A stretch of 64,000 nt of DNA from contig JAOAJK010000007.1 in the NCBI GenBank assembly GCA_026414225.1, positions 21,851-85,850 of the forward strand. Reading direction: 5' to 3'. This DNA comes from Thermoplasmata archaeon. Its GTDB lineage: Archaea; Thermoplasmatota; Thermoplasmata; Lutacidiplasmatales; SKW197. Shown here in pieces: positions 1 to 64,000 of the stretch. The notes below the pieces were generated by a model. It was not told the DNA's origin and did not search any database. It saw nothing but the letters and a program-made list of their open reading frames with translations. The translations under genes were made by a program, and so were the position numbers. Each line of letters starts with the position of its first letter. Positions within the stretch are counted from its first letter, which is position 1.

Positions 1-1533
1 ATTGCAAAGTTTCTTACAAAGAATTATGTTGTGGCTGATGAAGGTGCGGTGGCACCGATTCTTAACGGAAGCAATCTGATGGCTGTCGGGGTTGTGGAGG
101 CAGAGGAAACCATAGAGGAAGGCGATGAGGTCATTGTGCTGGATAATCTGCGGAGACCCCTAGCAGTAGGGGTTGCAAAGATGGATGCTCAGGAAATGCT
201 GAAAATAACTGAGGGAGAAAAGAGAGGCGTGGCGGTGAAGGTGCGATGGAAGGAGGGCTGGAGGGAACCCAGAATCCTGAAGGATACTATCACCGGCTGG
301 AAGCGGATTGCGGAGGGAAGCAGGGGAGTCCTGGCAAAAAGGGAAGAGATGGCTGTGAACTTCATAAAGAGTGTGGTGGGCAAATACAACAAGCCAGTAG
401 CGGTGTCCTTCAGCGGCGGGAAGGACAGCATGGTCACCCTGCTTCTGGTGCTGAAAGCTGGGCTGAAACCCAAGATTCTGTTCGTGGACACGGGACTTGA
501 GTTGCCCGAGACAGTGGAATATGTGAAACAAACTGCCGGGAAATTTAATCTGGAATTGCTGGTCGACACGGCTGGCAACTCATTCTGGGAAAATCTAGAG
601 CTCTTCGGACCACCTGGCAGGGACTTCCGATGGTGCTGCAAACTCTGCAAACTCGGGCCTACGGCCAGATTGATAGCAAACAATTTTCCGGGTGGTGCGG
701 TCGTCTTCATAGGGCAGCGGGTTTATGAGTCCGAGCAGAGGGCGCAGAAGGGGAGTGTATGGGATAACCCCTGGGTGCCTGGACAGATAGGGGCTTCGCC
801 CGTCCAGTACTGGAATGCCCTGCACATCTGGCTTTACATCATGCTCTCCGGTGTTGAAATCAATCCCTGGTATGCGGAGGGAATGGAGCGGATAGGGTGC
901 TATCTCTGCCCCGCCTCAAGTATCGGTGACTTTTACATAATCAGGAAAAAGTTCAGGGAATTTGAAAAATGGGAGAAATACCTGAAGGATTATGCACTGC
1001 GGCACAATCTCCCTGCAGAATTTCTGAAGTACGGACTCTGGCGGTGGCGAAAGCTCCCGCCCGGAATAAAGGAGTATATTGGGGGTGTTGAAGTAAGGCA
1101 GGTGGAGAAGGGGATTGAGTTACGGCTGGCTGATAGTTACTCTCCGTGTGTTGGAGGGTATAGAATAGAAGGGGTCTACAACACGAAGTTTGAGCTTGCC
1201 CGCATTGAAAATCTGCTGAATATCATTGGCATTCCGAAATGTCAGGAGGGAATGTGTGAGATAGATTTTGCACAGGTATTCGCGGAAGGGGCAATTGCTG
1301 TGAAGGGTAAGGATGAGCAGGAAATGCGTGGCAATCTGGAAAAACTTCATGCTGTGATAATGAAGGCCGTTTCGTGCGTCAGATGCGGAATCTGTGCCAG
1401 CAGGTGTCCTCAGGGGGCAATCACCGTTGATGAAAAAGGGATAAAGATAGATGCGGGGAAATGCGGGCACTGCGGCACCTGCCTCCAGCCCTGCCCGGCG
1501 GTGGTTTATAGACAGGACACGGAGGTCTGGTAA
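1..1533 (+). CDS. PAPS reductase/ATP-PP superfamily protein with N-terminal PUA-like region and C-terminal 2x[4Fe-4S] ferredoxin domain (5' partial)
   Basis: PP-loop motif SFSGGKDS; CxxC pairs (WCCKLC, GCYLC); C-terminal CVRCGICASRCP...CGHCGTCLQPCP. Frame is open from base 1 (IAKFLTKNYVVADEG...), so the GTG at 31 is probably not the true start. Confidence 0.85.
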   Translation: MAKFLTKNYVVADEGAVAPILNGSNLMAVGVVEAEETIEEGDEVIVLDNLRRPLAVGVAKMDAQEMLKITEGEKRGVAVKVRWKEGWREPRILKDTITGWKRIAEGSRGVLAKREEMAVNFIKSVVGKYNKPVAVSFSGGKDSMVTLLLVLKAGLKPKILFVDTGLELPETVEYVKQTAGKFNLELLVDTAGNSFWENLELFGPPGRDFRWCCKLCKLGPTARLIANNFPGGAVVFIGQRVYESEQRAQKGSVWDNPWVPGQIGASPVQYWNALHIWLYIMLSGVEINPWYAEGMERIGCYLCPASSIGDFYIIRKKFREFEKWEKYLKDYALRHNLPAEFLKYGLWRWRKLPPGIKEYIGGVEVRQVEKGIELRLADSYSPCVGGYRIEGVYNTKFELARIENLLNIIGIPKCQEGMCEIDFAQVFAEGAIAVKGKDEQEMRGNLEKLHAVIMKAVSCVRCGICASRCPQGAITVDEKGIKIDAGKCGHCGTCLQPCPAVVYRQDTEVW

Positions 1534-1553
1534 TCTCCTTATCTGGCAAACAG

Positions 1554-3776
1554 TCAGTATCTCAAAATCTCATCGAATCGTTGCTCGATTATTCTTGTCT
1601 TCTCCTTTTCAAGGCCACCAGGTGTCATTTCAACTATCAGTGTGCTTCCCGAGATTGAATTCTCATCATCAATCGCCTTCAGGAAGTCAACCACAGCCTT
1701 GAATTCATTTGAGAGAAGTGCGTTTGAAAGGGCGTCGAAGAATACAAGTCCGTGGGTCTCCCGCATGAAATCCAGAATTGTCTTCAGAACCTCGAATTCC
1801 ATCCGGGAGGGGCGGAGCACATTCTCGTATCCCTCGGACTCGGTAAACCAGTAGATTTCTGCGTCCGTGAGCCTCGGGTCTTCCCTGAGCTTTTTCGGGA
1901 AATTTTTCGTGATGATGAGGGCTTTTCTTCCTTTAATCAGGTTCCTTATGATATCAATTGTGGTGGAATTGGTTTCGACGAGGTAGGAACGCCCGAGCAC
2001 TGGCTGAAAACCAGCGGTCACCTCTCTCACAGCAATGTCCTCCTGCTTATCCACAATTTTGCTGAACAGCGTGCGGAACACGGCTGCATCCTTCTTGGAG
2101 AAGGTGTTCAGGTCTGCGGTAACCAGCAGCGCGGTGCTGTTCTGCATCACCTTATCAATCACCGTCTTGATAAAATTCATCACGGCTTCAATCCCATTGT
2201 AGAGAGCCATCAGTTCAATATCATCGATTACTATCAACCCGCCTTTTGCTTCACTGAGGAAGTTGGAGATTTCATAGGTGATTTCAAAATCAAGGCGCCT
2301 TATATCGTATCTCGCCTCCACAGAGTAGCTATCGGTGAGGTACGCAAAAACTGCCTTCTCAAGTCCATGCGATTTCTTCAATCGCTCAGGGTAGCTGGTA
2401 GTCATGATGAGGACCCTATCCTTCTTCAGAAACTCTGAGGCAGAGGCATAGGCCAGCTTTACATTGTTTGTGTTGAGGAAGCACACCTCTCCGTCCCCGA
2501 CTTTGATAACTTCTGCCGGGGGTTTCTCCGGTTTATCCTCGCGGGCTTTTTCTGGCTGTGCTTTCGGTTTCCCCTGCTGGGTGAAAGAAGTATAGCTTGC
2601 AATCTTTCTGAATGATTCCAGGTATTTCAGGGTCTCAACATACTGCTTCCGCTTGAAGGCGATGGTTGCCTGCTTCAGAATTGCAGCCAGATTTTTGACA
2701 TTTGCTCCTGCATACTTTTTCTCAACCAGCACCCTGCCAAGGTCTGCAATCTCTCCGTGGATTCTCGCATTCATCTCCTCAAGCAGCTCTCCTTTAAACT
2801 TTTCAAGCTCAGAGGGTGTGGCAGTGTATCTGAAACGTTCATACCTCTCCTTCTCATCCCTCATGTCAAGCCCGTATCTTTCCATTGCAGTGAGCACCCG
2901 CTCAAATTCGTCCGCACTCTCCTTCTTCTCTCCGGGTTTTGCAGCAATTCCCAGCATCTCCCGCAGGTTGTCGTAGATATTCACCGCCTCTATGATTTCC
3001 CGTCTCCCGATGCAATCCCTCGCCTCCATCAACATCTTTCTCTCCCTGCTCATGTTGGTCCCGTGTTTCTCCAGCAATCCGATTTTTCTCTCTATGTTTT
3101 CCAGAAGTTCATTCAACTTCTTCACATTCGTTTCTCTCAGAAGGGCAATCGCATCGTTCAGATACTTCAAGGCGGTTTGAATATCCCCCTTCTTCGCAAA
3201 CTGGACGCCCTGGGCTATGTAGGACCTCGGTGCGGAGAGTTCGGCCTCGAGCCGCGTGCCCGCGGTCATCAGAGCTTTTGCCTCCGCCGTTTTCAAGCTA
3301 AGTTCCTTGTCAGGGGTGAGGGATTCAGGCGTTCGGGGCGGTTCGGGCACGGCCGCAGGGGTCTTCGGCTTCGTGACCTCCCTCACATACTCCACCTTCT
3401 CCACAACAACCTTCGGTTCTTTTTTCTCGGCACTAACCTCTGGTTTTTTGTCGGGAGGAGGAACCGGTTTCTTCTCTTCTCTGACCGGTACTGGGGCAGG
3501 TCTGGGGGGTTTCTCTTCAATCTCGAGTTCCGAGAGGTCAAAGATACTAGCGTCTCCGGATTTTTGAGGAGGGGTTTCGGGCGCGGGTTCGGGAGCTTTT
3601 GCTGAATCTTTGGAAACTTCATCGCCAATCACGGAGGAAAGCAAGTCGTCCAGCGCCTTCTTTTTGTCCTCAACCGTTACAGCAAAAAACTCAAGGTCAA
3701 CACCGCAGCTGGGGCATACCGTGTCATTTTCCCCCACTTCCGAATCACATGCCATGCAAACCCTTTTCTTAGCCAT
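1554..3776 (-). CDS. Zinc-ribbon protein with helical central region and tandem C-terminal DUF835-like domains
   Basis: N-terminal CMACDSEVGENDTVCPSC; Pro/Glu-rich linker; two repeats of the form 'LIVIDDIELMALYNG...' and 'LVFFDALSNALLSNE...'. Confidence 0.8.
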   Translation of the reverse strand: MAKKRVCMACDSEVGENDTVCPSCGVDLEFFAVTVEDKKKALDDLLSSVIGDEVSKDSAKAPEPAPETPPQKSGDASIFDLSELEIEEKPPRPAPVPVREEKKPVPPPDKKPEVSAEKKEPKVVVEKVEYVREVTKPKTPAAVPEPPRTPESLTPDKELSLKTAEAKALMTAGTRLEAELSAPRSYIAQGVQFAKKGDIQTALKYLNDAIALLRETNVKKLNELLENIERKIGLLEKHGTNMSRERKMLMEARDCIGRREIIEAVNIYDNLREMLGIAAKPGEKKESADEFERVLTAMERYGLDMRDEKERYERFRYTATPSELEKFKGELLEEMNARIHGEIADLGRVLVEKKYAGANVKNLAAILKQATIAFKRKQYVETLKYLESFRKIASYTSFTQQGKPKAQPEKAREDKPEKPPAEVIKVGDGEVCFLNTNNVKLAYASASEFLKKDRVLIMTTSYPERLKKSHGLEKAVFAYLTDSYSVEARYDIRRLDFEITYEISNFLSEAKGGLIVIDDIELMALYNGIEAVMNFIKTVIDKVMQNSTALLVTADLNTFSKKDAAVFRTLFSKIVDKQEDIAVREVTAGFQPVLGRSYLVETNSTTIDIIRNLIKGRKALIITKNFPKKLREDPRLTDAEIYWFTESEGYENVLRPSRMEFEVLKTILDFMRETHGLVFFDALSNALLSNEFKAVVDFLKAIDDENSISGSTLIVEMTPGGLEKEKTRIIEQRFDEILRY

Positions 3777-3929
3777 GCCTTCTGCTGGTAGTAAGTAAAG
3801 AGGAGTATATAAAATATCTGATTGTGAAATCTGGATTTAATGAAAACATAATACAGTGGGTTTGTTGGAATAGAAACAGTTATAAATATGTGTAGGTATT
3901 GGTTATAAAAAGTTCTGAAGAGGAACAAC

Positions 3930-4790
3930 ATGCCTGATGAGGTGCTCTACGACCTGGAAAAGAAAATTCAGGAACTGAATGCGGAAGCAGAAAGGTACAG
4001 GCAATTAAGGGATAATCTGAATGCCGAGGCGAAGAGATGGGTGGAGGAGCGGGACAGGCTAAACAACGAGGCCAAGAAGCTAGCAGATGCAGCCAACGAA
4101 CATAAGAACAAGCGTGAGGAGTACAATATCAAGGTGAAGGAAGAGAAGTTGGAGAGGGAGAAGTGGAATAAGAAGACGTTTGAGATTGCAGATAAAATCA
4201 GGATGGCAAAACGGAAGAAGATGCCAAAAAATGGCGACCCCATAGCCAAGTTGAAGAAGGAACTGAAGGAACTTGAGTTCAAGCAGATGACCTCCGTACT
4301 TTCCAGGGAGAAGGAAGAAGAACTCATAAAATCAATAGCTAGATTGCAGGCGGAGATCAGGAAGCGGGAGAAGGAGATAGAGGAAGATGAGGAGATCAAG
4401 GCCCTCACAAAGGAGTATGAACAGGCAAAGGAAGCGGCCGAGCGCCACCATAAACTTGTGAACGAGTATGCAGAGATTGCGCAACGAGAGCACGAAAAAA
4501 TGGTGGAACTTTTTTCAAGGGCAGATGATTTAAGGAGACAGGCGGACGAAGCCCAAGAGAAATTTGTGAAGGCAAAACTGGAGGCGGATGAAGCCCATCG
4601 GAAGCATGTAGATAAGATCCGTGAAATCCACGACATTGAAAAGATGGTCCACGCCCTGAAGCAGAAGACGAAGAAGGAAGCAAAGACAGATGCGGATAAG
4701 CAGGCGGAAGAGATTTACCAGAAGTTGATGAGCGGGAAGAAAATTACCACCGAGGAGCTCATTATACTTCAGAGGGCCGGGAAGGCCTAA
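3930..4790 (+). CDS. Archaeal coiled-coil protein (COG1340-like)
   Basis: Almost entirely charged heptad-rich sequence with the N-terminal pattern typical of the family. Confidence 0.75.
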   Translation: MPDEVLYDLEKKIQELNAEAERYRQLRDNLNAEAKRWVEERDRLNNEAKKLADAANEHKNKREEYNIKVKEEKLEREKWNKKTFEIADKIRMAKRKKMPKNGDPIAKLKKELKELEFKQMTSVLSREKEEELIKSIARLQAEIRKREKEIEEDEEIKALTKEYEQAKEAAERHHKLVNEYAEIAQREHEKMVELFSRADDLRRQADEAQEKFVKAKLEADEAHRKHVDKIREIHDIEKMVHALKQKTKKEAKTDADKQAEEIYQKLMSGKKITTEELIILQRAGKA

Positions 4791-4796
4791 AATGCT

Positions 4797-5528
4797 CTAC
4801 TTCACCAGGGCCCGCAATTTCTGGGCATCGTTGAACATGCTTGTGTTGTTGAAGAAAACATATGCCTTCTCTCCATCCAGGCTTTTTATCTCGGATGCAA
4901 GGTTTTCCAGTTCATCCAGTGTGTAGGTGTGCCTGTATCTCTCCCCGCCATGCAATCGGAAGTAGTAATATTTTCCTGATACTGGCTTCTTCCGTGTGGG
5001 GTCCACGCAGTGATAAATTTCAAATTCTTCGCAGAGGGCTTTCACCGTCTCCTCGCTCCATTTACCCCGGTATTCCCAGAAAATCAGAAAATCCTTCGCC
5101 CTTATTTCGGCCAGGAAATTGCGGAGGTTTGCAAGATTTTCCGGGCTCTGGTTGAACGAGGGCGGGGACTGGAGCAGAATAGTATTTGAATGGAGTTCTC
5201 TTGCTATTTTTAAGGTGTGGTTCCAGGCACCGAGGACCTCCTCCGTGAGCTTGAAGTCCCCGTAATTGCCCTTTTTTTCTTCAGGAATCACAATCCCTGC
5301 CTTTGCGTAGGTGCTTCCTGGCCTGTGGGTAATGAACTGGTGGGCTTTAACTGCAAACTGAAAATCTGGTTTTATGGAGGTGACCTTCTGCCACCAGTTC
5401 TGGGCGGTCTTTTCCGGAATCAAACGGTAGAAGGTCTGCTGGATTTCAACAGCATCCAGCACCCCCACATACTTCTCGATACCAACTGGAAATCCACAGC
5501 ATCCAATGACGATATCCTCTGTTCTCAT
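4797..5528 (-). CDS. DUF72 (YecE-like) family protein
   Basis: IGCCGFPVGIEKYVGVLDAVEIQQTFYR...FQFAVKAHQFITH...YYYFRLHG; GGTGAGT Shine-Dalgarno before the ATG at 5528. Confidence 0.85.
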   Translation of the reverse strand: MRTEDIVIGCCGFPVGIEKYVGVLDAVEIQQTFYRLIPEKTAQNWWQKVTSIKPDFQFAVKAHQFITHRPGSTYAKAGIVIPEEKKGNYGDFKLTEEVLGAWNHTLKIARELHSNTILLQSPPSFNQSPENLANLRNFLAEIRAKDFLIFWEYRGKWSEETVKALCEEFEIYHCVDPTRKKPVSGKYYYFRLHGGERYRHTYTLDELENLASEIKSLDGEKAYVFFNNTSMFNDAQKLRALVK

Positions 5529-5558
5529 ACTCACCTTTCCATAATACACTGCCTTAAC

Positions 5559-8258
5559 TTATTTTTTTCTAAATGTGTAAAAAAGGGAGCAAACGGTGAA
5601 AAACAGCAGTAGAGAGGGTAAAACAGGAGGTTCAGAGGTGATTGCAACAGTAAACGAAACCTCAGTACTCGTGTTCCTGTCGTCCACGATAAAGCTAGAA
5701 ATAAGCCCAAAATCCCGGAGGGTTATCCTTATCTCATCGGTGGTGGTAGAGTGCAGGTCGTTGAGTTCAGCTTCGTAATAGCCAAATTCATCTGTTGTGA
5801 TTGACAGGTTCTCGTTGTTCGCGATGTTTGTGACCGTAATGGTGGCGTTAAACACGGGGTCTCCCGTCGCCGCATCCAGCACATAACCATAGACACTGTA
5901 TGGGGTCTCCAGCCTCCCGAATATCTGGAGTTCCTTTATGTGGTACCACTGGTTTGCAGAGTTGTAGGTGCCGGTAATTCTGAGGAATCTAGCAGGGGTA
6001 TCAATCTGGTCCCACTGCCAGCCCCTGTACTCTCCGGAGGTTTTGTTAACGACCTCCATCCATGTTTCGTTATCCCTTGAAACCTCTATTTTATACTGGT
6101 AGTATCTGTTATCCCCGTCCCACCAGTGGGTTTTGACTGCCCTGATTGTGTGATTGCATTTTAGGGCGATGTAGAGATACTCGCCCAGATTGTTGGCAGC
6201 ATAGTTGTCATCGTTATCGTCTGTCAGGTTGTTGGCACTGCTGCTTCCCCAGACCTTACCTTCGAATGCCAGGTTCCGTGTAAAAAACAGGGACCACAGG
6301 ACAGTCCGTGCATTTCCCCACAGGTCAGAAACTTCAAAGCTCAGGTTTTTCCAGCCCACGGAAAAGGAATAGGTGTTGAAGGAAACAGGGGCTTGCTGGG
6401 GTGTGTCAAAGAACCATTCTCTGGCGTAGGCGGTGTTCCAGCCACCGCTGTCGATCCTCCATCTGCACCCGGTTAGGAGGCCGGCATTTACATACGCAAA
6501 TCCAAATTTGACGGTGCCGGTTACACTTGAATTGTTCTGGGGAAAAGAGACACTCAGCGAGGCATTGCCGTACACCGGAGTAACCCCGAAGTACGCGCAG
6601 ATTCCCTCGTAGATTGCAAGGGCAGCCAAGGTCCGTTTCGAGTACTGGGAGACCATACCAAAATCAGTATCATTGGATATGAAGCAGACCTCCGTTAAAA
6701 TTGCGGGCATGTTCGTGTGGGCGAGCACATAAAGGTGGTAGCCGAAGTAGGGATAGTCCCCCTTTATCCCCCTGTCATAGGTACCGAGACGGGAAACCAC
6801 CTTTGCCTGCACATTCTGGGCAAGGCGCTTGCCTTCAACACTGTAATCCGTGTCCGAATTTGCATAGTAGAAGGTCTCGGTCCCTCTTGCGGTTCCTGTA
6901 GCGGAATTCATGTGAATGCTGACAAAAATATCTGTGTTTGCATTGTTTGCAATATCGCAACGCTGCTGGAGCGATACATCCGCATCCGTGGCTCTCGTGA
7001 GCGTTACGGTGGCACCTGCAAAGCTAAGCAACTCCTTCACTCGAAGGGCAATATCTAGATTAAAGTCCTCTTCATTCGGAAATCCAGAGCCATCAATTCC
7101 TGTTGCTCCGGTATCGCCGCCTCCATGACCGGCATCTATCGCGATTTTCTTGCCTCCGAGGGAAAGAGTTCCACCAAACATCTGGCTTATCACTTGCCAG
7201 ATACTCGGCACCTCATACCCCAGCGCCCACATCCCGGTGCCCTGCAGCTGCCTCTCAAAAACCAGGTTGAACTTAATTCCCAGGGACTCCGTGTCATCAT
7301 ACCAGCACTGGTGCCATACACCGTCTGCCTGGTAAGCATACCAGGGGGTACTCGAGGCATTGTGCCACTTTCGCGCGTAGTTCTGGGCGTTTGCTACCGC
7401 GGTTTTCATCACCACGGCTGTACCTGTGCTAGATGTGGGGGCGCCCGCACTGTCGCTAGCGCAGGGCCAGTCAAATCCGTAGAAGGGGAGGAGGAGAACA
7501 ATCTTGTTTCCAGGCAGGTAGTTGAGGTAGGTGTTCACCGTGTAGGTTAGGTCGTAGGTGTACCCCTCAAGCGGTGCCACAGGGCCGGTAGTCCCAGAGC
7601 CAGACCAGAAATAATCATAACCCATGATAAGGAACGCATCGAGACAGTTCGTGAGATTGTTGTTGCGGAACACATTGCTCCAGTCCACCGCAGGTGCACA
7701 GAGGCTCACATGATACTCAGAATTTGCGGTTTTGCATTTTGCGTAGAGTTTTTCCATGAAATTCTGGAGCAGCAGTTTGTTTGAAATTCCATTTATTGCG
7801 TTGGTAGCCCGCACACCCTCAAAGTCAATGCAGACACCATCGCAGCCATAGTTTTGCATCCTCGCGAATATATTGTTCACGGCAGTGTCCATATAGTTTG
7901 CAAGCACACTGTCTATGCTGGTTGAATTAAAACATGTGATTGTGAGCGGAACCTTGACACCGTTGGCGTGGGCCTGGCCTAGCAGTCCAGATGGTAGCGG
8001 GTGGGAGGCGGAGACCGTGCCTGTTGAGGATAAACTTTCACCGAACCATGATACATGGGTGAGCACTGCCCATTCCGGGCTGTAATTTGCGGAAGTCCAG
8101 TATGGGAGGAATCCGTAGATTGTGTGGTTTGCGGTTTTCCAGATGGGCTGGGGGAAAGGATGATTGGGTTCAGACGCTGGATTTGCCCGCCCGTCGAGTG
8201 CCGAAAGGAGGAGAACAGTGCAGAACAGGGTGCCCAGCACGGTCGGGAGTTTATTCAT
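5559..8258 (-). CDS. Secreted GH18 (YaaH/SleL-like) glycosidase + N-acetylmuramoyl-L-alanine amidase (Amidase_3) + discoidin-like + CarboxypepD-regulatory-like domains + C-terminal TM
   Basis: Signal peptide MNKLPTVLGTLFCTVLLLSALDGRA; GH18 motif DGVCIDFE; amidase zinc/catalytic motifs DAGHGG, NEEDFN, VSIHMNS, LTEVCFISN; C-terminal hydrophobic segment LPSLLLFFTVCSLFYTFRKK. Confidence 0.88.
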   Translation of the reverse strand: MNKLPTVLGTLFCTVLLLSALDGRANPASEPNHPFPQPIWKTANHTIYGFLPYWTSANYSPEWAVLTHVSWFGESLSSTGTVSASHPLPSGLLGQAHANGVKVPLTITCFNSTSIDSVLANYMDTAVNNIFARMQNYGCDGVCIDFEGVRATNAINGISNKLLLQNFMEKLYAKCKTANSEYHVSLCAPAVDWSNVFRNNNLTNCLDAFLIMGYDYFWSGSGTTGPVAPLEGYTYDLTYTVNTYLNYLPGNKIVLLLPFYGFDWPCASDSAGAPTSSTGTAVVMKTAVANAQNYARKWHNASSTPWYAYQADGVWHQCWYDDTESLGIKFNLVFERQLQGTGMWALGYEVPSIWQVISQMFGGTLSLGGKKIAIDAGHGGGDTGATGIDGSGFPNEEDFNLDIALRVKELLSFAGATVTLTRATDADVSLQQRCDIANNANTDIFVSIHMNSATGTARGTETFYYANSDTDYSVEGKRLAQNVQAKVVSRLGTYDRGIKGDYPYFGYHLYVLAHTNMPAILTEVCFISNDTDFGMVSQYSKRTLAALAIYEGICAYFGVTPVYGNASLSVSFPQNNSSVTGTVKFGFAYVNAGLLTGCRWRIDSGGWNTAYAREWFFDTPQQAPVSFNTYSFSVGWKNLSFEVSDLWGNARTVLWSLFFTRNLAFEGKVWGSSSANNLTDDNDDNYAANNLGEYLYIALKCNHTIRAVKTHWWDGDNRYYQYKIEVSRDNETWMEVVNKTSGEYRGWQWDQIDTPARFLRITGTYNSANQWYHIKELQIFGRLETPYSVYGYVLDAATGDPVFNATITVTNIANNENLSITTDEFGYYEAELNDLHSTTTDEIRITLRDFGLISSFIVDDRNTSTEVSFTVAITSEPPVLPSLLLFFTVCSLFYTFRKK

Positions 8259-8336
8259 TGATTTAAGTAGGTATCGGGAAATAATATATCTTTCGCCTAC
8301 CCAAAACCATATACCCCCCATATCCTTCTCCCTTCC

Positions 8337-9443
8337 ATGCCATCAAAACATTCTGAAAAGAAACTTGAAAAAAGTGCACTGGCAACAGTGAAGAATGCCC
8401 TGGCGGTAAAGAGGGGCGAAAGGGTCCTGATAGTTACAAATCCGTCAGAGGATGTGCTGGCGATTTCAACAGCATTGTATAGGGCATCTGCAGAGAGAGG
8501 TGCAAAACCGGTCATGTGCATCCAGCCGAGAAAGACCCAGGTCGACTTCATGGAGAAGATTGTAAGGAGGGCAATTGAAACGGAGCCAGAAGTTGTGATG
8601 TCTATTTCCGAGATGAAGCTGGGAAAGGATGAGGAAGCCCTTACAAATCCTTATGTGGTTAACGGTAAGGAATACACTCACATCTTCGATGCCTACATGG
8701 CAATGAAGAAAATTCGCACCATCTGGACGCCAGGGATTACGAGGAAGATTTTCGAGAGGGCGGTGGACATCAACTACGGGAAGATGGCAAGGGATGCTGA
8801 GAAACTGGCAAGGGTGTTCGAGGGAGCAGGGGCCGTGCACATCCAGAGCAACGCAGGTACCGATGTAGAAATTGGAATTGAGGGACGGAAACCGAAGAGG
8901 GATGATGGCAATTATCGGGTTCCTGGGACAGGAGGCAACATTCCTGCAGGTGAGGTCTATATCTCGCCGGCCATCGGAAAAACAGATGGAACAGTGGTTT
9001 TTGATGGGTCAATATCTACATACTGGGGAGATGTGGTCACAGGGAAACCCGTGCGGGTTGAATTCCGAGGAGGATATGGGGACACAATCACGGGTGGAAA
9101 TGAGGCCAGAATGCTCCAAAAAAGCATTGCCCTTACAAGGAAGAAGGTGAAGGAGCTGGAAAAGAGTGGAAAATTTGATACAAACAAGGCCGAAATTTAT
9201 CTGAAAAACGCTACCCACCTTGGAGAAATAGGTATAGGACTTAATCCCGCGGCGGTGATATGCGGCAACATGCTGGAGGATGAGAAGGTCTATGGCACCT
9301 GTCATCTAGCAATAGGTGCGAACTTTGACGAGGATGCACCCGCCCTTAATCACTACGACTGTTTGATCAAAAAACCCACAATCAGATTGCTTCAAAAAGG
9401 AGAATGGGTCCAGATAATGAAAAATGGGGTGCTGAAAATCTAG
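8337..9443 (+). CDS. M29-family aminopeptidase (thermophilic metalloprotease family)
   Basis: ALAVKRGERVLIVTN...; VPGTGGNIPAGEVYISP; HLGEIGIGLNP; CHLAIGAN. Confidence 0.88.
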   Translation: MPSKHSEKKLEKSALATVKNALAVKRGERVLIVTNPSEDVLAISTALYRASAERGAKPVMCIQPRKTQVDFMEKIVRRAIETEPEVVMSISEMKLGKDEEALTNPYVVNGKEYTHIFDAYMAMKKIRTIWTPGITRKIFERAVDINYGKMARDAEKLARVFEGAGAVHIQSNAGTDVEIGIEGRKPKRDDGNYRVPGTGGNIPAGEVYISPAIGKTDGTVVFDGSISTYWGDVVTGKPVRVEFRGGYGDTITGGNEARMLQKSIALTRKKVKELEKSGKFDTNKAEIYLKNATHLGEIGIGLNPAAVICGNMLEDEKVYGTCHLAIGANFDEDAPALNHYDCLIKKPTIRLLQKGEWVQIMKNGVLKI

Positions 9444-9449
9444 GAAAAA

Positions 9450-9623
9450 TCATTCAAAAGAGGCCTCAAACTCTTCCTGCAGGTCAATTACTACCTGTTC
9501 CAGCACCTCGTTTATAGAGTTGCTCTTGTACTCGCGGACACCACCTACTTCGCTCTGAACTCTCGCCAGGTAGATGTTCGCCTGTTTTATGAACTCCACT
9601 GTGCAGATGACTTCTTCTACCAT
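9450..9623 (-). CDS. 57-aa small protein absent from the supplied ORF track (below its length cutoff)
   Basis: MVEEVICTVEFIKQANIYLARVQSEVGGVREYKSNSINEVLEQVVIDLQEEFEASFE*; GGAGG Shine-Dalgarno 8 nt upstream of the ATG. Confidence 0.7.
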   Translation of the reverse strand: MVEEVICTVEFIKQANIYLARVQSEVGGVREYKSNSINEVLEQVVIDLQEEFEASFE

Positions 9624-9775
9624 TCGCAATGCCTCCAGCTTTGTTTTGTCTTTTCACCTATATCACTTAATGTATATATTTTTATTCCCTGCTTGTGATG
9701 GTAGCAATTTTTATATAACCGTATCCGTTTCGTAACACCAATTGCAAAAAAGTGCTACCTACCAGAGGTGAAAAA

Positions 9776-10090
9776 ATGTGGCTGATAACCACTACTGTGT
9801 GCGCAATGGCCGCTACAGCTGCCTACTTCGTGCTTGAGAAACAGAGAAAAGCAGGAAAAAAGTACAAGGTTCACTACCTTTCCCTGATGCTCTGGGGTGC
9901 GGCGATGATGATTCTGGTTGACCACGCTATCGGGTACATTGAGGAAGGCGGCAGCTTTATAGAGGTTGAAACGGACGGACTTGTGACCAACGGAGCAGTG
10001 CTCGGTCTCTTGATGCTGCTCCCAGTGCTCGGTGTCTGGCTGGGTAGCATCGGAATTGAAAAGATGCTGGAAAAGAAAGAACAGAGGTGA
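9776..10090 (+). CDS. Small multi-TM membrane protein, tandem paralogue 1
   Basis: GAGGTG SD before the ATG at 9776; hydrophobic segments; motif LSLMLWGAAMMILVDH shared with the next ORF. Confidence 0.7.
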   Translation: MWLITTTVCAMAATAAYFVLEKQRKAGKKYKVHYLSLMLWGAAMMILVDHAIGYIEEGGSFIEVETDGLVTNGAVLGLLMLLPVLGVWLGSIGIEKMLEKKEQR

Positions 10091-10095
10091 AAGAA

Positions 10096-10428
10096 ATGGC
10101 TTGCTTTCTAGTACCGACGGCCGTGGGTTTTATCGTGCTGCTGATTGCGGTGTTTGGCAGAACCAGATTTTCAGCGATATGGAGAACACGAATTGCAGGG
10201 CTGAACCTGATGCTCTGGGGCGGTTCCCTGATGCTGGCAGTGGAGCACTACGCCCACCAGGAAATTGTGCCCTATTTCCCGTTCCTGACAAGGGGAATGG
10301 ATGAGGTACTGCCAGAGCTTGTTACCGTGGGCGTTCCGATGACCCTCGTGATTTTCGCTGCCTGGGGCATAATGGTTGCGGTGAGTACAAAGGTTCTCGC
10401 GCCGGAAAAAACAACCAGCAAAGCATAA
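10096..10428 (+). CDS. Small multi-TM membrane protein, tandem paralogue 2
   Basis: GAGGTG SD overlaps the stop of the upstream gene; motif LNLMLWGGSLMLAVEH. Confidence 0.7.
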   Translation: MACFLVPTAVGFIVLLIAVFGRTRFSAIWRTRIAGLNLMLWGGSLMLAVEHYAHQEIVPYFPFLTRGMDEVLPELVTVGVPMTLVIFAAWGIMVAVSTKVLAPEKTTSKA

Positions 10429-10476
10429 AATATTTTCTCTCAATCCTTTTATATACTCCCTGTTTTTCTTTTCTTC

Positions 10477-11472
10477 ATGAGCAAGATTTCGGAGTGTTCA
10501 GAGGGGCAGAGGATTGCGGGCAAGTTTGTGGTCTGGGAAAAGGACTTTATCAAGGATTATTCCCGTGGGAAATTTTTTAAGATCACGATTTCAGACGGGG
10601 AGGCGAGAATGCCGCTGAAATTCTGGGGCGCACCTATGCAGTCAAAGGTAGTAGAACTGTATGAGGCAATAACTCCATGCAAGACCCTTGTAGAGGTTGA
10701 AGGAAATGTGGTGATGGACGGGTTCACAAATACACTTACCCTGAACATAAACGAGGAGAATGACCGTTTTAGAATCTGCACTGAAGAGGAGACAAAAGGA
10801 ATCCAATTTGTTCCAGCAACCCGGAAAAACAGGGAGGAACTGATGAAATTCATTGAAAGAGAGATTGAAAAAATCGGAGAACCAAATCTCGGTGCCCTGC
10901 TCAGGGCAATCTTTGCCGATGAGAACCTGAAAAAGAGCTTTATGGAAAGTCCAGCTGCGAAAATGAAACATCATGCGTATATCGGCGGTTTGCTCGAACA
11001 CACCTGCAATGTGGTAAACCTATGTAGCACCCTCTGTGAAATCTACCCTGAACTTGATAGAAATTTGCTGATAACTGGTGCAATTCTGCATGACATCGGC
11101 AAAATCCAGGAGTACAGTGTGGCCCTTGCAATAGACACCACCGATGCAGGCAGATTCCTCACCCACACATACATCTCGATTGAAATTATCGAGAACAAAC
11201 TTCGCCAGCTTCCCGGTTTTCCTGACCAACTGAAATGGAAGCTCTACCACATCATTCTCCGCCACCACGGGAGATACGCAAGCCAGGAAACGATCGAGGG
11301 CAAGACATCCTGGGTAATCCCAGAGGCCTGTGCGCTTTATTATGCGGATGACATGGATGCCAGGGTTAAGAATTTTCTCCAGGAGATTGAGGAAGGCAGA
11401 AAAGCCGGGGAAAGCTGGAGGTTCGTGAAAGACCTCGGCGTCCAGATATATATAGAGGAAGAGGATGAATAG
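10477..11472 (+). CDS. OB-fold + HD-domain protein (YhaM-like 3'-5' exoribonuclease family)
   Basis: N-terminal OB-like region; HHAYIGGLLEHT...AILHDIGK HD motif. Confidence 0.82.
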   Translation: MSKISECSEGQRIAGKFVVWEKDFIKDYSRGKFFKITISDGEARMPLKFWGAPMQSKVVELYEAITPCKTLVEVEGNVVMDGFTNTLTLNINEENDRFRICTEEETKGIQFVPATRKNREELMKFIEREIEKIGEPNLGALLRAIFADENLKKSFMESPAAKMKHHAYIGGLLEHTCNVVNLCSTLCEIYPELDRNLLITGAILHDIGKIQEYSVALAIDTTDAGRFLTHTYISIEIIENKLRQLPGFPDQLKWKLYHIILRHHGRYASQETIEGKTSWVIPEACALYYADDMDARVKNFLQEIEEGRKAGESWRFVKDLGVQIYIEEEDE

Positions 11473-11683
11473 GGCAGAGCTGAAAATAAGGTTTGATAGC
11501 CGGGAAACTGCGGAGATAGTGGCCCGTGCAATTGAGCTTGAGAATGAGGGTTATGTGACGATGAGGGTGGAGGATAATGAAATAGTGGCTGTTGCTGAGG
11601 CAGAGAATTTGCTCGGCTTGCTCCACACATTTGATGATTTTCTTGCCTGCGCTGCGTTGGCGCACAAAGCGAAAAGAATTTAA
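11465..11683 (+). CDS. KEOPS complex subunit Pcc1-like
   Basis: 72 aa; RAELKIRFDSRETAEIVARAIELEN...LLGLLHTFDDFLACAALA. Confidence 0.75.
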   Translation: MNRAELKIRFDSRETAEIVARAIELENEGYVTMRVEDNEIVAVAEAENLLGLLHTFDDFLACAALAHKAKRI

Positions 11684-11707
11684 CCCCTGAGAAGTTTAGA
11701 GAAGACA

Positions 11708-12766
11708 ATGGAGTTCACGAAGAACAAGGCGATGGTCTTTCCCAGGGCGGTGCTTGCAGGGCATGGAGTGCTCGCTGAAATTGGAAAACTTGCGAGAAAC
11801 TTCGAACTGGGCCAGACAGGGCTCGTAATCACCGGAAAGAAGTCCGAAGCCCTTGCAGGGAGAGCCGTGGTGGACTATCTCACTGCTGAGAAATTTGATG
11901 TGCAGCTGGCAGTTACGGGCGAGGCAACAAGGGAGAATGTGGATGAGATGAAGAAGGTTGCACTGGAAACCAGGGCAGCATTTCTTGCTGGTGTGGGTGG
12001 AGGGAGCAAGATAGACATCGCCAAGGTGTGCTCTTCAGAGCTAGGGATTCCATTCATCTCTGTGCCCACGGTTGCGTCGCACGACGGAATTGCATCACCG
12101 CGGGCATCCCTCAAGACCAATGGCATCTCCATCTCGGTGGATGCGAATGTGCCGCTCGGGGTCGTTGCCGACAGTGCAGTGATTGTGAAATCCCCGTTCC
12201 GGTTCCTTGCCTCTGGCTGTGCGGATGTGATTGCGAACCTCACCGCAATTCTTGACTGGCGGCTTGCCTCGCGGCTCAGAAACGAGGAATTCAGCAGCAC
12301 TGCAGCTACACTTGCAGAATTCACCGCAGAAACGATAATAGAAAATGCCGGACTGATAAAGCCCAACATCGAGGAGAGTGTCTGGCTCGCGATCAAACCG
12401 ATGATTATTTCTGGAATTTCAATGAGTGTTGCGGGCAGTTCAAGACCCACAAGCGGTTCGGAGCACATGTTTTCTCATGCACTTGATGCAATAACCCATG
12501 GAAAGGGTCTCCATGGAGAACAGTGCGGTGTGGGTGCCATTATGATGATGTATCTGCATGGTGGTGACTGGCAACGCATCAGAAACGCGCTCAAAACAAT
12601 CGGGGCACCCACAACTGCAATAGAGCTGGGTGTGAGCAAGGAGGACATAGTCACCGCCCTTGTGAATGCCAATAAGGTGAGACCGGATAGGTACACAATT
12701 CTTGGAGATAAAGGTCTAGCACCGGATGCGGCTGAAAAAATTGCCAGGGTAACGGGTGTGATTTGA
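11708..12766 (+). CDS. egsA: sn-glycerol-1-phosphate dehydrogenase (archaeal lipid stereochemistry enzyme)
   Basis: GVGGGSKIDIAK; FISVPTVASHDGIASPRAS; SGSEHMFSHALD...HGEQCGVG. Confidence 0.93.
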   Translation: MEFTKNKAMVFPRAVLAGHGVLAEIGKLARNFELGQTGLVITGKKSEALAGRAVVDYLTAEKFDVQLAVTGEATRENVDEMKKVALETRAAFLAGVGGGSKIDIAKVCSSELGIPFISVPTVASHDGIASPRASLKTNGISISVDANVPLGVVADSAVIVKSPFRFLASGCADVIANLTAILDWRLASRLRNEEFSSTAATLAEFTAETIIENAGLIKPNIEESVWLAIKPMIISGISMSVAGSSRPTSGSEHMFSHALDAITHGKGLHGEQCGVGAIMMMYLHGGDWQRIRNALKTIGAPTTAIELGVSKEDIVTALVNANKVRPDRYTILGDKGLAPDAAEKIARVTGVI

Positions 12767-12775
12767 GGTGGGAAC

Positions 12776-13204
12776 ATGAGCATAATCACGGCTGTTGGAA
12801 CCAACCAGGCGAAAGAGGGTTATGTGTTTATCTACGCTGGGCCTGTTAACGAGTGCAGGGACTGCAGGTACAAGAACGCCTGTATCAATCTTGAGAAGGG
12901 GAAGGCATATACAATCACCGCAGTGCGGAAGGACAAGAATCATGAGTGCAAGGTGCATGAGCGCACGATCACAATTGTTGAGGTAGAAAAGATACCAGTT
13001 GAGCGGTGCATCGCGAGTTCAAAGGCAATTGAAGGCAGTTTGGTGACAATCGAGCCAAATCCATGCAAAGAGATGGATTGCGAGCATTACAGAAAATGCA
13101 ATCCGCTTCTCCACGAGCCAGATGAAAAGTACAGGATTGTGAGTATCGTGGGCGATGCAGGGTGCCGACTTAATAAGAGCCTCAAAATTATTCTGGTTGA
13201 ATGA
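12776..13204 (+). CDS. UPF0179 family cysteine-rich protein
   Basis: CRDCRYKNACINLEKG...CIASSKAIEGS...CKEMDCEHYRKCNP. Confidence 0.85.
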   Translation: MSIITAVGTNQAKEGYVFIYAGPVNECRDCRYKNACINLEKGKAYTITAVRKDKNHECKVHERTITIVEVEKIPVERCIASSKAIEGSLVTIEPNPCKEMDCEHYRKCNPLLHEPDEKYRIVSIVGDAGCRLNKSLKIILVE

Positions 13205-13931
13205 CTTCCTGGTAGGACCAGAGCGGGTTGAGACGGAGCTTGTATTCCGCGAGCAATCCCGGGGTGGGGAATGGAGCGGTTATGAGTATCACCATCCCGC
13301 CCTCCCTGAAATTCATTTCCTCAAGCGCGGCCCTTGCACCAGGTTGCAATTCGGGCAGGATTCCATTGAAATTCCTGACAGCTGCGGAGCCAATTTTTAC
13401 CTCAATCTCGGAATATTTTTTGTAGAGTTTGAAGAGTTTATCTGTGAGATAATAATAGTTCATCTTTCTGTCCTTGAGGACCCGCACGAAGCCTTTATCG
13501 ACGAGGTTATCAAGATGCTGGATGTAAACATAGGCCATCGAAGGTTTATTCATTTCAAGAGTATCGAGGACCCCCTTTTTGGACGCACCATGAGCTCTTG
13601 CAATTCGCGTTATGAGGATGCGGACCTCGGGCTTCTGAAGGAATCCTATGTCCTCGACATCCTCCCTGACCACGAACCCGCGGGTGTAATACACAATTTT
13701 TCCACCCTGCCTAACACTCTCGATCAGATGTTTCTCCTCCAGTTTCTTCAGGTGCCATCTCACAGTTCCTGGGTTTACCTGAAGCTTCTCGGCAATTCTG
13801 GTTGCGTTCAGGCATGGATAGTTCGTCACGGTCTGGAGAACTGCGAGAATCTCAACATGCTTCGTGTCCGTGGACTTCTTGTAAGTTTTCTCCAAACTCT
13901 TTCCCACCCCTCCCATGGTCCCACTACTCAA
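13188..13931 (-). CDS. Transcriptional regulator with two winged-helix domains
   Basis: CLNATRIAEKLQVNPGTVRWHLKKLEEKHLIE; a second wHTH follows; stop overlaps the convergent UPF0179 gene. Confidence 0.8.
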   Translation of the reverse strand: MSSGTMGGVGKSLEKTYKKSTDTKHVEILAVLQTVTNYPCLNATRIAEKLQVNPGTVRWHLKKLEEKHLIESVRQGGKIVYYTRGFVVREDVEDIGFLQKPEVRILITRIARAHGASKKGVLDTLEMNKPSMAYVYIQHLDNLVDKGFVRVLKDRKMNYYYLTDKLFKLYKKYSEIEVKIGSAAVRNFNGILPELQPGARAALEEMNFREGGMVILITAPFPTPGLLAEYKLRLNPLWSYQEVIQPE

Positions 13932-14793
13932 AATACTCTCTCAACCTTTCGATCAGGATGTTGAGCTCTATCCCTTCTATATCCTTCATTGTCAGCGAAT
14001 CCAGCAACTTCACCAGCTTTCCATGTTTTTCTTTCGGTAGGGTTCCAAGCTCGCGGAGGATTTCCACTCTCATCGGTTCTGGAAGCTTCCCACCCGGGAA
14101 GGTCTCACCGGTGCTGTGAATCACAACGAGACCTATGTTTTTGAGGAATCTGTAGTGGTGGGCATTTTCGCTGTGTCTGGAAGACCGGTATTTGATTACC
14201 TTCAGGGTTCTATACGGCTTTACCTCCAGTGGGCGGTATCTGAGATGAATCACGCAGTCAGCGAGGTACATCGGAAGCACGGTTTCAGCCCCTGTGAGAT
14301 TCCCAGCGGGCCCGTGTTCCTCAAGGGTGCAGAGCACGGTTCCAATTTTTCTGGTTTCTTTCATCAGAAAGCTGAGGAGTTCCCGCTGTTCATACAGATC
14401 CTTCGTTGCCCAGATAACGGGTGTGAGCGGGTCGATCGCGATCCTCGCACCCACGCCTCTCCATGTGGCCACGAAGTCAGGCAATTCCTTCTTTATGAAG
14501 TTTGTGAATTCCTTGCCAGTAGCATCAATAAATACGAGCTTTTCCTCATCTAGAAAATCCAGAATTTCGCCCCAGCCCATTGCAACCGCTTCCTTGATTA
14601 TCTGCTCCTTGTTCTCATCAAGCGTGATGAAAATTCCCTCGGTTCCAGTTTCCAGTCCCTTCTTGATGAACTGGAGGGCAAATGTGGTTTTGCCAGCACC
14701 CGCACAACCTATGACTGTTGTGGTGGAAAACTCGTTCAGACCCCCGTCCAGAATTTCGTCAAGTCCCGGGACCCCGCTCTTTATTTTTCGCAT
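13924..14793 (-). CDS. KaiC-like RecA-superfamily ATPase
   Basis: SGVPGLDEILDGGLNE; Walker A GCAGAGKT; Walker B-like RIAIDP. Confidence 0.87.
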   Translation of the reverse strand: MRKIKSGVPGLDEILDGGLNEFSTTTVIGCAGAGKTTFALQFIKKGLETGTEGIFITLDENKEQIIKEAVAMGWGEILDFLDEEKLVFIDATGKEFTNFIKKELPDFVATWRGVGARIAIDPLTPVIWATKDLYEQRELLSFLMKETRKIGTVLCTLEEHGPAGNLTGAETVLPMYLADCVIHLRYRPLEVKPYRTLKVIKYRSSRHSENAHHYRFLKNIGLVVIHSTGETFPGGKLPEPMRVEILRELGTLPKEKHGKLVKLLDSLTMKDIEGIELNILIERLREYFE

Positions 14794-14887
14794 GCACTAA
14801 CGGAATAACCTTAGAATATATACTGTTTTTGTTTCGCTACCTCCGTGGAGCACAAATCATATATCCTCTCAGCATTTTCCCCGTTTC

Positions 14888-15847
14888 ATGCTGAAAATCC
14901 GGATTGTACTCGGTATGATTATGCTTGCGTTGATTGTTACAGCGGTGGCTGGTGGGGCACACGGGGCCCAGAAGACAGAGGTAATTGCCCCTGCTGCAAC
15001 TGGGGGCAACGTTGAGGTGGGCATCTACCAGCTTTCAATCGGGAATTTTGACCTTGCAAAGGGAACTTTTGTGGCTGACTTTTACCTCGTGTTTAAGTGG
15101 GTAAATGCGAGCATCTCCCCTGTTGCGTTCGAATTCATAAACGGGAGGGCCGCATCCAAGGAGAAGATTTTTGAGAACATCACGAATGGCTCCTGCGAGA
15201 TGTGGTACAGGATCCAGGCAAATCTGTACATGTCCCCGGAGTTCACGAATTATCCCTTCGATGCCCAGTATTTGCCCATCATAATTGAGGATGCAAAAAA
15301 CAACAACTCTGCGATTTCCTACAGGGTAAGCCAGGATTTGTATGGTTACGACAACACACTCACCGTGCCAGGCTGGAAGGTAGAAGGTTCAGAAATCCTG
15401 GTGGAGGACCACGAGTATCCTTGGGGCGAGGTGTATTCCAGGGTCGTCTTTGCGATCAAGCTTGTAAGGGATGCGGGTGCCACTGCGGCCAAGCTCATGC
15501 TTCCGCCAATCATCTTCTGTATCGTATCAGGACTTTCGTTCTTTTTCAAGGCGGATAAGATTACCCACCGTCTTGGCCTGGGCACGAGCACCCTGATTTC
15601 TGCGGTGATGTTCCATCTGAGCCAGACAACTTCGCTGCCGCCATTGCCATCGCTCATCCTGATTGACAAGATAATGATTTCTGTGTATGGTTTTCTCGCA
15701 TCTTCACTCGTTGCCACCACCTTGATTTACATTGACGAGGAATTCTGGAAGGATGTGGACTATACGAAGCAGGTCAACCGTTACGGGGCAATCTTCACCA
15801 TAGTGTTTCCCTTCGTGGTGTTTGCGGTGCTGTATTACTTCGTGTGA
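14888..15847 (+). CDS. Pentameric (Cys-loop-type) ligand-gated ion channel homologue
   Basis: Signal peptide; beta-rich extracellular domain with TNYPFDAQYLPI; TM1 LMLPPIIFCIVSGLSFFF; TM2-like HRLGLGTSTLISAVMFHLSQTTSLPPLPSLILIDKIMISVYGF; TM4 at the C-terminus. Confidence 0.82.
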   Translation: MLKIRIVLGMIMLALIVTAVAGGAHGAQKTEVIAPAATGGNVEVGIYQLSIGNFDLAKGTFVADFYLVFKWVNASISPVAFEFINGRAASKEKIFENITNGSCEMWYRIQANLYMSPEFTNYPFDAQYLPIIIEDAKNNNSAISYRVSQDLYGYDNTLTVPGWKVEGSEILVEDHEYPWGEVYSRVVFAIKLVRDAGATAAKLMLPPIIFCIVSGLSFFFKADKITHRLGLGTSTLISAVMFHLSQTTSLPPLPSLILIDKIMISVYGFLASSLVATTLIYIDEEFWKDVDYTKQVNRYGAIFTIVFPFVVFAVLYYFV

Positions 15848-15911
15848 ACTCTTTTTCTGATTTTCTTCCCCTTACACCATCTCTATATACTCCTCCTCCT
15901 TTGCTCTGACC

Positions 15912-16688
15912 ATGGAACCCGCTCTCCTCGCAATCCTCCTCCTGATATTTCTGATTGCGTTCGTTTACTCCAATATAGGACTCGGTGGAGGGATGCTCTT
16001 TACCCCCCTCCTAGTGGCCTTCGCATTCGCTGATAAAGACACAATCGTTTGCATCTCGCTTTTTCTCGTAATGGCTACCTCCATCGCTGCGGCCTACAAC
16101 CACTGGCGGGGAAACCTGATAAAATACAGATACGGGCTCCTGATTGCGGCTTTCTCGATTCCAGGCTCAATAACGGGAGTATTCATCGGTCTCCGGATTC
16201 ACTACTCAATCTTCTATCTCCTCTTTGCGATTCTGGTTTTCACGGTAGGCACCAAGATGCTGTATGATACCCTCCGGAACAACAACGCCTGCGTTGAAAG
16301 GAAGATTACCACAAAGGACTACATTGTCGTGGCTCTAATATCCTACTTCTCTGGCATCATCTCGGCAATTTTCGGGGTTGGCGGCGGGGTTTTCAATGTG
16401 CCCGTGCTCCTCTACATCCTCTCCTGCAGGACCAAGGAGGCAAGTGGGACCTCCTCCTTCACAATATGCCTCACGACCCTAGGCGGGATTCTCACGAATG
16501 CCCTCCTGCTCCCGACATTTTCCACAGCCAGCGTCTCAGCAATGTTCCTCGCACCGGTTGCCTTCCTCGGGGCTCTAATCGGCTCCAGAATCGGAATAAA
16601 GAAACTGAAGGAAAAACCGCTCAAGGTGATATTCATCAGCATGCTGTTTTTGGCGGGAATCCAGATGGTGTGGAAGTTTCTTGGATGA
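15912..16688 (+). CDS. TauE/SafE family sulfite/anion exporter-like membrane protein
   Basis: Multi-TM; GLGGGMLFTPLLV and SAIFGVGGGVFNVPVLL duplicated motif. Confidence 0.87.
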   Translation: MEPALLAILLLIFLIAFVYSNIGLGGGMLFTPLLVAFAFADKDTIVCISLFLVMATSIAAAYNHWRGNLIKYRYGLLIAAFSIPGSITGVFIGLRIHYSIFYLLFAILVFTVGTKMLYDTLRNNNACVERKITTKDYIVVALISYFSGIISAIFGVGGGVFNVPVLLYILSCRTKEASGTSSFTICLTTLGGILTNALLLPTFSTASVSAMFLAPVAFLGALIGSRIGIKKLKEKPLKVIFISMLFLAGIQMVWKFLG

Positions 16689-16689
16689 G

Positions 16690-17556
16690 CTATCCTTTTT
16701 TTCTCCCCTTACCGTTTTCCATTCCCATCTTCCTATACTCCTCCGCAAGCCATGTACGGCACCACCGGGCAGCTTTGTCATCCCCGAGCCTTTCAGCAAT
16801 CTTCAGGGCTTTCATGTAGTGCTCTGCAGCCATCTGGTGCTTTCCCATCTCTGCGTACGCATTGGCAATGTTGATGTGTGTATCCATAGTACCAGCAATC
16901 TGTCCAATCCTCCCCTGCAGTTCCAGCACTTTGTTCCAGCATTCCAGGGCCTGCCCATACTTTTTCTGCATCACATAGACAATCCCGAGGTTTCCGTAGC
17001 AGACAATTTCGCTCTCCACATTCGGGAATTCCTTCCTGAGCTCCAGGGTCTTCTGGAACTCCTCGATTGCCTTTCCGAACTGCTTTTTCGCCATGTAGGC
17101 GTTCCCGAGTTCTTCCCTCACCTCCGCCTCACCGCGCCTATCCCCTTCTGCCACAAAAATCTCCGCGGCCTTGGTAAGGTGTTTGAGGGCTTTGTCGTAC
17201 TTCCTCAGCTTCACATAATAGATACCGACTTCAAAGTGGCCAAGCGCAATCAGATGCTCGTTCCCGACTCTCTCGTGGATTTTCATGGCATACTCTACCG
17301 TGTTCACAATCTTTTTGGGCTGCGCCGTTTTAGTTAAAATGCTGATTTCAATCGTGAAGAAAAAGCTCAGGAACCAGTCCTTTTCCTCGCTCTCTAAAGA
17401 ACCCAGAGCCAGCTCAAATTCTTTCTCCGCCGCCTCCCACTTCCCCTCCGTTACAAGCCTTGCTCCCTTTTTCAGATGCTTCATCTTCTCCCTGTCTGCG
17501 GCCACCATCTCGCCGATTTCTTCCAGCCGCTTTCCAAGTTTACGGGTTTTCTTCAC
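16690..17556 (-). CDS. TPR-repeat protein
   Basis: Multiple 34-residue repeats (ALKHLTKAAEIFVAEGDRRGEAEVREELGNAYMAKKQFGKAIEEFQK...). Confidence 0.82.
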   Translation of the reverse strand: MKKTRKLGKRLEEIGEMVAADREKMKHLKKGARLVTEGKWEAAEKEFELALGSLESEEKDWFLSFFFTIEISILTKTAQPKKIVNTVEYAMKIHERVGNEHLIALGHFEVGIYYVKLRKYDKALKHLTKAAEIFVAEGDRRGEAEVREELGNAYMAKKQFGKAIEEFQKTLELRKEFPNVESEIVCYGNLGIVYVMQKKYGQALECWNKVLELQGRIGQIAGTMDTHINIANAYAEMGKHQMAAEHYMKALKIAERLGDDKAARWCRTWLAEEYRKMGMENGKGRKKG

Positions 17557-17563
17557 GGACGTA

Positions 17564-18373
17564 CTAACCCCTCCTGAATTCTGGCTTTCGCTTGCTCAGA
17601 AACGCCTCGATGCCCTCCTTCGCTTCATTTCCGCTGAAGAGCAATGCAAATGCCCTCGCCTCCATGTTCAGCCCCTCAGCCAGCGGTAAATCTGCGGACG
17701 CATTTATCAAATATTTTGCAGTTTTCAGGGCCACCCTTCCAAGCCCGAGAAGCTTTGCAGCCAGCGCATCAACCTCTTTCTCAAGGTCCTCCGCCTTGAC
17801 CACGCGGTGGACCAGCCCGATATGGCATGCCTCTGCAGCACTTATCCGCTCGCCGAGCATTACCATCTGTTTTGCCCTTGCAATCCCCACAATTCTTGCC
17901 AGTTTCTGGGTTCCACCGAATCCGGGGACAAGCCCGAGCGTAATCTCTGGTAAACCAATCATCGCATTCTCACTTGCGATTCTGAAATCGCAGCTCAGAG
18001 CCAGTTCAAGCCCGCCCCCGAGTGCATACCCGTTTATCGCCGCAATCACCGGAATCTCCATTTTTTCCAGCATTCCAAAAACCCTCTGTCCCTGCAGCGA
18101 ATACTGCTCCGCCTCAATTGAGCCAAAGCCCTTCATCTCACCGATGTCGGCCCCTGCCACAAATGCCTTCCCGGTGCCCGTAATAACGAGCACGCCAGTG
18201 CTCCCGTCATCGCATACTTCGTAGAAGGCACACTCAAGCTCTTTCAGCAACTCGCCGCTCAACGCGTTCAGCTTCTCTGGCCTGTTGATTGCAATCACGC
18301 ATTTTCCATCCTTTTTCTCCACTTTCAGATACCTGTATTCCATTTTTTCACCCCAGCTTTCGTTTTTCTCCAC
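17564..18373 (-). CDS. Enoyl-CoA hydratase/isomerase family protein
   Basis: AFVAGADIGEMKG; AINGYALGGGLELALSCDFRIASE; GLPEITLGLVPGFGGTQ. Confidence 0.93.
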   Translation of the reverse strand: MEKNESWGEKMEYRYLKVEKKDGKCVIAINRPEKLNALSGELLKELECAFYEVCDDGSTGVLVITGTGKAFVAGADIGEMKGFGSIEAEQYSLQGQRVFGMLEKMEIPVIAAINGYALGGGLELALSCDFRIASENAMIGLPEITLGLVPGFGGTQKLARIVGIARAKQMVMLGERISAAEACHIGLVHRVVKAEDLEKEVDALAAKLLGLGRVALKTAKYLINASADLPLAEGLNMEARAFALLFSGNEAKEGIEAFLSKRKPEFRRG

Positions 18374-19490
18374 ATTTCAGGCATTCAAGGGAATCAGCAT
18401 CAATATACCTTGCTTCTGCTGCCCCGCACCTCGGGCAATTGCCCACGGAAAACTGGAGGGACACAAGACCCCCTTCCACCCGTTTTTCAACCCTTTCCGG
18501 CGATTGTACTGGGGGTGCAGGCAGATTAACTTTCTCAACGAGTTTTCTGAGGTATGCGAACAGGAGTATTGGCGCCACCGCAATTGCAAACATCAACACG
18601 ACGACGCTGACGAATATACCTGGCATTGCAAGCATCTCGGCGGAGGGCGTGAGAATCTCCTTCACAGCCAGCATGTAGGTTATGTCCATGTAATCGAACG
18701 CAAAGTGCATCAGGATCGGGGCAAAAATTCCGCCCTTCAGATAGAGATACCCGAAGCCAAGACCTGCAACGAACGCAGGAAACACCTTGTAGAGGTCCCA
18801 GCCGTAGAGCGCATGGGCAAGCCCAAAAATCAGCGACGAAAACACGATGAGCCCTCCCGACACCAAATCAAGCTTCTGGCCACCGGTGAAAAACGCCTTT
18901 GGCGAGGGTTTTTTCCGCATCAGAACCTGGATTGCGAAGAGGGGTGCGGCAAGGAGCACAACGCGGACCGCAAACTCCTCGTATATCGAGGCATTGGCGA
19001 GGAGCAGCATGTTCTCCCAGATGGGTTCAGTTTCAAACTCGGGGGTCTCGGGGGTAACGCTGCCAGCGGAGAGCAGAAGGTTGTAAATGATTGTGATGAA
19101 CACAACGATGCAGAAGATCTCGCTTATTACCAGGAGGGGATTGTGGGAGGCTGTGAGCACATGTTTCCGTTCCCTTATTTCTTTTACGCAGGCCTTCCAG
19201 TTCAGCCAGACCAGAAAAACCAGCCCGAAGATGAGCAGCGCCACCATGAAGAGGTAGTATGCAAGCACGAGCCCGCCAGAAATCGTGCAGAGATTGATGT
19301 AATAGGGAACAAAGAGTCCGAAGTCAAGGGAGGGAGAGGTAAGCGCGATGTTCCTTGGCACGATGTAGAGCGAGAAAAGGAGCCCGAGATAGTTTGCAGA
19401 AATGAGCATCAGATAAAAGCCGGCACAGAAGAGAAGCACCGCAAATTTCATTGCCCGTTCAACCATGCTCATTTGGTGATCACCTCGCAA
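18348..19490 (-). CDS. CPBP-family intramembrane metalloprotease with C-terminal zinc ribbon
   Basis: YEEFAVRVVL, FGLAHALYGW, PILMHFAFDYMD motifs; CPRCGAAEARYIDADSLECLKCGE. Confidence 0.83.
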   Translation of the reverse strand: MRGDHQMSMVERAMKFAVLLFCAGFYLMLISANYLGLLFSLYIVPRNIALTSPSLDFGLFVPYYINLCTISGGLVLAYYLFMVALLIFGLVFLVWLNWKACVKEIRERKHVLTASHNPLLVISEIFCIVVFITIIYNLLLSAGSVTPETPEFETEPIWENMLLLANASIYEEFAVRVVLLAAPLFAIQVLMRKKPSPKAFFTGGQKLDLVSGGLIVFSSLIFGLAHALYGWDLYKVFPAFVAGLGFGYLYLKGGIFAPILMHFAFDYMDITYMLAVKEILTPSAEMLAMPGIFVSVVVLMFAIAVAPILLFAYLRKLVEKVNLPAPPVQSPERVEKRVEGGLVSLQFSVGNCPRCGAAEARYIDADSLECLKCGEKRKLG

Positions 19491-20365
19491 CCCTCTTTTC
19501 CAACAATCACAGTATGCTCTGCCTGGGAAACCATGCCCCGTCTTGTATCCGAGAGGATTGAGTATTCGTAGAGCACCCCGTATTTCATGAGCTTGGTGAG
19601 CTTTTCACCTGCATGGGCATCCAGATTCAAACACCACCGCGGCGAAAAGGGCAGGGCTCCGAAATTCTGCTTGAGCAATGAGTAGAATTCCTGCAACTCC
19701 GTGTCCAGCTTCCGCTCCCTCACAATCCGTAGGATGTTGCTTCTCCCATCCGAATCCACATAACCGCTCCCTGTGCTGGCAAACGGTTCGATGGCAACAA
19801 CCTCTCCTGCAAAAATCACATCTCCATTGTTATCCTGAATGTTGGGAACGCTCTTCCCGCCGTGAAGCAGATACCGCTTGATTTCATGTCCGGTTAGATT
19901 TGACACCGGCACAAAGCCCAGGGCCCTTATTGTTTCTTCAATCTTACCGCCAATTTTTCTTACAGCAACTTCATGGCTGCAGAGAGAAACTGCATTTTCC
20001 AGGGCAATGCTGGCGGCATCGATGAGCATCCTGTGCCTCTCGCTACCCACCTCAACCGTAGTGGCTGTATCTGCGATGTAGCCCTCCACATGCACGCCGA
20101 CATCGACCTTCACTATGGCTCCAGCAGAAATCTTTTTCCTGTCATTGATGCCTGGAGAGTAGTGGGCGGCCTGATGGTCGGTCGCCAGATTCACGGGAAA
20201 TGCGGGTTTTCCACCGCGGTCAATAATGAACCCCTCAATTTCCTCAGCAACTTCCAGATAGGTTTTTCCCTCCCTGACTAAATTCACACCAAGATTTCTC
20301 GCCTCGGCCGCAATCTTTCCTGCCCTCCTGTACTTTTCCAACTCCTCCTCATTCAAGGAATGCAC
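19469..20365 (-). CDS. map: Methionine aminopeptidase type II
   Basis: FPVNLATDHQAAHYSPG; VKVDVGVHVEGYIADTA; LTGHEIKRYLLHGGKSVPN; VVAIEPFAS. Confidence 0.92.
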   Translation of the reverse strand: MHSLNEEELEKYRRAGKIAAEARNLGVNLVREGKTYLEVAEEIEGFIIDRGGKPAFPVNLATDHQAAHYSPGINDRKKISAGAIVKVDVGVHVEGYIADTATTVEVGSERHRMLIDAASIALENAVSLCSHEVAVRKIGGKIEETIRALGFVPVSNLTGHEIKRYLLHGGKSVPNIQDNNGDVIFAGEVVAIEPFASTGSGYVDSDGRSNILRIVRERKLDTELQEFYSLLKQNFGALPFSPRWCLNLDAHAGEKLTKLMKYGVLYEYSILSDTRRGMVSQAEHTVIVGKEGCEVITK

Positions 20366-20993
20366 CTCTCAGAAATTCAAGGGCGGAAACAATGTGGTCC
20401 TTTCCATTGGCCTCGGCATAACCCTCGTGTCCTGGAAAGAGCCCCACAATTTCCAGATTCTCTAAACTTTGAATGCTCTCGATCAACTGTGCAAGGTTTC
20501 CAGTTGGGAGATCCCATCTCCCCGTGGAGCCATACAGGAACACGGTATCGCCTGAAAATAGCCACTTCTGGGCGGGGAAATAGAGCGAAATGCTGCCTTC
20601 CGTGTGCCCGGGTGTGGGGATCACCTCCATCTCCTCCAATCTGAGGTCATCGATGTCCAGCACCGTGACTTCTGGTATCTGCATCCCGAAGGCATAGGCA
20701 CATGTGGAGCGGCCGTCCCTTCCATTCACCGCGCGGGCTTCACTTTTGCTGGAATAAACTTTTGCGTTGAAATGCCTTGCAATTGCACCGGCACCCCCGA
20801 TGTGGTCCATGTGTCGGTGGGTCAAAATCACCGCATCCAGCTTTTTATTTCCGAGATAGCCCTCAATCTTCTCTATAACCCGTTCAACCTCAAGCCCGAG
20901 TCCAGCATCAACCAGCAGATTTCTCTTTCCCATCACAACATAAATATTCGAGCTGAATCCCTCTCCCAGAATTGGAAAAACCTTCATCACCAT
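20349..20993 (-). CDS. MBL-fold metallo-hydrolase
   Basis: LTHRHMDHIGG; PTPGHTEGSISLYF; FSGDTVF; GLFPGHEGYAE. Confidence 0.92.
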   Translation of the reverse strand: MVMKVFPILGEGFSSNIYVVMGKRNLLVDAGLGLEVERVIEKIEGYLGNKKLDAVILTHRHMDHIGGAGAIARHFNAKVYSSKSEARAVNGRDGRSTCAYAFGMQIPEVTVLDIDDLRLEEMEVIPTPGHTEGSISLYFPAQKWLFSGDTVFLYGSTGRWDLPTGNLAQLIESIQSLENLEIVGLFPGHEGYAEANGKDHIVSALEFLRGAFLE

Positions 20994-21529
20994 CGCTCCG
21001 CATGGAGGTATTCTTCAAGAGGGGCTCTCTTCCGCATCGCTGGCTGTTCTGCAGGATAGCCGAGAGGAATGATAATTACGGGTCTGGCATATGATGGGAT
21101 CTGCAGAATTTGTCTCACAGCCTCTTCGTCAAAAGCCCCGACCCAGCAGGTTCCGAGACCGTGCTCAAGGGCAGCGAGCATTATCAGCATAGCGGAGGCC
21201 GCGGTGTCCTGGTATGTGTAGAGGGTAGTGCCTCTGGTTCCGTATCGCTTTATCTTCTTCTCGTTCGTGCAGATTACAATGTTCACAGGCGCCTCGGCTA
21301 CAAATTCCTGGTTGAGCGATGCTTTTGCCAGCGCTTCTTTCGTTTTTTTATCGCGCACCACAATAAAATCCCTCGCCTGGAGATTGCCGGCAGAGGGTGC
21401 AAGATTCCCTATTTCTACGAGATTCTTCACGGTTTCCTCCGGCACATCTTTTTCCTGATATTTTCTCACTGACCTTCGTCTCAGTATCGCATCCATCAGT
21501 TCCATGGGTTCCTGCATTCCATCCATCAA
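20987..21529 (-). CDS. Nitroreductase family protein
   Basis: ILRRRSVRKYQEKDVPEETVKNLVEIGNLAPSAGNLQ; GTCWVGAFDEEAVR. Confidence 0.92.
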   Translation of the reverse strand: MMDGMQEPMELMDAILRRRSVRKYQEKDVPEETVKNLVEIGNLAPSAGNLQARDFIVVRDKKTKEALAKASLNQEFVAEAPVNIVICTNEKKIKRYGTRGTTLYTYQDTAASAMLIMLAALEHGLGTCWVGAFDEEAVRQILQIPSYARPVIIIPLGYPAEQPAMRKRAPLEEYLHAERW

Positions 21530-21585
21530 AATAAACCTTTCTTAGGCGCGTGCAGAAATCCTGAAACGCATGGCACCTTGGACAA

Positions 21586-22230
21586 TCATCCGAATACCAC
21601 TTTCTCCCCTGTTTCCATGTACACGATGGACTTGCAGAGGTAAGTGGTATGGTCAGCAATCCTCTCGAGGTAGCGAACAATCAGCACGCTGGAGACCGTG
21701 CACCTTGTTGTCGGAGAGGAATGTTCAATCAACCTATCAAAGAAATCAAAGTACATTTTATCAATTTCATGCTCCCTGGCTGCAATCTTTTCAACCAGGT
21801 GCGGGTCATACTTTTTAAGAGAGTCGAGGCTCAGCCGCATCATTCCGAGCGTTTTCTCACCCATCTCCATGATGTAGGAAACGATCCAAGTATCGCAGTT
21901 AGCCACACCGTTCAACCTTTTATTCGTGAACGAAATATCCAGTGCATATCGTCCGAATCTTGCAAAGTCGTATGCAATCTTCATCGAAGATTTGATTCTC
22001 CGCAAGTCCGATGCAACTGGTTGATACCTTGCAATCATCTCGACCACCTTTTCCTCGATCGCTTCCTCCATTGCGACCAGCCTGTTCGAAATCTCCCGCA
22101 CTTCCTGGTGGACACACTTGCCGCTGATGCACTCTGAAACGGCCAGCGAGACCACCTTGTAGGCAAGCTCGCCCATTTCGCAGATCGCTGCAGAAAGTTC
22201 ATTCAAACTATTCTCTATCATTCTGGTCAT
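21586..22230 (-). CDS. phoU: Phosphate-uptake regulator PhoU
   Basis: PhoU helical repeats; last gene of the pst cluster. Confidence 0.87.
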   Translation of the reverse strand: MTRMIENSLNELSAAICEMGELAYKVVSLAVSECISGKCVHQEVREISNRLVAMEEAIEEKVVEMIARYQPVASDLRRIKSSMKIAYDFARFGRYALDISFTNKRLNGVANCDTWIVSYIMEMGEKTLGMMRLSLDSLKKYDPHLVEKIAAREHEIDKMYFDFFDRLIEHSSPTTRCTVSSVLIVRYLERIADHTTYLCKSIVYMETGEKVVFG

Positions 22231-22241
22231 CGTTTTTCACC

Positions 22242-22994
22242 TCATCCGAACTCTCCTGTTATGTACCTCTCAGTTAACTCGTGCTGTGGATTTTCAAAAA
22301 CCTCGCTGGTTTTGCCGTATTCCACGAGTTTACCCAGATAGAGGAAAGCCACATTGTCAGAGACCCTCGCTGCCTGCTGGACATTGTGGGTTACTATGAT
22401 TACCGTGTATTTTTTTGCAAGGTGCCGCATCAAATCCTCTATCTTTGCGGTTGCAATCGGGTCGAGGGCACTGCAGGGCTCATCCATCAGGATTATTTCG
22501 GGTTTAACGGCCAGCGCCCTTGCAATGCACAGCCGTTGCTGCTGCCCGCCAGACAAACTGAACGCATTCTCGTGCAATCTATCCTTCACTTCATCGTACA
22601 GGGCGGCACCCTTCAAACTCTCTTCGACAATTTTTACCATGTTTTTCCCATCAGCCATCTTGTGGATTCTGGGCCCGAATGCCACATTCTCAAATATAGA
22701 TTTCGGTAGCGGGTTCGGTCTCTGGAAAACCATTCCGACCCTCCTTCTCAGATCGTAGACATCTGTATCCTCATCGTAGATGTTCTTCCCGTCAATGTAA
22801 ACGGCACCTTCTGTTCTGCAGCCCTCTATGATTTCATTCATCCTGTTGAGGCACCGGAGCAGCGTGCTTTTTCCGCACCCCGAGGGTCCCATTATAGCGG
22901 TGACCGCATTTTGTTGGATTTCCAGCGTGATGTCTCTGAGCACATGGTTCTTCTTGAACCAGAGGTTCAGTCCGTCGATCTTCACCTGAGCCAT
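22242..22994 (-). CDS. pstB: Phosphate ABC transporter ATP-binding protein
   Basis: Walker [42 protein letters not shown]. Confidence 0.95.
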
Positions 22995-23824
22995 GGTTGC
23001 TTCCTCCTGTAACGGATTCTGAGGATGATCGCGGATAGTGCAAACACAATTACGATGAGGAACAGAACCAGCGCCACACCAAAAACCTTGTCCGGTGTTT
23101 CCCCGAGAGCCACAATCTTGACATACAGGTTGAATGCGAGGGCCATGATGGGGTCAAGCGGGGTTTTCGGAAGCCCACGGGTAATCATCACGCACGAGGT
23201 AAAAAGAATTGCTGCGGTTTCACCGGCAACCCTTGCAATGCCCAGCAAAATGCTCGTGATTATTCCCGGTGCCGCAGCAGGCAGAGTTATGCATCTTGAG
23301 ACCTCCCACTCGGTGGTGCCGATAGCCAGTGCTCCCTCCTTAAATGTTTGGGGCACCATTTTTATTGCTTCTTCCGAGCCCCGGATGACTATCGGGAGCA
23401 TCATCAGGGAAAGGGTGAGCCAGCCGGCAGCGAGCGAAATTCCTAGCCCGAGCGCCCTGCAGAAGAAAGCGTAGCCAAAAAGCCCTATCACTATCGAGGG
23501 CATCCCGGCGAGGTTGTTGATTGACTGGTCTATCAATCTCGTGATCCTGTTCCTCGGTGCATACTCTACAAGATACAGGGCAGCCAGTACACCGACGGGC
23601 CCGGCAACCGCAGCCGAGCCGAGGAGAAGGTAAACCGTGCCAATGACCATCTCAAACATTCCTCCATTCAGCACAGGGGTTATCAGGGCTGTGAGGGAGA
23701 GTGTGCCGGAGCCGGAGAGCAAAATGGCAGTTATCCACAGGAACGCAAGCAAGCAGATTCCGGTGCAGACCCCGAAGATGGTAAAAATCAAAAACTCCTT
23801 CGCACGCCGCCCTTTCCGCATCAT
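22982..23824 (-). CDS. pstA: Phosphate ABC transporter permease PstA
   Basis: Multi-[18 protein letters not shown]; position in the pst cluster. Confidence 0.93.
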
Positions 23825-24729
23825 TTTTTCGCACCCTTTTTGGTTCCCTTGTGTATTATCGAGTCCGCCAGTGTGTTCACGATAAATGTGATGATGAACA
23901 GAATGACCCCGAGCCCGAACAGAGCACTGTATTCCACACTTCCCACCGATGCCTCACCCATCTGCATTGCAATTGCCCCTGTGAGCGTGTAAACCGGGGA
24001 GAGAAAATTCCAGGGTGGAGAGGGGATAACTGCGGTGTTTCCAGCCACCATCAGAACCGCTACGGTTTCCCCTATGGCCCTTCCAAAGCCCAGAAGAATG
24101 CCCGCTATCACGCCAGATTTTGCGGTGGGCAGCACCACATACCTTATCGTCTGCCATTTTGTTGCCCCCAAGGCCAGTGCTGCTTCCTTGTAATCCTTTG
24201 GAACCGCTGAAATTATCTCGCTGGAAACACCCACGATTGTGGGGATCGTCATTATCGCAAGAATGATTGCCGCGGTGAGGGCAACGGTGCCAGTGGGTAT
24301 AGAAAAAAGGGACGCAACAAACGGGGCGACCACCAGAATCCCGATGAATCCGTAAATGATCGAGGGAATGGATGCCAGAAGTTCTATCATTGACTTCAAG
24401 ATGTCACGGATTGAGAAGGGCACGATCTCCGAGATGAACACTGAAGTTCCCAGCGACAGGGGAACCGCGATCACAAGCGCCCCAAATACAATCATCAGGG
24501 AGCCGTAGATCAACGGCAAAGCTCCATAAAGGTCGGCATTTGTCTCCCACACAGGACCCACGAGAAAACCGACACCGAACATCAGGAGTGCCTGTGCACC
24601 TTCCTTCAGAATAAAAACGAGCATCAGGAACAGAAAGATGATGGAAAGGAAACTGCAGAAAAAAAGGATGAATCTCACTGGCTCCCTTCTGATGGATTTA
24701 AAATATTTATTCAGTTTTCGGAAGAGCAT
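23821..24729 (-). CDS. pstC: Phosphate ABC transporter permease PstC
   Basis: Multi-TM; GFGRAIGETVAVLMVAGN; position in the pst cluster. Confidence 0.93.
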   Translation of the reverse strand: MLFRKLNKYFKSIRREPVRFILFFCSFLSIIFLFLMLVFILKEGAQALLMFGVGFLVGPVWETNADLYGALPLIYGSLMIVFGALVIAVPLSLGTSVFISEIVPFSIRDILKSMIELLASIPSIIYGFIGILVVAPFVASLFSIPTGTVALTAAIILAIMTIPTIVGVSSEIISAVPKDYKEAALALGATKWQTIRYVVLPTAKSGVIAGILLGFGRAIGETVAVLMVAGNTAVIPSPPWNFLSPVYTLTGAIAMQMGEASVGSVEYSALFGLGVILFIITFIVNTLADSIIHKGTKKGAKK

Positions 24730-24747
24730 TACACCACTTCACATTAT

Positions 24748-25722
24748 TCAGCTGCCATGGAAGTAGGGAAGCCTCATATACCCGTTTCTTTCCACGATCT
24801 GCTGCCCTTCCTTCGAAAGCACGAAGTCGATGAATCTATCTGTCAGCGAGCCACTCTTCGGCTGGCCGTTGGTGACCAGATACAGGTATCTGGAAAGCGG
24901 GAAATCTCCCTTTGCAATCGTTTCTTTCGTTGGGGTTATGTATGGCTTCCCGTCTGCCTTGGCGATAGCAATAGCGTGCATGTTACTGGATAGGAACCCG
25001 TACCCAACATACCCTATGGAATATGGGGTTGTCTCAATCTTGTTCTTGACTGCCGGATTGCTGGGCTGCACGCTTGCGCTCGAGGTCACCGTGTAGTTCC
25101 AAGGATGCATCGTGAATTCCTCAAATGTAGCCCTGGTACCCGAGCCAGGTTCCCTGACTACAACCTGGATTTCTTTATGCGGGAGGTAGGGCTTTACCTC
25201 ATCCCAGTACTTGTAGATGCCTCCGAAGATCTTGCCAACCTCCTGGAGTGTCAGATTAAGCGGTGTGGTTGAATTCCCCACAGTTGGATGCACGACAACG
25301 CAGACGGCATCTAGGGCAATCGGATGAAGCCACAGATCCACACCCTTGTTTTTGGCATTCTGGATTTCGTTGCTCTTCGCATCCCTCGAGGCCATTCCTA
25401 TGTCAACGACTCCATCAATGATATTGCTGTAACCGACGCCCGAACCACCACCCTGGACAGTGATGGTAATCCCAGCGTATCTGTTCATCAGAACCACCGC
25501 ACTCTCGTTTGCGATTGGAAGCACTGTCGTAGAACCGGAAATTTTTATGCTTGCGGTTCGCCAGGCGCTATCCTCAGAATCTCCACTGCCATCCTGCGGT
25601 GTTACGGAGGCCATTCCGAAAAAGTAGCCACCAACAAATCCCGCGGCAAGGACCATGACCACAACCACCAGCAGCACTCCCGTGCTCACACCTCTGTCGC
25701 CCATTTTCAGCATTCCTCTCAT
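24748..25722 (-). CDS. pstS: Phosphate-binding protein PstS
   Basis: ISGSTTVLPIANESA; GGGSGVGYSNIIDGVVDIGMASRD; REPGSGTRATFEEF; SD GGTGAAAAC before the ATG. Confidence 0.95.
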   Translation of the reverse strand: MRGMLKMGDRGVSTGVLLVVVVMVLAAGFVGGYFFGMASVTPQDGSGDSEDSAWRTASIKISGSTTVLPIANESAVVLMNRYAGITITVQGGGSGVGYSNIIDGVVDIGMASRDAKSNEIQNAKNKGVDLWLHPIALDAVCVVVHPTVGNSTTPLNLTLQEVGKIFGGIYKYWDEVKPYLPHKEIQVVVREPGSGTRATFEEFTMHPWNYTVTSSASVQPSNPAVKNKIETTPYSIGYVGYGFLSSNMHAIAIAKADGKPYITPTKETIAKGDFPLSRYLYLVTNGQPKSGSLTDRFIDFVLSKEGQQIVERNGYMRLPYFHGS

Positions 25723-25782
25723 GTTTTCACCTGATTATGAATAAGGGAGAAAAATCTATATATTTTATCCGAATATAGTATA

Positions 25783-26889
25783 GTGATAAATATGAACTAT
25801 ATAGATGATGTAGGGGGTATAGAGAAAAACCGGAGTGGCGAGCAGCTGGATGAAGATGTGAGAAAAATCCAGTTTACCGGGAAGTCCACTTATGTGATTT
25901 CCCTGCCTAAAAGATGGGTGAATGCGATGGGACTGAAGACGGGAAGCCAGCTAATCCTGGTTCAGAAGGGTAACAGTTTAATTTTGACCCCCAAAGGAAT
26001 GGGTAGAATGCAGGAGCGCACAAGTGAGGCAACGATTAAGATATCTGTTGGTGATGAAGCCAGTGCAATCGCAAGAAAGATAATTGCGGTTTATTTGCTG
26101 GGCTACAAATTTATCCACATAAAGACAGGCGAAAGGGAGATAGATGCCCTGCAGAGGGCAGCGGTAAAGGACCTTACCAGGAAGAAACTGGTCGGAACAG
26201 AGATAATCTCAGAAACGGAAAAAGAAATTAAGATGCAGGTGCTGGTAAGTTATCCAGATCTTCCAGTAGAGAATGCGATAAGGCGGATGTGCCTCATCGC
26301 AGCTTTCATGCACGAAAAAGCGGTTGCTGCGTTGAAAAATTTGGACACGAAGCTGGCGGCAGAAGTTATCAATCTGGATGATGAGGTTGACAGGTTCAGT
26401 TTATATGTGGTTCGCCAGCTCAAGGCGGCGGTCCAGAATGATCACATCTTGCATGACATAGGTCTCTCCAGCCCGCAGGACTGCCTCGGTTACAGGGTGA
26501 TCGTAAAATTCGTGGAAAGGATTGCAGACCATGCCACGATAATCGCAAAGTTAGTTCTGGAAAGCGGTACGAAAGTAAGCGAACGAGATTACCTGAAAGT
26601 TGCTGAGATGAGCAGTTTCGCCAGGAGGGCTTTTGAAAATGCGGTCAAGGCACTCTTCACGAACGACTGCGCCCTTGCGGAAGAGGTAATTTCGGGCGGG
26701 AAAATGATTGCGATGATGGAGGAGCAGGCAATAAAAGAGGCACAGGCGAAGAGAAAGGTCTCAGAGATGGCAAATATGAGAATGGTTTTCGAGAGCATAA
26801 GAAGGTGCGCCGAGTATGCCTGCGACATTGCAGAGGTCGTGATAAATTTAAACATCGAGAAGTCCCTGGAAGAGGGGTCCAACAGGTAG
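25783..26889 (+). CDS. AbrB/SpoVT-type DNA-binding domain + PhoU domain protein
   Basis: IQFTGKSTYVISLPKRWVNAMGLKTGSQLILVQKGNSLILTPKG (AbrB-like), then two PhoU repeats; divergent from pstS. Confidence 0.88.
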   Translation: MINMNYIDDVGGIEKNRSGEQLDEDVRKIQFTGKSTYVISLPKRWVNAMGLKTGSQLILVQKGNSLILTPKGMGRMQERTSEATIKISVGDEASAIARKIIAVYLLGYKFIHIKTGEREIDALQRAAVKDLTRKKLVGTEIISETEKEIKMQVLVSYPDLPVENAIRRMCLIAAFMHEKAVAALKNLDTKLAAEVINLDDEVDRFSLYVVRQLKAAVQNDHILHDIGLSSPQDCLGYRVIVKFVERIADHATIIAKLVLESGTKVSERDYLKVAEMSSFARRAFENAVKALFTNDCALAEEVISGGKMIAMMEEQAIKEAQAKRKVSEMANMRMVFESIRRCAEYACDIAEVVINLNIEKSLEEGSNR

Positions 26890-26961
26890 CAGGTTTCTCT
26901 CCAGACGCAACCATTTGCTTAATCAAAATTTTTAAATACACTCTTGTAATCCCTCACCTCA

Positions 26962-27216
26962 GTGGTTAGCATGAAGAAATTCATAACCGAACTTAGGGGA
27001 AAAACCGTGATGACAAATGACGGGCAGATACTCGGTGTAGTGGATAACTTTGTTGTGGATTCGCTCAGCGGAGAGATAGAGCACATGCTGGTGGTGCCTG
27101 CAGAGGAACTGGATACAAGGGGCTTCAAGCTGGACAACCAGAACAGAATCATTCTGCCCTTCAAGTCAATGCGGGCAGTGAAGGATGTAATCGTGATGGA
27201 CCTTGGTGGCCAGTGA
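26962..27216 (+). CDS. PRC-barrel domain protein
   Basis: 84 aa; ELRGKTVMTNDGQILGVVDNFVVDSLSGEIEHMLV. Confidence 0.87.
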   Translation: MVSMKKFITELRGKTVMTNDGQILGVVDNFVVDSLSGEIEHMLVVPAEELDTRGFKLDNQNRIILPFKSMRAVKDVIVMDLGGQ

Positions 27217-27962
27217 CACTGCCTTACCCCTGTGATTCCATGCAAAAGCCAGCGAGTCCTAGAATTAGAACATTCATTGAAGGGTTTGATGAGAAGTTGA
27301 ATGGGGGCATCCCCCAGAAAAATGTGGTGCTGATTGCGGGAGAGCCAGGCACCCTGAAAAGCACGATTGCCTTTTACATCCTGTACCATAACGCTCTTCA
27401 CGGGAACATTCCCGGAGTTTATATTACGCTGGAACAGGGAAGGGAAAGCATTCTTTCAAACATGGAGGGGCTGGGACTTGAGTACGCGAAGGTTGAAAAA
27501 AAGTTAAGCGTGGTTGACCTTGCAATGATAAGGAAGCACATAGAGGGTCTCGGAGAACATACCTGGATGGATATTTTCAAAATGTATGCGGACAACCTGA
27601 AAGCCACAACCGATTATCAGCTCTTTGTGATTGACTCCCTCCCGGTGCTCGAAATGCTTGCTGAATTGAAAAATCCGAGAAACGAACTCTTCCACTTCTT
27701 TGAATGGCTCAGGGACCTGGATGTGACTGCCCTGGTAATTACCGAGATGCGTCCCAACTCGCTGGAATACTGCCATTTTGGCGAGGACTTTCTTGCAGAT
27801 GGGATTCTGCATGTGAAGATGGAGCAGGTGGACGAAGTTACTGTCCAGAGAAGGATCCGCTGCGTTAAGATGCGGAACACGAATCACAGTACCAATTTCT
27901 ATACTTTGATGCTCGAGAATGGTGTGCTCCAGGTAACCCGAGTGCTCTCCGAAAAGACCTGA
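27213..27962 (+). CDS. KaiC-like RecA-superfamily ATPase with atypical Walker A
   Basis: RTFIEGFDEKLNGGIPQKNVVLIAGEPGTLKSTIAFYIL; an alternative ATG start lies at 27240. Confidence 0.82.
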   Translation: MTLPYPCDSMQKPASPRIRTFIEGFDEKLNGGIPQKNVVLIAGEPGTLKSTIAFYILYHNALHGNIPGVYITLEQGRESILSNMEGLGLEYAKVEKKLSVVDLAMIRKHIEGLGEHTWMDIFKMYADNLKATTDYQLFVIDSLPVLEMLAELKNPRNELFHFFEWLRDLDVTALVITEMRPNSLEYCHFGEDFLADGILHVKMEQVDEVTVQRRIRCVKMRNTNHSTNFYTLMLENGVLQVTRVLSEKT

Positions 27963-27986
27963 ATGAGCCAACAATTGAGTTTTCAA

Positions 27987-28061
27987 GGGTCTGTGGGGTA
28001 GTTTGGCCTATCCTCCGTGGTTCGGGACCACGGGACTGCGGTTCAAATCCGCACAGACCCA
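27987..28061 (+). tRNA. tRNA-Pro(CGG)
   Basis: Acceptor GGGTCTG/CAGACCC; anticodon arm CGTGG-TTCGGGA-CCACG (anticodon CGG); T arm TGCGG-TTCAAAT-CCGCA; discriminator A; CCA not encoded; no intron. Confidence 0.95.
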
Positions 28062-28111
28062 TTACCTCCCTCAGAAAAGTTTATTGGTAGAAAGTTAATC
28101 TCCTGAGAGAA

Positions 28112-29941
28112 ATGTCCCGAGGGTTCAATGGCTCGGTGGTGCATTTTCTCTTGCTCTGGTTATGTGTGGGCTTAGCCCTGACTCTGCCTCGGATACACGG
28201 GGGGGTGGCGGTAGCCCAGGCATCCGACTGGGGTTGGTTTATGGACAGGGGAGATGGTGCCCGAAAAGGTTTTGCAGACACCTACATTCCTTCCCAGGTG
28301 GAAGTGATGTGGGAACGATACCAGACATCGATTTCACTCGCTTCCGTGGTCTCCGATGGAATCTATGCTTATCTGACTCCCCAAGCAGGAAATGTGACTG
28401 CAATTTCCGTGGACGGTAACAGGACCCTGTGGGAGTATGGTGCAGGGACTGTGGTCGCGACCCCTCTGATAGTGGAGAACTTTTTGGTTGTGGGAACCGC
28501 AGAAGGAAGCCTCTATTTTTTCGAGCGTTATACGGGCTACCTTCATCGGGAAGTGTTCATCGGACATGAATGTATCCAGCATCCCCTTTACTGGAATAAC
28601 ACAATATTTATTCCCGGTGAAAACTGGCTGACTGCAGTGGACCCTGATGGAACAATTCTCTGGAGCCGGCATTTTGAAAAAGAAATCTCTGCACCGCCCG
28701 TGGGCTACCTCAACAACCTTTACCTGCTGACCGGAAATCAGGTCTGGTGTTTGTATAAAAATTCCACACTCTGGAAGAGAGAGTTCAATGTGAATTTCAC
28801 CTCTGGCATTGCGGCGTCGGGGAACCTCGTGGTCACCGCTGAAAGCGGGCAGATTCTGGCACTCAACGCTATCAGTGGGGAAACGAAATGGGAGCGTGAC
28901 ATGGGTTGCGAGGCGTTTTCTCCAGCCTACTGCAACGGACTGCTCTTCACCGCTACGAGGAATGGAACCCTGTATGCCCTCTCTACAGCGGATGGTTCCG
29001 AACTCTGGAATTTCTCAACAGAGGGGGTATGTTTTCAGTCACCCGTAGTAAACCGGTACAACATCCTCTTTGCGTCCGGCTGCACCCTTTACTGTCTGAA
29101 GCAGAACACTGGCGAGATTCTCTGGACCCTGGATTTTGAAACTAACCTGCTCACCGGGATTTCCCTCGTGTCGTCTATCATCTTTACTGGAGATTCCGGG
29201 GGCGTGGTCTACTGCATCTCTGCGCCAAAGCCAGACCTCAAAGTATCTGTCTACCCCGCCTCACCAGCCCTCTATGAACGAACACAGGTGAAAATTTCCT
29301 TCTCTGTTTTTGCCGGCATAATGCCAGCGGTGAATGCAACTGTAAATCTCTCCATTCCCGCAGGCACCCTTTCCAACTACTCAGGTTTTACCGACGCTGA
29401 TGGCATTTTCGCGGTGGTTTACACCGCACCTGCTGTAAAAGACAGGGAGAACTTCACGCTTAAAGCCACTTTTTCATATCCAGGCTACAGAAACACCACG
29501 AGGAATCTCACGGTTGCGGTGCTTCCGATGCCGTCCGTGGAACTCAACCTTAGCACGGAGGAAGAAACGGTCTATTCTGGCACCGCTGTGGAGTTCACCC
29601 TTACGGTGTTGAGGGACGGGAAGCCAGTCATCGGTGCTCCTGTCTATGTATGGCATGGAGATATGTGTATCGCCGAGGGCTATACTGATGAAAACGGAAG
29701 CTTTGAGTTTACCCATAAAATGCCAGAGGTCCAGAGAGAAACTCAGATCAAGATTGAGGCAAGGGTATACGGGACAGCCGGTGCCCCTTTTCTCGAGAAA
29801 AATGCGAGTTTGAGAGTCGTTGTGGTCCCGTTACCCCAGGAGGGGAATAAAGAACCCCAGGTTTACGGTTCGCTCGCAGTAGCTGCAGTCCTCCTACTTT
29901 TCTTTTCCGGCTGGAATCTGTGGGAGTGGCGGAAAAGGTAA
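28112..29941 (+). CDS. Secreted/membrane-anchored PQQ-like beta-propeller repeat protein with Ig-like C-terminal domains
   Basis: Signal peptide; repeats such as 'GNRTLWEYGAG' and 'SGETKWERDMG' with W at repeat ends; C-terminal TM VYGSLAVAAVLLLFFSGW. Confidence 0.82.
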   Translation: MSRGFNGSVVHFLLLWLCVGLALTLPRIHGGVAVAQASDWGWFMDRGDGARKGFADTYIPSQVEVMWERYQTSISLASVVSDGIYAYLTPQAGNVTAISVDGNRTLWEYGAGTVVATPLIVENFLVVGTAEGSLYFFERYTGYLHREVFIGHECIQHPLYWNNTIFIPGENWLTAVDPDGTILWSRHFEKEISAPPVGYLNNLYLLTGNQVWCLYKNSTLWKREFNVNFTSGIAASGNLVVTAESGQILALNAISGETKWERDMGCEAFSPAYCNGLLFTATRNGTLYALSTADGSELWNFSTEGVCFQSPVVNRYNILFASGCTLYCLKQNTGEILWTLDFETNLLTGISLVSSIIFTGDSGGVVYCISAPKPDLKVSVYPASPALYERTQVKISFSVFAGIMPAVNATVNLSIPAGTLSNYSGFTDADGIFAVVYTAPAVKDRENFTLKATFSYPGYRNTTRNLTVAVLPMPSVELNLSTEEETVYSGTAVEFTLTVLRDGKPVIGAPVYVWHGDMCIAEGYTDENGSFEFTHKMPEVQRETQIKIEARVYGTAGAPFLEKNASLRVVVVPLPQEGNKEPQVYGSLAVAAVLLLFFSGWNLWEWRKR

Positions 29942-29947
29942 CGCAAG

Positions 29948-30595
29948 TTATCTCAGGAATCTTCTGGGATTCTGGTCCACCGCAAGGTATGCCTCCTCTC
30001 CACTCAGCCCCGCGCCAAGGGCCACCCGGTATGCCTTTTCATCTGTAAGCAGGTCATCAAAATCATGAGCGTCCGAGTTCACCACAAATTCTGCGCCCAC
30101 CATCTTCCCGACCCTCACCACATGCCCGTTTGTGAGACAGTGCCCTTTTCTTGACGAAATTTCAAGCAGGATTCCATGTTCCTGGGCAAGCCTTGCTGTT
30201 CTGTATGTGATGAGTCCGGGGTGAGCAATTAGGTCCACATCCTCGCATTTGGCAGCGAATTCATTTGTTTTTTCTGGAACTGGCTCTGCAAGGGTTTCTC
30301 CATGGACCACCACAATTTTTGCACCGGCTTTCTTTGCCCTTGCGGCGAGTTCCGGGATGGATTCAGCGGGTACATGGGTCAGTTCCACACCCGGAATTGC
30401 GGTAATTTTCCAGAACCTGTTGACAAGCATGCACTCTGCCCTAACTTTTCTCACAATCTCCTCAACTGCCGCGCCGCAGTGGTCCGTGATTGCAATGGCA
30501 TCGTGCCCCAGCACCTCTGCCCTTCTCGCCAGCTCAGGCGGGATAAAGGCCCCGTCACTCAGCACGGTATGGGCATGGAGTTCAATTCTTCCCAA
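29948..30595 (-). CDS. PHP-domain phosphoesterase
   Basis: ELHAHTVLSDGAFIPPELARRAEVLGHDAIAITDHCG; IAHPGL; VNSDAHDFDDL. Confidence 0.92.
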   Translation of the reverse strand: MGRIELHAHTVLSDGAFIPPELARRAEVLGHDAIAITDHCGAAVEEIVRKVRAECMLVNRFWKITAIPGVELTHVPAESIPELAARAKKAGAKIVVVHGETLAEPVPEKTNEFAAKCEDVDLIAHPGLITYRTARLAQEHGILLEISSRKGHCLTNGHVVRVGKMVGAEFVVNSDAHDFDDLLTDEKAYRVALGAGLSGEEAYLAVDQNPRRFLR

Positions 30596-30604
30596 GGTTT
30601 CACC

Positions 30605-31156
30605 TCACGGAGTAAATCCCATCTCATAGATTCTTAGTTCTTCTCTTTTTCTTTCCAGGAACCTGTACACGGTGCTGTGTTCGCTGCCGCTGAGCAGCAT
30701 CTCTATTGCCTCCTTCGCTGCCCTGAAGTTTTCGTACTGGCCGATGATGCTTACGGTGTGCCCGTAGATGGAGACCTCGGTGCCGGTCAGTTCTTCAATT
30801 ATCCGTCTGGTTTTCCCGTTCTTTCCGATGAGCCGTGCGCGGATTCTGACGAGGGCCGCCTTGCTCTTGCCAGTATATTCTTTTATGTCAATGGATTCAA
30901 AGTATGTGTCCTCATCAAAGATTTTTCTGGCCCTCTCGGGAGAAAAACCCCTCCCGACGGCAACAACATAGTCCCGGAGCTTGATGCAGAGCAGAGGGTC
31001 ATTTATTGGACTCGCATCGATCATGGTCTCACCTGTTTCAGAATCTACGAGAATCTTCACCCCATATTTCTTCTCAATCTCCTTCTTTGCCCTCCCCTCC
31101 TCACCGATCAATGCCCCGATGCGTTCCGTTGGAATTCTAACATAGAACACACTCAT
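30605..31156 (-). CDS. KH-domain RNA-binding protein (archaeal Dim2/Krr1-like)
   Basis: IPTERIGALIGEEGRAKKEIEKKYGVKILVDSETGE; RLIGKNGKTRRIIEELTGTEVSIYGHTVSIIG; upstream Rio1 partner. Confidence 0.92.
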   Translation of the reverse strand: MSVFYVRIPTERIGALIGEEGRAKKEIEKKYGVKILVDSETGETMIDASPINDPLLCIKLRDYVVAVGRGFSPERARKIFDEDTYFESIDIKEYTGKSKAALVRIRARLIGKNGKTRRIIEELTGTEVSIYGHTVSIIGQYENFRAAKEAIEMLLSGSEHSTVYRFLERKREELRIYEMGFTP

Positions 31157-31932
31157 TTTTTCAGCACCTCCAGCATTTCATTCAGCAATTGATTTTCATC
31201 GACCTCAACACCCAGTTTTCCAAAGTATCTCGCAATGTTAAGGACATCCCTTCTCAAAAGTTCGAAAAATCTGGGATGCTCCTTTGTCACCGCCTGCCCC
31301 ACATCTATGATGTACGCCTTTTTTCTGAAGTAGAGCATGTTGAATTCGCTCATGTCCCCGTGGACGAGCCCTGACTTGAGGATAAGCTTGTACATCCGCA
31401 CCACATCTTTGTAGGTTTTCTCAGGGTTCTCAACTACCACATCCTTGATCATGGGTGCGGGAGCACTGTCGGTCCCTACAAACTTCATCACTACAATATT
31501 ATCCAGAAATTCCAGCGGCTCTGGCACCCGAACACCCGCATCAAACATGATTCTCAGGTTCCTGAATTCCTTCTGGGCCCAGGTGAATATTATCTTTTTC
31601 CGGTCCTTTCCCACATACCTGAAACGCCTGTCCCCCTTTATGTATTCTCCAATTCGATTGAAGTTGGCGTTGCCTATGCGGTAGATTTTCACAGCTACAT
31701 TTCCGTGTTTTTTCCCGCTTGCCTTGAACACATTCCCCTCCTTGCCCGTGGAAATAGGATAGTCCAGAGTATCAAAGTAGCCGTCGTTCATCAGCTTGTA
31801 GAGTGCCAGCATAAGGTCGCGGGTGAACACCTCGTTCTCTATTTTTCTCCAGTCGGAAGTTTTATCCCTGAGATTGAGTTTTGCGATTTCATACTCCATT
31901 CGCTGGATTTTTTTCTCGTCAACAAGTGTCAT
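31153..31932 (-). CDS. rio1: Rio1-type serine/threonine protein kinase
   Basis: STGKEGNVFKASG; VHGDMSEFNMLY; YIIDVGQAV. Confidence 0.93.
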   Translation of the reverse strand: MTLVDEKKIQRMEYEIAKLNLRDKTSDWRKIENEVFTRDLMLALYKLMNDGYFDTLDYPISTGKEGNVFKASGKKHGNVAVKIYRIGNANFNRIGEYIKGDRRFRYVGKDRKKIIFTWAQKEFRNLRIMFDAGVRVPEPLEFLDNIVVMKFVGTDSAPAPMIKDVVVENPEKTYKDVVRMYKLILKSGLVHGDMSEFNMLYFRKKAYIIDVGQAVTKEHPRFFELLRRDVLNIARYFGKLGVEVDENQLLNEMLEVLKK

Positions 31933-32064
31933 CGGGTATATTATTATGGTAAGGGATATTAAGGTTTTGGATGGAGCATCGGGGGAGGATTTGCACCCAG
32001 TATCAAAATTTCCCTCAAAATGCAGGGGAGCAATCTTTATCTCAAGAGATACCTTGTAGTTGCG

Positions 32065-33816
32065 ATGGAGATAAACCCCTATGCTGTGCCCCCTGCAATT
32101 TCAATCGTGGTCCATCTTGTGTTTATAGGGATTTTGCTGAAGCGGTCCAGGTCAAGACAGATATTGAAGGCATTCCTCCCGTTCTTTTCGTCTGCACTTC
32201 TCTGGGCAATCTCGGAATTTATTGTGAGGTCATTCGTGGTCACCCCTGAAAACTACCTGCATGCATGGAGTTATCCGTACGCTCTTTTCTTCGGTAAGCT
32301 GAGCTGCATCGGGGTAATTGGAATCTTTCTCACTGGCGTGTATCTCTCGTTCATATTCCCCATGAGAAAAATCGGGCCGAAGGAGGAAAAAATCCTTGTG
32401 TTATTCATGGTCGTTTCACTGCTGGTCATTTCGCCAGTAATTCTGTTCACGGACGCAATGGTGGAAAGAATGGTGTACTACTGGGCTGGCTATGGCAATG
32501 ACTTTGGTCCCCTGCTTACCTACCTCCTTTTCCCGCTGTTTGTTTTTGTCGGCGTGCTTTTCTACAATTTTATCACATCGTACATCGATGCCCGGACGAA
32601 AATCGAGAGGTCCCAGATTAAGCTTATTGCGATAGGTACCGGAATTTTTGCAGTCACATCGCTTCCCACAGGGGTCTTCAGCGAGTACTTTGCTGGGAGC
32701 AATTTTCCGGTGTACGGGGTGCCTTCCGGTACATTCTACATTCTCTTCCTGGATGCTTTTGTCATGTATGCTGCAGTGCGATACAAGTTATTCACGGTTG
32801 AAGCGGTGGTGGAGGAGAAGCCAGAAGAACTGGTGGTTCCTGAATCTGCTGCTGAAATCCGTGGCGGGGATGTGGTGCTCGTGGTTTCACCGGATGGAGA
32901 AAATGGTTTTGAAATCTTCCGTGGGATTACCAACCAGATGCCTGGCCTATGCATCACCACCAAACATCCCGAGGAGGTGAGGATCAACTACGGGTTTACA
33001 AAAATTCCAATCATCTGGCTTTCCGAAATAACCACCAAGGAGATGGCGATAGAGCCCTTACATCTGGACTTTGAGATTTCCTACCATGTTTTCACTTTTG
33101 CCAGGGAAGGAGAGAAGCGGGCAATTTACATAGATGATGTGGACTATTTAATCAGCGTCAATGGATATGAGGCAGTGCGGACATTCCTGAGCTCAGCAGC
33201 AGAGGAAACCAGAAAAAGAAACTCGGTTCTTATTTTTTCAACCACCATGGCCGGGCTTAACGAGGAGGAGCGAAACAATCTCAAGGAGATTGCAACGCTG
33301 GAAATTTTCCAGGATAGGCCACGGATCAAGAAACCCGGAGCCGAATTCAGCGTAAAAGAGGGGAATGCAATTCTGGTGGAGGCCCTTGGTGAGCGAAGGG
33401 AAGCAATCAAGTCAAAAATCTCCGGCTACAAGGTTCTCGGCGTGAGTGCCCATTTTCCGAAGAAGTTCAGAAGGGGCTTTCCTGAGAGTACTGACATGGA
33501 GTGCATCTGGATTACAGAAACCACCAGTTATGAAAGGGCGATTTCCGCCAGAAGGATGGAATTTGAAGCTCTCAGGGAAATTCTGAATTTCGTGCGAGCC
33601 AATCAGGGAAAAGGTCTGGTATATCTGGATGCCATTCCGGCTTTTTTGATTACAAATGAATTTTCCAGCGTGCTCAAATTTGTGAAGGACATCGTGGATT
33701 TTGCCAAGGAGCACAGGTGCAAGGTGGTTTTTGAAATCCCTCCCGATTTATTCAAACCCGCAGAAAAAACCCTTTTCGAGAGAAGGATGGACGCAATCTA
33801 CACCGATGCGTTCTGA
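32065..33816 (+). CDS. N-terminal multi-TM sensor domain + tandem DUF835-like domains
   Basis: About 7 hydrophobic segments in residues 1-245; two DUF835-like repeats (IYIDDVDYLISVNGYEAV; VYLDAIPAFLITNEFSSV). ORF track start is 32020; the ATG at 32065 is favoured. Confidence 0.8.
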   Translation: MEINPYAVPPAISIVVHLVFIGILLKRSRSRQILKAFLPFFSSALLWAISEFIVRSFVVTPENYLHAWSYPYALFFGKLSCIGVIGIFLTGVYLSFIFPMRKIGPKEEKILVLFMVVSLLVISPVILFTDAMVERMVYYWAGYGNDFGPLLTYLLFPLFVFVGVLFYNFITSYIDARTKIERSQIKLIAIGTGIFAVTSLPTGVFSEYFAGSNFPVYGVPSGTFYILFLDAFVMYAAVRYKLFTVEAVVEEKPEELVVPESAAEIRGGDVVLVVSPDGENGFEIFRGITNQMPGLCITTKHPEEVRINYGFTKIPIIWLSEITTKEMAIEPLHLDFEISYHVFTFAREGEKRAIYIDDVDYLISVNGYEAVRTFLSSAAEETRKRNSVLIFSTTMAGLNEEERNNLKEIATLEIFQDRPRIKKPGAEFSVKEGNAILVEALGERREAIKSKISGYKVLGVSAHFPKKFRRGFPESTDMECIWITETTSYERAISARRMEFEALREILNFVRANQGKGLVYLDAIPAFLITNEFSSVLKFVKDIVDFAKEHRCKVVFEIPPDLFKPAEKTLFERRMDAIYTDAF

Positions 33817-33829
33817 GCACAATTCTATC

Positions 33830-35032
33830 TCACTTTCTGAGATGTCTATGACAGAGCATGAAGGCGTCAATTCCTGCCCTCACTTCATCCCTCAAATTGT
33901 TTCCATAAACATTCCTCGTGCCGATAAACAGGTTCCTCAGCGGGGTCTGGGGCAGCTTTCTGTAGGTGGGCAAAGGCACATCCTGAACCATATGCTCAAC
34001 CGTCTCCACATTTGACCAGAAATTGGGATATGCTCTGGCCATCACCACCCTGAATTTTCTGACGATATTCTCCAGATTCTCAGGATTTTTATCGGTTCCG
34101 GTGAAATACCTCCAGTAGGTGATCATCCTTCCCCCAGCTTCAATGCCTCCGTTGGCGGGCGAGAATCCGAGCAGGGGCGCATCCTCAAACACGAGCGGGG
34201 CTCCGGTTTCAGCAATCTTCTCCTTCAACACAATCTTTACATCGAGGCACTTGGTTCGGAGCCCTGCAAACTCCTCAATCAGCGGGTGCTTCCAGTCTTT
34301 CATGAGGGATGCTAGTTCGTAGGGCTCCGTGCTCATCACAAAAAACTTTGCCTCTATGTTATTCTCGCCCAGAAACGCGGCAATCGCCCTATCATTCTCA
34401 GCGCTTACCATGTTACAATCCGCTTCATAAACCACGCCCTCGTGTTCTGTGTACACATCTTTGAGTTCCCTGAGGAACTGCTCGATTCCAGGTTTGACAG
34501 TATATATATCAGGATACGCCTTCCTTAAACCCATGACCGAACTGAAAAATGTAATGGCATCTACACCGCCCCACGCGACTTCAGTGGCAAAATTCCCGAG
34601 CGCAAGAAGATATCTCGCAGTTAATTCGTTAAAGTTCAGCGTTTCAATGAGGTCCCTTGCAGTGCAAACCCCGACCTTTGCGGGATCTACCCGGTTCAAT
34701 TTAAAAAGGTCAACCGCAGTTCTGAACCTTGCGGGAAAGGGGAGGTAACTGTAGAGGAGCAGCTGCCCCAGCGATACAGGCAATCGGTAGGTCCGGTGGT
34801 CTTTATAAACAAAGAAACCCTTGATCCTTCCAGCTCTCGCTGAGAGTTGAAGCACTTCCGCTAGCTCAAACAGGGGTTTGGTAGGTCCAAGCCAGAGGTT
34901 CCCAATCTCGTAAAACCTTTGCCTGGGCTTCCGCACAAAGCCCACATTGATTCCCTTCTTTGCCAGAAGTGCAGCCGTGATATGGGCAGAGAGCGTATCC
35001 CCAATTACAATAACCTCATGTTCAATCATCAC
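33830..35032 (-). CDS. NAD(P)/FAD-binding oxidoreductase, phytoene desaturase-like
   Basis: VIVIGDTLSAHITAALLAKKGINVGFV dinucleotide-binding N-terminus; overall amine-oxidase-like layout. Confidence 0.6.
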   Translation of the reverse strand: MMIEHEVIVIGDTLSAHITAALLAKKGINVGFVRKPRQRFYEIGNLWLGPTKPLFELAEVLQLSARAGRIKGFFVYKDHRTYRLPVSLGQLLLYSYLPFPARFRTAVDLFKLNRVDPAKVGVCTARDLIETLNFNELTARYLLALGNFATEVAWGGVDAITFFSSVMGLRKAYPDIYTVKPGIEQFLRELKDVYTEHEGVVYEADCNMVSAENDRAIAAFLGENNIEAKFFVMSTEPYELASLMKDWKHPLIEEFAGLRTKCLDVKIVLKEKIAETGAPLVFEDAPLLGFSPANGGIEAGGRMITYWRYFTGTDKNPENLENIVRKFRVVMARAYPNFWSNVETVEHMVQDVPLPTYRKLPQTPLRNLFIGTRNVYGNNLRDEVRAGIDAFMLCHRHLRK

Positions 35033-35088
35033 CGCTCACCAGGTGCCAGATGTATATGTCAACCCCCAGAACTTCGGTGAAGGGTTCT

Positions 35089-36369
35089 TCATTCCCGAAT
35101 CCTCTTCCAGGATTCTTCAAACAATCTTTTGAACTCCGGGTCCAGGGCGATTCTCGGGTCTATCTTTTCGGTGTGCCACGGTGGCGGGAAATCCTCCCAC
35201 TTCTCAATTCCGTAGTGTTCAGTGTATCTCAGGAAAATTTTTCCATTTTCAGAGAGGCGATTGTCCTTCACGAGCTTCAATTCCTCGTAAAATTTTACCA
35301 GACCTTCATCTACTTCCTTTCCCGTGTCAATCTTTATCAGATTTTCTGCATCCTCCATACTCAAGATTGTGAGATAGAGGTTCAGGGGCTGAAGTTCCAC
35401 ACGGAATCTGCACTCCTTTTTTCCCTCGCTCACGCATCCAGTTTCTTCAACACTTGCAGAAATCCCGAAACACTCCGAGAAAACCCTGTATAAGAAGTGG
35501 CTCAGCACAAAGCATGACTTGGAACCCCTGGGTGCAATGTAGATTTCAGGCACAGCGTTGTTCTCGACCGCTATAACAAGCTTGAACGGCGTAAACTCCT
35601 CAATACTTATGTCTCCGACACCCATTTTCTTAATGTAATATTTCAGAAAATCGAACAGTTCAGATTTCTCCGGGTTCTCAAAGAATTTGCGGAGTTCCTT
35701 TCTTGGCACCCTCATCGTCTTGATAAAATGCCGCATTTTGGCCTCGAGAACTATGCTCATTCCGAACATCCTTGCTGCATCCGGAAATGTGAATTGAGAT
35801 CTGGCCTGGGTCTCAGAGATCGCAGAGGTCTCCCGCTCTTTCAAAAATTTTATCCCTTTCGGTGTGAGGTTGCTTTCCTCATCAATGTACCCCTTCCGCT
35901 GAAGGGCCCCGAGTGCGTCCTTCAGTTCGTTTCCGAAGGTGGCCAGCAGGAATTCCTGGGTCTTTTTGTTCCGCACATTCAGGTAGAGGAGGAGCACGAG
36001 CCCGCGTTCCACCTGCGTTAATGGCTGTTCCACCTTTGTCTCCTTTCCACTCATCACGATGAGCGCACATCGCAGTGCAGAAACCAGGAGTTCTGGACCG
36101 CGGAGAAGGGCATATCCGTATTCCCCTTTTTTTGTCGAGTACCCGATTGCAATGCATCCCTTTCTCACACGGATTTCCCGTGTCTCGGGGATTGCACGGA
36201 TCTCTGTTATGCTCTCTATCGGTATGATCGCATGTTTTTGCTCAAATGTGAATATGAGTTCCTTGCTAGTGAGGGTAAATGTAGCATCAATCCAGCCACT
36301 ATCTACATATTCTGGGCTCTCACGGTATGGAATCACCTCGAGGTTAAGCACTCCCAGTTTCTCTCGCAT
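35089..36369 (-). CDS. CheF-like (PH-like + wHTH) N-terminus with C-terminal V4R-like domain
   Basis: N-terminus: ELIFTFEQKHAIIPIESITEI, LTQVERGLVLLLYLNVRNKKTQEFL...ALQRKGYI; C-terminus: VEETGCVSEGKKECRFRVE, the typical V4R ending. Confidence 0.65.
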   Translation of the reverse strand: MREKLGVLNLEVIPYRESPEYVDSGWIDATFTLTSKELIFTFEQKHAIIPIESITEIRAIPETREIRVRKGCIAIGYSTKKGEYGYALLRGPELLVSALRCALIVMSGKETKVEQPLTQVERGLVLLLYLNVRNKKTQEFLLATFGNELKDALGALQRKGYIDEESNLTPKGIKFLKERETSAISETQARSQFTFPDAARMFGMSIVLEAKMRHFIKTMRVPRKELRKFFENPEKSELFDFLKYYIKKMGVGDISIEEFTPFKLVIAVENNAVPEIYIAPRGSKSCFVLSHFLYRVFSECFGISASVEETGCVSEGKKECRFRVELQPLNLYLTILSMEDAENLIKIDTGKEVDEGLVKFYEELKLVKDNRLSENGKIFLRYTEHYGIEKWEDFPPPWHTEKIDPRIALDPEFKRLFEESWKRIRE

Positions 36370-36494
36370 GATATTTACCTCTCTTACATTATACAGGGTG
36401 AAAGAACTCCAAGAATTTAAAAATTACCTCTTCCGATGGCGGTTTCCAAAAAGATTAAATCCAATGGCGATAATGTGGGAAGAGCTGTGATTGA

Positions 36495-37682
36495 ATGCAG
36501 GCCGTAATTCTTGCTGCGGGATACGGAAAGAGGTTGTGGCCGTTCTCTGAAGAACTTCCAAAGCCAATGCTTCCCATCGCAAACAAGCCACTGATGGAAC
36601 ATCTCGTAGATGCACTTGCAGCAAACAACATAAGGGATATTATTATTGTTGTGGGATATAAGAAAGAACGGATTTTAAGTTATTTTCAGGATGGAAAGAA
36701 GTGGGAAGCGAGCATAAGGTATGTTGTCCAGAACCAGCAACTGGGCACTGCCCATGCACTTTACCAGGCACGGAATCTGGTAAAAGAGGAGTTCCTGATT
36801 CTACCTGGCGATAACTTGGTTCTCCCGAGTGCGATCGCGAGCATAAAGGATACGAAAGGAAATGCGGTCCTTCTCACAGAGTCCGAGGATCCTTCCGAAT
36901 ATGGGGTTGCGTATGTTTCAGGCAAGATTCTCAAAACAATCGTGGAAAAGCCAGCAATGCCTGACTACAACATAATAAGCACCTCAATCTTCAAATTTGA
37001 TCCGAGCGTTTTTGATGAAATAGAACGATGCCTGGCAGTCAGCAAGTATGAATTGAGCGACCTCATAAGAGAATGTGCGGTCAAACGGGAAATCTCTGCG
37101 ATTACCATGTCAAGTATCTGGAAGGATGTGATGTATCCGTGGTCTATCGTGGATGTCAATGCAATGGCTGTATCCCAGATAAGGGAAAGAATCGCGGGTA
37201 CGGTGGACAGCGAGGCGAAAATCCGTGGAAAGGTCAGTATAGGCGAGGACACCGTGATTCATCCGGGCACTTGCATTAACGGTCCAGTGATAATCGGTTC
37301 CGGCTCCGAAATAGGCCCCTCTGCGGTAATTTATCCATGCACTTCAATCGGCAACAATGTCAAAATTGCACCTTTCTCGGTGATTGAAAACACGGTAATA
37401 ATGGATAACTCCGCAATAGGGCCGCACTCCACACTTCAGTCATGCGTGATTGGAGAAGGCACAACTGTTGAGTCAGAACTCAAGGCACTGGCAGGGGATT
37501 CTACTGTGGAAGTTGAGGGCAAGCTCGTTAAAATCAAACACGCGGGCGGAATCTTAGGCGCCAGATGCATTGTGCAGCATGGGGTTTTCATGAAGCCGGG
37601 AACTACAGTCGGTAACGACTGCAGGATTCACCCCAATGCGGTGATATCAGGCAGAGTTCCCTCCAGGGCAGTGGTGATGTGA
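36495..37682 (+). CDS. Bifunctional sugar-1-phosphate nucleotidylyltransferase/acetyltransferase (archaeal GlmU-type)
   Basis: MQAVILAAGYGKRLWPFSEELPKPMLPIANKP; C-terminal left-handed beta-helix hexapeptides; adjacent to glmS. Confidence 0.88.
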   Translation: MQAVILAAGYGKRLWPFSEELPKPMLPIANKPLMEHLVDALAANNIRDIIIVVGYKKERILSYFQDGKKWEASIRYVVQNQQLGTAHALYQARNLVKEEFLILPGDNLVLPSAIASIKDTKGNAVLLTESEDPSEYGVAYVSGKILKTIVEKPAMPDYNIISTSIFKFDPSVFDEIERCLAVSKYELSDLIRECAVKREISAITMSSIWKDVMYPWSIVDVNAMAVSQIRERIAGTVDSEAKIRGKVSIGEDTVIHPGTCINGPVIIGSGSEIGPSAVIYPCTSIGNNVKIAPFSVIENTVIMDNSAIGPHSTLQSCVIGEGTTVESELKALAGDSTVEVEGKLVKIKHAGGILGARCIVQHGVFMKPGTTVGNDCRIHPNAVISGRVPSRAVVM

Positions 37683-37683
37683 G

Positions 37684-39474
37684 ATGTGTGGAATAATTGG
37701 TTATGTTGGAAGAAATAACTGCATGCCAATAATCTTCGATATGCTTAAGCGCCTGGAGTACAGGGGCTATGATTCCGCTGGCATCTCTGTAATTTCAGAT
37801 TCCAACCTTTACCTGATGAAGGACAAGGGCACGGTGGATGCTCTCAGAAGTGTTGTGGAGTTTGTTGATTGCAGCATCGGAATCGGACACACACGCTGGG
37901 CCACATGCGGTGCGCCGCTGAAGCACAATGCCCATCCATTCCTTGACTGCAAGAAGGAGCTGGCTCTTGCACACAATGGAATAATCGAAAACTACAGGGA
38001 ATTGAAGGATGGCTTGATGCGGGAAGGGCATGTATTCTCCTCAGAGACAGACTCCGAGGTGATCGTGCACCTGATTGAAAAATACTACACGGGCAGCAAT
38101 TTGATTGAGGCCGTGAGAACAGCACTGGGGCAGGTGAGGGGGAGCTATGCGATTGTCGTGCTGGATAGACGGAATAAAAAAATCGTCGGGGCGAGACATG
38201 AAAGCCCGCTCGTGCTCGGCATCGGGAAAAACGAGATATTCCTCTCATCAGACATTCCCGGCTTTCTCAGGCATACAAACAAAGTTGTGTATCTGAACGA
38301 TAACGAGATGGTTGAAATTTCGCACGGCGGTTATTCCGTTTATGATTTCAGTGGACACACTCTTCAGAAAGAGGTAAAAGAGATCCAGTGGACCATAGAA
38401 GATGCGGAGAAGGGAGGATTTGAGCATTACATGCTGAAGGAAATCTACGAGATTCCCAGGGCAGTTCAGGACACATTGCGAAGCCGCGTTGATGCCAGCA
38501 TCCTAGAAATTGATTTTAACGATTTTGAGCGGATTCTCTTGATCGGTTGTGGAACCTCATACCATGCTGCCCTCTACGGCAAATACCTGTTTGAGAATTT
38601 GCTGAAGGTGCCAACCCATGCTGAAATCTCATCGGAAGTCCGAAATTCCACACTTGCAATGTCTGACACGCTTGCGTTTTTCATCACCCAGAGCGGCGAA
38701 ACTGCGGATACGCTTGCTGCAGCCAGAAATCTAAGGCGGCTGGGGGCCACCACATGTGCAATCACAAATGTGGTTGGAAGTTCCATAACAAGAGAAACCG
38801 ATGCTGTCTTCTACACCCACGCAGGTCCGGAGATAAGCGTCGCCGCCACCAAGACCTTTGTGTCCCAGATTACTGCTCTCTACATGCTTGCTGCCAGTGT
38901 CGGTGAAGTAAGGGGCGAAATTTCAGCCAGCGTGAAAACGGACCTCCGGAACGCGCTCCGCGTGCTCCCGTCGGAACTCCAAAAGGTTCTCGATAATGCT
39001 GAACCCGTGAAAAATGTGAGTAGAGAACTTGCAAAATATGAAAATGCCTTTTACATCGGAAGGGGCTACAATTATCCTATTGCCCTCGAAGGTGCCCTGA
39101 AACTGAAAGAAATTTCCTACATTCACGCAGAGGGTTATCCTGCGGGGGAGCTCAAACATGGTCCCCTCGCCCTTCTCTGCGAGAAGGTGCCAGTTGTAGC
39201 AATCGCGACATACGATGAACTTTATCCAAAAATGATTGGAAATATTGCAGAGGTGAAGGCCAGAAATTCACCGGTGATTCTTTTCTCAACTGAAAACCAT
39301 CCTGAGGCAAACGAACTTGCCGACTTTGTTGTGGAGATTCCAGAAAACCACCAGATAATCACGCCTGCAATCACGGTGACCGCGCTCCAGCTGATGGCAT
39401 ATTATGTGGCGAAGGAGCGGAACTGCCCGATTGACAAACCGAGGAACCTTGCGAAAAGCGTTACAGTGGAGTGA
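37684..39474 (+). CDS. glmS: Glutamine--fructose-6-phosphate aminotransferase (isomerizing)
   Basis: MCGIIGYVGRNN; TRWATCGAPLKHNAHPF; SIS domains; C-terminal DKPRNLAKSVTVE. Confidence 0.95.
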   Translation: MCGIIGYVGRNNCMPIIFDMLKRLEYRGYDSAGISVISDSNLYLMKDKGTVDALRSVVEFVDCSIGIGHTRWATCGAPLKHNAHPFLDCKKELALAHNGIIENYRELKDGLMREGHVFSSETDSEVIVHLIEKYYTGSNLIEAVRTALGQVRGSYAIVVLDRRNKKIVGARHESPLVLGIGKNEIFLSSDIPGFLRHTNKVVYLNDNEMVEISHGGYSVYDFSGHTLQKEVKEIQWTIEDAEKGGFEHYMLKEIYEIPRAVQDTLRSRVDASILEIDFNDFERILLIGCGTSYHAALYGKYLFENLLKVPTHAEISSEVRNSTLAMSDTLAFFITQSGETADTLAAARNLRRLGATTCAITNVVGSSITRETDAVFYTHAGPEISVAATKTFVSQITALYMLAASVGEVRGEISASVKTDLRNALRVLPSELQKVLDNAEPVKNVSRELAKYENAFYIGRGYNYPIALEGALKLKEISYIHAEGYPAGELKHGPLALLCEKVPVVAIATYDELYPKMIGNIAEVKARNSPVILFSTENHPEANELADFVVEIPENHQIITPAITVTALQLMAYYVAKERNCPIDKPRNLAKSVTVE

Positions 39475-39508
39475 TGCATTCGCTGGGACGCATGCCAGAT
39501 ATGAAAAG

Positions 39509-39540
39509 TGAAACTTTAAATACAAGTTCTTATATAACTT
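39509..39540 (+). promoter_or_regulatory. Candidate BRE/TATA promoter of the 23S rRNA
   Basis: GTGAAACTTTAAATACAAG..TTATATAAC about 100 nt upstream of the processing stem. Confidence 0.5.
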
Positions 39541-39625
39541 ATTCCTGCTCATTTATGATGCACTCTTGGACGAAAGTTCAAGGGGAAGATGGTGAAGACG
39601 AAAACTCGTCGGTGATACCGCTCAT

Positions 39626-39661
39626 AGGCATGTGGGACTGGACTGTTGGCAGATGTGTCGC
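39626..39661 (+). promoter_or_regulatory. 5' strand of the pre-23S processing stem with bulge-helix-bulge
   Basis: AGGCATGTGGGACTG-GACT-GTT-GGCAGATGTGTCGC pairs with 42570..42605. Confidence 0.88.
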
Positions 39662-39664
39662 TTG

Positions 39665-42562
<2,898 letters not shown>

Positions 42563-42569
42563 TTCACAA

Positions 42570-42605
42570 GCGATGCATTTGCCAGTCAAACAGTCCCATG
42601 TGCCT
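42570..42605 (+). promoter_or_regulatory. 3' strand of the pre-23S processing stem with bulge-helix-bulge
   Basis: GCGATGCATTTGCC-AGTC-AAA-CAGTCCCATGTGCCT, complementary to 39626..39661 with GU wobbles. Confidence 0.88.
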
Positions 42606-42704
42606 TTAATTACATGTTTTACTTCGGAAATATCTCTTGAGAATACAGGGGCGATACTATGCCCGCAACGAGTGTTATAACAAAGTGTTTTAAAAAAGGA
42701 AGGA

Positions 42705-43808
42705 TTAATGGCCTTTTAGCTTTCTCAACCTTTCTCCGTAAACATCCATAAACTTCCCTTCTTTTATTGCCTCTCTAATCTGAGCCATGAATTTTTCCAT
42801 ATAGGCGATGTTGTGGATTGAGGCAAGCCGCATCCCTAAGCTATCATTCTCCCGGAGATAATGGGTCACCTGCGAGCATGTATAGTTCTTGCATGTGTAA
42901 CATTCACAACCCTGCTCGAGCGGTGCAAGGCTCTGCAATGTCTCCATGTTGCCCACATTGTATTTCCCGTTCATGCCAAAGATGGTTCTGTGCCTTGCAT
43001 TCCTTGTCGGAAAAGCGCTATCAAAAACATCTATACCGTTTGCCACGGCCAGCAAAATCTCGTCTTCGGAACCGACTCCCATCAGATACCTCGGCTTGCT
43101 TTCATCAATGAATTTTACGGTTTTTTCAAGAATTTTGTGGGTCCAGTCCTTCGGTTCCCCAATGGAGAGTCCTCCAATCCCGTACCCATCCAGGTCGAGT
43201 TTTGCCAGAGCCCTGGTGCATTTCTCCCGCAATTCGATGCTGAAGCCACCCTGCACGATGCCGAAGAGAAGGGCATTCCCGCTAAAAACGCTTTTTGCAA
43301 TTTCTGCCCATTCAACAGTGTGCCTTACTGCATCTTCGACCTTTTTCTCCGGTGCGTTCCAGGCAGGACAGTGGTCAAGGACCATGTTCACATCCGAGCC
43401 AAGTTTTTTCTGAATCTCTATAGCCAGCTCCGGCGTGAATTCGATTTTCTTTCCAGTGTCCGGTGTTTTGAATATCACACCCTTATCCGTGATTTTATAA
43501 CTGAAATTTCTCACGAGCTGGAAACCGCCACTATCTGTAAACAGCGTTCTCTCCCATCTCAGAAATTTATGCAATCCCCCGTGTTTCTCGATCACGGCTA
43601 AACCGGGCCGCATGTAAAGATGGAGAGCATTCGATATCAGCGCATCAACATTGCACATTTTCAGATCTTCACTCGAGAGTGCCTTTACAAATCCCTTCGT
43701 AGCCACCGGCAGGAAACACGGGGTTTCTACCGTTCCGTGTGATCCAACGAGTTTGCCAGCCCTTGCCTCAGAGCCAGGGTCCTTGGCAGTAATTGAAAAG
43801 TGGTCCAT
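42705..43808 (-). CDS. tgt: tRNA-guanine transglycosylase, bacterial-type (no PUA domain)
   Basis: TDSGGFQL; MVLDHCPAW; GIVQGG; YGIGGLSIGEP; GIDVFDSAFPTRNARH; zinc site CECYTCKNYTC...H. True start MDHFSITAKDP at 43808; the track ORF extends spuriously upstream. Confidence 0.9.
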   Translation of the reverse strand: MDHFSITAKDPGSEARAGKLVGSHGTVETPCFLPVATKGFVKALSSEDLKMCNVDALISNALHLYMRPGLAVIEKHGGLHKFLRWERTLFTDSGGFQLVRNFSYKITDKGVIFKTPDTGKKIEFTPELAIEIQKKLGSDVNMVLDHCPAWNAPEKKVEDAVRHTVEWAEIAKSVFSGNALLFGIVQGGFSIELREKCTRALAKLDLDGYGIGGLSIGEPKDWTHKILEKTVKFIDESKPRYLMGVGSEDEILLAVANGIDVFDSAFPTRNARHRTIFGMNGKYNVGNMETLQSLAPLEQGCECYTCKNYTCSQVTHYLRENDSLGMRLASIHNIAYMEKFMAQIREAIKEGKFMDVYGERLRKLKGH

Positions 43809-43878
43809 GGGATGGGTTAAGTTTTCTTTGAATATAACGGTTGTTCCAGTTTTTGCGGAGAAAAAAAAAAGAGAGATT

Positions 43879-46098
43879 TTATTCCCTGCGTCTCCCCGCG
43901 ATGCCGCAGATGCTGGAGAGGGCGAGCAAACCCGACCCAATCGCCGCAAGTCCAGATAATTCCACCACTGGATACATGTCATATGCGCCTGCACCGCCCT
44001 CAATCGGGTAGGCACCAGCACTGCCCCAGCCATTGCCATCCCAGTTGCTCCAGTAATTTCCTTCCTTCGCAACATTGTCGTGCCAGTAGTTCCCCCCCAC
44101 CTCATCGTAAGCCTGGCAGTTCCCGTTTGCACCTCTGGTTGCACCGTTGTTGCCGATGAAGTTGTTGTGAATAATGTGGTTGGATGTGGACATATCAGTA
44201 ACCGAAACCCCGTGTTTTTTATTGTTATAAAACCAGTTGAGAGAAATGTTGTTGTTAGTTGAACGATGGAGGCAGATTCCGTTGGAATTGCCTGACACAT
44301 TGTTTTCGGTAAATGTATTGGAGTTAGAGTAATACATTAGATAGATGCCATTTTCGGAGTTGTTCGACACGGTATTCATCATGACCGCATGGTTTGTTGA
44401 GGTGTAGAGCACAAGCCCGTAATAGTAGTTTCCGCTGAAATTATTGCTGGAGATATTGTTGTAGTTTGAGAACTGGATAAATGCACCATCATAATTGTTA
44501 TAGCCAGTATTTGAGGTTATGGTGTTCCAGTGCGACATGGATAGGTAAATTCCATAGTTGTTCCCAGAAACCGTATTTGCATCTATCGTTGTATTGGATG
44601 TGGATGAGAGGGAAATTCCATATGTGTTGCTGTTCGCGTTATTGGAGGTAACTGTCAGATTGTCCGATGAGCCGAGATATAGCCCAGATGCAGAATTACT
44701 GTTTGCGGTACAGAACGCAACAGTACCATTCCTCGAGGAATAAAGATAAATTCCGTGGGCATTACCTGTTGCTGTATTGTTGAGAATGGTATGGTCATCT
44801 AAGTAATAGAGGGCAATTCCATGCTGCGAATTTGCATTTGCAGTATTGTTCAGCACCGCGGTCTTCGCAGAGCCGCCGTAAATGTATACTCCTCTTATTG
44901 ACCCAGTGCAAATGTTGTTCTCGATTTTTCCATTTTGCACATTGCTCAGGGCAATTGCGGCACCAAAGGGAGCCACGCCAATGGCAGTCGCACCCTGGAG
45001 TGCACAGTTTCTTATTGTAAAGTAGCAGGTTGTGTTCTCAATCCAGATACAGTAACTTCCACTGGCACCGTCAATATCATACCCTTCGATGATGTACGGG
45101 TTATTTTCTGTTCCATCACCAGGCCAGCCCTCGGTTGCCACCTGATTTGCAAAATCCGCATTCCCGTTTATATGGATTGGAGCATGTGGTGTGCCCTTTG
45201 GATTCATGGCCGCAACCACACTCCAGGAATCCGTTTTTGCATTCGGATAAAGTCCGGACACTGATGACCTGGCATTCTCGGTCTGCAACGCACTGTCAAC
45301 CCCGCACTCCTTGTTCTGCCAGTCGATCATGTAGAAGTAAACCGCATACCTCTCCGTGGCACCGAGCACACCCTTTCCAGCCATCGTTTCCAGTTGCTTC
45401 CCGTTGGTGGCAGCGGCGACGCTCTCGCCAATGTTCCAGGTCCACTCCTGCTGGACAACACCAGCAAACAGAAGCACCCTGCTCGCCTCAATCTTCCCGT
45501 TTTTACCGATAACCTCAATCGCCCTATCAGCGCCAACCGCAAAGTTTGCGGAGGGCCTGAACCCGCTCGAGGGATTGTTATCTATGTCCACGAACACATA
45601 CGCCACATCCCTTCCGTTTGCGTTGGGGATTGCGGTTTCCCGCTGGTTTGCCACATAAACTGGATTTTCTGATGGTACCTCAACGATGTATCTGCCATCG
45701 CCTGCAAGCAAATTCCCATACACCTTCGCATAAAACGCCACATTCTTTCCCGTTTCTACGGTCGCATCCTCCGCTATGTGTATGTTTTCCGGCAGGCGCG
45801 TATCCCTTGCCTTCGTGGTCTTATCCACGCCATGCCAGTCGTCGAACATACCATCAATCTTTATCGGACCGGTACTGCTACCCTGCAGGGTTAAGACGGC
45901 GGCAACACCCACCGCAACCACGGTGAACAAAACTCCAATACAAACTTTACCATAACTCCTGCCTTTGACGGTCCCTGTTCTGCATCCATTCAAGTCACCA
46001 CTCTGGAAACCGTTGGTCAGACCATGCCTGTTTTCCTGGAAGTTTCCTCTTGCACTCTGGTACGCCATTCCCTTTGTAGTTTTGCTTCTCAACTTCAT
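43879..46098 (-). CDS. NosD-like right-handed parallel beta-helix surface protein with N- and C-terminal hydrophobic segments
   Basis: Repeats NNTANANSQHGIALYYLDDHTILNNTATGNAHGIYLYSSRN...; C-terminus LAAIGSGLLALSSICGIAGRRRE. Confidence 0.87.
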   Translation of the reverse strand: MKLRSKTTKGMAYQSARGNFQENRHGLTNGFQSGDLNGCRTGTVKGRSYGKVCIGVLFTVVAVGVAAVLTLQGSSTGPIKIDGMFDDWHGVDKTTKARDTRLPENIHIAEDATVETGKNVAFYAKVYGNLLAGDGRYIVEVPSENPVYVANQRETAIPNANGRDVAYVFVDIDNNPSSGFRPSANFAVGADRAIEVIGKNGKIEASRVLLFAGVVQQEWTWNIGESVAAATNGKQLETMAGKGVLGATERYAVYFYMIDWQNKECGVDSALQTENARSSVSGLYPNAKTDSWSVVAAMNPKGTPHAPIHINGNADFANQVATEGWPGDGTENNPYIIEGYDIDGASGSYCIWIENTTCYFTIRNCALQGATAIGVAPFGAAIALSNVQNGKIENNICTGSIRGVYIYGGSAKTAVLNNTANANSQHGIALYYLDDHTILNNTATGNAHGIYLYSSRNGTVAFCTANSNSASGLYLGSSDNLTVTSNNANSNTYGISLSSTSNTTIDANTVSGNNYGIYLSMSHWNTITSNTGYNNYDGAFIQFSNYNNISSNNFSGNYYYGLVLYTSTNHAVMMNTVSNNSENGIYLMYYSNSNTFTENNVSGNSNGICLHRSTNNNISLNWFYNNKKHGVSVTDMSTSNHIIHNNFIGNNGATRGANGNCQAYDEVGGNYWHDNVAKEGNYWSNWDGNGWGSAGAYPIEGGAGAYDMYPVVELSGLAAIGSGLLALSSICGIAGRRRE

Positions 46099-46228
46099 TC
46101 AAGCCACCGCAAGGGAATTACTCTCCGAAGTATATATCTCTTTAGAAAGAGGATATGTTTATAATCTGCTGTTAAAATTTTTTACGGGCAAAAATGATAA
46201 AAAAATAATATAACTCGGAGTGGTGCAT

Positions 46229-47395
46229 TTAAGATAGATTGCTGATTATTTTCACAGCACTTTCCACGATACCGGCATCATTTTGATAAATTCCAACACC
46301 TGCAAGCAGGAAGCCAATCTCCCGCTTCGTCTCCACCCTGTAGAAGTCGTCCTCTATTGCATCTGCTATTTCTATTGCCCTTCCAATCAGGTTGTGATTT
46401 TTCGAGATCCCTAGTTTGGCCAGATTCAGGGCAATCTCCCTGAAAACCGCGGTGCGGTAGTGCATTGTGAGGATTGTTTTTCCAACGCTGTATGCCTTCT
46501 CGAGCATGAAGCTGTTATCCGTTTTCTCGCCCTGCTTTGAGAACTCGAGAGCAATCTCTCTCAAGATTTCATCCCTTGAGGCATGATTCTTCATTTCAGA
46601 TATGGTTTCTAGTGCTTTTCTGAAGGTCTCCCGCTCATTCACGATACCCTTCATCTTGGAAATTTCTACAATCAAATCCCTGATTGCCCATGCCCTCTGG
46701 GTCTCGTTCTCAATAGATAGTGCCACATTCATTGCCCTGCTCAACACCTTTCTCGCATCGTTGAAGTTTCCATTCGCTAGACGGGCTCCCGCCACCATGG
46801 AAAGCGCCCAGACCTTGTGCCTCGTATTCTCCAGCTGTTCTGCAATCTCCTCTGCTGCGAGCAGGAGTTCCTCCGCTTTTTCGGTCTCTTCCACCTTTGA
46901 AAAGAGCTGGGCTGTTTCGCACAGGGCGAAAACCCGAACCCGTGGGTCATCGATGGAGTATGCGAAGTTCATTATGTTTTTCAGCATCTCCTTGGTTTTG
47001 GCCTTCTTGGTTTCAAAGGTGTGGGTGATTTTTTCTCCGATCAGTTCAGCAATCACGGTGGCGCACCGGTAGTGTCCGCTTTCAAATGCCCTTACCGCAA
47101 TGTCGTACTCCACGGAAGGATAACTGAAACCATGCTGCTTCATCTCCTGAATTTTGGCGTCTATTCTGGCAATTGCGTCCCGCGTCTCCCTGTATTCCTC
47201 GTACACCCTTGCCAGGGCTTTATCAGCCAGGGCTGCTTGCTCCGCTGCCTCCGCATACTTTCCGGCTTTGTAGCTTCGATGGGCTTCGTTAACAATTATC
47301 TGAATTTTATCTACATTCACGCACTCCGCCACCGCATTAACAAGATTTTTATCAAGTTCATCCAATATTTTTTTAACATCGGTTTTTTTAATCAT
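46229..47395 (-). CDS. Helical-repeat (TPR-like) protein
   Basis: SD GGGTGAAAAA before the ATG at 47395 (MIKKTDVKKILDELDK); repeats AWALSMVAGARLANGNFNDARKVLSRAMNVA. Confidence 0.7.
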   Translation of the reverse strand: MIKKTDVKKILDELDKNLVNAVAECVNVDKIQIIVNEAHRSYKAGKYAEAAEQAALADKALARVYEEYRETRDAIARIDAKIQEMKQHGFSYPSVEYDIAVRAFESGHYRCATVIAELIGEKITHTFETKKAKTKEMLKNIMNFAYSIDDPRVRVFALCETAQLFSKVEETEKAEELLLAAEEIAEQLENTRHKVWALSMVAGARLANGNFNDARKVLSRAMNVALSIENETQRAWAIRDLIVEISKMKGIVNERETFRKALETISEMKNHASRDEILREIALEFSKQGEKTDNSFMLEKAYSVGKTILTMHYRTAVFREIALNLAKLGISKNHNLIGRAIEIADAIEDDFYRVETKREIGFLLAGVGIYQNDAGIVESAVKIISNLS

Positions 47396-47847
47396 TTTTT
47401 CACCCGATATCCAATGGATTACATAGTATTTATATTTTGTCATAGCCGCAATTTTTTTGTTAAAAAAATCGTTTGAAAAGTTTGTATCTTCTCCTCCTGG
47501 CACAAAGTATGTTTCCATGTCAGTCACTTTCCAGCAATCTGATCTTTTTACCAGAGTCCCATTACCGACGCCGTATTTCCGTGCATCCTCTAGAATTGTA
47601 TTCTGGGTGAGTTGTTCAAGATACTGCCAAGGTAGATTTGGGTTCCACAGTACCTTTCTCCAGATGGACCTCTGATCCCACTGTTTCCTTAAAAAAATTC
47701 TACCGCTTGAGATTGCTCTGTTTCTTTCTTTTCCTGGGCTTTGAGAATTATCACAGTTCCTGTATTAAAAACGAGAAAATAAGATAATTTATATTTGTGT
47801 GGTGGCGACTCCGGGGGACAAACACCAGATGCCGATAAAATTTCCAT
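47396..47847 (-). pseudogene. Possible frameshifted 5' module upstream of, and in frame with, the helical-repeat gene
   Basis: ATG at 47847 with SD GGAGTG; frame terminates at TTTTTTTAA (47689-47691); the -1 frame then stays open into 47395. See finding. Confidence 0.4.
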
Positions 47848-47965
47848 TTCTCACTCCTTATTCTCCCCTTTCCCGTGTATCGGGCAGGGCCTTCCCAGCC
47901 TGCAGAAATGGCATTTCTCCTTCGGCACCGGCTGAATCGGTTTCTGGAGCCGCCCGTACTTCCGC

Positions 47966-49246
47966 CTAGGCATGGAGTTTCTCCCCCGGGGCTATGTCCA
48001 TCATCGTCAGGCCGGAAAGCATTTTCGGGTAAAAGTCAGTGCTTTTTTCGGGCATTCTTTCGTGGTTCTTTGCAATTTCGAGCACCTGTTCTGGCCTTGT
48101 GGCATTCACCAGGAATGCGACCTTGCCTTTGCCGCAATTCACCTTGTCAATCGCCTCATCAATCCACCTGCAGTAGTCAATGTCCACATCGATCTTTAAC
48201 TCCTTTGCATCCATTATGCCTTCGAAAATCACATCTCTGAGCACGACCACATCCAGTTTCTTGTAGTTCTCGCTATAATCTGGTTTGAAGAACTTATTCA
48301 CTTGCTCGATGCCTTTGAGCACAAGTCCCAGGTACCGTTTTCCATCGTAGGCCACAAAGCAGATTTTTTCCCTGTTCTTCGCAAGGAAATTCTCCACCTC
48401 TTTCCTCGAAATCTCAGAAACTTCAAAGTATTTCCTGATTTCGCCCAGATGCTGTTCCGTCAGCGGAATCCGGAGCAGCACACGGTGGCCGGGCAGAATC
48501 ACAAGCCCAGGGTCATTCACTGGCACGAGCAATGTCATCTGAAAGTTGAACGCATCATTTTCATCCCATTTCCCAACCTTTTGCCTCAGTTCGTCCCTGA
48601 AAGCCACCGAAGTTTCGTATCTATGATGTCCGTCCGCAATCACCACCTGCTTGTCCCTCAGCACATCCTGGATTTTCTTTATGTCCGCGGGGTCCTCAAT
48701 CTTCCAGAGGCGGTTGCGAACCCCGTATTCATCCACCACTTCCATCAGCGGCTTCCCTTTCGCATACTTTTCGAATATTTTCACGGTCTCGCTGTGCTCA
48801 TCAGGGTAAAGCATGAACCCGGGCTCCAGATTTTTTAAGGTTGCTCTCAGCATGTTGAGCCGGTCAATCTTTGGTCCGGCGTGGGTTTTCTCGTGTGGAA
48901 GCACTACATCCTCGCTGAACGGATGCAGCTTCACCGCACATATCATCCCCCGTCTCAGATACTTCTTTCCGAGCACCTCGAATTCCTGGTAATAGACATA
49001 AATCCCGGGTTTTGCATCTTTGGTGAAAACTCCTTCATTTAAACACTTCTCGAGCCGCTGTTTTGCAACCTCATACCTGTTCTCCTCCGCAGGCAAAATC
49101 AACTTGCAGTAATTGTACTCGGATTTTGCATAGTATTTTTTCTGCATCTCCGGTGAAATCTTGTCGTACGGCTGGGTTACCAGGTTCCCGAGGTCTCCAG
49201 CTCTCCCGCTGTACCTTATTGCGGGAAACGGACGGATTTCAACCAT
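47966..49246 (-). CDS. DUF1015 family protein (ParB-like DGHHR motif)
   Basis: VEIRPFPAIRY..GDLGNLVTQPYDKI; VIADGHHRYETSVAF. Confidence 0.87.
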   Translation of the reverse strand: MVEIRPFPAIRYSGRAGDLGNLVTQPYDKISPEMQKKYYAKSEYNYCKLILPAEENRYEVAKQRLEKCLNEGVFTKDAKPGIYVYYQEFEVLGKKYLRRGMICAVKLHPFSEDVVLPHEKTHAGPKIDRLNMLRATLKNLEPGFMLYPDEHSETVKIFEKYAKGKPLMEVVDEYGVRNRLWKIEDPADIKKIQDVLRDKQVVIADGHHRYETSVAFRDELRQKVGKWDENDAFNFQMTLLVPVNDPGLVILPGHRVLLRIPLTEQHLGEIRKYFEVSEISRKEVENFLAKNREKICFVAYDGKRYLGLVLKGIEQVNKFFKPDYSENYKKLDVVVLRDVIFEGIMDAKELKIDVDIDYCRWIDEAIDKVNCGKGKVAFLVNATRPEQVLEIAKNHERMPEKSTDFYPKMLSGLTMMDIAPGEKLHA

Positions 49247-49263
49247 TTTCTCGACCTTCTTTT

Positions 49264-50181
49264 TCAGCTTTTCAATGCCTCGATGACCCGCTCTGCGATC
49301 TGAACACCCGCACGCTGCTGCCCCTCATGGGTCTGGGCCCCGATGTGGGGTGTGAGCGAGACATTTGGTAGCGTGGCTAACTTGTGGATGCCTGTTGGGG
49401 GTTCCTCTTTGAAGACATCGAATCCCGCCGCCCTTACCTTTCCTGACCGCAGGGCATCGTAGAGCGCATCCTCATCCACGATTCCACCCCTTGCACAGTT
49501 GACAAGGATTACCCCGTCCTTGCACTTTGCAAGCTCTGCCTTTCCAATCATGTTCTTTGTATCTGGCAGAAGCGGGACATGGATGGAGATGAAATCCGAT
49601 TTTGAGAGCAAATCGTCGAGCGACGGTACAAGCGTTACCCCGGGCACGCCAGGATCTTTTACCAGCGGGTCATATGCAATCACATTCATTCCCATTGCCA
49701 CGGCCAGTTTTGCAGTTTCTTTTCCGATCCTTCCGATTCCTATCAATCCGAGGGTCTTGCCGCCCAGCTCGACACCTTCGAGTGCCTTCTTCTCCCATTT
49801 GCCACTTGCCATTGTAGCGGTCCCGTATCCGATACCTCTGGCGGCGGCAATCATGTGTCCGATTGCAAGTTCCGCAACGCTTCTCGAAGTTGCCTCCGGG
49901 GTGTTCACGACCTTTATTCCCTTTGCCTTCGCATGGTCTGCATCCACATTGTCGAGCCCGACCCCTGCCCTGCCTATAACCTTGAGCTTTGGTGCGGCAT
50001 CAATCAGGGCCTTTGTCACCTTCGTTGCGCTCCTGACAATTATTGCATCGCAGTCCTTTATCAATTCTGGCAGCTGCTCTTTCGGGGCCTCCCACGCCTC
50101 GAGAACCTCGAATCCGGCCGCTTTCAACTTCTGGATGCCTTCCTTTGCAATCTTATCCGCAACAATCACCTTCATGTTCAC
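49264..50181 (-). CDS. serA: D-3-phosphoglycerate dehydrogenase (short form)
   Basis: IGRAGVGLDNVDADHAKAKGIKVVNTPEATSRSVAELAIGHM; LGLIGIGRIGKE; LTPHIGAQTHEGQ. Confidence 0.93.
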   Translation of the reverse strand: MNMKVIVADKIAKEGIQKLKAAGFEVLEAWEAPKEQLPELIKDCDAIIVRSATKVTKALIDAAPKLKVIGRAGVGLDNVDADHAKAKGIKVVNTPEATSRSVAELAIGHMIAAARGIGYGTATMASGKWEKKALEGVELGGKTLGLIGIGRIGKETAKLAVAMGMNVIAYDPLVKDPGVPGVTLVPSLDDLLSKSDFISIHVPLLPDTKNMIGKAELAKCKDGVILVNCARGGIVDEDALYDALRSGKVRAAGFDVFKEEPPTGIHKLATLPNVSLTPHIGAQTHEGQQRAGVQIAERVIEALKS

Positions 50182-51254
50182 AGCCCCCAGATATCCTCGA
50201 TGTTAAGAAGCAACGACCTTATCTCGTCAGGTGTCCAGTCACCCATATGGCCTATTCTGAAGGTCTTGTCCTTCAACGCACCGTAGCCGTTTGAAATCTG
50301 GAAACCGCGTTTTCCAAGTGCCTTGTTCAAATCCCCGATGTTCTTGTTAAGGTTATTCTTTAGCGTGGTAACCGTCACCGATTCATATCCCTTCTCCGGG
50401 AAAATTTCAATCCCGTGGTCCGTTGCCCATTTTCTGGTCATCTCTGCCATCGCCAGATGCCGCTCATACCTCTTCTGCGCAGTTTCCGCAAGCATCCTGT
50501 TGAGCTGGTAATCCAGGGCATACATCAATGACACATTCGGTGTTGTGGGATTCTGCTGCTTCTTCGCATAGTAATCAAAGATTGCAATCAGGTCCGTGTA
50601 GTGGCCCCTGCCTGGCACCTGCTTCGCCCGCTCGAGGGCTGCATCGGAGACAATGCCGATGGATAGTCCTGGAGGCAACGCAAAGCATTTCTGGGTTGAG
50701 GTAAAGACAATGTCCGCATTCATCACATCTGGCTCAATCAGGTCCCCTCCAGCAGATGAAACCGTGTCGACAACGATCATTATATCGGGATACTCTTTCT
50801 TCACTGCCTGGCAGATTTCATTCACAGGGCTCCTCACACCTGTCGAGGTTTCGTTCTGGCAGATCGCCAGTGTGTCGTAGTTCCCCCCCTTCAATCTCTC
50901 CAGCACCATCTCCGGCTTTATTGCCTTACCCCAGTCAACCACGAGGGCATCCACATCCTTACCACAATCCTTTATCGTGAGGTACATTCTTTCCGAGAAA
51001 GCTCCGTTTACGCATGCCAACGCCTTCTTCTTCACCATGTTCCTGCCCGTAATATCCATCCAGATTGTGCCTGAAGCCGTGAGAACTGTGATGTTCCTCT
51101 TTGTGTTGAAGTACTTCTGGAGCTTGTCAATAATCCCCGTATATAGCTTTGTGTAGTCGTCGCCTCTGTGCCCTATCATCGGCTTTGTTTGCTGCAGGAG
51201 CACTTCTGGTAGGACATCTGTTGGACCCGGTATCAATAACCTTTTGTGTGCCAT
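50178..51254 (-). CDS. Class V aminotransferase (serine-pyruvate/alanine-glyoxylate or phosphoserine aminotransferase type)
   Basis: LLIPGPTDVLPEVL; NETSTGVRSPV; VDTVSSAGGDLIEPD; FTSTQKCFALPPGLSI. Confidence 0.9.
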   Translation of the reverse strand: MAHKRLLIPGPTDVLPEVLLQQTKPMIGHRGDDYTKLYTGIIDKLQKYFNTKRNITVLTASGTIWMDITGRNMVKKKALACVNGAFSERMYLTIKDCGKDVDALVVDWGKAIKPEMVLERLKGGNYDTLAICQNETSTGVRSPVNEICQAVKKEYPDIMIVVDTVSSAGGDLIEPDVMNADIVFTSTQKCFALPPGLSIGIVSDAALERAKQVPGRGHYTDLIAIFDYYAKKQQNPTTPNVSLMYALDYQLNRMLAETAQKRYERHLAMAEMTRKWATDHGIEIFPEKGYESVTVTTLKNNLNKNIGDLNKALGKRGFQISNGYGALKDKTFRIGHMGDWTPDEIRSLLLNIEDIWGL

Positions 51255-51310
51255 TTCTTACCACCTCAATACCCCAAATTTGAAGGGATAATTAAACCCT
51301 TCGGGAGTTC

Positions 51311-51435
51311 GAGGGTGTCAAAAGTTAAGTGAAAACAGGAAGTCCATCCGAACTCACATATGATAGCCAGATAGAAAAATATCTTGATGGATGTCTAGCG
51401 ATTTCCTTGGAAATCACTTAAGATTGGACAGTCTC
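51311..51435. mobile_element. 125-bp MITE-like element, copy 1
   Basis: gagggtgtcaaaagttaagtgaaaacagg...ccttggaaatcacttaagattggacagtctc; imperfect terminal inverted repeats; highly similar, equal-length copy at 56741. Confidence 0.8.
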
Positions 51436-51525
51436 AATCACACATTAGGTTTATATGGGAGAACAGTGAGGCTCTCGATAAAGGCCTCCCAAACCTTTAT
51501 AATTCTCAGATTTTTATTCCAAACC

Positions 51526-51804
51526 ATGGCTATTACCCATTCACTTCAAATCCCGGTGTCGCTCCCCACATTCACCTTCTCCCTCTGGGACATCTGCATC
51601 TGCATTCTCGCCACATGTGGATTGCTGGCGATCATCTTTGTGCTCCTCATTCTCCTGAGGATCAAAAGGGCGATGAAGGTGATGGAGAGGACAAAGCGAC
51701 TATTTTCAGGTGGAAAAGAGGTTGTGTTGAAAAAATGCCCTGTTTGCGGGAATTTTTACGATGAAAACGGGTTCTGTGAGAAATGCGGGTATAAAAAGAA
51801 ATGA
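51526..51804 (+). CDS. Small membrane protein with C-terminal zinc ribbon
   Basis: TM segment ICICILATCGLLAIIFVLLILL; CPVCGNFYDENGFCEKCGY; start at ATG 51526. Confidence 0.7.
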   Translation: MAITHSLQIPVSLPTFTFSLWDICICILATCGLLAIIFVLLILLRIKRAMKVMERTKRLFSGGKEVVLKKCPVCGNFYDENGFCEKCGYKKK

Positions 51805-51849
51805 ATAAAAATGATTGGGTTCACAACATGTGAAGTTAAATGGAAAGGT

Positions 51850-51878
51850 TTAACAATTGTTAAGTGCATGGACTTAAC
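51850..51878. promoter_or_regulatory. Overlapping palindromes, candidate operator of the downstream wHTH gene
   Basis: TTAACAATTGTTAA (51850-51863) and GTTAAGT-GCATGG-ACTTAAC (51859-51878), ending 9 nt before the ATG at 51888. Confidence 0.5.
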
Positions 51879-51887
51879 GGTGAAAAT

Positions 51888-52118
51888 ATGGGTGATGGAA
51901 TAGAGGCACTGGAAAAGCTGCCCAGGTCTGCGAAGGAAGTGTACAATCTGATCTCTGAAAACAGGGTGATAAGCCGTGAGGCCCTGATCCAGATGACCGA
52001 TTTCCCCGAGAGAACTGTCAGGTTTGCAATAAAGAAACTCCTGGCGATGGGTCTGATTCAGGAAAGAATCTCCCTCAAGGACGCAAGGAAAAAGATATAT
52101 GGGATAAGGCATAACTGA
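51888..52118 (+). CDS. Small winged-helix DNA-binding protein
   Basis: AKEVYNLISENRVISREALIQMTDFPERTVRFAIKKLLAMGLIQER; SD GGTGAAAAT before the ATG. Confidence 0.8.
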   Translation: MGDGIEALEKLPRSAKEVYNLISENRVISREALIQMTDFPERTVRFAIKKLLAMGLIQERISLKDARKKIYGIRHN

Positions 52119-52135
52119 AGTCAGCGGTGAGCAAG

Positions 52136-52486
52136 ATGAAAAAGGTACCCTGCGAGGACGCAGTATGGGAGATATTACCAGCCATCCGGAGGGAACTTGC
52201 AATTTCTCTGGTTAAAGAACGCGCGCTCAGCCAGAGGGAAGCCGCAAAGATTCTCGGCCTGACAGAGGCGGCGGTGAGCCAGTATATAAGCTCAAAGAGG
52301 GGTGGCAAACTGGACCTCCCACCAGAGGTAATGCCCGAAATCAAGAGGGCAGCCGACATCATAATTCTCAATGAAGCAAGAACCACGCATGAACTCTGCA
52401 GAATCTGCACGCTCGTGCAGCACTACTCGACCTGCAGCCAGAGCAGGATAATCGGGGTGGAGGAGAGGAAGAAAAAGGGAAAATGA
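52136..52486 (+). CDS. HTH transcriptional regulator (COG2522-like)
   Basis: ALSQREAAKILGLTEAAVSQYISSKRG; C-terminal CRICTLVQHYSTC. Confidence 0.8.
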   Translation: MKKVPCEDAVWEILPAIRRELAISLVKERALSQREAAKILGLTEAAVSQYISSKRGGKLDLPPEVMPEIKRAADIIILNEARTTHELCRICTLVQHYSTCSQSRIIGVEERKKKGK

Positions 52487-54898
52487 CTACATAAAATCCT
52501 CAAGCGTGAACTTTCTTTTCGGCTCAGTTTTTTCTTCCTTCTCTTTCTCAGGGACCACAAATGAATCCAGGGAACCTTCTGCCAAGCTCGCCTGCCTTCT
52601 TCCAGAAAACAAACTCTCTTCATCGTATCCAAAGACCTCAAGCACCCTTGCGAGCGTCATTGCCACACGCCTTGCATAGTATTCGTAATCTGGCTTTCCA
52701 TTGAAAACCCTCCCCTCCACATACGGTTCTACTTTTTGTGGCGTTTTCTTTGCATCTACGACAATCCACGAGACCTTCATTCCAGGGATGAACTCATACC
52801 CCTTTGCTATCATCTGTTTTGCCACCTCAACATGCGCAAGCCGGGCCGCATCCTTATAACTATCAAAATCCCTCACACTCCTTGAGATGACAAGTTTCTC
52901 AACGGGCACTTCGCCCCTGAGCGTCATTTCCACAAGGAGCTTTGCCTTCGCAATCACATTCTTCTTCAAGTCCTCCTCATCCCTGCTGTTGAGCACGGTT
53001 TCAAACACCTCCATCAGCGCTTCGCTCTGCCAGTCAAACGAATCAGTCCGTCTCGTCTCATAACCCCTCACCACAATTTCTTCCTTTGGCCATACCGCCT
53101 TTCCCACATACCTTTTCTTTTTTCCGTGGGAGAAAAAGGGCTCCAGGATTCGCTCGAATTCCAGGGTTAAACCGTTCTTCGAAAACCTGGCCGCGGTTTC
53201 TTCCCCGAATTTTATCGATTGCTCCAGGTTCGGGTAGGGCGACTGGAAGAAAACACTGTCAGTATCTGAATAGATTACCCTGTGTCCCTCGGTTTCAAGG
53301 GTTCCAATCAGATTCTTTATGTTTTCCCTTGCAAAGGCGGTGATCGATGCCCCGATGCTCTTGTCCGTGAATCTGTAGAACGAGGATGCGAAAACCCCGT
53401 AGAAGGAGTTCATCAGGATTTTAACTGCGTTCTGGAGCCCATCGTAGTAGGCCTTCTCCTCTTCGGTCTTTGCCCTCTTTGCCTTTTTCTTGAACTCCTC
53501 TCTCTGGCCCATCAGGTTTTCCAGAATGTCAGGCACAATTCCCCGCTTCCTCTCCCGCGACATGAACCGGACATTGCAGGGGCTGACTATCTCGCCATCC
53601 TCCGCAATCGTGGTGAAACAGATGTTGTTTGAGATTATGATGCTAGGATACATTGATTTGAAATCGCACACGATCACCCAGTGGTAAAGTCCGGGCCTTA
53701 TTGAGTGCACATAGCCCCCCTCTATGGGGGCCTCGCTCCCTCCGAATTTGTTCATCGGGACCCCGACCCTTCTCCTGTCTGCTTCCCTGATTACGAGCGA
53801 ATCGATGAGGGTGGAAGTCCTCCCGTCGATTACATCATCCAGCGGAAGTTTTGCCACTGCAGCAATGTCCATCCCCCTGCTTATCTCCGCAATTTCCTCC
53901 AGAATTCTGAGGGCGAGTTCTGCGTCCTTGATACAGTAACTTATCACCGCTTCCCTCCGCTGCTTCCATTCTTCATCTATCTTCAGCCGGTTCACATCCT
54001 CCTTCTCCTCGCCCAGCAGCATTTTCGCAATAAAATTCAGGGTTTCCTGTTTGGGCCTTAAACGCATCTTGGCTGTGAGCCAGACATCGAGTACAATCCT
54101 GCCATGGATTCGCCAGAACCTTTCCTGGCTTACCGAAAATGTGCCGAAGTCCCTACCCACATCCAGCGTTATCCCATGGGCCTTTGCCCGCTCGGTCAGC
54201 AGCGGGATGTCATAGCCGCCAATGTTGTAGCCGGCCAGCACATCCGGGTCATGTTTGCGGACGAGGTCGGCGAAGTTTTTCAGAATTTCCTGCTCGTCGT
54301 CCGTGTCCGAGGTTATTGCCCCCTTTATTATCTCGTTTCCCTTCCTGATTGCATACGAAATCACATAAATTTTTCCGCTGCTGATGCTGTTCTCTATGTC
54401 AAAGCTCATCACCACGAGGGGAACTTTAAAAGGAGGAACTGGCTTCAGTTCTTTTGTTTCCACCACGAGCTCGGTTGTGTACTTCCTCCTGACATCCTCA
54501 GGGGCATCCTCTCCCGCTATCTCAGTGCACAGCGAAAGGTCCATGTCGAAGAAAAACCTGAGATGGAAAGGAATATCCGCAGCCAGGCATGCACCGTCCG
54601 GAAACTTTTTCCTCAGTTCCGGTACCTTGTAGGGGTGTTTTATGGTCACCTTCACGCAATCCGTTTCCCTGCCCTTCACATAAAGTTTGTAAGGTTCAAC
54701 ATCGAGCACTTCCTCGTGGTTCCTCAGCTCTTCAACGACGGCAGGGGGTGGAGCAACCACATAGAAATAGGGATTGAAACCATGGACCCTGGCGGTGAGC
54801 GATTTTCCCTCCCTGGTTCTGCAGTAGAGATCAATTACCACGCTTCCGTTTTCCTCGTGGTAACTGGCATCCAGTACCATGGCCCAGTATTTCTTCAT
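52487..54898 (-). CDS. Family B DNA polymerase with 3'-5' exonuclease domain
   Basis: ExoI VMSFDIENS; DFKSMYPSIIISNNI; KILMNSFYGVFAS; YSDTDSVFF; PIP-like C-terminal motif QASLAEGSLDSFV. Confidence 0.95.
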   Translation of the reverse strand: MKKYWAMVLDASYHEENGSVVIDLYCRTREGKSLTARVHGFNPYFYVVAPPPAVVEELRNHEEVLDVEPYKLYVKGRETDCVKVTIKHPYKVPELRKKFPDGACLAADIPFHLRFFFDMDLSLCTEIAGEDAPEDVRRKYTTELVVETKELKPVPPFKVPLVVMSFDIENSISSGKIYVISYAIRKGNEIIKGAITSDTDDEQEILKNFADLVRKHDPDVLAGYNIGGYDIPLLTERAKAHGITLDVGRDFGTFSVSQERFWRIHGRIVLDVWLTAKMRLRPKQETLNFIAKMLLGEEKEDVNRLKIDEEWKQRREAVISYCIKDAELALRILEEIAEISRGMDIAAVAKLPLDDVIDGRTSTLIDSLVIREADRRRVGVPMNKFGGSEAPIEGGYVHSIRPGLYHWVIVCDFKSMYPSIIISNNICFTTIAEDGEIVSPCNVRFMSRERKRGIVPDILENLMGQREEFKKKAKRAKTEEEKAYYDGLQNAVKILMNSFYGVFASSFYRFTDKSIGASITAFARENIKNLIGTLETEGHRVIYSDTDSVFFQSPYPNLEQSIKFGEETAARFSKNGLTLEFERILEPFFSHGKKKRYVGKAVWPKEEIVVRGYETRRTDSFDWQSEALMEVFETVLNSRDEEDLKKNVIAKAKLLVEMTLRGEVPVEKLVISRSVRDFDSYKDAARLAHVEVAKQMIAKGYEFIPGMKVSWIVVDAKKTPQKVEPYVEGRVFNGKPDYEYYARRVAMTLARVLEVFGYDEESLFSGRRQASLAEGSLDSFVVPEKEKEEKTEPKRKFTLEDFM

Positions 54899-54920
54899 CG
54901 GTCTTGAAATTGCATCCGTG

Positions 54921-56645
54921 TTATTTAACTTTCTTTTTGGGATACTGAGACCCGACGAACGCGCAAATCATCCCCGCGAAAACGGAGCAGGCAATCAGCA
55001 ACCGTCCCCCTTCAGGAGCTGCTGGCTGGACGATGACGGTATAGTTGCTACTCGTGCCCGTGCAGGCCCCGGAATCAACTGCATAAAAGTAATATTCAAC
55101 GGTGCCTGGGGCACTCTGGGCAGGAATCGTTGCGGTGTAATTGCCATCGGTTGAATTGCCCGCGGTGAGGGACATTCCCATCGCATACCATGTAACTTCA
55201 TTTACTGGCTTGTAGTACAACCATACACCCGAAAGCGGGAGCGTGCTCGCAATCCTGACGGAAATCGGGATGGGCTCTCCCTGCAGCACGGACGCTGGTG
55301 GTGTGTGTTCAAACACAATTTTCGCCTCAAGTGTGACATTCGCGTACACATAACTCCCTGCATCCGGTATCGACACGGGTGTCTCATCTGACACATTTGT
55401 TATTCCCCAGCTGTAATCGGTTGCGTTCAAAAACTGGATTGAGCCAGTAGTTCCAGAGTAGGCATCATTTACCTTCACAAAAATTCTGTTTCTCGCGCTG
55501 TGGTTGATATACCCAATCCCGTCTGAAAGGTCAACCACAAGGTTGCAGTTTGGAAATGCATGTCTCTGGTAGTTCGAGATGCCCACATACGCCTGGATTG
55601 AATTGAAATCCAGGATTTTGAGAGAGTACTGGGGGGAGGTAAGATTTCCGATGCCCGCAGTAATACCATTCCACATTATCTCGCCCCTTGCATTGTGCTG
55701 GACTTTCACCTCCGCAACCAGGGCAGGGGTGTAGTTTGTCCTGTCTGTAAGAAAATATGCCGTGGGGTAGCATGTGACCGTGCTCTTCACCGCCGCATAG
55801 GACATCCAGAAATGGCCTGCGTCGCCCCACGAAGTTCCCCAGGAATTCACGAGGCGGAAGGCACCAGCCCCATCGCTTGTCTGCTTGTCATCGTCAAACC
55901 CGTAGATGGTTACCGCATGGGCGCCCCTGTTGGTACCGGTCACTTCGGATACACAGTAGGTGTTGTTGTAGTTCGAGATGTAGTCAAAATTGGAGTACAC
56001 ATTGATTGCAATCACCGCGGTGCCACCGTTAGCAATGTGCTGTTTCAGGTTAGTTATCCCTGCATCTGTTGATACGGAGAGGTAGGAATAATTCCATGCC
56101 CTTAACTGGAGGGCATTCCTGTAGGTCTGGGTCGAGGTGGGCCAGGAAGTAGCATCGCTTGCACTGTAGGGGACCTCCTGCAGGGAGGCACAGCCCAGCG
56201 TGCACAGGAACTCCATTGCCTCATGGATGTAGCTGCCAGTATCTGAACCGCCGTTGATGTGGTGATAGAGGAATGCTGGGGAGCATTGATTTGATGAGAG
56301 GTTAACATCCCAGTTTTTCTCCCGCCATTCCAGATGGGTTCTGTGGTAGTAAGCACTTGCCCAGGAGGTGCAGGAACCCTGCGAACCCTGGCTCCTCACA
56401 GGAGGAAGGCCAGCGCTGTTTATCACAGAACGGATTGTGGGATTGGTTCTTATGTCAAGTTCTGGTGTTGTGGGACCAATGTAGTTCACCCTGTGCTCGG
56501 GAATCACCGTATCCGGGTTAACGATCAGCGCCCCGAGGCCATGCTCGGCCAGCACAGAATCTGGACCCACTGAAAACTTTTCAGCTTGACAGTAAAGGGG
56601 GCACACCACGAACGCCAGCAAAATTATCATCGCAAATTTCCGCAC
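54921..56645 (-). CDS. Secreted papain-like (C1A) cysteine peptidase with C-terminal TM
   Basis: Signal peptide; VRSQGSQGSCTSWASA (Q/C), RGAHAVTIYGFDD (H), FRLVNSWGTSWGD (N); C-terminal TM and lysines. Confidence 0.9.
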   Translation of the reverse strand: MRKFAMIILLAFVVCPLYCQAEKFSVGPDSVLAEHGLGALIVNPDTVIPEHRVNYIGPTTPELDIRTNPTIRSVINSAGLPPVRSQGSQGSCTSWASAYYHRTHLEWREKNWDVNLSSNQCSPAFLYHHINGGSDTGSYIHEAMEFLCTLGCASLQEVPYSASDATSWPTSTQTYRNALQLRAWNYSYLSVSTDAGITNLKQHIANGGTAVIAINVYSNFDYISNYNNTYCVSEVTGTNRGAHAVTIYGFDDDKQTSDGAGAFRLVNSWGTSWGDAGHFWMSYAAVKSTVTCYPTAYFLTDRTNYTPALVAEVKVQHNARGEIMWNGITAGIGNLTSPQYSLKILDFNSIQAYVGISNYQRHAFPNCNLVVDLSDGIGYINHSARNRIFVKVNDAYSGTTGSIQFLNATDYSWGITNVSDETPVSIPDAGSYVYANVTLEAKIVFEHTPPASVLQGEPIPISVRIASTLPLSGVWLYYKPVNEVTWYAMGMSLTAGNSTDGNYTATIPAQSAPGTVEYYFYAVDSGACTGTSSNYTVIVQPAAPEGGRLLIACSVFAGMICAFVGSQYPKKKVK

Positions 56646-56740
56646 GGGCTATCACCAATACAGGATATGGGAAACGGGATATATATTTTTTTGGCGTGCT
56701 AGGACATATCAGATGTTTCCCACTTTGGCTAACGAAAACC

Positions 56741-56865
56741 GAGGGTGTCAAAAGTTAAGTGAAAACAGGAAATACATTCGAACTCACATATGATGGCCAG
56801 ATAGAAAAATATCTTGATAAATGTCTATTGCATTCCTTGGAAATCACTTAAGATTGGACGGTCTC
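56741..56865. mobile_element. 125-bp MITE-like element, copy 2, flanked by 8-bp direct repeats
   Basis: Similar to 51311-51435; CGAAAACC at 56733-56740 and 56866-56873 exactly abuts both ends. Confidence 0.88.
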
Positions 56866-56917
56866 CGAAAACCAAAAAAGTTATTTACACATCCCCCTTA
56901 TTTGGGGCTGTGATACC

Positions 56918-58057
56918 ATGAAGTTGGAGCTGACCAAGGAACAGGAAGAATTTAGGAATAAGGTTAGGGACTTTGCCCAGAATGTGATTGCCAAGTATGC
57001 AGAGGAGAACGACCGCACAGGCAAGTTATCGCAGGAATTGATAAGAAAAATGGGTGATGCTGGCTATCTGGGTCTCACGGTGCCGAAGGAGTATGGGGGT
57101 AACCTCGTTGACAACATCTGCTATGCGATTGCAATTGAGGAGATGGCAAAGGTGTGTGCCTCAACCGCGATTTCAGTTGCGGTGCACAGCTCCCTCGGAT
57201 GCGGAACCATTCTATACTATGGCTCCGAGGAACTCAAGAAAAAATATCTGCCAGACCTGGCAAGCGGGCGAAAGATCGGTGCCTTCTGCCTCACCGAGCC
57301 GAATGCGGGCAGCGATGCAGGTGCCATCCAGACAACTGCAAAACCTGAGGGAGATGGATATGTGCTCAACGGAGAAAAAACCTTCATTCTAAATGGGCCG
57401 ATTGCCAGTGTCTACACCGTGTTTGCCCTCACACAGCCAGAGCTGAAGACCAAGGGAATAAGTGCGATTGTTGTGGAGCGGGATGCGCCCGGTTTCTCAA
57501 TTTCCCATGTGTTTGACAAGCTCGGTGTGCGGGCTGCAGAGACAGCAAAGCTGAAGTTTGAGAATACGAGGGTGCCTAAAACCAATTTGCTCGGAAAGGA
57601 GGGCGAGGGTTTCAAGATTGCCCTTTCCTGTCTCGATGGGGGCAGGATTGGAGTCGCCGCCCAGGCACTCGGGATTGCAGAAATCTGCCTTGAAAGTGCA
57701 ATCACCTATGCAAAACAGAGGGTCCAGTTCGGACAGCCCATCAGCAAGAACCAGGGCTTGCAGTGGATGATTGCAGAGATGGCCACCAGGATAGAAGCTG
57801 CGAGATTGCTGGTTTACAATGCGGCCTACCATCGGGATATGGGTAGAAGGGTCACGAAAGAAGCGTCAATGGCAAAGCTGTTTGCGTCCCAGTGTGCCGT
57901 GGATGCTTCCTCGCTCTGCATGCAGATCCACGGGGGCTACAGCTACATGAAGGAATACCCGATTGAACGCTACTACAGGGATGCAAAAATCACGCAAATC
58001 TACGAGGGCACGAGCGAAGTCCAGCGGATTGTGATTTCAAACACGCTCGGTCTATGA
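56918..58057 (+). CDS. Acyl-CoA dehydrogenase
   Basis: GAFCLTEPNAGSDAGAIQTTA; RVQFGQPISKNQG; QIHGGYSYMKEYPIERYYRDAKITQIYEGTSEVQRIVI. Confidence 0.95.
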   Translation: MKLELTKEQEEFRNKVRDFAQNVIAKYAEENDRTGKLSQELIRKMGDAGYLGLTVPKEYGGNLVDNICYAIAIEEMAKVCASTAISVAVHSSLGCGTILYYGSEELKKKYLPDLASGRKIGAFCLTEPNAGSDAGAIQTTAKPEGDGYVLNGEKTFILNGPIASVYTVFALTQPELKTKGISAIVVERDAPGFSISHVFDKLGVRAAETAKLKFENTRVPKTNLLGKEGEGFKIALSCLDGGRIGVAAQALGIAEICLESAITYAKQRVQFGQPISKNQGLQWMIAEMATRIEAARLLVYNAAYHRDMGRRVTKEASMAKLFASQCAVDASSLCMQIHGGYSYMKEYPIERYYRDAKITQIYEGTSEVQRIVISNTLGL

Positions 58058-58473
58058 AAAAATATTTTCTCCTCGGTTTTTTATTTTTGGGTATCGCCAT
58101 TTCCTGCTTTTTCTATGGAGTTTTTAAGGGTGAGGTCCAGGCAGGGATTGTACTCATCTTTCCGTTTCTGGTTGGCTCAGGGTTTTTCTCGTTGCTCGGG
58201 ACAATCTTCCTGATACTTGCAATCTTCAGCTTTGTAGCTGGCTTCATGGTCGCGACAGGCGTTTTCGAAACCCGTGGGGCAGGGGACGAACACAGAATAT
58301 ACTCCCAAGGCCACGGGAAACCTGACGCAGGAGTGGACGGTATCGTGCTCATAGGACCCTTTCCAGTAATTTTTAGCACGAAGAAATCCCACTTGGTCTA
58401 TCTTGTAATTATTGCATTTGCACTGGCAGTAGGAGTTCTCGGCCTGTTCCTCTTTCTAGTATTCTTTACCTGA
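58054..58473 (+). CDS. Multi-TM membrane protein of unknown function
   Basis: Four hydrophobic segments; start overlaps the stop of the acyl-CoA dehydrogenase. Confidence 0.65.
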   Translation: MKKYFLLGFLFLGIAISCFFYGVFKGEVQAGIVLIFPFLVGSGFFSLLGTIFLILAIFSFVAGFMVATGVFETRGAGDEHRIYSQGHGKPDAGVDGIVLIGPFPVIFSTKKSHLVYLVIIAFALAVGVLGLFLFLVFFT

Positions 58474-58474
58474 T

Positions 58475-59701
58475 CTACTCCCGATTTCTTATCACGGCAC
58501 AGGAGTATCTGGCATCAAGCAGCTTCCTGGCGATTCTGGCTACATCTTCAAATTTCACAATTCCAATCCGGTTCCGCAACTCCTCCAGCGGCACAATTTT
58601 TCCCGTTCTCATTGCATACTCTCCCAGCACAAAAGCCCTCGACTCGCTTGTCTCCAGCTTTCTCGTAAAGAGGCCGTCGAGCATACTCCTGGCAGTGCGG
58701 AATTCGTCCTCGGAGAAATCGCCTTCTGCAACACGATGGACCTCCTCAAGAATTCTCTGCTTTCCCCTCCCGAGGTTGCCTCTCGCAATTCCAGCGTAAA
58801 TACCCAGAAGCCCCGTATCCTCGTAGCTCTGCGAGTGGGTGAATACAGCATAGCCCAACCCTTCCTTCTCCCGGATAGTCCGGTAAAGGCGGGAGCTTGT
58901 GCCGCCACCCAGCAACACGCTGAGGATCTTGAGAGTAAAGAGATCCGGGTGGGAAAAATTCAATCCTTCGAATCCGATGGCTATGTGCGCCTGGGCCTCG
59001 CCACCATGAAATTCATGTTCCATTCCAAGGAATTCTGGCTTTTTCCTCATGTTCTTAACATTTCCTCCCGGGAGGGCTGCAAAGTATTTTTCTACCCATC
59101 CAGCAATCTTCTCATGCTCTAGATTTCCCGATGCAGAGATGAGAAGATTTTCTGTCAGAAAATGCTGGCTTATATAGGTCTTCAAATCCTCTATTCGCTG
59201 CCGCTTGACATCCTCTATTTTTCCAGTTTCAACTTTTCCGAGTTCGTGCTCACCCCAGGAACACATTCTCAGGGCATCGAAGATAAATTTTTCTGGATTT
59301 TCCTCGTGGAGGCGAATTTCCTCGAATACCACATGCTTCTCCCTCTCGAGAATTTCCTCGGAAAGCAATGGCTCTGTGAGGATTTCCGCAAGAAGCGAAA
59401 TTGCCATTTCCAGGTTCTCCTTGAGAGTACCAGCATAGAAACACATGTACTCGCTACCAGTTATTGCATTCATCTCACCGCCCGTGCCCTCGATCAATTT
59501 ATTTATCTCTTCTCCGCTCCGCTTTTTGGTCCCGCGGAAGAGCATGTGTTCCAGCATGTGGGCAGTGCCCGCAGGAACATCCCTTTCATCTCTTGCACCG
59601 GACATTATCCAGACACACACAGTTGCGGAATCGAGATGCGGAATCTTTTCTGTGACTATTCTGATCCCGTTTTGGAGCCGGGTTTCTGTGTATCTGTCCA
59701 T
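58475..59701 (-). CDS. M16 family zinc peptidase
   Basis: GTAHMLEHMLFRGT (HxxEH); NAITGSEYMCFYAGTLKENLEMAISLLAEIL. Confidence 0.93.
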   Translation of the reverse strand: MDRYTETRLQNGIRIVTEKIPHLDSATVCVWIMSGARDERDVPAGTAHMLEHMLFRGTKKRSGEEINKLIEGTGGEMNAITGSEYMCFYAGTLKENLEMAISLLAEILTEPLLSEEILEREKHVVFEEIRLHEENPEKFIFDALRMCSWGEHELGKVETGKIEDVKRQRIEDLKTYISQHFLTENLLISASGNLEHEKIAGWVEKYFAALPGGNVKNMRKKPEFLGMEHEFHGGEAQAHIAIGFEGLNFSHPDLFTLKILSVLLGGGTSSRLYRTIREKEGLGYAVFTHSQSYEDTGLLGIYAGIARGNLGRGKQRILEEVHRVAEGDFSEDEFRTARSMLDGLFTRKLETSESRAFVLGEYAMRTGKIVPLEELRNRIGIVKFEDVARIARKLLDARYSCAVIRNRE

Positions 59702-59751
59702 GGGGGTTGATAGTGGGAAGGAATATATATTTTTGCGGTTTACAGCGTGTT

Positions 59752-60657
59752 ATGAAAGTTCTGGTCATAGGCGGGACTTCACTTCTCGGGGATAGAATTG
59801 TGAGGAGATTTTGCGAGGGTGCAGAGGTCTGGTACACCGTAAACAGCAAGGAGGTTCCGATTCAGGGTGCGGGCAGAATTCGGATGGATATCACGGAGCC
59901 AGAAAGTGTTGAGAAGGGTTTCAGGGAGGTCAACCCGGATATTGCGGTGCTTGTTGCGGCCTATACTGAGGTGGATGCCTGCGAGAGAAACAGGGAGAGG
60001 GCTATTTCCCTGAATATAGGCGGGGCAGAGAAGGTCTTCAGGGCGTGCCAGAAGAACGGAACAAAGCTTGTCTATATTTCCACGGATGCCATTTTCGATG
60101 GAACAAAGCTGGAACCATATACGGAGGGAGACAGGCCGAACCCTCCAAATTTCTATGCCCGTACCAAGCTTGAAGCGGAGAAGATTGTCCTGCAGAGTGT
60201 GGAAAATCTCGTGTGCAGGGTTTCCACAATCTATGGAAACCGCTCGGCCCATCACCGCCAGAATGTGGTCATGTGGATGATTGAAACCCTTGCCGCTCAA
60301 AAAAGGATTGAGTTGTTTGAGGACAGGTTCTGCAATCCGACCTTTGCGGACGAGGCGGCGGATGTGATTGCTACAATTGCGCTGAGGGGCGGAACGGGAA
60401 TTTTCCACACAACAGGAAGAAACTGCGTTTCGAGGGTTGAGCTTGGGAGATTGGTTGCGGGGGTTTTTGGTCTCGATGAGAATCTGATTGTACCGGTGAG
60501 AAGCACCGCCTACCAGAGCGTGCCGCGCGGGCTCCATTCCTGCCTCTCGGTCACGAAGGCAGAGCAGTTCATCGGGCGAAAAATTCAGACAGTTGAAGAA
60601 TCGCTGAGGGTGCTAAAGGATCAGATTGAGGAGGCACCATTCGGAAAGAATTTATAG
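59752..60657 (+). CDS. dTDP-4-dehydrorhamnose reductase-like SDR (RfbD family)
   Basis: MKVLVIGGTSLLGDRIVRRF; VYISTDAIFDG; YARTKLEAEKIV. Confidence 0.85.
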   Translation: MKVLVIGGTSLLGDRIVRRFCEGAEVWYTVNSKEVPIQGAGRIRMDITEPESVEKGFREVNPDIAVLVAAYTEVDACERNRERAISLNIGGAEKVFRACQKNGTKLVYISTDAIFDGTKLEPYTEGDRPNPPNFYARTKLEAEKIVLQSVENLVCRVSTIYGNRSAHHRQNVVMWMIETLAAQKRIELFEDRFCNPTFADEAADVIATIALRGGTGIFHTTGRNCVSRVELGRLVAGVFGLDENLIVPVRSTAYQSVPRGLHSCLSVTKAEQFIGRKIQTVEESLRVLKDQIEEAPFGKNL

Positions 60658-60730
60658 AGGGAGCATATTATATACAACTGCATACCATCAAATACTTACC
60701 ACTCACATATCAGATCTCAGGGTGATATCC

Positions 60731-61366
60731 ATGATGTTGAGGAGTTGTTCGATACACGGATTTTTCAGGGGGGAAAAGTGCCCCATCTGCGGAGATGCAG
60801 GCAAGTTTCTGCTGAATGACGATGAGGTAGAGCATCTGAGCAAGGTGCTGGCAGGTGTGCTCCGGCACTTCCCAGATAGGTACAAACTGGAAATGGATGA
60901 ACATGGCTGGGTTGACCTGAAGGCGTTTCTGGCCGCGGTGCAGCGGAGGCATCGCCAGTACAGGTTCCTCAGGACCTACCACATCATCGGGCTGATTGAG
61001 ACCGACCCGAAGGGCAGATACCAGTACAACGGCACAAAAATCAGGGCTACCTATGGACATTCGTTTGAAGTTGACCTTGACCTGCCCACAGAAAACCTTC
61101 CGCCGAAGCTCTACTATCCATCCACACCGGAAGAAGCGGACATCCTGCTTGAGACGGGAATAAAGCCCACGGACAGGAAGATGGTGCATCTGAGCGGGAG
61201 CGTGGAGGATGCGGAGAAAGCCGGGAAAGTGCGGATCGAGGACCCAGTGATTCTGGTTGTGGATACGGAGAAAACAGTGAGCATGGGCCATAAGATAATG
61301 CGGGCCGGGAAGACAGTTTACATAGTGAACGAAATCCCGAAGGAATGCCTTGCAAAGCTTGAGTAA
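60731..61366 (+). CDS. kptA: RNA 2'-phosphotransferase (Tpt1/KptA) with N-terminal zinc-binding motif
   Basis: CSIHGFFRGEKCPICG; LSKVLAGVLRHFPD; MDEHGWVDLKAFL; IRATYGHSFEVD; DRKMVHLSGS. Confidence 0.9.
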   Translation: MMLRSCSIHGFFRGEKCPICGDAGKFLLNDDEVEHLSKVLAGVLRHFPDRYKLEMDEHGWVDLKAFLAAVQRRHRQYRFLRTYHIIGLIETDPKGRYQYNGTKIRATYGHSFEVDLDLPTENLPPKLYYPSTPEEADILLETGIKPTDRKMVHLSGSVEDAEKAGKVRIEDPVILVVDTEKTVSMGHKIMRAGKTVYIVNEIPKECLAKLE

Positions 61367-62113
61367 TTAAAGGTCACGGAGGAGGGCAAGCGTTTCGAGC
61401 CAGTTATTTGTATGCAGCTTCTGGCTTCTGGTATAAATGTGCATTCCCCTGGTATCGTCCCTATCAATTCTGAGCCCGTAGCTGAAGTTTTCCTTATGAA
61501 AGGTTTCCAGGAAGACCTCTTCAGGCGGGTTCTTCCCATAGCCGGAAATAAACTCATTCATGAGGGTCGGCTCAATTCCGTATTTTTTCAGGAGAGGCTC
61601 CACGATAAACGCAACAGGGTCTCCCTGGCAATCCACGAGAAGTTTCATCTCTTTCCTGAAACTTATTCGCTCATGCATCGATTTCAGAAAATCCTCCATT
61701 GCGTTCGGATAATAGGTGGTAACCCCGAGTTCTTCTATTCCCACCCTTGTAAATTTCCCTGCCCTTTTTATTCCGAGGATTTGGTCTATCACTTCTGGCT
61801 GGACATTCTCACCCGAGTTGTCGTACAGATGGACCTGGATTTCACCATCATAAAACGAGACATACACCCCGGCATCAATTCCCTGCTCCCGGATAACATG
61901 CCGTAATGCCACGCTTGGCACGAGCCGCACATCAAACGCAGTTATCCCAGTTGAGGCAAGGCCGCTGATTATCTCGCGCCTTACAAATCTGCATACCGGT
62001 TTTCCATCCCTGCCCACACCGATTACCCTGTCCTTTCCGAAGAAAGTGCCTATTGCACACCCGAGCTGGACAGAGTCAATAGGATTGTATTCCTTCCAAG
62101 CATATAACCTCAT
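61367..62113 (-). CDS. Truncated/degenerate phosphohexomutase-like protein
   Basis: VIGVGRDGKPVCRFVRREIISGLASTGITAFDVRLVPSVALRHVI matches phosphomannomutase domain I; SHNP loop not recognisable; 248 aa. Confidence 0.7.
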   Translation of the reverse strand: MRLYAWKEYNPIDSVQLGCAIGTFFGKDRVIGVGRDGKPVCRFVRREIISGLASTGITAFDVRLVPSVALRHVIREQGIDAGVYVSFYDGEIQVHLYDNSGENVQPEVIDQILGIKRAGKFTRVGIEELGVTTYYPNAMEDFLKSMHERISFRKEMKLLVDCQGDPVAFIVEPLLKKYGIEPTLMNEFISGYGKNPPEEVFLETFHKENFSYGLRIDRDDTRGMHIYTRSQKLHTNNWLETLALLRDL

Positions 62114-62122
62114 TTTTTCACC

Positions 62123-63190
62123 TCATTCGCCCACCAGGAAGGTGCCCGGGTTCACCGTGGTTCCGCACCATAATTTCAGGTTCTGCCCGAGCACACAACC
62201 GTCTCCAATTCTGCTCTCAGAGCCAATCACGACACCTGGCATTACCTTGCAGTTTTTTCCGAGCTCCACATTTTCCGCAATTATGGTTTCTGAGATGCTC
62301 GTGTTTTCTCCAATTTTTACTTCATCCCAGATTACTGTGTTTGAGAGTTTGCAGCCATCTCGGATTACCACATTTTTGCCTGCGACAACAAAACCCTCAA
62401 CCTCCACTTCGCCGATTTCCGCGGAGTCGGAGAAATAGAGGACCCCCTTCTCAAATTCCTTCACCTTCAATCCTGGATTGAATGAGACCCTGTGGTTCAC
62501 CGCATCACGGATTGCGAAAAGGTATGAACTGTGTCTTCCAATGTCATTCCAGTACTCCCTGAATTTGTAGCCAAAGATGGGATAATTTTTATCCACGAGC
62601 AATGGAAATAGATGCCTGGAAAAATCAAATTCAGTGGCGTCAGGCACATGCTCGAGCACCTCCCTTTCAACCACATAGATGCCAGCATTCACAATGCGTG
62701 AGAATGCCTCGCTCTCTCTGGGTTTTTCAACGAACCTTGTGAGCCGGGCATTTTCATCGAGGGTAGCAATCCCGTAGTGAGAAACCTCGTCTGACTCTGA
62801 AAAAGCAACTGTGAGTTTGCTTCCCCGCTCATGATGAAAATCCAGCAGGCGCTTCAGATTGATGTCCGTGACGAGGTCTGAGGAGGAAACAAAGAACCGT
62901 TGTTCGAGCAGGTCCAGGTTTCGACGGACTGCTCCCGCAGTTCCGAACGGAATGTTGTTGTCTCTTATTTCGATCTTAACCTTTTCCCGCCATTTTTCAA
63001 GATGCTGTATCAGGCGCTCCTTCCTGTAATCCACAAGCACCAGATAATTTTCAACCCCGAGCCGTAGAAAACCCTGGAGAATTCTGTCAATCACCGCCTC
63101 GCTCATGAACGGAATCAGGGGTTTGGGCGTAGTATGGGTGAGTGGAAGTAACCGAGAACCTCTTCCTGCGGCGAGAATTACTGCCTGCAC
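62123..63190 (-). CDS. Sugar-phosphate nucleotidyltransferase with C-terminal beta-helix
   Basis: VQAVILAAGRGSRLLPLTHTTPKPLIPF; hexapeptide repeats. GTG start at 63190 preferred; TATA CTTATAT about 25 nt upstream is consistent with a leaderless mRNA. Confidence 0.85.
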   Translation of the reverse strand: MQAVILAAGRGSRLLPLTHTTPKPLIPFMSEAVIDRILQGFLRLGVENYLVLVDYRKERLIQHLEKWREKVKIEIRDNNIPFGTAGAVRRNLDLLEQRFFVSSSDLVTDINLKRLLDFHHERGSKLTVAFSESDEVSHYGIATLDENARLTRFVEKPRESEAFSRIVNAGIYVVEREVLEHVPDATEFDFSRHLFPLLVDKNYPIFGYKFREYWNDIGRHSSYLFAIRDAVNHRVSFNPGLKVKEFEKGVLYFSDSAEIGEVEVEGFVVAGKNVVIRDGCKLSNTVIWDEVKIGENTSISETIIAENVELGKNCKVMPGVVIGSESRIGDGCVLGQNLKLWCGTTVNPGTFLVGE

Positions 63191-63248
63191 GCAGGGGATG
63201 AGGGGCTGAGGCGATATAAGATTTGCGCGGGCACGATGGTAGAACGGA

Positions 63249-64000
63249 ATGCGGGAGATATGGTATTGTGAGAGTAGAGGGAGGATACATGGCCGTTCGC
63301 ATCTCCATAAATCTGTGGAGCTTTTCTCCTCAGAAATAGATAAATACTGCAGGAGCAATCACCGGAGCGTGAACTTTACATTGAATGCGAGTGTGAGCGA
63401 TGCACCGTCTACATCCTGGTTCGGTCTTGCGATCAAGGTGTACTTCCAGCCCTACCTTACCAATCCGTTCGTTGCGGATGCCGACAACGATAATCTGAGC
63501 GACAGGGTTGAGCTGGAGTACGGGACCGACCCGTTGTGCAACGACACGGACCATGACGGTATTGCTGACTTCAACGAAACTGGCAGGTTCGTGGACGAGG
63601 TGAGCGACAGCCATACTGACTGGAACAACAGCTCGGTCCATAGCCCCGGGATATACTTCAATGACCTCAACAAAACGGTTGGCACCGGGTTACAGGCATC
63701 GGCCACCGCCGAGTTTAACTTCACAGTGTCTGTCAGCGGTCTGGACCTCGGTGTCGAGTTGCCGAAGCCCGTCATGGTGACCGCGACGCTGCAGAGCGAA
63801 CTTTCAAGCGGCTACTTCACGGTCACATCCTACTACGGTGCGGTTTACGACGAAAACAACAACACGATTGCGAGCGAGAGCAACAATAACTGGAACGACA
63901 ACTACGCGATGGTTACGCTCTGGTTTGATTTCAGCCACACCGAGGCGAAGCGCTACTATGTGTCGATCATCTGGAACTATACGATGAATGTACATAAGCC
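63249..64000 (+). CDS. 3'-partial ORF with thrombospondin type-3/Ca-binding-like repeats, runs off the window
   Basis: Frame open to the last base: ...VADADNDNLSDRVELEYGTDPLCNDTDHDGIADFNETG...; missing from the supplied track because it has no stop in the window. The true start is uncertain (ATG 63249 or GTG 63369). Confidence 0.65.
   Translation, partial: MREIWYCESRGRIHGRSHLHKSVELFSSEIDKYCRSNHRSVNFTLNASVSDAPSTSWFGLAIKVYFQPYLTNPFVADADNDNLSDRVELEYGTDPLCNDTDHDGIADFNETGRFVDEVSDSHTDWNNSSVHSPGIYFNDLNKTVGTGLQASATAEFNFTVSVSGLDLGVELPKPVMVTATLQSELSSGYFTVTSYYGAVYDENNNTIASESNNNWNDNYAMVTLWFDFSHTEAKRYYVSIIWNYTMNVHK

Follow-up and report, generated by a model that had tools for sequence, protein, structure and literature searches.

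A candidate two-enzyme peptidoglycan hydrolase joining GH18 and Amidase_3 domains at the surface of a Thermoplasmatota archaeon

Introduction

What use would an archaeon that makes no murein have for a surface protein that joins a GH18 glycosidase to a zinc amidase? This question is raised by a gene on the minus strand of a 64,000-nucleotide stretch of DNA (hereafter the window) from a genome of the class Thermoplasmata, whose product a sequence-only reading had proposed as a candidate peptidoglycan hydrolase. GH18 is mostly a family of chitinases, and its SleL-type members attack cortex peptidoglycan by cleaving the glycan adjacent to GlcNAc; enzymes of the Amidase_3 family cleave the MurNAc-L-Ala bond. 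Archaeal antagonism towards bacteria, or feeding on them, has drawn attention only recently and has seen little testing. Archaeal peptidoglycan hydrolases, some of them bacteria-killing, have already been published (PMC12352652 and PMC4241558) and are also covered in a primer (PMC12356512). The novelty here is the two-enzyme GH18-amidase fusion, archaeal peptidoglycan hydrolases as such being already known; in the literature searched, of which coverage was partial, we found no description of such an archaeal fusion.

Results

Domain organization of the protein

The open reading frame was called at 5559..8321 (minus), and its upstream ATG at 8321 would place 21 additional residues ahead of the signal peptide. 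We took the gene to be 5559..8258 (minus), as the ATG at 8258 yields an 899-residue protein with a clean signal peptide. The two most hydrophobic stretches, residues 3-23 and 877-896, fit a signal peptide and a C-terminal transmembrane segment. The former, predicted from hydropathy only, is of the Sec type and covers approximately residues 1-28 (8175..8258, minus; hydrophobic maximum at residues 4-23), and the N-termini of relatives are likewise hydrophobic. The latter, a hydropathy maximum at residues 877-896 (5571..5630, minus), is the putative membrane anchor and has a basic tail, FRKK.

Between them lie two catalytic domains. The GH18 domain spans residues 44-363 (7170..8129, minus), as supported by Pfam, tree, model and Foldseek; the Pfam match itself covers residues 100-348 (E 7e-27, 95 bits against a cut-off of 29.6), and motif alignment places the catalytic motif DGVCIDFE at residues 140-147 (7818..7841, minus), with D140, C143, D145 and the catalytic E147. 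It is followed by an Amidase_3 domain (PF01520) at residues 372-554 (6597..7145, minus; E 2e-49, 168 bits against a cut-off of 27), which was also recovered by model and Foldseek. Its zinc ligands are H378 (7125..7127, minus) in DAGHGG, which begins at residue 375, E396 (7071..7073, minus) in NEEDFN from residue 395, and H449 (6912..6914, minus) in SIHMNS from residue 447; the catalytic glutamate is E523 (6690..6692, minus) in LTEVCFISN from residue 521. All four residues are invariant in an alignment with 11 homologues.

The C-terminal part appears to be built of accessory modules. Residues 565-656 (6291..6566, minus) gave no match in the Pfam search and probably form an Ig-like linker domain, since they look Ig-like by eye and are strand-rich in the model, at low confidence. 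They are followed by an F5/8 type C (discoidin/CBM32-like) domain at residues 673-777 (5928..6242, minus; Pfam F5_F8_type_C, E 1.5e-9) and by a CarboxypepD_reg-like beta-sandwich at residues 788-832 (5763..5897, minus), whose 29.8 bits fall under the cut-off of 32.3. F5/8C domains bind many different glycans. Besides the enzymes, Pfam gave only these last two domains, and thus no recognised peptidoglycan-binding domain, in the 899-residue protein. Pfam, motif positions and hydropathy therefore bear out the parts that the sequence-only reading had listed, namely the signal peptide, GH18 motif, complete set of Amidase_3 ligands, discoidin-like module and C-terminal transmembrane segment, and the CarboxypepD_reg match is an addition to that list.

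Fold and nearest relatives of the catalytic domains

In the AlphaFold2 model of the full chain, the GH18 and amidase domains mostly have a pLDDT above 90, and a model of the amidase alone has a mean pLDDT of 92. Since the catalytic domains combine pLDDT values of about 90 or more with E-values of the order of 1e-27 and 1e-49, chance domain matches can be ruled out. Foldseek with the predicted amidase model returned CwlV (1jwq) first, with TM scores of 0.86/0.93. CwlV and Cwp6 of C. difficile (5j72) match the window amidase in fold (TM 0.86), zinc ligands and catalytic glutamate, are 35-36% identical to it and share its compact form without a large insert, but they are bacterial wall autolysins without a GH18 fusion. 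Among the bacterial relatives sampled, amidases in genomes carrying this GH18 mostly gave split matches, implying a large insert.

Foldseek with the GH18 model returned Bacillus SleL (4s3j) first (E 3e-21), as anticipated from the YaaH/SleL analogy drawn in the sequence-only reading, which had also called for profile and structure checks that both catalytic domains now pass. Chitinases were matched as well, at E 1e-17 to 1e-20. In phmmer searches against solved chains, 4wiw, YdhD and SleL gave E-values of 4e-18 to 4e-17 and chitinases 3e-9 or weaker, a lead of about 8 to 10 orders of magnitude for the SleL/YdhD type. By sequence comparison, the GH18 domain is nearest to SleL/YdhD-type enzymes rather than to chitinases. 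SleL/YaaH (4s3j, 4s3k) and YdhD (3cz8) are the closest solved structures and have the same fold, at approximately 20-23% identity; they are bacterial spore enzymes lacking both an amidase and a membrane anchor. To our knowledge, the GH18 clade to which the window domain belongs has no characterised bacterial member.

The classical DxxDxDxE motif is incomplete here, with Cys143 in place of the middle Asp, which could mean that the GH18 half has lost its activity and serves as a glycan binder. One relative does hold such a copy: in the tandem GH18 protein of genome G206, the first copy truly lacks the catalytic Glu (DGVLVDFP). We consider this very improbable for the window protein, which retains the catalytic Glu and the adjacent Asp. 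Across the clade, the D, D and E of the motif are kept (D145 and E147 here), and the Asp at position 4 has been lost, most often in favour of N and otherwise of S, A, V, M or C; in solved SleL, YdhD and 4wiw the position is occupied by H, T and V, respectively, so that 4s3j and 3cz8 resemble the window GH18 in lacking this Asp. As neither the clade nor SleL has it, its absence is no defect, and as it is also missing from YdhD and 4wiw, the full motif does not define the subgroup. The cysteine and the retained glutamate had been correctly noted from the sequence; the substitution belongs to the loss seen across the clade and is no oddity of this gene.

Genomic context of the locus

The contig bearing the gene is 85.8 kb long and belongs to a genome of 1.9 Mb in 84 contigs (94% complete, contamination estimate 0.05). 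Compared with the same-genus genome G087, the gene exactly fills a synteny break: window positions 1-5570 match contig C12 at 78% identity and positions 8341-11661 match contig C22 at 77%, so that the similarity reaches the borders of the gene from either side, with the two flanks falling on different contigs of G087. No GH18 or amidase of this kind was found in G087. Such conservation right beside the gene speaks against contamination, and the break shows that presence of the gene varies among members of the genus. An insertion at this site cannot be polarised, because loss in the sister genome together with rearrangement is equally possible.

Bacterial contamination, which had been named as a finding that would overturn the proposal, or misassembly at the locus might be suspected from the fragmentation of the assembly into 84 contigs and from the position of the gene at the break. 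We regard this as extremely improbable, given the archaeal 23S rRNA gene on the same contig (39659-42566 of the window, plus), the conserved flanks, the low contamination estimate and the closest homologues, which are archaeal and, for the amidase, from Thermoplasmatota.

Several other features of the region were observed. No 16S rRNA gene lies beside the 23S gene in the window, so the rRNA genes may be unlinked. The window also encodes a papain-family (C1) protease of 574 residues (54921-56645, minus), another possible digestive enzyme. In G087, a gene for a 2253-residue protein with a C-terminal partial Amidase_6 match (L134, contig C22, 11816-18574, minus) lies a few kb from the M29 gene adjoining the site homologous to that of the window gene, with an AFOR gene in between.

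Recurrent GH18-amidase fusions in the class

Homologues were found in 18 of 300 genomes of the class, and a search of 400 class genomes for the GH18 clade (E under 1e-60) returned 13, including that of the window. In 12 of these 13, which represent perhaps three or four lineages and are thus not independent samples, the GH18 domain is fused in one protein to an amidase-type domain, either Amidase_3, Amidase_2 or Amidase_6, the last being only a putative amidase according to Pfam. The order of domains differs by Pfam: GH18-Amidase_3 in the window protein, Amidase_2-GH18-Amidase_3 in G126, Amidase_3-Amidase_2-GH18 in G055 and G048, Amidase_3-GH18 plus a truncated Amidase_2-GH18 in G079, and Amidase_6-GH18 in G011, G042, G023, G017, G046, G595 and G607. 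These relatives are bigger than the window protein (958-2114 aa) and carry an extra Amidase_2, or Amidase_6 instead. Most Amidase_6-GH18 proteins have a weak SH3 match. Those of G017, G046, G595 and G607 share the F5/8C module with the window protein, and the CarboxypepD_reg tail recurs in G607 (34.7 bits, above cut-off) and in G595 (below cut-off). The sole exception among the 13, with no amidase domain, is the tandem GH18 protein of G206 (L029, contig C32, 5188-7536, plus), which has a transmembrane segment and whose Glu-less first copy is perhaps a binding domain. The 42 bacterial GH18 relatives scanned showed no amidase domain; SH3_3, which is frequent in enzymes of the bacterial wall, was present in 12 of them and a T9SS tail in 18.

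Two further kinds of protein were noted. A 424-residue protein from the same class (L043, G030:C37, 1115-2386, minus) combines Amidase_3 with Glucosaminidase (PF01832), and is thus a further predicted wall hydrolase of two enzymes, built with another glycosidase. Additionally, MAGs of Bathyarchaeota, Hecatellales and Methanophagales encode big secreted proteins (L044, L045 and L046) in which this GH18 occurs with transglutaminase and a sub-threshold NlpC/P60 match, or with peptidase C25. The NlpC/P60 match of the Bathyarchaeota relatives falls slightly short of the cut-off and was left out of the fusion count.

The joining of one GH18 clade to three amidase families, repeatedly, is our strongest argument for peptidoglycan as the substrate; on this comparison of sequences, the recurrent fusion favours bacterial peptidoglycan over chitin or the archaeon's own glycans. 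Counting against it are the archaeal relatives that pair GH18 with peptidase C25 or transglutaminase and have no amidase, and given these partners the GH18 domain may serve broader biomass degradation. If so, it would act on chitin or another non-murein glycan as part of a general biomass-degrading enzyme, in keeping with the dominance of chitinases in the family, the chitinase matches in Foldseek, and the Methanophagales and Bathyarchaeota partners. We find this improbable, because the domain is fused here to a MurNAc-L-Ala amidase family, as it is to amidase-type domains in nearly all class genomes that have it, because its sequence is far nearer to SleL/YdhD, and because SH3_3 occurs in its bacterial relatives.

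Phylogeny and origin

Phylogeny against bacterial homologues, which the sequence-only reading had suggested, places 12 archaeal GH18 sequences, that of the window among them, and one from a Dehalococcoidia MAG in a single clade (SH-aLRT 100) nested among bacterial lineages. The Dehalococcoidia member (L048) shares DGVCIDFE, which could reflect transfer to Chloroflexota or a binning error. Next to Myxococcota lies another archaeal clade, made up of GH18s of the Amidase_6 type. In the amidase tree, the window sequence joins homologues from Thermoplasmatota (99/98), separately from the clade of the reversed-order proteins (100/99), so that the two Amidase_3 orders, GH18 first and amidase first, track two different amidase clades. 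A single joint clade of the two was not rejected (AU p 0.23), and thus the domain orders show shuffling, not strictly two amidase acquisitions. The trees fit an old acquisition from bacteria followed by shuffling. A phage origin was considered and set aside, as phage GH18 matches are just 23-28% identical, and phage amidase matches, up to 38%, are endolysins. A single-domain GH18, 38% identical to that of the window, is encoded near a site-specific integrase on a plasmid of Methanosarcina sp. Kolksee (L174, 3429-4469, plus), and a second Methanosarcina plasmid carries the same match.

Host physiology

No Mur ligase was found in the host genome, which indicates that the host makes no murein. 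McrA is absent from the genome, excluding a methanogen, and anti-phage defence was set aside for want of a PADLOC match. MurQ gave only sub-threshold matches, and MurNAc recycling through it was not retained. Two oligopeptide-binding proteins (SBP_bac_5) are over the cut-off. With these two proteins and no MurQ over the cut-off, use of peptides is more plausible than use of MurNAc.

We know of no self substrate of Amidase_3 in archaea of this kind, which bears on whether the protein might be an endoglycosidase and amidase remodelling the archaeon's own surface glycans or S-layer. Its membrane anchor, the glycosylation of archaeal surfaces and its own 17 N-glycosylation sequons, against 10.7 expected, would suit such a role. 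It is nevertheless highly improbable in our view, since the gene is missing from a same-genus genome and from most of the class, unlike a housekeeping remodeller, and the host has no Mur ligase.

Discussion

We believe that the window protein is quite probably a secreted, membrane-anchored bifunctional hydrolase of bacterial peptidoglycan on the surface of a murein-less archaeon, likeliest for digesting bacterial wall material; the candidate peptidoglycan hydrolase of the sequence-only reading is thus supported, on the strength of sequence comparison and predicted models. This proposal as to substrate, bond specificity, topology and ecological use builds on the domains, residues, predicted fold, location and recurrent fusion observed directly. 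The SleL-type GH18 would cut the glycan strand as an N-acetylglucosaminidase by a substrate-assisted mechanism, with E147 as acid and D145 as helper, and the zinc amidase (H378, E396 and H449, with E523 as base) would cut the MurNAc-L-alanine bond and free the stem peptide, while the F5/8C and Ig-like modules may bind glycans or act as spacers. Together, the two enzymes would turn wall into sugars and peptides near the archaeal surface, where peptides could be imported. The most likely use would be as food, taken from the wall material of dead or living neighbours, and killing might be a by-product or the main purpose.

This last point raises the question of whether the protein serves mainly to attack or prey on living bacteria, and less to feed on debris. 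Its patchy occurrence (18 of 300 class genomes, with absence from the same-genus genome) resembles that of the weaponised hydrolases described in PMC12352652, the gene is located at a synteny break, and other archaeal hydrolases are published as killing bacteria. We nonetheless think a mainly offensive role possible but rather unlikely. The anchor keeps the enzyme at the producer's surface and the published examples are diffusible, large multi-enzyme architectures look like digestion, the peptidoglycan of living diderm bacteria is shielded, and patchiness fits scavenging as well. The anchor and the host's peptide-binding proteins speak somewhat more for digestion close to the cell than for a weapon. 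Scavenging has been raised as a possibility for A. boonei (PMC4241558), and PMC12352652 reports an enrichment of Opp uptake in those archaeal genomes that encode peptidoglycan hydrolases.

Woldo and Danwoldo (M23 or glucosaminidase; PMC12352652) and the GH25 muramidase of A. boonei (PMC4241558) are like the window protein in being secreted archaeal enzymes against bacterial peptidoglycan with a patchy distribution traced to bacterial sources. Woldo and Danwoldo have one catalytic domain and peptidoglycan-binding repeats; the window protein differs in its second catalytic domain, its membrane anchor and the absence of any known peptidoglycan-binding domain. The survey in PMC12352652 defined modular hydrolases by at least one peptidoglycan-cleaving catalytic domain together with at least one Pfam wall-binding domain, and found a secretion signal peptide in 32% of its set. 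The window protein has the first (Amidase_3), lacks the second and, by hydropathy, has a signal peptide. As that survey left aside proteins in which no wall-binding domain was recognised, it would probably miss the window protein.

Within a single archaeal class, GH18 and amidase domains are combined again and again, often with no wall-binding domain (some relatives show a weak SH3 match), and the pairing would unite two complementary bond specificities. This suggests that archaeal peptidoglycan hydrolases are commoner and more elaborate than has been counted, and the window protein offers a well-delimited candidate that could be expressed and mutated at clear active-site positions. Tentatively, and with somewhat more doubt than confidence, we propose that Thermoplasmatota may have evolved, several times, modular surface enzymes that each hold two or three peptidoglycan-cutting domains, with the SleL-type GH18 in common and amidases swapped freely, and that these wall-less archaea may partly live by digesting bacteria, through predation or necrotrophy.
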